Shown here: one piece after another, positions 1 to 34,838 of the stretch
Layout of the letters: each line of letters starts with the position of its first letter
Numbering within the stretch: position 1 is the stretch's first letter
Source of the DNA: Candidatus Peribacteria bacterium RIFCSPHIGHO2_02_FULL_49_16
GTDB lineage: Bacteria > Patescibacteriota > Gracilibacteria > Peribacterales > Peribacteraceae
Direction: 5' to 3'
DNA: 34,838 nucleotides
NCBI GenBank assembly: GCA_001788955.1
Contig: MFXT01000007.1
Span: forward strand, 1-34,838
Position numbers and translations under genes: made by a program
The notes under the pieces: generated by a model
Told to the model about the DNA's origin: nothing
Databases searched by the model: none
Seen by the model: the letters and a program-made list of their open reading frames with translations, nothing else

Positions 1-1
1 C

Positions 2-754
2 TTCACGCCCTACGGCGGCAACGTCGTGCGCGTGTACGACGGGACGAGTTGGATCGTCAAGACATTTAGCGAACTGTCCCTGGCGCTGACGCTCACGAGC
101 GGGTTCAATTACGACGTGTTCCTCGACGATGACGCAACTACGCTGTCATCGGTGGTATGGACGGATGACACGACGCGAGCTACAGACGTTGTCTTGCAAG
201 ACGGCGTGTACGTCAAGGACGGCGATGCGACGAAGCTCTACCTGGGCACCATCCGGGCCAGTGGCACGAACACGACGGAAGACAGTTACACCAAGCGGTT
301 CGTGTGGAACATGTACAACCCGGTGCAGTTCAAGGATTATAGAAACGACTCAACCGATAGCTGGACCGACGCTGGCAATGGAACGTGGTCGGCGGTCGAT
401 GGCGGCAACGCCGCCTGGAAACACGAGTTTTTGATCGGTCTGGACATTCGCGGACAGATGAAAGCGAAAGCACACATCACAAACACGGGGGAATACATCG
501 CTGCAATAGCCGTAGATAGTGCGACAGCTATCGACAGAACGAAGACGACGATGATAGTGCACAGCATCGCTAGTGAATTTTTTGCCTCGGCGTGTGATTT
601 CCATGCTTACACTGGGATCGGCTATCACTATTTACAGGCCGTGGAAACGACGAGATTTACCACCACTGGTACAGCGTACGGGGACAATAGTGGAACGATA
701 GGCGGCGGCGTCTTTGGCATCCAGTCCGGCTTCACCGTGGAGGGCTGGCGATGA
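2..754 (+). CDS. Phage-type structural protein, 5' truncated by window edge
   Basis: The frame is open from base 2 and reads FTPYGGNVVRVYDGTSW, so the GTG at 26 is probably not the true start. About 250 residues are present. The pattern of an N-terminal YDGTSW, then ALTLTSGFNYDVFL, LQDGVYVKDGD, YLGTIRASGTN and RFVWNMYN resembles hypothetical proteins encoded near tail or virion genes of phages and prophages. No catalytic motif is visible, and the rest is beta-rich with many Thr, Gly and Asp residues. I recognise the family pattern but cannot assign an exact virion role. No other phage morphogenesis gene follows in this window, so it may be a remnant or the end of a prophage lying to the left. 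Confidence 0.55.
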   Translation, partial: FTPYGGNVVRVYDGTSWIVKTFSELSLALTLTSGFNYDVFLDDDATTLSSVVWTDDTTRATDVVLQDGVYVKDGDATKLYLGTIRASGTNTTEDSYTKRFVWNMYNPVQFKDYRNDSTDSWTDAGNGTWSAVDGGNAAWKHEFLIGLDIRGQMKAKAHITNTGEYIAAIAVDSATAIDRTKTTMIVHSIASEFFASACDFHAYTGIGYHYLQAVETTRFTTTGTAYGDNSGTIGGGVFGIQSGFTVEGWR

Positions 755-809
755 ATGGTGGGGCTGATGTGTACAGTATACGGGGGTCATTCCATCATGC
801 CCGAAGGCC

Positions 810-989
810 ATGAACTGGTCCAAGTCCGAGTTTACCGAGAATGATTGTCGAGTCGAAAAAGCTCTTTTTTGGGGCGTGGTGGACTCGGTTCGGAGAAGTT
901 GGAACCAGCTGCCGCAGATGATTATAGAGTTGTATGAACAGCTAAAGCCAATATATGAAAGGCATGGATTTGCTCTTTCTTCTGCGTAA
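810..989 (+). CDS. Possible small protein, 59 aa, unknown
   Basis: An ATG at 810 opens a 59-codon frame ending at TAA 987-989. The product (MNWSKSEFTENDCRVEKALF..., ending ERHGFALSSA) is mildly amphipathic and acidic, has plausible composition and matches no family I know. It lies between the phage-like gene and the convergent HEPN-like operon and fills an otherwise empty gap. There is no convincing Shine-Dalgarno sequence. It could be a small phage or element protein, or a chance frame. Confidence 0.3.
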   Translation: MNWSKSEFTENDCRVEKALFWGVVDSVRRSWNQLPQMIIELYEQLKPIYERHGFALSSA

Positions 990-1041
990 TGGGGCATGTT
1001 CTTCTCTCACCAGAAGAGAATCAAATCACTATGGTTAAGGC

Positions 1042-1860
1042 TCACTCATTTGAAGGGAATCTCTCTTCGATGATTTCTGGTATCGAGACTATGTCGGGGT
1101 GGTTTACCATTTCATCAAAGACTTCGAGTAAATCCTTGGCGAAGTCCATGATCATTGTCCAAGTAATGAATCTAATAAATTCGTTCGGTATCAGAGTGTA
1201 TTTTTGCTGCTTGTATTCAAATTCCCTTGGTGCAGCTGTCTCTCCTTGTTTCAACGTTGGGATGTAGCACCAATTATTGTGCATTGAATTTCTAATCACA
1301 CTCATAAATTGCATCAAATTTATTCGCTCAGCACGATCTTTAATATCAAGACGAGCAAACAGAGCAGTGTAAACATTTTGAAACTTATTTGTTGCAAGTG
1401 TTTCTCCGCTCGGATGAACGTTCTTAATAAATAATCGGAAAGAACTTTCCATTTGATGGAAAATGGAATTAAAACATTGCTGGGCTGCAAACTTAAAACA
1501 GTTATCAAATTGCTTTTCCATAACAGCTAGATGTGAGCTGTAATTTTCGTGAATATTCGATTGCAGCCAAGTGAGATCACAAAGACTTTTACTATAAAGA
1601 ACATGGTGAAAACTTGTAGTTATGAGACTGTTGATTTGTTTAGTAAAAAGACCAATCCTAGCATCAACTCGATCAAACTTTTCATCCATTGCACCCGCTT
1701 GCCATGTTGGATATTTTTTTCGTATTTCCTCTCTTTTCACCATATACATTTGCATTACATCCTGTGTCCCCTTTGAGCACTCAGCAAAAAGCCTACCGTA
1801 GTATTGAACGGATTCTTCTAGTGTTTTTGGAACGGGTAAGGATGGTGAACGGGGCGTCAT
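1042..1860 (-). CDS. HEPN-like protein, second gene of XRE-HEPN-HEPN operon
   Basis: The product has 272 aa and is mostly alpha-helical. Around residue 190 it reads FMSVIRNSMHNNW, an RN-x-x-H motif like the one in many HEPN-superfamily proteins, followed by a segment reading FEYKQQKYTLIPNEFI and then a long helix. HEPN proteins are often RNases in toxin-antitoxin, abortive-infection and CRISPR-associated systems. The spacing here is R-x3-H, shorter than the canonical R-x4-6-H, so nuclease activity is uncertain. The ATG lies 3 bases after the stop of the upstream gene, so the two are almost certainly co-transcribed and probably coupled. There is no signal peptide or membrane segment, so it should be cytoplasmic. 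Assignment to HEPN is by motif reading only. Confidence 0.6.
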   Translation of the reverse strand: MTPRSPSLPVPKTLEESVQYYGRLFAECSKGTQDVMQMYMVKREEIRKKYPTWQAGAMDEKFDRVDARIGLFTKQINSLITTSFHHVLYSKSLCDLTWLQSNIHENYSSHLAVMEKQFDNCFKFAAQQCFNSIFHQMESSFRLFIKNVHPSGETLATNKFQNVYTALFARLDIKDRAERINLMQFMSVIRNSMHNNWCYIPTLKQGETAAPREFEYKQQKYTLIPNEFIRFITWTMIMDFAKDLLEVFDEMVNHPDIVSIPEIIEERFPSNE

Positions 1861-1863
1861 ATT

Positions 1864-3231
1864 TTATTGAAGGTATTTTTTCAGAAACTTCATGGGGTTG
1901 CTCCTTGCTTCTTCCATCTCTTTGTTAAATTGCATATCATCTTCCGGCATAGCAGCAAGAATCTTTTTCCACCATTCTTCTTGATGCGGCTGAACGGGTG
2001 TTTCAACAATCCTGTCGTAGACTGCATCTGACCATGTACCTTTTGATGGGTCTACAAGCTTGTCGGGTGTAGGTAATGAATAAAATGATTTCAATACATC
2101 TGGCTCAAATTCTAACTCAGAAATGACTTCTCCGCTTTCATTGAGAGCTATGTAGCGAAGACGAGGAAGCTCTTCCAACGTGAAGCAGTTCACGAGTCGA
2201 TGAAGCAAGGGAACCATTGTATTTTTGTATTTAGCTTTCAGCTCTTTCTGAACGACAGCCCTTCTCATAGCCGTACCGAGATAAATCATTTGGCTTTCAG
2301 ATTTATAGACTTTTTTAAGCAAGCGAATCTTCAGAATAGAAGTCTTTTTCTCCCTATCTAGCTCAAATGTGTCTATTTCAAACCATCTGTCGTATGCAAA
2401 TGATCCAATGATCGAAAGGATTTCATCCCTCTTAAATGACTTAGTTCTTTTCAATTTTGATCTAGTTTTTGGGTTGTTGATGAGGAAAAGTACAAAACCC
2501 ATCTTGAGCGACCACACTGTTCTAGCGGCTGCTTTTAGCTGTTCTCGCAATTCATTTTCCTTTAAGTGCTTTTGCCCGATTGATTTTGGTCTCCCTGTCA
2601 CAGGGTCAGTTGGTTTGAGAATCAAAATATCATCCTCGCTAATCTCATATGAATCATGTGCAACACCAGCGTTGCGAATGTCTTTATCAAAATCTCCTGC
2701 CAAGTCTGCGAGATTTCCTTTTGTAAGATGAATGGTGACTGATTTCAGTGAATCGAACTTTGTTCCTGCTGAAACCTGCAAGAACTCAGATGCTGTTGAA
2801 GCTTTGGATTTAAAGCTTCCATATTTCACACCATGATAAAAAGCAGGGGTAGCCCAAAGTCTAAATTCACTCTCAAACAGGGTGTTGTAGTATCCGAGCA
2901 GCGCACGAAATTTCTGATTGATATTCCCTTCCTGCCTAACCGTATGATCTAAATCGGCAACTACATCTAACCTTTTTGCTGATTCATGTTGTTCTTCTCC
3001 GAGCAGTGATGCGATTCCAATAAAGCCAGCCTCGTCTTTTTTAGAAATCTCCCCGCAAATCCATTCGGCAAATAACATATTTTGAATATGCTCTTTCTGA
3101 ATACTGATAGCCCAACCCTGCCATGATGCACGATATAGGAATCCAAGGTCTTCACCCGTTTCACCACGAATGTATGGCTCTAAGAGCCGTTTATAGTGAA
3201 GAAATTCAAGAGTTTGTGGAATATCAGGCAT
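1864..3231 (-). CDS. HEPN-like protein with R-x5-H motif, candidate defence/toxin effector
   Basis: The product has 455 aa. Near residue 186 it reads FDKDIRNAGVAHDSYEI, a good match to the HEPN signature: Arg followed by a polar Asn, five intervening residues, then His, with the common 'Y-x-I...D-x-I' strand after it. An N-terminal helical part (about 1-130) and a C-terminal part (about 250-455, rich in Lys, Glu and Trp) match nothing I recognise. It is the first and larger of two HEPN-like genes lying back to back, downstream of a small XRE regulator on an integrated element. That layout fits a regulated toxin, abortive-infection or nuclease system. Start is ATG at 3231; no strong ribosome-binding site is seen. 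Without a database comparison the family is inferred. Confidence 0.65.
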   Translation of the reverse strand: MPDIPQTLEFLHYKRLLEPYIRGETGEDLGFLYRASWQGWAISIQKEHIQNMLFAEWICGEISKKDEAGFIGIASLLGEEQHESAKRLDVVADLDHTVRQEGNINQKFRALLGYYNTLFESEFRLWATPAFYHGVKYGSFKSKASTASEFLQVSAGTKFDSLKSVTIHLTKGNLADLAGDFDKDIRNAGVAHDSYEISEDDILILKPTDPVTGRPKSIGQKHLKENELREQLKAAARTVWSLKMGFVLFLINNPKTRSKLKRTKSFKRDEILSIIGSFAYDRWFEIDTFELDREKKTSILKIRLLKKVYKSESQMIYLGTAMRRAVVQKELKAKYKNTMVPLLHRLVNCFTLEELPRLRYIALNESGEVISELEFEPDVLKSFYSLPTPDKLVDPSKGTWSDAVYDRIVETPVQPHQEEWWKKILAAMPEDDMQFNKEMEEARSNPMKFLKKYLQ

Positions 3232-3327
3232 TGTTCTCTGAAAAGATATCGCTAAATATACTCCTCATTTACTCATTATAAGCATCAATCGCATCGTTCA
3301 ATTACGTTAATTAAATGAGGTGATTTA

Positions 3328-3552
3328 CTACGGGAATCTAAGAAATTCCCAAACTTCCATGTCAAACGCAGATGCCAACTTTTCCAAAGTGATAATTGTG
3401 GCATTTTTCTTCTGCACACGGGCTTCAAGGATTTGAACGTAGTACAAGCTCAATCCAGCCTTTTGCGCCAGCTTTTCCTGCGTGAGGCTATTTTTGGCAC
3501 GTAGCTGCCGTATACGTCCTGCCAGCTTTATGCGGATGTCCTTGTTTTTCAC
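3328..3552 (-). CDS. XRE/Cro-type helix-turn-helix regulator
   Basis: A 74-aa single-domain protein. Residues about 10-65 form an HTH_3 fold: RIRQLRAKNSLTQEKLAQKA, then GLSLYYVQILE as recognition helix, then the conserved ITLEKLASAFDM segment. The size matches restriction-modification controller proteins and antitoxin-type repressors. The start is GTG at 3552 with AGGG just upstream. It precedes the two HEPN-like genes on the same strand with a 96-base gap and faces a divergent membrane-protein gene. A palindrome in the divergent gap is its likely operator. I infer that it represses its own operon and possibly the divergent gene. Confidence 0.85.
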   Translation of the reverse strand: MKNKDIRIKLAGRIRQLRAKNSLTQEKLAQKAGLSLYYVQILEARVQKKNATIITLEKLASAFDMEVWEFLRFP

Positions 3553-3579
3553 GCCCTAATTGTCGTCTGTTTGTGTCTA

Positions 3580-3601
3580 TTGGTTTACAAACCAAGGTTG
3601 G
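3580..3601. promoter_or_regulatory. Candidate XRE operator in divergent gap
   Basis: TTGGTTTACAAACCAA at 3580-3595 is a perfect inverted repeat with 7-base arms and a 2-base centre. The right half CCAA is followed by GG and another TTGG (to 3601), giving three regularly arranged half-sites. It sits between the GTG of the XRE gene (3552) and the ATG of the divergent membrane gene (3611), where an autoregulatory operator is expected. Confidence 0.5.
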
Positions 3602-3610
3602 TAATTTAGT

Positions 3611-4303
3611 ATGCATTTAATGGACGACATTTTTTTACTTCTTTTTCTTCTTTCTGTTTTCTTTTTGGTCGTTGGTCTGATTCTGCCCACAACTTTCTCA
3701 CGGTTTTTTAAGGGGCAAGCAACAAGAAAGAAAATTGGTTTGACGTTCGGCGGAGCAATGATTGTCTTTTTCCTTCTATTTGGTGTCACGACCGAAACGC
3801 CAGCATCACAACAGAACCCAAACCCTCAGACGACCGCTACCGCGTCGAATGATGCAGCTCCTATCGTTGAGCAGCTACAGACGCCAGAAGACAAGATCAA
3901 GACGATGATTGCCTCCGCATTCTCCGCGAAGACGAACATGGGAAAGACTCGTGTCATAGATACTGAGGTAACGAAGCAAGGCGAGGGCTACAAGGTCTGG
4001 GTGAAGTTCAACGCGGATGAGAACCTGACTGCGAGCATGACCATCAGTGCTATGAAGAGCGATATGGCCGAATACTACCGCGCCCTCTACTCGCAGGATT
4101 TGGGAGTGGCGAACGCGACAGTGACGGCGTACTTGGAGCTGACTGACAAGTACGGCAACAAGAGCGATGAGCGAGTGTTCGAGACGGTGCTGACGAAGGC
4201 TGAGGCGCAGAAACTGAACTGGAATGAGAGCGACACGATGCTCCGACGTCAGTTCATCCCGAACGTGTGGGTCGTGGCTTTCGCTCATCCTGTTGCTCGC
4301 TGA
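3611..4303 (+). CDS. Membrane-anchored protein with extracytoplasmic domain, unknown
   Basis: A 230-aa protein. Two hydrophobic helices (about residues 5-28 and 42-60) are separated by a short basic loop (RFFKGQATRKK), followed by a Gln/Asn/Thr-rich linker and a folded domain from about 92 to 220. That domain carries GYKVWVKFNADENLT, an ADxNxT pattern, and TDKYGN...RVFETVLTKAEAQKLNW. Proteins with this 2-TM plus small domain design are common on mobile elements of Firmicutes and CPR bacteria, but the function is unknown to me. It is divergently transcribed from the XRE-HEPN operon and shares its control region. A second Met three residues in (3620) is an alternative start; no Shine-Dalgarno sequence is clear. 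Confidence 0.65.
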   Translation: MHLMDDIFLLLFLLSVFFLVVGLILPTTFSRFFKGQATRKKIGLTFGGAMIVFFLLFGVTTETPASQQNPNPQTTATASNDAAPIVEQLQTPEDKIKTMIASAFSAKTNMGKTRVIDTEVTKQGEGYKVWVKFNADENLTASMTISAMKSDMAEYYRALYSQDLGVANATVTAYLELTDKYGNKSDERVFETVLTKAEAQKLNWNESDTMLRRQFIPNVWVVAFAHPVAR

Positions 4304-4447
4304 TTTGATCGTCTTTGACGTCTCTACATCGTACCCATCGTTATATGATTTCCGACTCCCAGAAGGCAAAACTGCTCACGACAAGCCAGTGTCGTAACAA
4401 CTGATGCGGGCGGCGAATGGTATAAGCGTTTTCTGAATCATGCTCTT

Positions 4448-4500
4448 TTGAAAAGCAAGTCATATGTTAGTTATGAATTGTACCTACTGGTACAATTCAT
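4448..4500 (+). promoter_or_regulatory. Promoter with overlapping 28-base palindrome upstream of MerR-like gene
   Basis: A -35-like TTGAAA is at 4448-4453. With 17-18 bases of spacing a -10-like TTATGA/TATGAA falls at 4471-4477. A perfect inverted repeat with 12-base arms (ATGAATTGTACC, spacer TACT, then the complement) spans 4473-4500 and overlaps the -10. This is what an autoregulatory operator for the downstream MerR-like protein would look like. It also argues that ATG codons inside the palindrome are not the start of that gene. Confidence 0.55.
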
Positions 4501-4505
4501 GTACT

Positions 4506-5435
4506 ATGGCTCTGATGCCAGATCACAAGACCACAGAGGAATCCGAGAGGTTCCAAGTGCCAATCATCGGTCGCGGCGATGGCTACGATCTCGCTTGGGC
4601 AGCGTATGTTCAGGGCAAGAACTATAGCCGCATGTCTGATCTACTGAACGAAAAAAGACATACTATTAAGGATACCGATCAAAGCTATCGCACAATCAAT
4701 CACTGGAGCAGCTTAGGGTTGATCGAAGATGAACGCACAAATAATAGTTCGTGGAGAAAACTCAGTATGCTCGACCTCATATGGATACAAATTATTTCCA
4801 AATTACGTCAGTTTGGTTTTCCACTGGAAAAACTACTGGTAACACAAAAAGAACTTTTTGGGGGAAAACCAGATCGCTCTCCCTATAGATTTTTTGAATT
4901 TGCTATTTCTGAAGTATTTTTGAAGTTATGTCAATATCTTGTGGTATTACCCGATGGGAGAGCCGCTGTAATGTCAGAGGAACGGCTTCATACAACTATG
5001 AGTCTTTATTATCTTGATAATTTTATTTGTATCAGCCTGAATACCATTGTCTCAAATATATATAAGAATCATGACTTCTCGCCTGCACTCCAATACTTTG
5101 AAGTCTTGACTAAAGAAGAAGCAGATGTGCTTTTTCAAATGCGAAGCGGAAAATATGAAAGCGTAGGCGTAAAAATGAATAACGGTGAAATAGTCCTTAT
5201 TGAAGCGACGCAAACTATAGATGCTCAAAAACGACTGATTGATCTCCTGAAGGATGCTGAATATCAGGACATTCAATTAAAGACAGCCACTGGCAAAATT
5301 GTCTCAATCAAGCGCACGGTAAAGACCAAGCCTGCTTCCAAAGCTACGGAAAACCTCCGAGCCTCTTCTACAGAACCACTTCGATCATCGGACAAACCGA
5401 AGTCGAAGGCCGTTCGTTCCAATGCTCACGATTGA
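4506..5435 (+). CDS. MerR-like HTH protein of the integrase operon
   Basis: About 309 aa from the ATG at 4506; an in-frame ATG at 4464 lies before a palindrome-overlapped promoter and is less likely. Residues about 55-115 read as a MerR-type DNA-binding domain: YRTINHWSSLGLI as the wing turn, then WRKLSMLDLIWIQIISKLR and FGFPLEKL. The long C-terminal half (about 130-270) is unrecognised, and the tail is basic and low complexity (KTKPASKATENLRASS, KPKSKAVRSNAHD). It is the first gene of a tightly packed operon ending in a large serine recombinase. The next gene starts inside its last codons. It may therefore regulate integration or excision, or act as a recombination directionality factor, since some such factors are MerR-like. 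That role is inference. Confidence 0.65.
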   Translation: MALMPDHKTTEESERFQVPIIGRGDGYDLAWAAYVQGKNYSRMSDLLNEKRHTIKDTDQSYRTINHWSSLGLIEDERTNNSSWRKLSMLDLIWIQIISKLRQFGFPLEKLLVTQKELFGGKPDRSPYRFFEFAISEVFLKLCQYLVVLPDGRAAVMSEERLHTTMSLYYLDNFICISLNTIVSNIYKNHDFSPALQYFEVLTKEEADVLFQMRSGKYESVGVKMNNGEIVLIEATQTIDAQKRLIDLLKDAEYQDIQLKTATGKIVSIKRTVKTKPASKATENLRASSTEPLRSSDKPKSKAVRSNAHD

Positions 5436-5559
5436 ACAATGCAGAATCTATCTCAAAGACCTTCCATTATCGGACAAGCAAATCGAAGAACTCCGTGATG
5501 CGCTCTATGCCATCTCGCAAGCAGTTTTAGCTCCTCACTTCACTGACAATGACCAATAA
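5422..5559 (+). CDS. Small 45-aa protein of the integrase operon
   Basis: MLTIEQCRIYLKDLPLSDKQ starts a 45-residue acidic, helical protein that ends FTDNDQ. It overlaps the end of the MerR-like gene by 14 bases and the start of the next gene by 11 bases, so it sits in a coupled operon. Very similar short proteins (M-L-T-I-E-x-C-R-x-Y-L then LSDxQ) are, to my knowledge, common beside serine recombinases in CPR genomes. The function is unknown, perhaps as a partner of the recombinase or of the 183-aa protein. Confidence 0.7.
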   Translation: MLTIEQCRIYLKDLPLSDKQIEELRDALYAISQAVLAPHFTDNDQ

Positions 5560-6100
5560 CATCTCACCAGCACAGCTCGAAGCAAATCGAGAGAATGCCA
5601 AGCTCGGTGGCGTAAAGACAGAGCGTGGCAAAGCCTCTATACGCTTCAATGCACGGAAGCACGGAATCCTTTCTAACCTTATCTCGGACTATGAGAAAGG
5701 AGTTTACGAACACTATCTGAATCAGGTATTTGAGGAACTCCGACCTGAAACAGCTCTCGAAGAAATCCTTGTAGAACGTATCGCAATTTACTATCTTCGC
5801 CTGTATCGAGCGGGTAAGGCGGAGAAGGAATATATCTTGTCGCGGCTCAATCCTGGAGAGTTTGACTTAGATGCGGTCATGGAGAGTGATAAAGGGTACA
5901 AGCCCGTATTGAAGTTCGAGTACGTTGAACGTCTGTACGGTGTATATAATCGTTACGAGACGAGCATAGAGAACAGACTCTACAAAGCGATGCATGAATT
6001 GGAAAGGATTCAGCGTATGAGGAAGGGGGAGGTCATAACTGCACCGCTTGCTGTGGACGTGCAGCATGAAAATGGGTTTGTTTCGCAAAATGCCCAATGA
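5549..6100 (+). CDS. Recombinase-associated protein of the 'GGxKTxxGKxxxRxNAxKHG' type
   Basis: A 183-aa, highly charged helical protein. Its N-terminus carries the conserved signature NAKLGGVKTERGKASIRFNA followed by RKHGILS, seen in many small hypothetical proteins near phage and transposon genes in diverse bacteria. The rest is helical with Glu/Arg pairs and a likely coiled coil around residues 120-160 (VYNRYETSIENRLYKAMHEL). It overlaps its upstream neighbour by 11 bases and the recombinase by an ATGA overlap (6097-6100), so all three are translated together. The molecular role is unknown; DNA binding as a recombinase accessory is plausible from the basic conserved N-terminus. Confidence 0.7.
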   Translation: MTNNISPAQLEANRENAKLGGVKTERGKASIRFNARKHGILSNLISDYEKGVYEHYLNQVFEELRPETALEEILVERIAIYYLRLYRAGKAEKEYILSRLNPGEFDLDAVMESDKGYKPVLKFEYVERLYGVYNRYETSIENRLYKAMHELERIQRMRKGEVITAPLAVDVQHENGFVSQNAQ

Positions 6101-7695
6101 AGCTCCCCGCCGTCATCTATTGTCGAGTTTCCTCACCTCGTCAGGTAAAAGAAGGGCATGGGCTTGATGCTCAGGAATCGAGAGGAAAGGAGTACAGCAA
6201 GATGAAGGATTATGATCTAGAACGAGTCTTCAAAGACGAAGGCGTGTCAGGTGGATTACTTGACCGTCCGGGCATCCAAGAACTTCTTACCTTTCTCGAA
6301 GAAAGACCACTGTATGCCCCCCAGATCGTCGTTGTCGTGGACGACCTCTCACGATGGGCGAGAGACGTGATCGCTCACTTTGAGCTGAAGAAGGCTATTC
6401 ACTCCCGCAATGCGCGGTTGGAGTGCATCTCGCACAAGTTGGAAAATACTCCGACTGGTAGGTTCATAGAGACAGTCATCGCGGGATACTCGGAAATGTG
6501 GAGGGGCGAGAACAAGATCAAGGTCATCGCCAACATGAAGGCGAGACTTGAAAGAGGGTACTGGTGTTTCGATGTGCCACCGGGCTTCCGCTACGTCAAA
6601 GACCCTGCACATGGGAAAATCATCATCGCAGATGAACCAAATGCAAGTATTATCAAAGAAGCCCTTGAGGGCTTCGCCAGTGGTCGGCTGTTCGAACAGA
6701 CAGATGTCATGCATTTCTTGGAGTCCCGTAGCTTCTTCCATCGAAAGCAGCCGAAACGGGTCAATCTCGAACAGGTAAAACGCCTCCTGACCCGCATCCT
6801 GTATGCGGGGTACATCGAATATCCTCTATGGGGCATTACAAGGCGCAAGGCGCACCATCAGGGGTTTATCGACCTCGATACCTTCGAGCGGATTCAGGAG
6901 CGTCTCAGTGGCAAAGCAAAGGCTCCTCAAAGGAAGGATTTGAACAAGGATTTCCCGCTACGCGGGTTCGCTCTCTGTGCCTCTTGTCGAGAGTCGTACA
7001 CGGCCAGTTGGAGCACTGGCAGGAACGGGACATACGCGTACTACCGATGTCAGACCAAAGGCTGTTTGATGCACAACAAAAGCGTGAAGAAAAAGGACAT
7101 CGAAGATGACTTTGCGACTCTGCTGACGAAGATGAAACCGCAGCCGCAGATTTTGGCACTCACGAAAGCGATTGTGCTAGACGTGTGGAACACCGAGCAG
7201 GGCGGTGTGGAGCAGGTCAAAGAGAAGCGTCAGGAACGCGTGAAAGAACTCGATGAGAGCATCGAGAAACTCTGTGAGCGCGTCGAGAAGACAAACAGCG
7301 AGACGGTCATCAGCCGCTATGAGGCACGCATCGAAGACATGGAGCAGGAGCGACTGTCACTCGAAGCCAGCCTCAACAAACCCAAGACAGGCGGCATCAG
7401 ATTTGAAACCGCTACCGATCTCGTCTTCGATTTCATCAATGACCCCTCAAAACTGTGGCACAGCGACAATCTATACGAACAACGGCTCGTGCCGAAGCTC
7501 GTCTTCACTGAGCGTTTGCCGTATCGAAAGGGTGTGGGTTATGAAACCACGACTTTTTCGCTTCTGTTTGCGCTTTGCAAGGAAGCTGAAAGTGATAGTT
7601 CACGAGTGGTGGAGATGGCGGGAGTTGAACCCGCGTCCAATGTGTGTATACGGTGCTCGTACTGTCGTGTCCATTTCAGATCGCTTTTGCCTTAG
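6097..7695 (+). CDS. Large serine recombinase (integrase), 3' end inside ssrA
   Basis: A 532-aa site-specific recombinase. The N-terminal resolvase domain (about 1-150) begins AVIYCRVSSPRQ with the nucleophilic Ser at about residue 12 and continues with GLDAQ, VFKDEGVSG and VVVDDLSRWARD. A recombinase domain (about 170-290) follows, then a zinc ribbon with CASC...CQTKGC (about 300-330) and a long coiled coil (about 370-430). This is the standard layout of phage-type large serine integrases. From base 7607 on the frame reads the antisense strand of the tmRNA gene (EMAGVEPASN...), so the last ~30 residues come from the insertion site. It is co-translated with the 183-aa protein through an ATGA overlap. 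It very likely integrates and excises the surrounding element at ssrA. Confidence 0.93.
   Translation: MKLPAVIYCRVSSPRQVKEGHGLDAQESRGKEYSKMKDYDLERVFKDEGVSGGLLDRPGIQELLTFLEERPLYAPQIVVVVDDLSRWARDVIAHFELKKAIHSRNARLECISHKLENTPTGRFIETVIAGYSEMWRGENKIKVIANMKARLERGYWCFDVPPGFRYVKDPAHGKIIIADEPNASIIKEALEGFASGRLFEQTDVMHFLESRSFFHRKQPKRVNLEQVKRLLTRILYAGYIEYPLWGITRRKAHHQGFIDLDTFERIQERLSGKAKAPQRKDLNKDFPLRGFALCASCRESYTASWSTGRNGTYAYYRCQTKGCLMHNKSVKKKDIEDDFATLLTKMKPQPQILALTKAIVLDVWNTEQGGVEQVKEKRQERVKELDESIEKLCERVEKTNSETVISRYEARIEDMEQERLSLEASLNKPKTGGIRFETATDLVFDFINDPSKLWHSDNLYEQRLVPKLVFTERLPYRKGVGYETTTFSLLFALCKEAESDSSRVVEMAGVEPASNVCIRCSYCRVHFRSLLP
7607..7640. other. Probable attachment site at the tmRNA 3' end
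   Basis: The recombinase gene points into and ends within the T-arm and acceptor region of ssrA, a frequent target of integrative elements. The core should lie within roughly these bases, which include the T-loop sequence GTTCAA on the minus strand. The exact core cannot be set without the other attachment site or an empty relative. Confidence 0.45.
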
Positions 7696-8013
7696 AAGCG
7701 GACGAAGAAAGCAAAAGAGGATTGATGCTCAATGTCATCCCAGATCGCATCAACTGTGGGATCACCTCACGAATGACGCCCCATCCTCGTAGTGAGGATC
7801 GGAGGAGGAACGTGTCCGCGCAAAAGGCGGACTTATGCCACTGCAAGGGCAGGAGCAAATTCCGGAGTGCGGAAGTTTGCAAATGCGTCCTTGAAGATAG
7901 CGGGAACTTTTGCTGTTGCAATTGTTCGTTGTAACAGTGGGTATCGGGAACCGTTACCATCCCGAACAGAAGCAGACGCATACAGAATCACACTGTCGAA
8001 GCCTGTCATCCCC
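7607..8013 (-). ncRNA. ssrA: tmRNA (SsrA)
   Basis: The minus strand begins GGGGATGACAGGCTTCGACA at 8013, the classic tmRNA 5' end, and ends with GCGGGTTCAACTCCCGC (T-arm) plus CATCTCC, discriminator A and an encoded CCA. The two acceptor strands pair over seven bases (GGGGATG with CATCTCC). A tag reading frame runs to a TAA, followed directly by the hairpin GTCCGC...GCGGAC (helix 5 position). The predicted tag starts near ATAKVPAIF and ends APALAVA, about 28 residues if the resume codon is the first GCA of that stretch, long compared with the 10-15 residues common in bacteria. The hydrophobic C-terminus fits recognition by ClpXP-type proteases. The RNA rescues stalled ribosomes with SmpB. Its 3' end is the integration target of the neighbouring element. 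Confidence 0.95.
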
Positions 8014-8072
8014 ACGTAAAGTCGTTTTGCGACCACGTGGCACGACCAGTGGTGTGAACGAACGCCTAAGAG

Positions 8073-8078
8073 TACTAT
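8073..8078 (+). promoter_or_regulatory. -10 box of trhO, 8 bases before the ATG
   Basis: TACTAT is followed by 8 bases and then the ATG at 8087, so a transcript starting about 7 bases after the box would have almost no leader. The same arrangement recurs at rel, the metallophosphoesterase, the SLH gene, ribBA and the 137-aa membrane gene. Confidence 0.4.
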
Positions 8079-8086
8079 ACCATGCC

Positions 8087-8956
8087 ATGTATGTACTCTC
8101 TATTACCGCTTTCTATAAATTCATCGCGATCCAGCCGAAGGATTTGCCGATTATACAGGAAAAACTGATGAAATTTGGCAAAGAACGAGACATGCGGGGC
8201 TTGGTGCTTCTGGCGGAGGAAGGGATCAATGGGACGGTGTCTGGAAAATCGGAGTGTATTTGCGAATGGAAGGAACTCCTCGAAAAATATTTTGGAGAGA
8301 TCACATTCAAAGACAGTGAGGCGAATACTGTGATTTTTCCGCGATGGTTCGTGAAGATTCGCGAAGAGATCGTCAACCTCAAGAAGCCAGACGTGCGGCC
8401 GACGGGAAAGTATCATCATCTCTCCCCTGAACGGTGGGATCGGATGATGGAGGAAGATGACGTTCTTGTGATCGATCTGCGCAATGACTACGAAACAGAG
8501 ATCGGCACATTCGAGGGAGCGATGGATCTGAAAGTAAAAGAATTTCATGAGTTTCCAAGGCTCATGAAGCAGGCGAATCTGCCGAAAGACAAGAGGATTC
8601 TTTTGTACTGCACCGGCGGCATTCGTTGCGAGAAGGCGTCGCTCGAAATGGAAAAACAGGGATATGAGCACGTCTACCAACTCGACGGCGGAATCCTTGC
8701 GTATCTCAAAACATTCCCATACAGGAAATTTAAAGGGGAATGTTTTGTTTTTGATCATCGCGTTGCGGTTGATCAGGAACTGAAACCTTCAGAGCGCTTC
8801 CATGTTTGTCCTCATTGCGGTGATCCGGGGGACAGGGAAATCGTGTGTGCGAAATGTGAAAAGAATCAATTCATTTGCGCGAAGTGTTTTGATCATACGG
8901 AGCGCAGGTCGTGTTCAAAAAATTGCCGACACCATCTTGGTATCTTGGTAAAATGA
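8087..8956 (+). CDS. trhO: tRNA uridine(34) hydroxylase TrhO (rhodanese-like)
   Basis: A 289-aa member of the UPF0176/YceA family, which hydroxylates U34 of certain tRNAs on the path to 5-methoxyuridine. The N-terminal acylphosphatase-like part has GLVLLAEEGINGTVSG. The central rhodanese domain has VLVIDLRNDYETEIGTFEGA and the catalytic loop YCTGGIRCEKAS with the active Cys at about residue 182. A Cys-rich C-terminal segment (CPHCGDPGD, CAKCEKNQFICAKC) is typical of the family. The ATG at 8087 was chosen because homologues begin a few residues before AFYKF, and a -10-like TACTAT (8073-8078) lies just upstream, implying a leaderless or nearly leaderless mRNA. The tmRNA gene diverges from it. 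Confidence 0.92.
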   Translation: MYVLSITAFYKFIAIQPKDLPIIQEKLMKFGKERDMRGLVLLAEEGINGTVSGKSECICEWKELLEKYFGEITFKDSEANTVIFPRWFVKIREEIVNLKKPDVRPTGKYHHLSPERWDRMMEEDDVLVIDLRNDYETEIGTFEGAMDLKVKEFHEFPRLMKQANLPKDKRILLYCTGGIRCEKASLEMEKQGYEHVYQLDGGILAYLKTFPYRKFKGECFVFDHRVAVDQELKPSERFHVCPHCGDPGDREIVCAKCEKNQFICAKCFDHTERRSCSKNCRHHLGILVK

Positions 8957-9052
8957 AGTATCAGTCCATCCATCATGGCACTCTTTGAATTTCATTGGTC
9001 TTTGCACGGTACTTCTCCCTCGCAAGTCACGCCTCCCTCCCCTCATCTCCGC

Positions 9053-9134
9053 CCCTCGCAAGTCACCCCTCCCATAGGGAGGGGTTAGGGGGAGGGGATT
9101 GTCCTTTTGCTATACTTTCCACTGAATGTTCTTC
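9053..9134. repeat. 82-base direct repeat, copy A
   Basis: Identical over 82 bases to 9581-9662, offset 528. It starts CCCTCGCAAGTCACC, contains the CCCCTCCC/GGGAGGGG hairpin and ends TGAATGTTCTTC. It includes TTTGCTATACT (to 9116), an extended -10 promoter motif pointing into the DUF559 gene. Confidence 0.9.
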
Positions 9135-9148
9135 TATCAATAGTGGAT

Positions 9149-9517
9149 ATGCTTCATGTGCGTACAAAAACATCTACAGAGAAAATTGCTTTTGCAAGAA
9201 ATATTCGAAGTGATGGAAATCCCGCAGAAAAATTACTGTGGAGCAAGCTTCGGCGAAAGCAATTCTTCGGACTGCGTTTTCGTAGACAAGTCCCCTTTGG
9301 ACCATATGTATTGGATTTTCTCTGTGTGAAGAAAGATTTTGTTATTGAGATTGATGGACATTCTCATGATGATACACAGGAGAAAGACGCGAAGCGTGAT
9401 GCGTTTCTTCGACAGAAAGGACTTACTATTCTTCACATTGGTCACAAAGAAACACTAAACAATATCGATGGCATTCTTGAACGTATCCGGCTGGTGCTTC
9501 GCATAGAGTATGACTGA
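9149..9517 (+). CDS. DUF559 endonuclease-domain protein
   Basis: A 122-aa protein spanning one DUF559 domain (PF04480, related to Vsr-like PD-(D/E)XK nucleases). It shows the family pattern ARNIRSDGNPAEKLLWSKLR, then FFGLRFRRQVPFGPYVLDF, then FVIEIDGHSHDD and KRDAFLRQKGL. The Asp of VLDF and the Glu/Asp of EIDG are the probable metal-binding residues. The ATG at 9149 was preferred to the one at 9107 because the latter lies inside the repeat and would add a hydrophobic tail absent from the family. A -10 in the repeat (9111-9116) could drive it. The gene is flanked by repeats that occur elsewhere without it, so it may act on those repeats in the way RAYT transposases act on REPs. That is inference; most DUF559 proteins have no assigned role. 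Confidence 0.85.
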   Translation: MLHVRTKTSTEKIAFARNIRSDGNPAEKLLWSKLRRKQFFGLRFRRQVPFGPYVLDFLCVKKDFVIEIDGHSHDDTQEKDAKRDAFLRQKGLTILHIGHKETLNNIDGILERIRLVLRIEYD

Positions 9518-9526
9518 ATCCCCCCT

Positions 9527-9561
9527 CCCTACCCTCCCCCTACGGGGGAGGTGTTTTGTAG
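9527..9561. repeat. 35-base right-end repeat, forward copy
   Basis: CCCTACCCTCCCCC-TAC-GGGGGAGG followed by TGTTTTGTAG. The inverted copy at 19034-19068 differs at two positions (TGC for TAC, CAG for TAG). The palindromic core is at 9533-9551. Confidence 0.85.
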
Positions 9562-9569
9562 AGACACAA

Positions 9570-9662
9570 CTCATCACCGTCCCTCGCAAGTCACCCCTCC
9601 CATAGGGAGGGGTTAGGGGGAGGGGATTGTCCTTTTGCTATACTTTCCACTGAATGTTCTTC
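9570..9662. repeat. Left-end repeat, copy B (truncated)
   Basis: This begins CTCATCACCGTCCCTCGCAAG, the form shared with the inverted copy near uvrA, and then matches copy A exactly to GTTCTTC at 9662, which includes 12 bases of the DUF559 leader. It breaks off there. It therefore looks like the 5' remnant of a second DUF559 unit rather than only a short repeat. Confidence 0.85.
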
Positions 9663-9678
9663 GATCCTTCGTGACGTC

Positions 9679-9738
9679 ATCCCATGATGGTTTATGACGA
9701 TTTTGCTTGCGCAAAATCCCTCACCATGACACGGGCTG
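9679..9738. repeat. REP-like palindrome family R2, inverted copy
   Basis: The reverse complement matches the copy at 28839-28899 (arms AGCCCGTG... / ...CACGGGCT, inner hairpin GATTTTGC...GCAAAATC) with a few substitutions. It lies downstream of the sigma-factor gene. Confidence 0.75.
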
Positions 9739-9759
9739 ACGCGCACGAAGAATCGTACT

Positions 9760-9785
9760 CCAGCGCACGAAGAATCGTACGCTGG
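9760..9785. repeat. REP-like hairpin family R1
   Basis: CCAGCGCACGA, loop AGAA, TCGTACGCTGG: 11-base arms with one mismatch. A shorter fragment of the same repeat precedes it at 9741-9758. Further copies lie at 18914-18939 and 19003-19027. Confidence 0.8.
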
Positions 9786-9788
9786 ACG

Positions 9789-9820
9789 CTCCCCTTGTGT
9801 CATATTGAGGAGACATCCCT
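9789..9820. repeat. Half copy of R2 (alternative inner hairpin variant)
   Basis: CTTGTGTCATATTGAGGAG and then ACATCCCTCACC is the reverse complement of the inner part of the R2 copy at 27354-27426. Only one arm is present, so it is a truncated element. The 9518-9857 stretch holds only such repeats and no gene. Confidence 0.7.
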
Positions 9821-9857
9821 CACCATGAGACGAACTGATCCCTCACCAAAGCACAGA

Positions 9858-11024
9858 TTACTCCAAAAATTGCAGAAGCTGTTCTCTGTATCGCGTTTTT
9901 TTCAATTTTTCTATTCCTCTCATCAAGATTTGTCGTACGCGTTCTTTGGTGATGTCAAATTCTTGAGCGATTGTCTCGAGTGTTTTGGGGCTGCTGTCAT
10001 CGAGTCCGAATTTGGCGCGTATGATATTTCGTGTACGAAGATCAACGTTCAAAAGAGCCGCATCGAATAGGTCATGTAATTCTGCCATGTGCATGTAATC
10101 AGTATCTTCTACCATGGCCATGGTGCTGATCAATGGTGTTTCTTCATTGAATGATGTTTCTTCACTACCGGTGTTTTTAGACAGAATATTGGTCATGCAC
10201 CGTGGTGCAATGACGCCATGATGTCCTGCCCATGCTTTTTTCTGCACCTGCGGGGGGATGTGAATGATGCGTGATGTAAATTCCAAGGAGCGTTTTATCC
10301 GATTATGAATCCACCATACGGCATATGTGCTGAATCTATTCTGAAGATGTGGATTAAATCCATCCGCGGCATAGAGAAGACCGTCATTGCCTTCCTGAAT
10401 ACAATCGGCAAATGAGAGCCCGCGACCCATGTATTTTTTGGCAACCGAGACCACGAGACGAAGGTTATGGTTGGCGAGAGTATTCACTGCTTGCCTATAG
10501 GATTTTCTCTGTTTCTTCATATCTTTCATCTGTTTTTGCAGGGTGGCTCGTGTTTCGTGTGTTCCTTCAATGATTGTTGTTTGTTTCCTTTGCATTGCAG
10601 AGGAAACCAGTCGCTCTTCTCCTTTTGCGATCACCTGTTCCAAAACCCACGTGCGTAGCGGTGATTCTTTAAAGAGAGCGAGTGTCGGCTTTTGCAGAAG
10701 TTCTTCGATTTTTTTTCTCTGCTGCGCCACATCCTCGTTGAGGCGATTGATTTGAAAAACAGACGGTCTGTTTATGCGCGGAGTATCGAGAGATTGTTGA
10801 ATGATCTGGCATGCAGTATGTGCTCCAAAGAAGGAACAGAGTACGCTGTTTTGGAACATCTGACGGCGTTCAGTAATCGTGCGGGCGATTTCCTGTTCTT
10901 GCTCTCGTGAAAGCAGAGGATATTTTGCTATGTGAGAGAGGTAATCACCCATGTTGTCATCTCCTTGTTCAGGTGGGCGATTTGTCGATGACCGTACGAT
11001 TGTCGTAAATCCCCTTTTTGACAT
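9858..11024 (-). CDS. Divergent RNA polymerase sigma-70 family factor
   Basis: A 388-aa group 1/2-like sigma factor. Region 1.2 starts DDNMGDYLSHIAKYPLLSRE (about 22-45). A long non-conserved Lys/Arg/Gln-rich insert follows. Region 2 is near 185-250 with NLRLVVSVAKKYMGRGLSFA, DCIQEGNDGLL and FSTYAVWWIHNRIKRSL. Region 3 is short. Region 4 ends the protein with TLETIAQEFDITKERVRQIL. In RpoD the segment that melts and reads the -10 has WWIRQAI; here it is WWIHNRI, so the usual Arg-Gln pair is replaced and -10 preference may differ. A TATAAA box lies about 20 bases upstream of the ATG, next to a tandem 13-base repeat. It may be the housekeeping factor of a divergent lineage or an alternative factor; the window does not decide. 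Confidence 0.9.
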   Translation of the reverse strand: MSKRGFTTIVRSSTNRPPEQGDDNMGDYLSHIAKYPLLSREQEQEIARTITERRQMFQNSVLCSFFGAHTACQIIQQSLDTPRINRPSVFQINRLNEDVAQQRKKIEELLQKPTLALFKESPLRTWVLEQVIAKGEERLVSSAMQRKQTTIIEGTHETRATLQKQMKDMKKQRKSYRQAVNTLANHNLRLVVSVAKKYMGRGLSFADCIQEGNDGLLYAADGFNPHLQNRFSTYAVWWIHNRIKRSLEFTSRIIHIPPQVQKKAWAGHHGVIAPRCMTNILSKNTGSEETSFNEETPLISTMAMVEDTDYMHMAELHDLFDAALLNVDLRTRNIIRAKFGLDDSSPKTLETIAQEFDITKERVRQILMRGIEKLKKTRYREQLLQFLE

Positions 11025-11048
11025 AGATGTTCATTAGAGCACTTTTAT

Positions 11049-11075
11049 ATTTTTTATGCAACATTTTTATGCAAC
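11049..11075. repeat. Tandem 13-base repeat in sigma-factor promoter region
   Basis: TTTTTATGCAACA occurs twice in tandem directly upstream of the sigma gene's -10 box. On the minus strand each unit offers TTGCAT, a possible -35 element, so the number of units would alter promoter spacing. Confidence 0.5.
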
Positions 11076-11084
11076 ATTTTTTGT

Positions 11085-11462
11085 CTATTTTACAAGAATT
11101 TTCATCAACCAGTGTACAAGGCCAAAAAGAAGAATAACCGCGATCCAGCCGATAAATCCGCCGGAAATATGCAAAGTGATGAGTGAGGGGTCGAGGAATT
11201 TGATGATCTCCACCACGATGCTTATCAGCAGTCCATTGATCAGAAAAATTGCAACGAGCGTGGCAAAGAGCCGCAGGGGGAGAGTAATGAGATAGAGAAG
11301 AGGATGGAGAAGTTTATGGGCGATTGTAAAGATGAGCCCCAAAAGAACGGTTGCCGGCATGCCGCCGGTTACTACGAAATACTGACCGAGGTGCTGTGAC
11401 ATAAACCACACGAAGATCGTGGTGAGAATGAAACGAAGGAGAATGCGAGTCAACGGGGACAT
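11085..11462 (-). CDS. Phage holin superfamily IV-like membrane protein
   Basis: A 125-aa protein with four hydrophobic helices (about 8-28, 36-58, 62-85, 98-120) and the motif pair GLIFTIAHKLLHPLLYLITL and LPLRLFATLVAIFLINGLL. That is the pattern of the DUF360/PF04020 'phage holin family' membrane proteins, which are widespread in bacterial chromosomes and usually not phage-related. It lies 6 bases downstream of ileS on the same strand and is probably in its transcript. Function unknown. Confidence 0.8.
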   Translation of the reverse strand: MSPLTRILLRFILTTIFVWFMSQHLGQYFVVTGGMPATVLLGLIFTIAHKLLHPLLYLITLPLRLFATLVAIFLINGLLISIVVEIIKFLDPSLITLHISGGFIGWIAVILLFGLVHWLMKILVK

Positions 11463-11468
11463 TGATAG

Positions 11469-14400
11469 TTATGAAGAGGGTGTTTTCATGTTTTCAAAAC
11501 GGATTGTAACATCTGTTTCCCCAACCTTCACCGTATGTTTTTCACCGCTGTTTTCTGCAAGGTGGGATCGGGTTTCCTCTGCTATGACGTCGCCAAATGA
11601 TTTCAAAAGTTCGTCGGCGCCATCGATGGAGAGGCGGATATGATCGGTGAAAGAGAGGCCGGATTCCTGCCGCAGTTTCTGTATGGTGCGAATGAGATCA
11701 CGCGCATATCCTTCCTGCCGCAATTCTGGCGTGAGTGTTGTGTCGATGGAGATCACGATGCCGCGAATGCCGGCGGTATTTTTCCCTTCTTTTCCTTTGT
11801 AGGTGATTTCCACTTCGTCGGGTGAAAGCTTTTCATCGAGAATGAGAATATTTCCGTCATCACAGATCTCAAAATCGCCTTCTTTTCCGGCAACGATGAT
11901 CTCTTGTATGCGGGATCCGAGTCGCGGGCCGACTTTCCGCGCATCCACAAGAGCAAGAGCGTTTGCGAGATCTTCGGGATGTTCGACGAGCGTCAGTTCT
12001 TTGACGTTCAGTTCATCGCGCAGGAGAGCAAAATCCTCTTTGGAAAAATTTTTTCTGGACTCCGGCGGGATGGCAAGACGCGCCATGCCAAGCGGTTGGC
12101 GAATCTTGATCTTTGCGTCTGAACGGACTTTCAGTCCCAGTGACGCTACAGAGCGCATGACGCGGTTCTTATCGAGGAGTATGGATTCATGGTCTGTCAG
12201 TTCGCGCGGCTCTGGCCAATTGGTCAAATGCACGGAACCGTTCTTCTCCTGTGAGAGGTTTGTGTAGATAGCTTCGGTGATAAATGGACAGAACGGTGCA
12301 AGCAGTTGTGATAATTGAATGAGACAATCGTAGAGTGTCTGCAGTCCTTCCTGTTGTTGCCGTTCGTTTCCTTCTTTTCCGGCAAAACGCCTGCGTGAAA
12401 GACGGATGTACCAGTTGGTGAGTGCATCAATCGTTTCATGAAGCTCATTGCATGTTGCAGAAAGATCATAGTGATCCAGTTGTTCCGTCATGCGATTGGT
12501 CAGATCCTGCAGCTTCGCGCGGATCCACTGATCAAGCGGATAAGATGAGGCGCTGTGCTTAAACGTCGGTTCAAATGCCGCCGCATTCGCGTACGTCACA
12601 AAAAAGCTGTAGGCGTTCCAGAGAGGAAGAAGCGTATGTTGAATAACCTCATGCACCGCCTGTTCGCTGAACCGCAGTGACTGTGCACGAACGACGGGAG
12701 AGGACATGAGCGCGAAGCGCAGGGCGTCCGCGCCTTGTCTCTCCATGAGTTCATTTGGGTCCGGATAATTCTTCAGACTCTTACTCATCTTCTTTCCGTC
12801 TTCTGCAAGGATTATTCCTCCACAAATGCAGTTCCAGAAAGCCGGTTTATCGAAGAGCGCTGTAGAGAGAACGATAAGTGTATAGAACCATCCGCGCGTT
12901 TGATCAAGATTCTCGGCGATGAAATCGGCAGGAAACCCGCGTGGGGCACTCCTTTCTGAAGAGAAGGATGAATATGAAAACGGATAATTTTCCTGTGAAT
13001 AGGGCATTGATCCACTCTCAAACCAGCAGTCGAATACTTCCGGCACGCGCCTGAATACTTTACCGTTGGGTTCTGTCCATGTGATGTCATCGACATTTTC
13101 CCGATGCAGATCCATCTGTGCTTTGCATGTGTGATCCCAGAAGTAAGCTTTGGGAGAAGCAAAATGTGCCATCGGATGCTCGACGATTTTTCCCGGTTCT
13201 TCCTGCGTAAAAAATTTCCGGACGTTGTGAAGCGGATCGCCATGACTTACGACGATGATATGTTCACCCGGGTGTTTTGGAAGAGTCTCGGTGAAGAATG
13301 CATCAATGCGTTCTTGCATATCTGTCCATGATTCCCACGGACTGGTCACATCTTCTCCTCGTGCGGAAGCCTTACGCAGTCTTCGAAATTGTTTTTCCTC
13401 ATCATGAAGCACGGGTTTCCCGTCGCATTCGTTGAATCGTGTTTCTCGCAGCCGCTCATCAATGATGATCTTTGCATCTGTTTCCTTGGCGATCATCTGT
13501 GCGGTTTGTTGGCAGCGTGCGAGAGGGGATGTGTAGATGACGCGAGGTTGCAGGTTTCCTGCCGATAAGAACGCGGCGGCGTTTTGTGCTTGTTGCTTCC
13601 CATGTTCCGTTAAATCTGTTCCCGGGCAAGAGCTCTGATACATCGTATTCACATTTCCTTCACTCTCTCCGTGTCGCAGCACAGTAACTTTTGTGAAGCG
13701 ATCCGTGCAGTATTGCATGAGTTCATCACGGCCGGTGATGACGACAGTCTCTTCTTCATCTTCCGTTCTCCAAATAGGGAGCGGTGTTCCCCAATATCTG
13801 TTTCGTGAGATTGCCCAATCTTTCGCGTTCGAAAGCCAAACGCCAAATCGTCCATCACGAATGTGCTCTGGAACCCATTGTGTCTTCTTGTTATTCGTCA
13901 GGAGTTTTTCTTTGATATTCTCGACGGTTACGAACCACGAACTCGTTGCGTAATTGAGAAGAGGGGAGTCGCAGCGCCAGCAGTGGGGGTAACTGTGTTT
14001 TACCTTTTCTGTACAAAAAATGTGATCATGTTTTTCAAGATGTTCTACTATTTTCTTGTCTGTCTTCGTCGGATCATCTTTCGGTTTTACATCGAGTCCT
14101 GCGAAGTCTGTCACCATTTCTGTGAAGCGACCTTCCATCGTCACGTGTTGGAGTAAAGGAAGGTCTTCCCCTCGATCTTTACTTTTGCCCTGCAAAGTTT
14201 CCTTTTCCCAAATATGATAGTCGTCAGCGCCAAATCCGGGAGCAATATGCACAATGCCCGTTCCCTCATCCGTTGTGACGAAATCTCCTTCGACAATGCG
14301 GAATGCAGCATCTCTGTACTGGTCAGCGAAATAGGGGAAGAGGGGTTTGTACGTGAGGCCAAGTAGATCGTTTGCTTCGATTGGTATTGGGTCACTGACA

Positions 14401-15329
14401 TAGTATTCTGTGATAGATGGGATATTGTCATTGTGATCTATTCGACCACTGCCAGCGTAAAATTTCTCTGCAAGTTGATTGTAGAATCGTTGTGAAGCAA
14501 TGTATGTGCCATCTAATTTTGGATTCTCATAGTTTTTATACTCGAATTTCAAGTAAGTGATCGTGGGGTTAATTGCCAAAAATACATTTCCAGGCAATGT
14601 CCACGGCGTCGTCGTCCACGCTAAAAGAAATGTTTCCATTTCTCCCCTCCCTGAGGGAGGGGACACAGGGGAGGGGGGGTCAGCAGACTGCAGCTGAAAC
14701 TTCACCGTCACTCCCATATCTGTCACTTCCTTATATCCCAGCGTGACTTCAAAATTACTTAAGGGGGTGACGCATCGGGGGCACACATGCATCGGCTTAT
14801 ATCCTTCTGTGATCAATTTCTTTTCCCAAAGGCGCCCGAATACCCACCAGATACTCTCCATGTACTCCGGGTCCATTGTTCGGTAATCGTTATCCATGTC
14901 AACCCATCGACCCATACGCTCGACCGTAGTACGCCACTGCTTTGTGTATCGTTGTACCGATCCACGACACAGTTCGTTAAACCATCGGATGCCTTTTTCT
15001 TCGATTTCCTGCTTTCCTTTAATATTGTGCTCTTTTTCGATGAGATTTTCGATGGGAAGACCATGACAGTCCCACCCGAAATGACGTTCCACATATTTTC
15101 CGCGCATGGTTTGATAACGTGGAATGACGTCTTTCACCGTTCCTGCAAGAAGATGCCCGTAGTGGGGGAGCCCTGTCGCAAACGGCGGCCCGTCATAAAA
15201 GCTGAATTGCTGCGCGTTCAGTCGCTGTTTCAAGCTTTGCCGGAATGTGTCATTTTCGTTCCAATACTCGAGGATTCCGCGTTCCAGAGCGGAAAAAGAT
15301 TGATGAGGAGAGACAGGATCAAAGGACAT
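11469..15329 (-). CDS. ileS: Isoleucyl-tRNA synthetase (type 2) with inserted histidine phosphatase domain
   Basis: A 1286-aa enzyme that charges tRNA-Ile. The HIGH motif is PHYGHLLAG (about residue 55), with FGWDCHGLPIE and the CP1 editing domain with WTTTPWTLPGN after it. RNRYWGTPLPIW comes next, then VPEVFDCWFESGSMPY and KKMSKS near 843, followed by the anticodon domain. The HYGH form and the FGWDCHGLPIE context are those of the eukaryote-like type 2 enzymes. Between DELMQYC and DLHRENVDD (about 545-735) a complete histidine phosphatase domain is inserted: LRHGES, SPLARCQQTA, DERLRETRF and VVSHGD, with all four catalytic positions present. A second oddity is a short in-frame GC-palindrome insertion at about 216-231. 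The ATG at 15329 fits the family N-terminus (MSFDPVSPHQ); a TTG at 15365 is an alternative. Confidence 0.95.
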   Translation of the reverse strand: MSFDPVSPHQSFSALERGILEYWNENDTFRQSLKQRLNAQQFSFYDGPPFATGLPHYGHLLAGTVKDVIPRYQTMRGKYVERHFGWDCHGLPIENLIEKEHNIKGKQEIEEKGIRWFNELCRGSVQRYTKQWRTTVERMGRWVDMDNDYRTMDPEYMESIWWVFGRLWEKKLITEGYKPMHVCPRCVTPLSNFEVTLGYKEVTDMGVTVKFQLQSADPPSPVSPPSGRGEMETFLLAWTTTPWTLPGNVFLAINPTITYLKFEYKNYENPKLDGTYIASQRFYNQLAEKFYAGSGRIDHNDNIPSITEYYVSDPIPIEANDLLGLTYKPLFPYFADQYRDAAFRIVEGDFVTTDEGTGIVHIAPGFGADDYHIWEKETLQGKSKDRGEDLPLLQHVTMEGRFTEMVTDFAGLDVKPKDDPTKTDKKIVEHLEKHDHIFCTEKVKHSYPHCWRCDSPLLNYATSSWFVTVENIKEKLLTNNKKTQWVPEHIRDGRFGVWLSNAKDWAISRNRYWGTPLPIWRTEDEEETVVITGRDELMQYCTDRFTKVTVLRHGESEGNVNTMYQSSCPGTDLTEHGKQQAQNAAAFLSAGNLQPRVIYTSPLARCQQTAQMIAKETDAKIIIDERLRETRFNECDGKPVLHDEEKQFRRLRKASARGEDVTSPWESWTDMQERIDAFFTETLPKHPGEHIIVVSHGDPLHNVRKFFTQEEPGKIVEHPMAHFASPKAYFWDHTCKAQMDLHRENVDDITWTEPNGKVFRRVPEVFDCWFESGSMPYSQENYPFSYSSFSSERSAPRGFPADFIAENLDQTRGWFYTLIVLSTALFDKPAFWNCICGGIILAEDGKKMSKSLKNYPDPNELMERQGADALRFALMSSPVVRAQSLRFSEQAVHEVIQHTLLPLWNAYSFFVTYANAAAFEPTFKHSASSYPLDQWIRAKLQDLTNRMTEQLDHYDLSATCNELHETIDALTNWYIRLSRRRFAGKEGNERQQQEGLQTLYDCLIQLSQLLAPFCPFITEAIYTNLSQEKNGSVHLTNWPEPRELTDHESILLDKNRVMRSVASLGLKVRSDAKIKIRQPLGMARLAIPPESRKNFSKEDFALLRDELNVKELTLVEHPEDLANALALVDARKVGPRLGSRIQEIIVAGKEGDFEICDDGNILILDEKLSPDEVEITYKGKEGKNTAGIRGIVISIDTTLTPELRQEGYARDLIRTIQKLRQESGLSFTDHIRLSIDGADELLKSFGDVIAEETRSHLAENSGEKHTVKVGETDVTIRFENMKTPSS
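14641..14680. repeat. GC-palindromic repeat inserted in frame within ileS
   Basis: CCCCTCCC-TGA-GGGAGGGG, then ACAC and AGGGGAGGG, has the same build as the core of the DUF559-unit left end (9066-9098) and the copy at 27501-27535. Read in the ileS frame it codes for the Pro/Ser/Gly-rich DPPSPVSPPSGRGEM between a beta strand (VKFQLQS) and the conserved WTTTPWTLPGN of the editing domain. The frame is kept. Confidence 0.75.
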
Positions 15330-15407
15330 GGGAGTGTGAGGAGTTACTACGTTACAATAACTCAATCAATAACCCAATAACTCGTCTTTCCCTTCAGAAA
15401 GCCATTC

Positions 15408-15416
15408 TGATAAAAT
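15408..15416 (+). promoter_or_regulatory. Extended -10 promoter of the rel gene
   Basis: TG-A-TAAAAT ends 8 bases before the ATG at 15425. No good -35 is seen at the proper distance, as is usual for extended -10 promoters. The mRNA would be leaderless or nearly so. Confidence 0.45.
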
Positions 15417-15424
15417 TCTCGCTT

Positions 15425-17365
15425 ATGAGCCCCATCGAAGAGCGTTTCCGGGAGTCACTTGCGTATCTTGATGCGAATGATCGTCATGAAGTGGAGAAAG
15501 CACTTGAAACTGTCAAAATTTGGCATGAAGGACAAATGCGGAAATCCGGAGAGCCATATGTTGATCATCCGATTGCAGCGGCGAATTATTTGGCAAAGTT
15601 GGAATGCGGGAAAAACACACTTATTGCCGGACTTTGCCATGATACGGTTGAAGATGAATGTGCGACGCTCGAAGAGATTGAACGGGCATTTGGGACGGAG
15701 GTCATGAAGCTTGTGGATGCCGTTACAAAGCTGACAAAGTTACAGTATGAAGGCAGGCGATCGCAGCGTCAGATTGCGTCGCTTCGCAAAATGCTTCTCG
15801 CGGCGAGCGAAGATTTGCGCGTCATCATGATCAAGCTTGCCGACCGACTGCATAATGTTGAGACGCTCGAAGTGTTTTCTCTCGAAAAGCAGAAGCGCAT
15901 TGCGAGTGAGACACTGGATATCTATGTGCCTTTTGCGCGGCTGATGGGTCTGTGGTGGATGAAGAGATGTTTCGAAGAGCGTTGCTTTCCTCTTGCATAT
16001 GAAGATCGGGCAATACAGTGGCAGAGGCATGTCAATGAACATCGTGAACGTCTGCTTACTGCTCGCAGGGAATTCTGTCATTCACTTCATTCTTTTGTCT
16101 CCGTGCCTATTGATACGACGCTCACCCGGATGACCGATTATGAACTCTTCCTTCGATGTGATTCTGACAGTGAAATTCTTGAAGAAAGTTCTCTTCTCGA
16201 TTCCATTTCGATTGTTCCAAAAGATGCGCATGCCTCTTTAGAGATCTGTTACGCGATTCTTGCTGATATTCATCAGCATGTGCCGTTCAAGTCGGCGTCA
16301 TTTCGGGATTGTATCGGCCAGCCGCTCACGAATGGATATCAGGCGCTCCATACGACGGTGTTTCTGTCCCATAACCATCAGGTGCGATTGCGTATTCAAA
16401 CGAAATCGATGCTTGAATATGCAGAGATGCGCAAATATTCATCATGGATGAAGGACAAGGAAAACAATCTCTATCGTGCACTCAACAGTTTGCATCAGCG
16501 TTTTATCCCCCATGATCAGTACATGATGGAACTGAAAAATGATGTGCTCAAAGAAAAAGTATCCGTCTTCACCCCTGCAGGAGAAATTGTCACATTGCCG
16601 TCGGGATCGAATGGCATCGATCTTGCATTTGCGCTGAATCCCGATTTCTTTGCGCGACTTACGGGCATGCGTGTCAATGGTCAGGAACAAGAAGTGACAC
16701 ATCCGTTATATGACGGAAATACCGTGGAACTTATTTTGTCATCACAAGATATGCCCGAAGAATTTCGCGCACTCTGGAGGCAGCGCGCATCCACAGGAGA
16801 TGCACGTACGGCTTTGCAGGAAAAAGCGCAGGATCTTCCGCAGAATGAACTCCTTGCAGAAGGACGTCTGCTGCTTACCAACGAATGTCAGAAGCATCGT
16901 TTGCCTGCGTGGTTGTTATTTCATGCGCAATGCATGCAACGTGCACTCTGTGAGCAGAGTCATGTTGAAAATTTTTCTGTTCTTCTTCGAGATATCGGCG
17001 CGGGGTATCGTCCTGTAAAAGATGTCATGTATACCTATGATCGAATTCTAAAACATCCTCCAACATGGGCGACTCGTTTCCTGGCACTCCTCATCGTACG
17101 TCCGCATGTACTGGTGCTGCATGCGCGATCCACAATGCTTCAACTCGACATTTCCTCCGATGATCGTCCGGGCATCGTGCATGAAATCACACGATGTTTT
17201 GCCGATCGCAATATCAACATGTCCAGCTTCACCGCGTATTCTCTTCCAAAAAAGGGCGGACTCTATAAGATTTGGCTTTCGATGGACGATTTTGAGCAGT
17301 TCAGTGATCTCTTCGATGCTTTACTGCAAGTGCCGGGGGTGAAGAAGGTATCGAGAGTGCAATAG
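15425..17365 (+). CDS. Long RelA/SpoT homologue with intact HD hydrolase and degenerate synthetase
   Basis: A 646-aa protein with the domain order of long RSH enzymes. The HD hydrolase domain (about 20-180) keeps YVDHPIAAANYLAKL, LCHDTVEDE and IKLADRLHN. The synthetase-like domain (about 230-345) keeps NGYQALHTTVF, but the basic substrate-binding motif (R-x-K-S...S-I..K) is not recognisable and the catalytic E-x-Q-I-R-T is RLRIQT, with Glu replaced by Arg. The TGS domain (about 375-435) begins KVSVFTPAGEIVTLP. The C-terminal ACT domain (about 570-646) has DRPGIVHEITRCFADRNINM. By family knowledge this points to (p)ppGpp hydrolysis without synthesis. Start chosen at ATG 15425 behind an extended -10 and at the expected N-terminus; the frame stays open further upstream over antisense ileS. 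Confidence 0.9.
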   Translation: MSPIEERFRESLAYLDANDRHEVEKALETVKIWHEGQMRKSGEPYVDHPIAAANYLAKLECGKNTLIAGLCHDTVEDECATLEEIERAFGTEVMKLVDAVTKLTKLQYEGRRSQRQIASLRKMLLAASEDLRVIMIKLADRLHNVETLEVFSLEKQKRIASETLDIYVPFARLMGLWWMKRCFEERCFPLAYEDRAIQWQRHVNEHRERLLTARREFCHSLHSFVSVPIDTTLTRMTDYELFLRCDSDSEILEESSLLDSISIVPKDAHASLEICYAILADIHQHVPFKSASFRDCIGQPLTNGYQALHTTVFLSHNHQVRLRIQTKSMLEYAEMRKYSSWMKDKENNLYRALNSLHQRFIPHDQYMMELKNDVLKEKVSVFTPAGEIVTLPSGSNGIDLAFALNPDFFARLTGMRVNGQEQEVTHPLYDGNTVELILSSQDMPEEFRALWRQRASTGDARTALQEKAQDLPQNELLAEGRLLLTNECQKHRLPAWLLFHAQCMQRALCEQSHVENFSVLLRDIGAGYRPVKDVMYTYDRILKHPPTWATRFLALLIVRPHVLVLHARSTMLQLDISSDDRPGIVHEITRCFADRNINMSSFTAYSLPKKGGLYKIWLSMDDFEQFSDLFDALLQVPGVKKVSRVQ

Positions 17366-17379
17366 AGGAAGATCTGCAT

Positions 17380-18012
17380 ATGGGGTTGATGATTGTCAAA
17401 AAAAAGTTGAGAATTGAAACGATGGATTGTCATTTTACCGCGACTGCTTTCGTCATTGATATACGAAAAGAGAAACCGCAAAGAACATTATTTTTATGGC
17501 ACAAACGATTACAACGATGGATGCCTCCCGGCGGACACATGGAACCGAATGAACTTCCCGAAGAAACGGCAAAACGAGAATGCGAAGAAGAAACCGGACT
17601 CGATGTTGATATTATTGGTGACGCCCAAGCGAATGTGTTTGTGAATACGGAGAATGAAGGACGCATGCTGAAAAAACCATTCACGATGCTTCTCGAAAAT
17701 ATTCCCGCAAGCGAAGAGCGAGGCGAGACCGCGCATCAACATATGGATTTCGTATTCCTTGCGCGACCGATCAATATCGATCAGGTTTTGAATATGAATG
17801 AACATGAGGCAGAAGAGATGAAATGGTTTACAAAGCAAGATATCGAAAATCTTCCTGCACGAGAAATATATGACAATGTTCGCATGTATGCTCTGGAGAT
17901 TTTCACACTCCAGAGCTACATGCTATTTACGTCTAATACGAGTATCTCCGGCCATGCAAAGAGTCGCGCTCGTGCGAGTGATTCTCCTACGCCGCGAGTG
18001 ATGGCAAGCTGA
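17380..18012 (+). CDS. Nudix hydrolase
   Basis: A 210-aa protein with a perfect Nudix box, GGHMEPNELPEETAKRECEE then ETGLDV (about residues 50-73), preceded by WMPPG. Nudix enzymes hydrolyse nucleoside diphosphate-linked compounds, including oxidised nucleotides; the substrate here cannot be told. GAGGAAG lies upstream of the ATG at 17380, and an inner Met (17422) is an alternative start. The core ends near residue 175. The last ~30 residues (SNTSISGHAKSRARASDSPT...) are read across the end of the convergent metallophosphoesterase gene, a 97-base overlap, and are probably not conserved. A perfect 9-base hairpin at 17890-17916 marks the convergence. Confidence 0.9.
   Translation: MGLMIVKKKLRIETMDCHFTATAFVIDIRKEKPQRTLFLWHKRLQRWMPPGGHMEPNELPEETAKRECEEETGLDVDIIGDAQANVFVNTENEGRMLKKPFTMLLENIPASEERGETAHQHMDFVFLARPINIDQVLNMNEHEAEEMKWFTKQDIENLPAREIYDNVRMYALEIFTLQSYMLFTSNTSISGHAKSRARASDSPTPRVMAS
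17890..17916. terminator. Hairpin at the Nudix / metallophosphoesterase convergence
   Basis: GCTCTGGAG, 9-base loop, CTCCAGAGC: a perfect 9-base stem placed exactly where the minus-strand gene ends (its stop starts at 17916). There is no T-run on either side, so it is a poor intrinsic terminator by itself. It could still block convergent polymerases or protect the 3' end. Confidence 0.4.
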
Positions 18013-18857
18013 AGTGTCTTTGTCAATTTGGTATCTATGGAAAACATTTTCTGAAATGGAAGGCGAATTTGTCCGCCGTGCGCGTGGCCGCTGACAATGA
18101 GATCGGCGGTATGGCTTTCTTCATGAAGCACGACATCGGGATTGTGGGAAAGAAGAATCGTCGGCGTCGTAGGCTCAATGCCATTCAAAGCACGTTCGAT
18201 GTCTGCTTCTCCTGTCCAAAGATCGGTAATGCCGGCGATGGCAAGCGAACCGTTTGGGAGTGTGACGATACGATGTTCATTATGGAGAACGGGGATATCC
18301 ATACCTTCAAACATGTCCATGATTTCGGCGCGTCGATCTTCATTCTTTATTGGTTGACGCAGAAAAGAGAGAGACTGTCCGGCATCGTGATTGCCCGTCA
18401 CGGCAAAAATACCGAGTGATGCTCGCAGATCTCCTAGCGGAAGAAGGTCGCTTGTCTGTGAGGTTTTTCCGTAAATGAAATCTCCGGTGAGGAGGATAAG
18501 ATCGGGATAAAGCATGTTCACACGCTGCACAACACGTCTGACAAACGCAGCATCTTTATACGGACCGACATGAAAATCAGACAGGACAACGATGCGAAGT
18601 TCATTTGTTGCGGGAAGCGTGATCGAATGTTGTGTGATGGTAATGATCTGCGGCTCGATGAAGGAACCGTAGGCAACGGTGAGGAAACCCAAGAGTCCAA
18701 GGAAGCCAAGGAAGCCAAGGAAGAATCGTTTTGCGAATGGAGCAGCGCAGTGTTTTTTTATCCAGAAAAAGCAAATGAAGTTTATCGTCAGGCCAAATGC
18801 CATCATCGATAGTATTGCGATGTCCCAAAAGAAAATCTCGGGGTCGAGTAAGAACAT
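17916..18857 (-). CDS. Membrane-anchored metallophosphoesterase (YkuE-like)
   Basis: A 313-aa calcineurin-like phosphoesterase with all metal motifs: VVLSDFHVG, LLTGDFIYG, AVTGNHD, LLSHNPD and SGHAHGGQI. Two N-terminal membrane helices (about 8-33 and 43-65) anchor it. The family includes YkuE/YaeI-type lipid A or UDP-sugar phosphohydrolases; the substrate is not evident. The second helix is made of near-repeats FLGFLGFLGLLGFL, encoded by a tandem 9-base repeat (GGCTTCCTT on the coding strand). The ATG at 18857 follows a -10 TATACT (18864-18869) by only 6 bases, so the message is probably leaderless. The C-terminus overlaps the convergent Nudix gene. Confidence 0.9.
   Translation of the reverse strand: MFLLDPEIFFWDIAILSMMAFGLTINFICFFWIKKHCAAPFAKRFFLGFLGFLGLLGFLTVAYGSFIEPQIITITQHSITLPATNELRIVVLSDFHVGPYKDAAFVRRVVQRVNMLYPDLILLTGDFIYGKTSQTSDLLPLGDLRASLGIFAVTGNHDAGQSLSFLRQPIKNEDRRAEIMDMFEGMDIPVLHNEHRIVTLPNGSLAIAGITDLWTGEADIERALNGIEPTTPTILLSHNPDVVLHEESHTADLIVSGHAHGGQIRLPFQKMFSIDTKLTKTLQLAITRGVGESLARARLFAWPEILVLDVNSM
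18693..18725. repeat. Tandem 9-base repeat inside the metallophosphoesterase gene
   Basis: AAGGAAGCC recurs about three times with a partial fourth unit. Each unit codes for three residues (GFL) of a membrane helix, so unit gain or loss keeps the frame and only changes helix length. Confidence 0.6.
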
Positions 18858-18913
18858 TGGGCGAGTATAAATTGATAATGGGTATAGTGAAAATAAAATG
18901 TATTAGTCCATCT

Positions 18914-18939
18914 CCAGCGCACGAAGGATCGTACGCTGG
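18914..18939. repeat. REP-like hairpin R1, copy
   Basis: CCAGCGCACGA-AGGA-TCGTACGCTGG, same as 9760-9785 except in the loop. The loop differs while the arms are kept, including the mismatch. Confidence 0.8.
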
Positions 18940-19002
18940 ACGCACCGATGCATAGAGAGCGCAAGCGAATGATGCCATGAAGGTGAATGATCATTTTATC
19001 CC

Positions 19003-19027
19003 CCAGCGCACGAGCCTTCGTGCGCGT
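19003..19027. repeat. REP-like hairpin R1, variant copy
   Basis: GCGCACGA, loop GCCT, TCGTGCGC forms a perfect 8-base stem within a diverged R1 copy. The 18858-19238 spacer holds no gene, only R1 copies and the gene-less DUF559-unit derivative. Confidence 0.7.
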
Positions 19028-19033
19028 CCTGAT

Positions 19034-19172
19034 CTGCAAAACACCTCCCCCGCAGGGGGAGGGTAGGGTGGAAAGTATAGCAAAAGGACAATCCCCTCCC
19101 CCTACCCCCTCCCTATGGGAGGGGTGCCTTGCGAGGGACGGTGATGAGGGGAGGGAGGGGTGCCCTACGAGG
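19034..19172 (-). mobile_element. Gene-less derivative (MITE-like) of the DUF559 unit
   Basis: On the minus strand, bases 19172 to 19068 align without gaps to the 105-base left end 9018-9122, and are followed at once by the 34-35 base right end (19068-19034) matching 9527-9561. The DUF559 gene and its leader are absent. The total is 139 bases with both GC palindromes kept. It lies about 70 bases downstream of uvrA. Confidence 0.7.
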
Positions 19173-19238
19173 AAGCGAGGATGAAGGCGAAAGTAGAAAA
19201 AAGAAAAGATTCTAAAGAAGGGCAATATATATCTGAAC

Positions 19239-22106
19239 CTATGCATGAGACATTGATACGATGTTCTTCAAATACTGTCCCGTGTAGCTTTCAGTCACCT
19301 TTGCCACTTCTTCCGGAGTTCCCGTGGCAACGATTTTTCCTCCGCCGATGCCGCCGTCGGGACCGAGATCGACAAGATAATCGACGGATTTCAGAACATC
19401 CAGATTGTGTTCGATCACGAGCACCGAGTTTCCTCTGTCTACAAGACATTGCAATACTTTCAGAAGCCGCTTGATGTCGTCAAAGTGCAGTCCGGTGGTC
19501 GGCTCATCGAGAATGTAGAATGTTTGTCCGGTTGCACGCTTGAGGAGTTCTGTCGAAAGTTTTATGCGTTGTGCTTCGCCACCGGAAAGTGTCGTCGCGC
19601 TTTGTCCCAAGTGCAGATATCCCAGCCCCACATCTTCGAGGGTTTGGAGCTTTTTTTTAATGATGGGAATCGAGGAGAAAAAAGTGAATGCTTCGGCGAC
19701 GGTCATATCAAGCACTTCAGCAATGTTCTTTCCTTTATAGGTGACTTCGAGTGTTTCACGGTTGTATCGTTTTCCATGGCAGAGTTCGCAAGTGACAAAC
19801 ACATCGGAAAGGAAATGCATCTCGATACGTTTCATGCCGTCTCCTTCGCACTCCTCACATCGGCCGCCTTTGAGATTAAAGCTGAAACGTCCGGGTTTGT
19901 ATCCGCGGAGTTTTGCTTCCGGCGTACTCGAAAAGAGATCGCGAATATCCGTAAAGACACCAGTATATGTTGCCGGATTACTGCGCGGCGTTCGGCCAAT
20001 GGGAGATTGATCGATGACGATTGCTTTATCGAGGTGATTCAGACCCTCGATACTGCCGACATGTTGTGGTTTGGTGTGTGCCTTGTTCAGGTTTCGCAGT
20101 AATTCCGGAGCTAAAATGCCGTGCACAAGGCTCGATTTTCCGGAACCGGACACACCCGAAACGCCAATGAATGTTCCGAGCGGAAGCGTTACATCAATGT
20201 GTTGCAGATTATGATGATACGCATCGCGGATCACAATGGATGCGCCATTCCCTTTTCGTCGTTTCTTCGGAATATGGATCGATTGTTTTCCGCTAAGATA
20301 TTGGGCCGTAATGGATTGCGTATTCTTAGAAAATACATCAAATGTTCCTTCCGCGATAACTTCTCCTCCGTATTTTCCCGCGCCGGGTCCGATTTCGAGA
20401 ATATGATCTGCACAGCGGATGGTGTCTTCATCGTGTTCCACGACGATCACGGTATTGCCGATGTTGCGCAAGTGATGCAGTGTTTTGATCAGGCGCGCGT
20501 TGTCTTTTTGATGCAGTCCGATACTCGGTTCATCGAGGACATAGAGCACACCCTGAAGTGCGGAGCCGATTTGCGTCGCCAGACGAATCCGTTGTGCTTC
20601 TCCACCGGAGAGCGTATTAGCCGCCCGTGAGAGTGTGAGATAATTGAGCCCCACATTCTGCAGGAAGGAGAGTCGCGCAAGGATTTCTTGCAACACCTTT
20701 TTGATAATATCATATTCATGTTGTGATATGTGGCTCTCCGACACAAGACTATCGAAAAACTTTTTAGCTTCATCCACGCTCAAATCCGTTGCTTCGATGA
20801 TGTTTTTTCCGCCGACGGTGACGCCGAGAACGTACTTCTTCAATCGCCGGCCTTCACAGGTGCGGCAGGGAAGTTCCAGCATATATTCTTCAATTTGACT
20901 GCGCATGTAACTGCTTTCCGTATCCGCATGACGCCGTTTCAGATTTTCGACAACGCCTTCAAAGCGCATTTGGTACGTGCTGTCTTGTTCCGGCATGTGC
21001 ACCGAGAGAACGGTATGATGACCATAGAGGATGGCATTCCGATGTTCCTGTTGTAATTTCTCCCATGGAGTATCCATGGAAAATCGCAACGTCTCGGCAA
21101 GTGCTTCAAGAACATGTAGCATGAAATTCATGCGGCTTGCGGATGTTGCCCACGGGTGAATGGCGCCTTCGGCAAGCGAGAGAGCCACATTGGGAATAAT
21201 GAGTGATTCATCCACCTGTAAAATGGATCCCAGTCCGTGACATTCCCCGCAGGCGCCATGAGGAGAATTGAAGGAAAACTGTCGCGGTTCCAGTTCAGCA
21301 ATCTCATTCAACGGATGCTGTGGACAGACGAAATGTTCTGAAAAACGCTGCTCCTTTCCAGTATCGATATCGAGAAGAAAGAGCGTGCCTTCTCCTTTTT
21401 TCAAACAGAGTTCCACGGAATCCGCAAGTCGCGATCGTTCCGGCGTGCTGTCTCCTTTTTCCTGTACCTGCATATTCCTGATCACCATTCGGTCAACGAC
21501 GATGTCGATCGTGTGTGCTTTTTTTGGATCAAGCATGATGTCTTCGTCGACGGTAACGATTTCTCCATCGATGCGCATGCGAACGAATCCCTCGCGCTTG
21601 ATATTCGTGAGTATTTTTGCATGTTCTCCTTTCCGATTGTCCACAATGGGAGAAAGAAGCATGATTTTTGTCCCTTCGGGAAGCGAGGCGATGATATCCA
21701 CAATCTTGGTTGCAGATTGTCTCTGGAGAAGATGATTGCATTCCGTGCAATGCACATTGCCGATTTTTGCCCAGAAGAGTCGCATGTAATCGTACAGTTC
21801 GGTGACGGTTCCCACGGTGGATCGTGGATTTCTGGGAGCGGTTTTCTGGTCGATGGAAATCGCGGGGGAAAGTCCTTCGATGCTTTCCACATCTGGTTTA
21901 TCCATCTGTGCGATGAATTGTCTCGCATAGGCAGAAAGGCTCTCTACGTAGCGTCGTTGCCCTTCCGCAAAGATCGTATCGAATGCGAGGGATGATTTGC
22001 CCGATCCCGAAAGACCTGTAACAACGGTAAGCGTGTTTCGAGGAATAGTGACGTCGATATTTTTCAGATTATGCATCTTGGCGCCTTTGACAATGATGTT
22101 TTCCAT
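19239..22106 (-). CDS. uvrA: Excinuclease ABC subunit A
   Basis: A 955-aa DNA damage sensor of nucleotide excision repair that works with UvrB and UvrC. It has two ABC ATPase modules: Walker A motifs GLSGSGKSSLAFDTI near the N-terminus and GVSGSGKSSLVHGIL in the second half, and signatures LSGGEAQRIRLA and LSGGEAQRIKLS. Zinc-binding CxxC pairs (CGECHGLG, CRTCEGRRL, CEECEGDGM, CELCHGKRYN) are in place, and length and order are normal. The ATG at 22106 (MENIIVKGAKMHNLKNIDV) fits the family start; an upstream ATG at 22142 would add 12 unrelated residues. No partner uvr gene is nearby. Confidence 0.97.
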   Translation of the reverse strand: MENIIVKGAKMHNLKNIDVTIPRNTLTVVTGLSGSGKSSLAFDTIFAEGQRRYVESLSAYARQFIAQMDKPDVESIEGLSPAISIDQKTAPRNPRSTVGTVTELYDYMRLFWAKIGNVHCTECNHLLQRQSATKIVDIIASLPEGTKIMLLSPIVDNRKGEHAKILTNIKREGFVRMRIDGEIVTVDEDIMLDPKKAHTIDIVVDRMVIRNMQVQEKGDSTPERSRLADSVELCLKKGEGTLFLLDIDTGKEQRFSEHFVCPQHPLNEIAELEPRQFSFNSPHGACGECHGLGSILQVDESLIIPNVALSLAEGAIHPWATSASRMNFMLHVLEALAETLRFSMDTPWEKLQQEHRNAILYGHHTVLSVHMPEQDSTYQMRFEGVVENLKRRHADTESSYMRSQIEEYMLELPCRTCEGRRLKKYVLGVTVGGKNIIEATDLSVDEAKKFFDSLVSESHISQHEYDIIKKVLQEILARLSFLQNVGLNYLTLSRAANTLSGGEAQRIRLATQIGSALQGVLYVLDEPSIGLHQKDNARLIKTLHHLRNIGNTVIVVEHDEDTIRCADHILEIGPGAGKYGGEVIAEGTFDVFSKNTQSITAQYLSGKQSIHIPKKRRKGNGASIVIRDAYHHNLQHIDVTLPLGTFIGVSGVSGSGKSSLVHGILAPELLRNLNKAHTKPQHVGSIEGLNHLDKAIVIDQSPIGRTPRSNPATYTGVFTDIRDLFSSTPEAKLRGYKPGRFSFNLKGGRCEECEGDGMKRIEMHFLSDVFVTCELCHGKRYNRETLEVTYKGKNIAEVLDMTVAEAFTFFSSIPIIKKKLQTLEDVGLGYLHLGQSATTLSGGEAQRIKLSTELLKRATGQTFYILDEPTTGLHFDDIKRLLKVLQCLVDRGNSVLVIEHNLDVLKSVDYLVDLGPDGGIGGGKIVATGTPEEVAKVTESYTGQYLKNIVSMSHA

Positions 22107-22278
22107 AGAATAGAGGTAATGGGTGATAGGGGAGATGTTCAAGGCATAGGGATATTTTTCTATACGAAAATCCCGCCGACAAGCGGCGCGAGGGAGCCAA
22201 GCGTATCAGGAAAATGAGGCTTTGTCCAGGGTTCCTCGTTTTCCTTTTTCCAGTATCCACGGTACACTTTTTTCCGCT

Positions 22279-23655
22279 ATGAAAGCGGAATTCTCCAGAC
22301 GTGCATTACAAATCGGAAGCGTTGTTGTCGGAAGCGTTGTTACTACGATGGCTTTTGCGGCAATCTTTCCAGATGTTCCGCTTGGAAACATCCATAAGGA
22401 AAATATTGAATTTTTAGTCGGGGAACAGGTGATCAACGGGAATCCCGATGGAAACTTTTATCCGGACAAGCATGTCAATCGGGCGGAAATGCTCAAGATG
22501 CTCTATCACGCTGCCGGACGGGAACCGGATGCCTTTCAGCGCATGTGTTTCCCGGATGTGCAGCCGGGAGGATGGTACGAGCCGTACGTATGCGATGCGG
22601 CATATCAACACTTTGTCGAAGGATACAGCGACGGTCTTTTTCGTCCGGAAAAATCGGTGAGTCGCGTGGAGTCAATTAAAATGATTGCGGAAGTGTTTGG
22701 AATATCCGTGGAAGAATTGACCGAGGAATCGCGAAGCGTGGTGAAGTTTGTGGATGTGTCTCTGTCTGCGTGGTATACAAAATATCTCTATCTTGCGTTC
22801 TCAAAAGGGATTCTTCCGATTGCAGGACATGACGGGCCGAGATTTTTTCCGGATCAGCCGCTCCTTCGCGGTGAAGCGGCATCATACATCTTTAATGCGT
22901 TGCATGTGGAGAACATGAGTAGCATGAGTGAGAGTACAGAAGAAGAGGATGCCATCAATGCCGAGATTATCGAGGACACATCTTCTGATCGGCCGCGGCA
23001 GATGGATCCGAATGCGAAGACTGCGCCACAGACGGCAATACAGAAAATTTCTGTTCCGACGGACATGGAAGGACTGTTTGATGGAAAGAAACCCGCCGTC
23101 TTTACTTTTGACTTGCAACGTGACAGCACGTTTCTTTTATATGCAACTGTTCATGTAGAGAAGATCAGTTGTCGTCTGTATCGTTTGGAAGAGACGGGAT
23201 TTTCCAGCGAGTTTTATCTGGGGCTGGAAACGAATAATTCCTGCAAAATGCGCGTTGCGCTTGCGCCGGGATCGTATCAATTGGAACTGCGTGCTACATT
23301 TGCGGATGCGCGCTATGGTCTTTCTCTTCAAGAGGAACAAGGAGATGGCAATGATGGCTTTCGCGAAGCGCGCGGTCTCGTACGCACCGTTCCGCGTGTT
23401 GCGGTTCTGGAATCCAATGATACTTTTGATTGGTACCTTTTCGTCGTAAAAGAAGAAACAAACATGCAGTTGCGTTTTGTCGCGGACAATGATGCAAAGT
23501 GCTTGGTCTATGCAATGGAAGACGTCGATCTCTACGGATTTAATAATCCCGAGTGCAATGCGTCGTATGCCTATCCGCCTGGTACGTATTACGTAGGGAT
23601 AGCGAGAACATCGATGAATACGGGAAATCAGAAGTACACCGTTCAGTTGGAATAG
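22279..23655 (+). CDS. S-layer-homology (SLH) domain surface protein with PPC-like C-terminus
   Basis: A 458-aa exported protein. A basic start and hydrophobic stretch ending FAAIFP (about residues 8-28) form a signal peptide. Three SLH domains follow (about 29-80, 90-140, 150-205), with IFPDVP, NGNPDGNFYPDKHVNRAEML, GYSDGLFRPEKSVSRVESIK and FFPDQPLLRGEAASYIF. After an acidic linker come two beta-rich segments (about 270-360 and 365-458) ending LAPGSYQLEL and YPPGTYYVGIA, the closing motif of PPC-type domains. SLH domains usually tie proteins to cell-wall polymers, so this is a candidate cell-surface or S-layer protein. The ATG at 22279 lies 10 bases after TACACT, again giving a very short leader. 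Confidence 0.85.
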   Translation: MKAEFSRRALQIGSVVVGSVVTTMAFAAIFPDVPLGNIHKENIEFLVGEQVINGNPDGNFYPDKHVNRAEMLKMLYHAAGREPDAFQRMCFPDVQPGGWYEPYVCDAAYQHFVEGYSDGLFRPEKSVSRVESIKMIAEVFGISVEELTEESRSVVKFVDVSLSAWYTKYLYLAFSKGILPIAGHDGPRFFPDQPLLRGEAASYIFNALHVENMSSMSESTEEEDAINAEIIEDTSSDRPRQMDPNAKTAPQTAIQKISVPTDMEGLFDGKKPAVFTFDLQRDSTFLLYATVHVEKISCRLYRLEETGFSSEFYLGLETNNSCKMRVALAPGSYQLELRATFADARYGLSLQEEQGDGNDGFREARGLVRTVPRVAVLESNDTFDWYLFVVKEETNMQLRFVADNDAKCLVYAMEDVDLYGFNNPECNASYAYPPGTYYVGIARTSMNTGNQKYTVQLE

Positions 23656-23677
23656 GCTTCGCAAGTGAGGAGAAGGG

Positions 23678-23685
23678 TGTAGAAT
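23678..23685 (+). promoter_or_regulatory. Extended -10 promoter of ribBA
   Basis: TG directly followed by TAGAAT (23680-23685) ends 9 bases before the ATG at 23695. A GGAG further upstream (about 25 bases from the ATG) is too far to serve as a ribosome-binding site. This fits a leaderless or near-leaderless transcript. Confidence 0.4.
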
Positions 23686-23694
23686 CCTTTTTCT

Positions 23695-24900
23695 ATGTTT
23701 ACTCCCATTCCAAAAGCCCTTCATGTTCTTCGCTCCGGCGGCATGCTGATAGTCACGGACGATGAATCCCGCGAGAACGAAGGCGATCTTGTGTGCAGTG
23801 CGGAGCATATTGATACCGAAAAGATGGCGTTCATGATCCGCTATACCGGAGGAGTGATTTGTTTGTCTTTGAATAAAACCATTGCCGATCAATTGGAATT
23901 GCCTCCGATGGTGGAACGCAATACGTCGAAATTGGGAACGTCATTCACGGTGAGCATCGAAGCGGCGGAGGGAATATCGACGGGGATTTCTGCCACGGAT
24001 CGGGTGCATACCATTCGCGCGGCGATAGATCCCGCCGCACAGCCGTCCGATCTTACGCGTCCCGGTCATGTCTTTCCTCTTTGTGCGAAAGACGGCGGCG
24101 TCCTCGTGCGCGCCGGTCATACCGAAGCGAGCACGGATCTCTGTCGTATGGCTGGCATGCGGGAAGGTGCGGTCATCAGTGAACTTATGCACGATGACGG
24201 ATCCATGATGCGTCTTCCCGCGCTCAAAAAATTTTCCCATACTCACAATCTGCCGATTATTTCCATTGCCGATATCATCGCATGGCGCAGAAAAAATGAA
24301 ACATTGGTCATTTGTGAAGCGGAAAGTCCGCTCGAAACGGCATATGGAGAGTGGCAGATGAAAATATTCCGCGATCCTTTTCAGAAGAGGGACCATGTTG
24401 CATTGATTTATGGAACGGTGGAGCCGTTGCGTCCGACTCTTGTTCGTGTTCATTCGGAGTGCCTGACGGGTGATGTTTTTCATTCGCTGCATTGTGATTG
24501 TGGCGGGCAACTGCATGCGGCGATGCAACGAATACAAGAGGAGGGGAACGGCGTCCTGCTCTACATGCGTCAGGAAGGACGCGGCATAGGGCTTGCGAAT
24601 AAAATTCGCGCCTATGCTCTTCAGCAGAGTGAAGGACTGGATACAGTGGAGGCGAATGAACGTCTGGGGTTTCCTATGGATCTGCGTGAGTACGGAATCG
24701 GCGCACAGATTCTCAAAGAAGTCGGCGTCGGACAGATGCGACTTCTGACCAATAATCCGAAAAAAGTCATCGGACTCGACGGATATGGTTTGCATATTCT
24801 TGAGCAGGTGCCGATTGAAGTTCCTCCCCATTCGTGCAAGCAGAAGAAGTATCTGAAGACGAAGAAAGAAAAGATGGGACACATCCTTCGTCATGTATGA
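23695..24900 (+). CDS. ribBA: Bifunctional 3,4-dihydroxy-2-butanone-4-phosphate synthase / GTP cyclohydrolase II
   Basis: A 401-aa enzyme for the first steps of both branches of riboflavin synthesis. The RibB half (about 1-200) has [44 protein letters not shown] and [13 protein letters not shown]. The RibA half (about 205-400) has the zinc site [18 protein letters not shown], the catalytic [17 protein letters not shown], and [11 protein letters not shown] then RLLTNNPKK. All expected catalytic residues are visible. No other riboflavin gene (ribD, ribE, ribH) is nearby. The C-terminal tail is Lys-rich. Confidence 0.96.
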
Positions 24901-24993
24901 TGAGAAATGAACAATTGTTCATAAGATAAATAGAAAATATTTTCGCATTTACGCCGCACAATTATCCTTTTCTTCTTTTGTAAATTTTCTACA

Positions 24994-25013
24994 ATACAAA
25001 CTTGTATTTGTAT
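24994..25013. promoter_or_regulatory. Inverted repeat in promoter of the 42-aa basic protein
   Basis: ATACAAA, spacer CTTGTA, TTTGTAT lies between a TACAAT (24990-24995) and a TATTCT (25011-25016), both possible -10 boxes for the gene starting at 25031. A regulator could bind here; none is identified. Confidence 0.3.
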
Positions 25014-25030
25014 TCTTACCCTTTATTCAT

Positions 25031-25159
25031 ATGCCTAAGAAAAGAAAGAAAGCAGTGAAGAAATCTGCAAAAAGAAAGACAGCAAGGAAGTCTGTGAAGA
25101 GGGCGGGTGCTCATAAAAAGCGAAAGGCACCGGCAAGGAAGGCGAAGAGGAGGAAATAA
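25031..25159 (+). CDS. 42-aa Lys/Arg-rich histone-tail-like protein
   Basis: MPKKRKKAVKKSAKRKTARK starts a 42-residue product made almost wholly of Lys, Arg, Ala and Ser with AxKK/KRK repeats, ending KAPARKAKRRK. This composition resembles histone H1-like tails (HctA/AlgP type) and suggests nucleic-acid binding, perhaps nucleoid compaction. The AT-rich region ahead has -10-like boxes, and a strong intrinsic terminator follows within 25 bases, so it is a single-gene unit and probably real despite its size. A ribosomal or RNA-binding role is the alternative. Confidence 0.7.
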   Translation: MPKKRKKAVKKSAKRKTARKSVKRAGAHKKRKAPARKAKRRK

Positions 25160-25175
25160 TTCGTAGCGATACAGA

Positions 25176-25209
25176 AAAAAAGCGACGCCGAACCGGTGTC
25201 GTTTTTTTT
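25176..25209 (+). terminator. Intrinsic terminator after the basic-protein gene
   Basis: CGACGCCG, loop AAC, CGGTGTCG (25183-25201; one G-T pair), preceded by an A-run and followed by a run of T to 25209. The symmetric A and T runs allow it to work in both directions. Confidence 0.85.
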
Positions 25210-25293
25210 ATGCATGGGAAGAAGAGAGCGACACCGCTAAATTTTGCTTGCTTCACCACTCTTCTTCTCTACAATCCCTCGCGTCACCTCATC

Positions 25294-27171
25294 ATGTCTT
25301 CCATAAAGGATTATTTTCTGATTGGCGATATGCATACCACGGCATTGGTATCGAATACCGGTTCCATTGATTGGTTGTGCCTTCCACACATGGATTCTCC
25401 CAGTGTTTTTGCAGCCATCCTTGATGAAGAGAGGGGAGGGAAGTTTTCCATCGAATTACAAAAAGGATATACATCGAATACAGAATACATCCCCGAGACG
25501 GCCATTGTGGAGACAACATGTGCAGGAAAAACATCCTCGTTCATTGTTCGTGATTTTTTATTACCCCAAGCTTCCGTTGATGTTATTCCGCATTTTCTTG
25601 TTCGTAAGGTGGTGGGGACAAGGGGAGAATCGACAGTGAAATTCTCTTTCCAACCCCGTGTGCAGTATGCACGCCAGCGGGTCAGAATACGTAAAAAAAG
25701 CAGTCATATCTTCTATGCGCGACTGGGTGAACGCAATTTGTGGCTTCATTTGCCCGAAGACGCAAAAGTACGACGTAAAGCTGACGGGACTTCTATGGAT
25801 ATTTCTTTTATGGTGAAAGAAGGAGAATCCAAATCGATCATTGTCGAGCATTCTTTCGAAACTCGTTTGCGTTTTCAAAAGCGTGACCTGGAACAGGAAA
25901 CTCGGGATTTTTGGCGGCAGTGGGTTATGAAGGGTACATTTTTCGATTTCTGCCGGGCAGAGCTTATTCGCTCCGCCATCACATTAAAACTCATGCAGTT
26001 TTATCCAACGGGCGCGATTATCGCGGCGCCGACCACATCGTTACCGGAAGATATTGGTGGTGTTCGCAATTGGGATTATCGTTATGTATGGCTTCGGGAT
26101 GCAACATTCACGCTCTACGCACTGTTTGTTCTGGGATACAGCGATGAAGCGAAAAAATTTTTTCACTTTATTGAGGAAATTTCCGAAGGATTTCGCGAAT
26201 GTGAGGATGAGAATTGTTCCGTGGATATTGCAATCATGTACACGGTATGGGGTGAGAGGGTGCAGCGGGAATTCACGTTGCCGCACTTGCGGGGATATCA
26301 AAAATCGAAGCCGGTGCGTATCGGGAATGGGGCTGCAGGACAAAAACAATTGGACATTTATGGCTCGGTCATCGATGCATATTATTTTATGATGAAATTG
26401 GGCGTACCGATTTCTTCTCGAGGAAAATCTGTTGTGCGCTTGCTTGTGCGAAAGATTGCAGAGCATTGGCAAGAAAAAGACAGTGGCATTTGGGAAGTGC
26501 GTAACGAGCTGCGTCACCATACATATGGGAAAGTCATGGCATGGGTGGGTGTGGATCGTGCGCTGCGGATGGCGGAAGAACTTCAGATACCGGATGACAT
26601 CCGCAAAAAATGGGAGGGTTTGCGTGATGAGATTGCCACATGGGTGTGGGAAAATTGCCATGATAAAGCCCGGTGTACATTTTTGCAGTCACCGGAATCC
26701 CATGCCCAGGATGCGACGAATTTTCTTTTTGTGCTGCTGCATTTTCTTGATAGACACGATGAGGGTACAAAGAAAGTTATTGCGAGCACGTGTGAAGAAC
26801 TGTGCAAAGAAAAAATTTATATCTATCGCTATCAAAATGAAGACGGGCTTGAGGGAAAGGAAGGGGCATTCATTCTGTGCACGTTCTGGTACATAGCGGC
26901 GCTGGCTGCGATTGGGGAGCATAAAAAAGCACAAGAATACTTTGCGGAATTCGGTAAACATATCCCCAGCCACGGCCTCATTGCCGAAGAGATTGATCCG
27001 AAAACGGGAGAATATCTTGGCAATTACCCTCAAGCATTCTCACATATCGGTTATATTATGGCCGTCTACTACATTCAGCGATATACACCGTCGGGCGAAG
27101 ATGTGTGGTACCCGCGGAAGGACTTGAACCCTCAACCTTCTGGTCCGAAGCCAGACGCTCTATCCAATTGA
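25294..27171 (+). CDS. Glycoside hydrolase family 15 (glucoamylase / trehalase-like)
   Basis: About 625 aa. The N-terminal beta domain starts IKDYFLIGDMHTTALVSNTG and SIDWLCLPHMDSPS, the normal opening of GH15 proteins. The (alpha/alpha)6 domain has TSLPEDIGGVRNWDYRYVWL then RDATFTLYAL, EGKEGAFILCTFWYIAAL (with the likely general acid) and GEYLGNYPQAFSHIGYIM (end of the catalytic core). It hydrolyses alpha-glucosidic bonds, either of glucans or of trehalose. No signal peptide is seen, so it is probably cytoplasmic. ATG chosen at 25294. The family normally ends soon after the last motif. Here no stop occurs before the tRNA-Arg gene, and the last ~22 residues are antisense tRNA (YPRKDLNPQPS...). 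Confidence 0.9.
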   Translation: MSSIKDYFLIGDMHTTALVSNTGSIDWLCLPHMDSPSVFAAILDEERGGKFSIELQKGYTSNTEYIPETAIVETTCAGKTSSFIVRDFLLPQASVDVIPHFLVRKVVGTRGESTVKFSFQPRVQYARQRVRIRKKSSHIFYARLGERNLWLHLPEDAKVRRKADGTSMDISFMVKEGESKSIIVEHSFETRLRFQKRDLEQETRDFWRQWVMKGTFFDFCRAELIRSAITLKLMQFYPTGAIIAAPTTSLPEDIGGVRNWDYRYVWLRDATFTLYALFVLGYSDEAKKFFHFIEEISEGFRECEDENCSVDIAIMYTVWGERVQREFTLPHLRGYQKSKPVRIGNGAAGQKQLDIYGSVIDAYYFMMKLGVPISSRGKSVVRLLVRKIAEHWQEKDSGIWEVRNELRHHTYGKVMAWVGVDRALRMAEELQIPDDIRKKWEGLRDEIATWVWENCHDKARCTFLQSPESHAQDATNFLFVLLHFLDRHDEGTKKVIASTCEELCKEKIYIYRYQNEDGLEGKEGAFILCTFWYIAALAAIGEHKKAQEYFAEFGKHIPSHGLIAEEIDPKTGEYLGNYPQAFSHIGYIMAVYYIQRYTPSGEDVWYPRKDLNPQPSGPKPDALSN

Positions 27172-27182
27172 GCTACGCGGGC
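27106..27182 (-). tRNA. tRNA-Arg (anticodon UCG), CCA encoded
   Basis: Minus strand: acceptor GCCCGCG pairs with CGCGGGT. The D-arm is GCTC...GAGC, the anticodon stem-loop TCTGG-CTTCGGA-CCAGA with anticodon TCG (reads CGA), and the T-arm GAGGG-TTCAAGT-CCTTC; discriminator A and an encoded CCA follow. A -10-like TATACT on the minus strand lies at 27194-27199, 12 bases upstream. The 3' part overlaps the end of the convergent GH15 frame. Confidence 0.95.
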
Positions 27183-27233
27183 AGATAGGTGAAAGTATAT
27201 CTCGTATCCAAGAAGAGCGTCACGCAATTCCTT
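27164..27233. repeat. 70-base direct repeat, copy 1 (tRNA-Arg 5' end and promoter)
   Basis: Identical to 27265-27334, offset 101. It contains the first 19 bases of tRNA-Arg and 51 bases upstream with the TATACT box. Confidence 0.95.
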
Positions 27234-27264
27234 TATGTGCTCGTCAGCCATGGGCTGACTCGAC

Positions 27265-27334
27265 CCAATTGAGCTACGCGGGCAGATAGGTGAAAGTATA
27301 TCTCGTATCCAAGAAGAGCGTCACGCAATTCCTT
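27265..27334. repeat. 70-base direct repeat, copy 2 (truncated tRNA-Arg with promoter)
   Basis: This is an exact copy of the tRNA-Arg promoter and its first 19 bases, after which the sequence diverges (GTCGAGTCAGCCC on the minus strand). It cannot form a tRNA. A transcript from its promoter would run into the intact gene. Confidence 0.95.
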
Positions 27335-27353
27335 GTATCGTACTTCGTGACAT

Positions 27354-27426
27354 CAGCCCGTGTCATGGTGAGGGATGTCTCCTCAATATGACACAAGGAG
27401 ACATCGTCACGAACCATCACGGGCTG
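27354..27426. repeat. REP-like palindrome R2, variant with alternative inner hairpin
   Basis: Outer arms CAGCCCGTG...ATGGTGAGGG and CGTCACGAACCATCACGGGC match the copy at 28839, but the inner hairpin is GATGTCTCC...GGAGACATC instead of GATTTTGC...GCAAAATC. A further half copy follows at about 27431-27455. Confidence 0.8.
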
Positions 27427-27480
27427 TTTTCCCTCACCATAACACAAGGAGACGTGGATATGCTCCATGTGCATACGGGG

Positions 27481-27541
27481 GGGGAGGGTTCAAATCAGTG
27501 CACCCCTCCCTTTAGGGAGGGGATAAAGGGGAGGGTTCAAA
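27481..27541. repeat. GC-palindrome bounded by 14-base direct repeats
   Basis: GGGGAGGGTTCAAA occurs at 27481-27494 and 27528-27541. Between them is CACCCCTCCC-TTTA-GGGAGGGG-ATAAAGGGGAGGG, the same core as the DUF559-unit left end. No gene is seen between the tRNA and 27631. Confidence 0.75.
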
Positions 27542-27571
27542 CAGAGTTTTGTATTGAGAAATGTTTATGCG

Positions 27572-27603
27572 AAAATACCGGCAGCCCGAGGGGGGGCTGC
27601 CGG
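27572..27603 (-). terminator. Hairpin terminator after the 189-aa gene
   Basis: CCGGCAGCC...GGCTGCCGG forms a 9-base GC stem (27578-27603). On the minus strand it is followed by TATTTTCG, a weak U-tract. A second perfect hairpin (CCTTCTTCA-AGA-TGAAGAAGG, 27609-27629) lies between it and the stop codon. Confidence 0.6.
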
Positions 27604-27630
27604 TTGTGCCTTCTTCAAGATGAAGAAGGG

Positions 27631-28200
27631 TTACGATGCCAAGGACATGTTGACCAGCCCTGGCCTGTTCATTTTTTGAAGGATTTCGACGGCCATAAAG
27701 TGGCCGTCTCTTGTGCGTAGCGCACGTCCCTCTTTTGTGAGGGGCGTGGCGATGACGGTCTCTTCGCATTCACCCCTTTCGCCGATATATTCGACGAAGG
27801 GCAGCTCGGCGACGGCGGGCAATGAACTGCACGGAAGTCCCTCGACTGGGAAGAGTTCCACAGATGACAGTTTCGCCGTCATCTTCAGAAAACTCCGAGT
27901 CCATCGGATTTGTACCCGCATGGAGACCATGCCACAGAAGCAGCAGAGCTCCTTCGCGAGTTCCGGTGCATTGACCACCGTGAGTCGGTTGCTGTGGTTC
28001 TGGCTTCTTTGCCATGGCCATCCCTTTTGGGTGAATGACTCGAGGGATAGGGCGACCGGACAGAAACAGAGGCATGGCGTGCAATCCTCCATCTGCACGA
28101 CGCCTGCCACGAGCCTGGCTTGGACGAGGTCTCCCTGGCAGGCTCCGGATTTCTTTAAAGCCTCTACCAATGACGACACCTGTTCTACCCAAACATTCAT
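27631..28200 (-). CDS. Cys-rich 189-aa protein of unknown function
   Basis: The minus-strand frame has a strong Shine-Dalgarno sequence, GGGAGAG, 5-6 bases before its ATG at 28200, rare in this window, and a terminator hairpin after its end. That decides for it against the two overlapping frames of similar length. The product has a helical N-terminus (MNVWVEQVSSLVEALKKSGA) and paired Cys motifs at about 40-50 (CTPCLCFCP) and 87-90 (CCFCG). The C-terminal part reads RALRTRDGHFMAVEILQKMN. The Cys clusters could bind zinc or an iron-sulfur cluster. The region is GC-richer than its neighbours, hinting at a different origin. I do not recognise the family. Confidence 0.65.
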   Translation of the reverse strand: MNVWVEQVSSLVEALKKSGACQGDLVQARLVAGVVQMEDCTPCLCFCPVALSLESFTQKGWPWQRSQNHSNRLTVVNAPELAKELCCFCGMVSMRVQIRWTRSFLKMTAKLSSVELFPVEGLPCSSLPAVAELPFVEYIGERGECEETVIATPLTKEGRALRTRDGHFMAVEILQKMNRPGLVNMSLAS

Positions 28201-28305
28201 CGAAACTCTCCCTTTTTTGGATTCGGTGCTGTGAAGAAACTTAAATACAGTATATCAGATATGTCAAGAAAGAGGAAATACTGCTTTTATGACCAAAAAA
28301 TGACC

Positions 28306-28334
28306 TTTTCAAGAAAGGGCAAATTTGCTATACT
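28306..28334 (+). promoter_or_regulatory. Promoter of the Lys-rich membrane protein gene
   Basis: TTTTCA (28306-28311), 17-base spacer, TATACT (28329-28334) within the extended form TTTGCTATACT. That 11-base string is identical to the one inside the DUF559-unit left-end repeat. The ATG is 23 bases downstream. Confidence 0.6.
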
Positions 28335-28357
28335 GAATAGATTTCTTTCTTATTCCT

Positions 28358-28807
28358 ATGAAGAAACACACAAAAAAAAGACAGAAAAAGCAGAAAAAAG
28401 CACCTGCTCGTAAGAGCCGAAAAGTGCAAAAAAATCGAAAAAATATCGCGATGATCGTCGGGGCGCTTGCAGTCCTCGCAGGATCCGCATCTGTACCGCT
28501 TTTGGCAGATATTGTTTCTGATGATGGCGGTGCGGCACAGGAAGAGCAGAGCATGGGAGACGCGGAGGCGATGGTTCGCACGGCACAGAATGTCCATCTT
28601 CAGGCAGAGGGGTATGTTGCACTGGAACAAACGCTTGGCTTCAGAGTCGCCGATGAAGCGATGATTCTCCTTGCCAAGGCAAAAGAGCGTCTTTCCATGG
28701 CGGAGGAGGCGCTTTTACAGAACGATTCCACGCGCGCATGGCGTTTGGCTTTCGAAGCGCAGATGATCGTAGAAGATGCGCGAAGCGATGGATTTTTCAC
28801 GCGATAA
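28358..28807 (+). CDS. Membrane-anchored protein with Lys/Arg-rich N-terminal tail
   Basis: A 149-aa protein. Residues 1-29 are almost all basic (MKKHTKKRQKKQKKAPARKS...), then one hydrophobic helix (about 30-50, IAMIVGALAVLAGSASVPLL), then an acidic helical domain (about 60-149) with Ala/Glu/Leu heptads that could form a helical bundle (LLAKAKERLSMAEEALL). By the positive-inside rule the basic tail is cytoplasmic and the bundle extracytoplasmic. The tail could touch nucleic acid or simply set topology. No Shine-Dalgarno sequence. Family unknown to me. Confidence 0.65.
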   Translation: MKKHTKKRQKKQKKAPARKSRKVQKNRKNIAMIVGALAVLAGSASVPLLADIVSDDGGAAQEEQSMGDAEAMVRTAQNVHLQAEGYVALEQTLGFRVADEAMILLAKAKERLSMAEEALLQNDSTRAWRLAFEAQMIVEDARSDGFFTR

Positions 28808-28838
28808 GAATCTGTTTTACAATAGTGATGGATGTCTG

Positions 28839-28899
28839 CAGCCCGTGTTATGGTGAGGGATTTTGCGAAAGCAAAATCGTCACGAACCATCACGGGCTG
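28839..28899. repeat. REP-like palindrome R2, carrying the stop codon of the kinase gene
   Basis: CAGCCCGTGTTATGGTGAGG...inner hairpin GATTTTGCGAAAGCAAAATC...AACCATCACGGGCTG. The convergent kinase gene ends inside its right arm: the TGA at 28890-28892 lies in the repeat. Confidence 0.85.
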
Positions 28900-29900
28900 A
28901 TCCCTCTATCGCGTGAAAGAACAGCGGGGTTTTGCTGAAGCAGGAGATTTTCGACGTCATTTTTATGAGGCATGGCAGGTGCCGTACCGGGCTTGGTAAC
29001 GGAAAGTGCGGCGACCGCGGTTGCAAATCGCACTGCTTGGCAAATATCATTGCCATAATGCATCATGCCGGCGGCGAGTCCGCCACTGAACGCATCGCCC
29101 GCTCCTGTTGTGTCAACGGTTTTTACAGAACATATTCCCATGCGATAGTGTGCGGGTGCGCATTCACCCATCCGATTGCATGATACAAAAGAGCCGGCTT
29201 CTCCCATTGTAATGATAATCGTCGGAACCTGAAGATCATTGCACATGGTATGCAAATCGTTATTGTTCAGTTTGTTCATGAGCTCTTCTTCGGTGTGATC
29301 GGCATTCAGCAGTCTTTTAATGAGAAAGCGGAATTCCGATTCATTGGGCGTGAGAATATCAACGTCTTTCAATATGTCTGCAGAAAATTCTTCATTGATG
29401 GGTGCGGGGTTTAGGATGGTTATGAGCCCCTCTTCTTTGCCGATTTGCAGCGCTTTTCTCGTCGCATTCATGTTGCACTCCAGTTGGCAGACAAGAATTT
29501 TGGTGTTGGCAATTTTTTCACGGAATTTCTCGATGAATGATGTCGTGAGATGATTGTTGGCTCCCAGAGCCACGATAATTTGATTATGGCCGTTTTGGTC
29601 AACACCGATTGATGCCGCGCTTGTGTAAGAGTCTGCATGAATTTCAAATGCGGCGTCCATTCTTTCCTTTTTTGCAAAGTCTTTTGCGTGCTTTCCAAAA
29701 ACATCATCGCCAAGAGCTCCGAGAAAAAGTGTTCGTATCCCCTGCCTGTGCGCAGCGACTGCTTGATTAAAACCTTTTCCTCCCGGTCCGGTGCGAAAAT
29801 GATGAGCGATGCGCGTTTCCCCTTTTTCCGGCAAGGTCTTTGCCTCGAATGCAAGATCCTGAACGTAACTGCCGACTACGGATATGTGCGGTGATGTCAT
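28890..29900 (-). CDS. PfkB-family carbohydrate/nucleoside kinase (ribokinase-like)
   Basis: A 336-aa kinase. N-terminal SPHISVVGSYVQDLAFEAKT leads to GPGGKGFNQAVAA (substrate-binding Gly-Gly motif); TGAGDAFSGGLAAG carries the anion hole and catalytic Asp; the segment VPTIIITMGEAGSFV also fits. These match ribokinases, with nucleoside kinases and deoxyribokinases as alternatives. The ATG at 29900 overlaps the stop of the deoxyribosyltransferase gene (ATGA), so the two are translationally coupled. That favours a role in deoxyribose or nucleoside salvage. The last residues (RDRGISP) and the stop come from an R2 repeat. Confidence 0.88.
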   Translation of the reverse strand: MTSPHISVVGSYVQDLAFEAKTLPEKGETRIAHHFRTGPGGKGFNQAVAAHRQGIRTLFLGALGDDVFGKHAKDFAKKERMDAAFEIHADSYTSAASIGVDQNGHNQIIVALGANNHLTTSFIEKFREKIANTKILVCQLECNMNATRKALQIGKEEGLITILNPAPINEEFSADILKDVDILTPNESEFRFLIKRLLNADHTEEELMNKLNNNDLHTMCNDLQVPTIIITMGEAGSFVSCNRMGECAPAHYRMGICSVKTVDTTGAGDAFSGGLAAGMMHYGNDICQAVRFATAVAALSVTKPGTAPAMPHKNDVENLLLQQNPAVLSRDRGISP

Positions 29901-30472
29901 AAGGAGGAAGAGAGCAGTTTTTCGTGCCATGCGCGAATTTCTTCCAGGAGCTTTGGCAGCGTTCCTCTTCCTTCGATCACTTTTCCTCCGGAAACTTCTG
30001 ACCCGGCATGAAACATGCTGTTCACTCCGGTTTCTGGAAATTCGCACAAGCGCATATCTGTTCTCCAACAAAAAACAGGCCGCCGCTTTTCGGGCTTTTT
30101 CTCATAGTCGAGTCCTGCAAGAAAACCCGCCTCCCAGCAACCGCCGTCATCAGCACTGTGTCCGCCATCCATCGCAAAAAGAAGAGCGTCACAATTGGTG
30201 ATGTGATCGATATTATGCATCCCAATGACCCGTCGTAATTTTTGATAGATGAGTTTTTGTATTCTCAAGCTGTCCGTCTCATCGATTTCTTTAAAAAGTG
30301 GTGCTATTTTTTCGTGCAATCTTTTATCAGAGAATGGTTCAATGACATGGATTCCCAATTTCTCAAGCGAAGGAACAAGAACTGCTTTAAGCAAGGCATC
30401 TCCCGGATCGTTAAAGCCAAGTCCATTGGCAAGGTACAATTGTGTTTGAAGCGTATCGAGTGTGGGTTTCAT
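29897..30472 (-). CDS. Nucleoside 2-deoxyribosyltransferase family protein
   Basis: A 191-aa member of PF05014. QLYLANGLGFND at the start, then IEPFSDKRL, CDALLFAMDGGHSADDGGCW and EAGFLAGL give the family's nucleotide-binding Asp cluster and catalytic Glu. Such enzymes exchange bases between deoxynucleosides or hydrolyse dNMPs. It is first in a two-gene operon with a PfkB kinase, sharing an ATGA junction. Together they could release and phosphorylate (deoxy)ribose or rebuild nucleosides from scavenged bases, which would suit a CPR cell with limited nucleotide synthesis. The substrate is not known. Confidence 0.85.
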   Translation of the reverse strand: MKPTLDTLQTQLYLANGLGFNDPGDALLKAVLVPSLEKLGIHVIEPFSDKRLHEKIAPLFKEIDETDSLRIQKLIYQKLRRVIGMHNIDHITNCDALLFAMDGGHSADDGGCWEAGFLAGLDYEKKPEKRRPVFCWRTDMRLCEFPETGVNSMFHAGSEVSGGKVIEGRGTLPKLLEEIRAWHEKLLSSSL

Positions 30473-30499
30473 AGATGTGCGTCGGTTACAAGGAAGAAA

Positions 30500-30913
30500 T
30501 CATAAAATCCACCACGCATATCCAATGATGATGATTGCTGCGGCAAGGAAAGCAGTGAGGAGGCGAAGAATGAGGGAAGAAATGTGCGCGATGAAGTAGA
30601 AAAGGAGGGCGGAAAGGATGGAGTAGATGGTTCCTTTATATACAATGGAGATGTCTAAACCGATGGCGACCCAGACATAAACGAAGGCAAATAAATGTGG
30701 CACGGCACCGGATAAAAATCCGAAGAATGCATATGAATATTTACTTCTTTTTGTTTTGTTTTCAATTTTTCCTATTAGAAAACCAATTGCACTTCCTAGA
30801 ATGGCAAGAGGGAGCCAAAATGCAAATAATAGTTGATTTGCAATTTGAAATTGTAATATTCCTGGAATCATGAGTATGACGAATGCAAGAAGGGGGAGAA
30901 GGAGTTGTTGCAT
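30500..30913 (-). CDS. Small multi-pass membrane protein, unknown
   Basis: A 137-aa hydrophobic protein with four or five membrane helices separated by short basic loops (GKIENKTKRSKYSYAFFG). The ATG at 30913 was chosen over one at 30964 because an extended -10, TGCTATCCT, ends 8 bases before it, as at other genes here. No known motif. It lies between the salvage operon and the large secreted protein, with no clear link to either. Confidence 0.65.
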   Translation of the reverse strand: MQQLLLPLLAFVILMIPGILQFQIANQLLFAFWLPLAILGSAIGFLIGKIENKTKRSKYSYAFFGFLSGAVPHLFAFVYVWVAIGLDISIVYKGTIYSILSALLFYFIAHISSLILRLLTAFLAAAIIIIGYAWWIL

Positions 30914-30995
30914 GTGTGATGAGGATAGCAAAATGATGAGGGAAGGGATAGTTGTCTGAACCACGGATTACGCGGATCAGACATACATTTATGGT

Positions 30996-33995
30996 TCAGA
31001 CATCCTCTAACACCTCTTGCATGACTACTATTCGTTGTAGCACCTCCTCATTGTCCTGAAGAAACATTTTGCAGAGCTTTTCAAGAACAGTCAGACGTCT
31101 CACTGTTTGTCGGTGCAGTCCCTGCTGCAGCAGTCGTTCAATGAGCTGTGCCTGCGAGAGAAGCGCGTGGCGCGTATGGCGGAAACGTTTATGAAACGCA
31201 TCATCGGAAAGCGCAGCAATCATAGTGCTCAATGTCGGCGCATCTCCCTGTCCATGCAGTCCATCAAGCACGCCATCTCCATTTTGGTCAATCTGCATCA
31301 AATCATCTTCCGTACTGACGATGCCGATAAATGTCGGAGACACAGGAACATCCTCAAATACCATTGCATTTTGGTTCATCTGCGTCATACCCAGAGCTTC
31401 GTCGAAGGGCGGTTCAGACAACTTCGATACAAAGAAATCCATTGTCCCAACATCCGTTCCCTGTAATTCAAACATCAGCCGCTCCTCTGTAAAAATCGTC
31501 ACATATTCCGGGCCGTCGTCGCTCGGGACAAATTCGTAGAGACCGGGAATCTCTGCATCGATCGTGCCGTCAACATTTGCACCGACACGATTGCCAGATG
31601 GATCGAAGACAGAGAGATTCACGGGACTGTTTGCTTGTGCACTCCAACCAAATGGAGTTGGGTCGTTAGACCATTTAATGGGTTCGCTCCATCTGATAGT
31701 TGGATTATTTAATCCATATCCAATAAATTTAGGACTAAATGGTCCTCCACTTCCGGGAGAAAATAGTTTTTCAGGCTCCCCCCATATTCCAGGAAAATTA
31801 TTCCATTGATTTTCAGGAATTTCCAACAGAGAAAAATTTTCACAATTCATATCACAATTAAGTGAAGTTAGTTTTATTGATTCCACATCACTAGTATCAG
31901 GTGTTATGTCTCCGCGTTGTTTTTCAATAACATAAAAATTCACTCCCCCCTCTCCCCAGCTTGCATGTCCCCCTTTTCCGACGTACACGTGCGGGTGGGT
32001 TTCATTGGTCACCTCCAGCTCCTCCCACTTGTAGACGGTGCCTCCCCAGTGCCACGAGTAGATGGCATAGAGGGGATGTTCAGTTTCCGGATCGAGAATG
32101 AGCTGAATCATTTCCCAGTCACCTTCATGATTGTTGCCGGGGCGATCGGTGCCGTCGCTGTGGCGCCAGATGAAATTGTTGTAGGGATAGAAAAACCAAT
32201 ATTGCAGAATTGTGTAGGCGGTGTTTGGTTTTAGGAGAGGGAGATTCGTACTATTCTCCTCCGATGCGCTATCAAGCGTCCGTCGACCGTATATCGCCGT
32301 CTGGTACTTGGTAAAACGCTCTGGATCGGGAAGGATAGGATTATTCCCCGGTTCTGCATTCTCGATATCGAGATAATAATTGGTATCTAATTCAGGATGA
32401 GCAATTATAGATAAGGTTGGATTTGAATTAATTAATTGATCTTGAACAATAAAGTTATTCTTATATAAATCCGATTCAGAGAGTATAGCCGCAATCTCTT
32501 TTGGCCTGTAATCATCATCAAAGATGTGCAGAATCGGTGCATAACGCAAAAGAAGAGCATCTTCTGGCGGTGCGTTTGTCTCTGCACCAATCAAGACGTA
32601 TGAAAACGGTCCGATATCTTGCTTTGTAGAGATATTTCCGAGGAAGTCTTCAAGGATCAACGTATGTGTGCCGCTCATATTCGGCGTGATGATCATCGTA
32701 AACTCGCGACTGCCGTCTTGACTGATGAGCTCGGTTCCATCGGGATTCTGCACCGTCCATCGTTTCACGAAAGTCGCACTCGTATATGTCCATTTCAGCT
32801 CCTGCCCTGCAGTTCGTTGAAATATCCACTTCTGTCGATCACCGCGAACGCCATATGTTCCATGCGTTTCTCCTGTAAGGGGTAGTGGCTTACACTCCTG
32901 AAGCGTACTACTGATGCCGAGCGAATATGTTCCGGTTCCGGTTCCCCATTTGTGCCGTACATCCACAAAGTACGTTCCGTCATGCGGAAGCACAAAATCG
33001 TTGAGTGTACTTGACTGAATGGCGCGTGATAAAGATTCGGGAGAACGCATGGCAAGAAGAGAGCCGTCTTCTCCAAGCAAGCGAAATTGACCATATGCAT
33101 GAAGACCGCTTTCTCCCGCATCAGGAGCATTACTTCCCCAGTAAGCGGAAATAGTCACCGTGCTTCCCGATGATCCAAAAAATCCATAAAGATTGGTGTC
33201 GTACAACGTTTCGATATCTCCATCGATGACCGTTGCTTGCAAAGCAGTAGTAGCGGGCGTGAGTGTATAAGGGAAGGGACCGATTTGCTTTGGGCTTATG
33301 AAGAATGTTGGATAAAACGGTTCAAGAGCGATTTGATAGAGTCCGCTTTGCTCTGCTTGGAATGCAATGGTCGAATGATCATTCCATTCGCGTTCTTCGA
33401 AAATATCTCCATTGGGATCACGAATGATCCAGGAAAAAAACGGACGTTCTCCCTGTATGCTCCATGCATAGATATTTCCTGCCTGTACATTCACTTCCCA
33501 GATGTGTTGGCTTCCGCGTACGCCGAATGCCGTGTGCGTGCGTTCTTGGGTTGAGAGTGTGTGCGACCGTGGATTCGGATCACTGACGCCGAACCAATAG
33601 CTGCCCGTCCCTGAAAAACTGTGCGATATGTGAATGGCGTATGTGCCATTTTCCGGAAGAGTGAAATCATCGAGAATATTCCATTGCAAGCCGCGCGAAG
33701 TTGAGGCGAGTTTCAAAAGAAGCACCCCGCTCTGTGTATACAATTGCAATACGCCGAATTGATTCAGTCCTCCCCATGCTGATTCCTTGACACTACTTCC
33801 CCAAAATGCGGCGATGGTGATCTTTTGGCCTTCTTCTGCGTCAAATGTGTACCGATCTACTTCTTTTGGAACGGAAATTTCTGCAGTGATGAGTTGATCA
33901 AAAATTATCTCTTCCGTTTCCGCATGCGCGAGGGAAAATGATGAAAAGAAACATATGCAGAGCGCCGGACCTATCACAAAAAGCCGTTTCTGCAT
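30996..33995 (-). CDS. Large secreted protein: PPC-like repeats, Vps62-like domain, Ca-binding loop
   Basis: A 999-aa exported protein. A signal peptide (about 1-25, FFSSFSLAHAE) is followed by about four beta-sandwich segments (30-460) of PPC character: RYTFDAEEGQKITIAAFWGS, LPENGTYAIHISHSFSGTGS and a second pair with DGTYFVDVRHKWGTGTGTYS. The middle (about 480-720) resembles Vps62-like proteins: RYAPILHIFDDDY, YWFFYPYNNF, the hallmark NNHEGDWEMIQL and HPHVYVGKGGHASW. Near residue 910, DQNGDGVLDG is an EF-hand/dockerin-type Ca loop. The tail is helical. Function is unknown; binding or processing of surface polymers is possible. A -10 TACTAT (34009-34014) lies 13 bases before the ATG. Confidence 0.8.
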   Translation of the reverse strand: MQKRLFVIGPALCICFFSSFSLAHAETEEIIFDQLITAEISVPKEVDRYTFDAEEGQKITIAAFWGSSVKESAWGGLNQFGVLQLYTQSGVLLLKLASTSRGLQWNILDDFTLPENGTYAIHISHSFSGTGSYWFGVSDPNPRSHTLSTQERTHTAFGVRGSQHIWEVNVQAGNIYAWSIQGERPFFSWIIRDPNGDIFEEREWNDHSTIAFQAEQSGLYQIALEPFYPTFFISPKQIGPFPYTLTPATTALQATVIDGDIETLYDTNLYGFFGSSGSTVTISAYWGSNAPDAGESGLHAYGQFRLLGEDGSLLAMRSPESLSRAIQSSTLNDFVLPHDGTYFVDVRHKWGTGTGTYSLGISSTLQECKPLPLTGETHGTYGVRGDRQKWIFQRTAGQELKWTYTSATFVKRWTVQNPDGTELISQDGSREFTMIITPNMSGTHTLILEDFLGNISTKQDIGPFSYVLIGAETNAPPEDALLLRYAPILHIFDDDYRPKEIAAILSESDLYKNNFIVQDQLINSNPTLSIIAHPELDTNYYLDIENAEPGNNPILPDPERFTKYQTAIYGRRTLDSASEENSTNLPLLKPNTAYTILQYWFFYPYNNFIWRHSDGTDRPGNNHEGDWEMIQLILDPETEHPLYAIYSWHWGGTVYKWEELEVTNETHPHVYVGKGGHASWGEGGVNFYVIEKQRGDITPDTSDVESIKLTSLNCDMNCENFSLLEIPENQWNNFPGIWGEPEKLFSPGSGGPFSPKFIGYGLNNPTIRWSEPIKWSNDPTPFGWSAQANSPVNLSVFDPSGNRVGANVDGTIDAEIPGLYEFVPSDDGPEYVTIFTEERLMFELQGTDVGTMDFFVSKLSEPPFDEALGMTQMNQNAMVFEDVPVSPTFIGIVSTEDDLMQIDQNGDGVLDGLHGQGDAPTLSTMIAALSDDAFHKRFRHTRHALLSQAQLIERLLQQGLHRQTVRRLTVLEKLCKMFLQDNEEVLQRIVVMQEVLEDV

Positions 33996-34328
33996 CTGTT
34001 ACGGTGTCATAGTAAAAAGTGCGACATAGTGACAGTATTTTTATAAAATTGCAAACAATTACACTCTGCATCAGTGCCGTCCCATACAGTAGTAATGAAG
34101 AGTGTTACACAAGAGAGATGGATAAAAGAATTGGTAAAAGAATTGGTAAAAGAATGGGTAAAAGAAGTGGAATATCATTATAAATATTATTATTATAATT
34201 ATTATTATTATTATTATGTGTTGCTAAAATATTTGAACACAAAATTTGAACATCAATTAATTGATGTGTACATGCATTTTTGTACATTTTATGTACGGTG
34301 ATATACAATTTTCTATTAGTGTTTTCTT
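33996..34328. other. AT-rich low-complexity spacer
   Basis: No convincing gene. It holds a 12-base tandem repeat (TGGTAAAAGAAT, about four units, 34119-34170), an ATT microsatellite (about 34176-34217), a perfect palindrome CATCAATTAATTGATG (34251-34266) and several GTACAT motifs (34267-34298). The frame that reads through the tandem repeat codes only for VKELVKEWVKE and poly-Tyr, so I do not call it. Confidence 0.6.
34119..34170. repeat. 12-base tandem repeat
   Basis: About four units of TGGTAAAAGAAT with small changes in the first and last units. Confidence 0.85.
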
Positions 34329-34367
34329 ATGAAAAAATCACTCGATATCATTATTTACAAGGAAGAT

Positions 34368-34640
34368 ATGAATACAAAAACGACATATCTCCTCTGCCCT
34401 GATCATTCCTGTAAGCTTTTTTTCGATGCAGAACGGTTTACTCCCCCCTGTGAGAATCATTGTCCGAAGGAAAAGGAACTTGTAAAGATCATCAAATGCT
34501 TGTGTGGGAAATTGATCGATCTTCCTGGCGATCATAGCGCTTTCCGGCGTGCGGCATGTTCGGATCCTACATGCGGTATTCGGAATCTCCGGCAGCGATG
34601 TTCGGGTATCTATCATTTGCTCTACGATAGGCCAAAATAA
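34368..34640 (+). CDS. Small Cys-rich (zinc-ribbon-like) protein, unknown
   Basis: A 90-aa protein with four Cys pairs: LLCPDHSCK, PPCENHCPK, KCLCGK and CSDPTCGIRNLRQRC. The spacing suggests one or two zinc sites. The ATG at 34368 is preceded by AAGGAAG at good spacing; an ATG at 34329 would add 13 residues and has no ribosome-binding site, but a TATACAAT box (34302-34309) lies ahead of it, so both starts are possible. It precedes tRNA-Gln. Function unknown. Confidence 0.6.
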   Translation: MNTKTTYLLCPDHSCKLFFDAERFTPPCENHCPKEKELVKIIKCLCGKLIDLPGDHSAFRRAACSDPTCGIRNLRQRCSGIYHLLYDRPK

Positions 34641-34778
34641 CACACAACATTGATTTGCCGCCTGCACATTCAGAGCAGCTCCTTAAAAAAGAAACGATGC
34701 TGATCATCATGTTTTTGTGGATTCTGTGAGATCGGGGTTTTTGGTACTGTAGGAATCCTTGCTACCATGAGAGAAAAT

Positions 34779-34838
34779 TGGGGAGTAGCCAAGTGGTAAG
34801 GCCCCTGCCTCTGGAGCAGGCATTCGGGGGTTCGAGTC
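34779..34838 (+). tRNA. tRNA-Gln (anticodon CUG), cut by the window end
   Basis: TGGGGAG acceptor strand, D-arm GCC-AAGTGGTAA-GGC, anticodon stem-loop CCTGC-CTCTGGA-GCAGG with anticodon CTG (reads CAG), and the T-arm start GGGGGTTCGAGTC. About 60 of 75 bases are present. Confidence 0.9.

Follow-up and report, generated by a model that had tools for sequence, protein, structure and literature searches.

Why should an essential aminoacyl-tRNA synthetase carry a second, seemingly complete enzyme inside its catalytic core? The question is raised by a stretch of 34,838 nt from a Candidatus Peribacteria genome (contig MFXT01000007.1; hereafter the window), whose ileS gene encodes an isoleucyl-tRNA synthetase (IleRS) with an inserted histidine phosphatase (HP) domain of branch 1 (PF00300, His_Phos_1).

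The synthetase and its inserted domain

The ileS gene and the residues discussed below lie as follows, with invariance given for the copies that share the insertion site of the window (site A1):

11469 to 15365, minus strand: ileS, isoleucyl-tRNA synthetase with inserted HP, 1298 aa, matching TIGR00392
15153 to 15167, minus strand: PHYGH, the class I HIGH signature (residues 67-71)
13668 to 13676, minus strand: RHG, comprising R564, H565 (the expected phosphohistidine nucleophile) and G566; R and H invariant in 92 of 92 A1 copies
13515 to 13517, minus strand: R617 of SPLARC, phosphate pocket; invariant in the same 92
13443 to 13445, minus strand: E641 of RLRE, expected general acid/base; invariant in the same 92
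13242 to 13244, minus strand: H708 of VVSHGD, phosphate pocket; invariant in the same 92
13164 to 13700, minus strand: the whole inserted branch-1 HP, residues ~556-734; it occupies site A1, the first CP2 hairpin loop
12777 to 12791, minus strand: KMSKS signature of the synthetase (residues 859-863)

The window protein scores 852.3 bits against the TIGR00392 ileS model (cut-off 621.4) and is the one match listed above that cut-off for its own genome; as the sole IleRS it is predicted to charge tRNA-Ile with isoleucine. Its start codon is TTG, with an ATG at residue 13 (nt 15329). In addition to the two signatures listed above, WTTTPWTLPG and GTGIVHIAPGFGADD, both editing-domain motifs, are retained and a C-terminal DUF5915 is present (Pfam); by this full set of motifs the window IleRS is predicted to be a functional synthetase. 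The Pfam scan found no GNAT domain in it, and against the NCBIfam model ileS_w_GNAT (NF040702) it reaches 269.8 bits for a cut-off of 1999, which places it outside that family. The same genome encodes an ordinary valyl-tRNA synthetase (ValRS) of 908 aa.

In the Pfam scan the PF00133 catalytic domain is split in two by the PF00300 match (residues 561-727, 121.6 bits, cut-off 21.7, E 4.2e-35). From RYWG (first residue 523) to DCWF (first residue 779) the distance is 256 residues, versus 63 in an HP-less relative (L121), which gives an insert of ~193 aa. An earlier note, made from the letters of the window, had counted about 190 extra residues between RYWG and the DCW segment of the catalytic core and read them as a full phosphoglycerate-mutase-like phosphatase. 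Both statements agree with our data; all four motifs (LRHGES, SPLARC, RLRE and VVSHGD) are present and the domain is confidently modelled. Of the span it proposed, 13200-13700, the end was correct and the start fell short, the domain being slightly longer. GC and GC3 of the HP segment equal those of the remainder of ileS.

A model of the HP domain alone has a mean pLDDT of 93.3, and its best fold matches are phosphoglycerate mutases (dPGM), PhoE and PspA. For IleRS residues 15-1105 the model reaches pLDDT 85.7 and pTM 0.81, with yeast IleRS-tRNA, P. megaterium IleRS and T. thermophilus IleRS as the best PDB folds, and these scores and folds suggest a synthetase core that closes around the insert. 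The closest solved sequences to the HP domain are PspA (4ij5, E 4.8e-35) and PhoE (1h2e, 8.4e-31). None of the NCBIfam phosphatase equivalog cut-offs is reached by the window protein, and the values for TIGR01258 (47 bits, cut-off 81.7) and NF038349 (95 bits, cut-off 225) leave it outside the mutase families. We predict that the insert is a folded, catalytically competent HP of the PhoE/PspA/CobC type, placed in a CP2 loop at the surface of the synthetase.

Distribution, insertion sites and descent

We searched 59 relatives for HP. Throughout the same-family relatives the domain sits within a long ileS frame, and all 34 family genomes with an ileS that reaches across the site have it, a count that leaves out G001 (no ileS found) and G006 (ileS cut off by the end of its contig, short of the site). 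The closest named relatives are Candidatus Peribacteria/Peregrinibacteria, the placing foreseen in the earlier note, which had also asked whether relatives might all lack the insertion or carry it with lost RHG or SHGD residues; neither was the case, the insert being found in every readable family genome and its tetrad intact throughout the A1 copies. An assembly artefact or a recent insertion is ruled out by this distribution and the equal GC, and a relic by the intact tetrad. Phage HPs are only distant (~30% identity), and a phage origin was likewise rejected.

Beyond the family, a profile spanning RYWG, HP and DCWF matched over its full length in 21 of the 143 genomes surveyed across the phylum, distributed over 15 family codes, while the other genomes of this set gave split matches from HP-less IleRS or from separate HP genes. 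Named carriers include Adlerbacteria, Kaiserbacteria, Taylorbacteria and Liptonbacteria. Among the best 80 loci of the contig scan, those from outside Patescibacteria comprised short HP genes only, with no fusion. One locus titled Kiritimatiellales (L129) groups within Peribacteria in the tree, and its MAG has probably been mislabelled. This distribution marks the HP-IleRS fusion as an old trait, spread widely through Patescibacteria. No HP whatever was found in 32 of 193 genomes of the class, which shows the HP function to be dispensable in the group.

Insertion sites were read from the flanks and classified by motif pattern, leaving 7 IleRS copies unplaced. Site A1 lies in the first CP2 loop, flanked by the GSxxEL strand and DLHRP, and holds 92 distinct copies including that of the window. 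Site A2, after DLHKHxxD and before RIPEV, holds 45, among them the second copy of most Peribacteria and copies of family f9. Two copies lie at site A3 (between the WFESG strand and ADFIAEG) and nine at site B (~78 residues past KMSKS, before the anticodon domain). Many Peribacteria carry two HPs (A1 and A2); the window has A1 only. An IleRS of 1672 aa (L128:4378-9393) has three HP domains. In ValRS, HP occupies the same CP2 hairpin in 12 copies, with 1-3 per protein, and in one case (L267) an HP lies at an A3-like place. Nearly all large-frame HP hosts are IleRS or ValRS, the others being one UvrB and one 477-aa dehydrogenase-like fusion; a PF00300 search made regardless of host showed no HP in LeuRS or other large housekeeping proteins. 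At L106:3677-5107 (G123) HP is joined C-terminally to a hydroxyacid dehydrogenase NAD-binding domain, and the UvrB (L068:3661-7035, G042) has an inserted serine hydrolase domain as well as the inserted HP.

Other domains were also seen within IleRS of the class. Three IleRSs (L061, L279 and L280) have a NUDIX domain in the CP1 region plus an HP in each, the NUDIX box being intact in two of the three (L061 and L280). A GNAT acetyltransferase is inserted between WFESG and KMSKS in two others (L278:1602-6020 and L059:3838-8190), and residues 387-466 of the G041 IleRS (L277:1832-5758) form a Y1 transposase-like domain with an intact HUH motif (MPNHIHLVV).

The catalytic tetrad is intact in 92/92 copies at A1, 44/45 at A2, 9/9 at B, 1/2 at A3 and 9/12 in the ValRS CP2 hairpin, as well as in the UvrB HP and the 7 unplaced IleRS copies. 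The few losses all fall in extra copies, mostly of ValRS; in a ValRS with three HP copies (L069:1000-5298), one copy lost the E and H. An alignment of 50 diverse A1 copies has just 13 invariant columns; these include all five catalytic residues, in keeping with the statement of the earlier note that every catalytic position is present. Two close pairs gave dN/dS of 0.03 and 0.08 for HP versus 0.13 and 0.12 for the remaining ileS, an estimate of selection that comes from these two pairs, as in more distant ones dS is saturated and HP changes faster than the core. To judge from these values the HP domain is under strong purifying selection.

HP presence is scattered over the IleRS core tree, so that many gains or losses are needed. 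In the HP tree (163 columns, a quick search, many weak forks) the Peribacteria A1 copies form one clade, as do the ValRS HPs of the class; A2 copies fall together with f9 and a free HP from G043, a genome whose IleRS lost or never had the domain. The HP in the UvrB of G042 and the HP in the IleRS of that genome are sisters. A free HP of a Ca. Paceibacterota MAG (L184) is nested within the inserted HPs, and its N-terminus, ESRGNTYYVLRHGE, resembles the inserted KSGNTYFVMRHGE of its sister and, more generally, the sequence flanking the inserted HPs. This gene (5299-5913, 204 aa) ends 3 nt upstream of the start of an HP-less ileS (5917-8952), an arrangement in which HP could serve beside IleRS rather than inside it. 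A further free HP of the same clade (L165) lies between argS and a NUDIX gene, both named from sequence. Taken together, the free HPs of L184 and G043 suggest that the activity can work unlinked. A single A1 clade that includes the UvrB HP and the free HPs of L184 and L165 is not rejected (p-AU 0.68). One old A1 insertion with losses, and later insertions at other places, is a possible history on these trees, and spread via transfer of whole ileS genes is possible too.

Candidate roles of the phosphatase

Three genes around ileS provide context:

11085 to 11462, minus strand: small membrane protein directly downstream of ileS (PF04020 at 27.2 bits, just below cut-off)
15425 to 17365, plus strand: Rel/SpoT-type protein with HD, RelA_SpoT, TGS and ACT domains (Pfam), divergent from ileS
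17380 to 18012, plus strand: NUDIX hydrolase gene beside rel (PF00293, E 1.9e-15)

The PF04020-like gene adjoins ileS in most family genomes. A Rel/SpoT homologue of >40% identity was found near ileS in ~8 family genomes, with weaker ones in more. PADLOC gave no match, and a defence-system link was rejected. In the genome of the window PGK is present, and neither enolase nor a cofactor-independent phosphoglycerate mutase was found in it; its glycolysis seems to stop at 3-phosphoglycerate. The IleRS-borne HP is the only PF00300 match of this genome.

Histidine phosphatases work through a phosphohistidine intermediate, with a phosphate pocket formed by the RH, R and H residues and a Glu as general acid. 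By analogy with the family, H565 would attack the phosphate of the substrate while R564, R617 and H708 hold it, E641 would protonate the leaving group, and water would then release phosphate from phospho-H565. The reading that we favour, and hold to be somewhat probable, is that the window protein combines a functional synthetase with an active phosphomonoesterase nested inside it, the latter being retained for the reaction it catalyses. HP would then be a tethered, self-contained enzyme that might act on a small phosphomonoester, and its activity would be useful near Ile/Val charging rather than through a geometric effect on aminoacylation. Although speculative, our first-ranked guess for the substrate is a nucleotide-type by-product, a choice suggested by the pairing with NUDIX.

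How closely the phosphatase is tied to its host is the point at which the alternatives diverge. One can imagine that something which IleRS makes, or a state through which its reaction passes, is the target of HP, which would in this way monitor or tune the charging of isoleucine. Candidates are a phosphorylated residue in the synthetase itself, an alarmone, a phosphate at the tRNA end, and AMP or an ApnA such as Ap4A formed as a by-product; the earlier note had suggested coupling to charging, with aminoacyl-AMP or an alarmone-like product as examples. That HP is almost confined to IleRS and ValRS, and was not seen in LeuRS, speaks for a link of this kind, and the HP gene just upstream of an HP-less ileS, the free HP between argS and NUDIX and the three IleRSs that combine NUDIX with HP all point the same way. 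The divergent Rel/SpoT neighbour makes an alarmone link thinkable, but its proximity to ileS is limited to roughly one family genome in four and could reflect shared descent. HP also occupies four different positions in IleRS, which argues against one needed geometry; unrelated GNAT and HUH domains have been inserted as well, and the IleRS of many relatives lacks HP, which some of these genomes are missing altogether. On balance we think such coupling to the charging reaction unlikely. The inserted NUDIX, GNAT and HUH domains of IleRS and the serine hydrolase of UvrB favour instead a view in which CP2 and other loops are simply permissive, HP keeping the job of a free enzyme and gaining nothing from IleRS. 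That the HPs of UvrB and IleRS in G042 are sisters, as if a movable piece had been copied, fits this view, as does the position of the window HP as the only one of its genome. Against it stand the repeated, independent insertion into IleRS and ValRS and the lack of HP in the other large proteins covered by the host-independent search, and we regard it as possible, if rather improbable.

Might the domain be retained without catalysis, or for a different catalysis? The fused HP domain of mycobacterial MutT1 has no demonstrated activity and is reported to be accessory and non-catalytic (PMC11784022), so an intact tetrad is no proof of catalysis, and HP could in principle serve IleRS as a rigid spacer or a tRNA-binding surface. 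The invariance of the tetrad at A1, the confinement of the few losses seen elsewhere to extra copies, and the existence of free-standing HPs derived from the clade make a purely structural role very unlikely in our view. A stand-in phosphoglycerate mutase is the least credible proposal, and we consider it extremely improbable. It would suit a genome with PGK, a single HP and no cofactor-independent mutase found, but with no enolase found either there would be no use for 2-phosphoglycerate; moreover, the NCBIfam mutase models score far below cut-off and the closest solved sequences are phosphatases.

Relation to known systems

Extra domains on aminoacyl-tRNA synthetases are already known. In the open-access literature searched we found no paper describing the HP-IleRS fusion, nor any description of an essential synthetase whose core has taken up, at more than one position and in each of two paralogues, a complete and conserved metabolic enzyme. 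The fusion is an example from nature of one gene nested within another in reduced genomes, with one protein that is predicted, and probably able, to perform two chemical jobs, and it offers a direct test of whether branched-chain charging and phosphate chemistry are linked in the candidate phyla radiation. It is tempting to go further and see in the IleRS and ValRS of Patescibacteria a platform in which small house-cleaning enzymes (HP, NUDIX, GNAT) have repeatedly been nested because branched-chain charging calls for their activity on the spot, the whole forming a multi-enzyme machine for charging and by-product clearing; we put this forward as a doubtful idea.

Among known proteins, the type 2 IleRSs (eukaryote-like, DUF5915-bearing, e.g. 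P. megaterium IleRS2 and the yeast enzyme) share with the window protein the same core, editing motifs and C-terminal DUF5915, whereas its CP2 hairpin is longer by the ~193 residues of the insert and its CP2 knuckle cysteines are replaced. The NCBIfam family ileS_w_GNAT likewise has an enzyme domain (an N-acetyltransferase) within IleRS, although both domain and family differ. Mycobacterial MutT1, a NUDIX fused to HP, shows the same pairing as the three NUDIX-bearing IleRSs but has no synthetase part. Finally, the PhoE/PspA (phosphoserine phosphatase 1)/CobC branch has the same fold and the same RHG..R..E..H tetrad as the insert; its members are free enzymes, whereas the HP of the window lies inside a synthetase.
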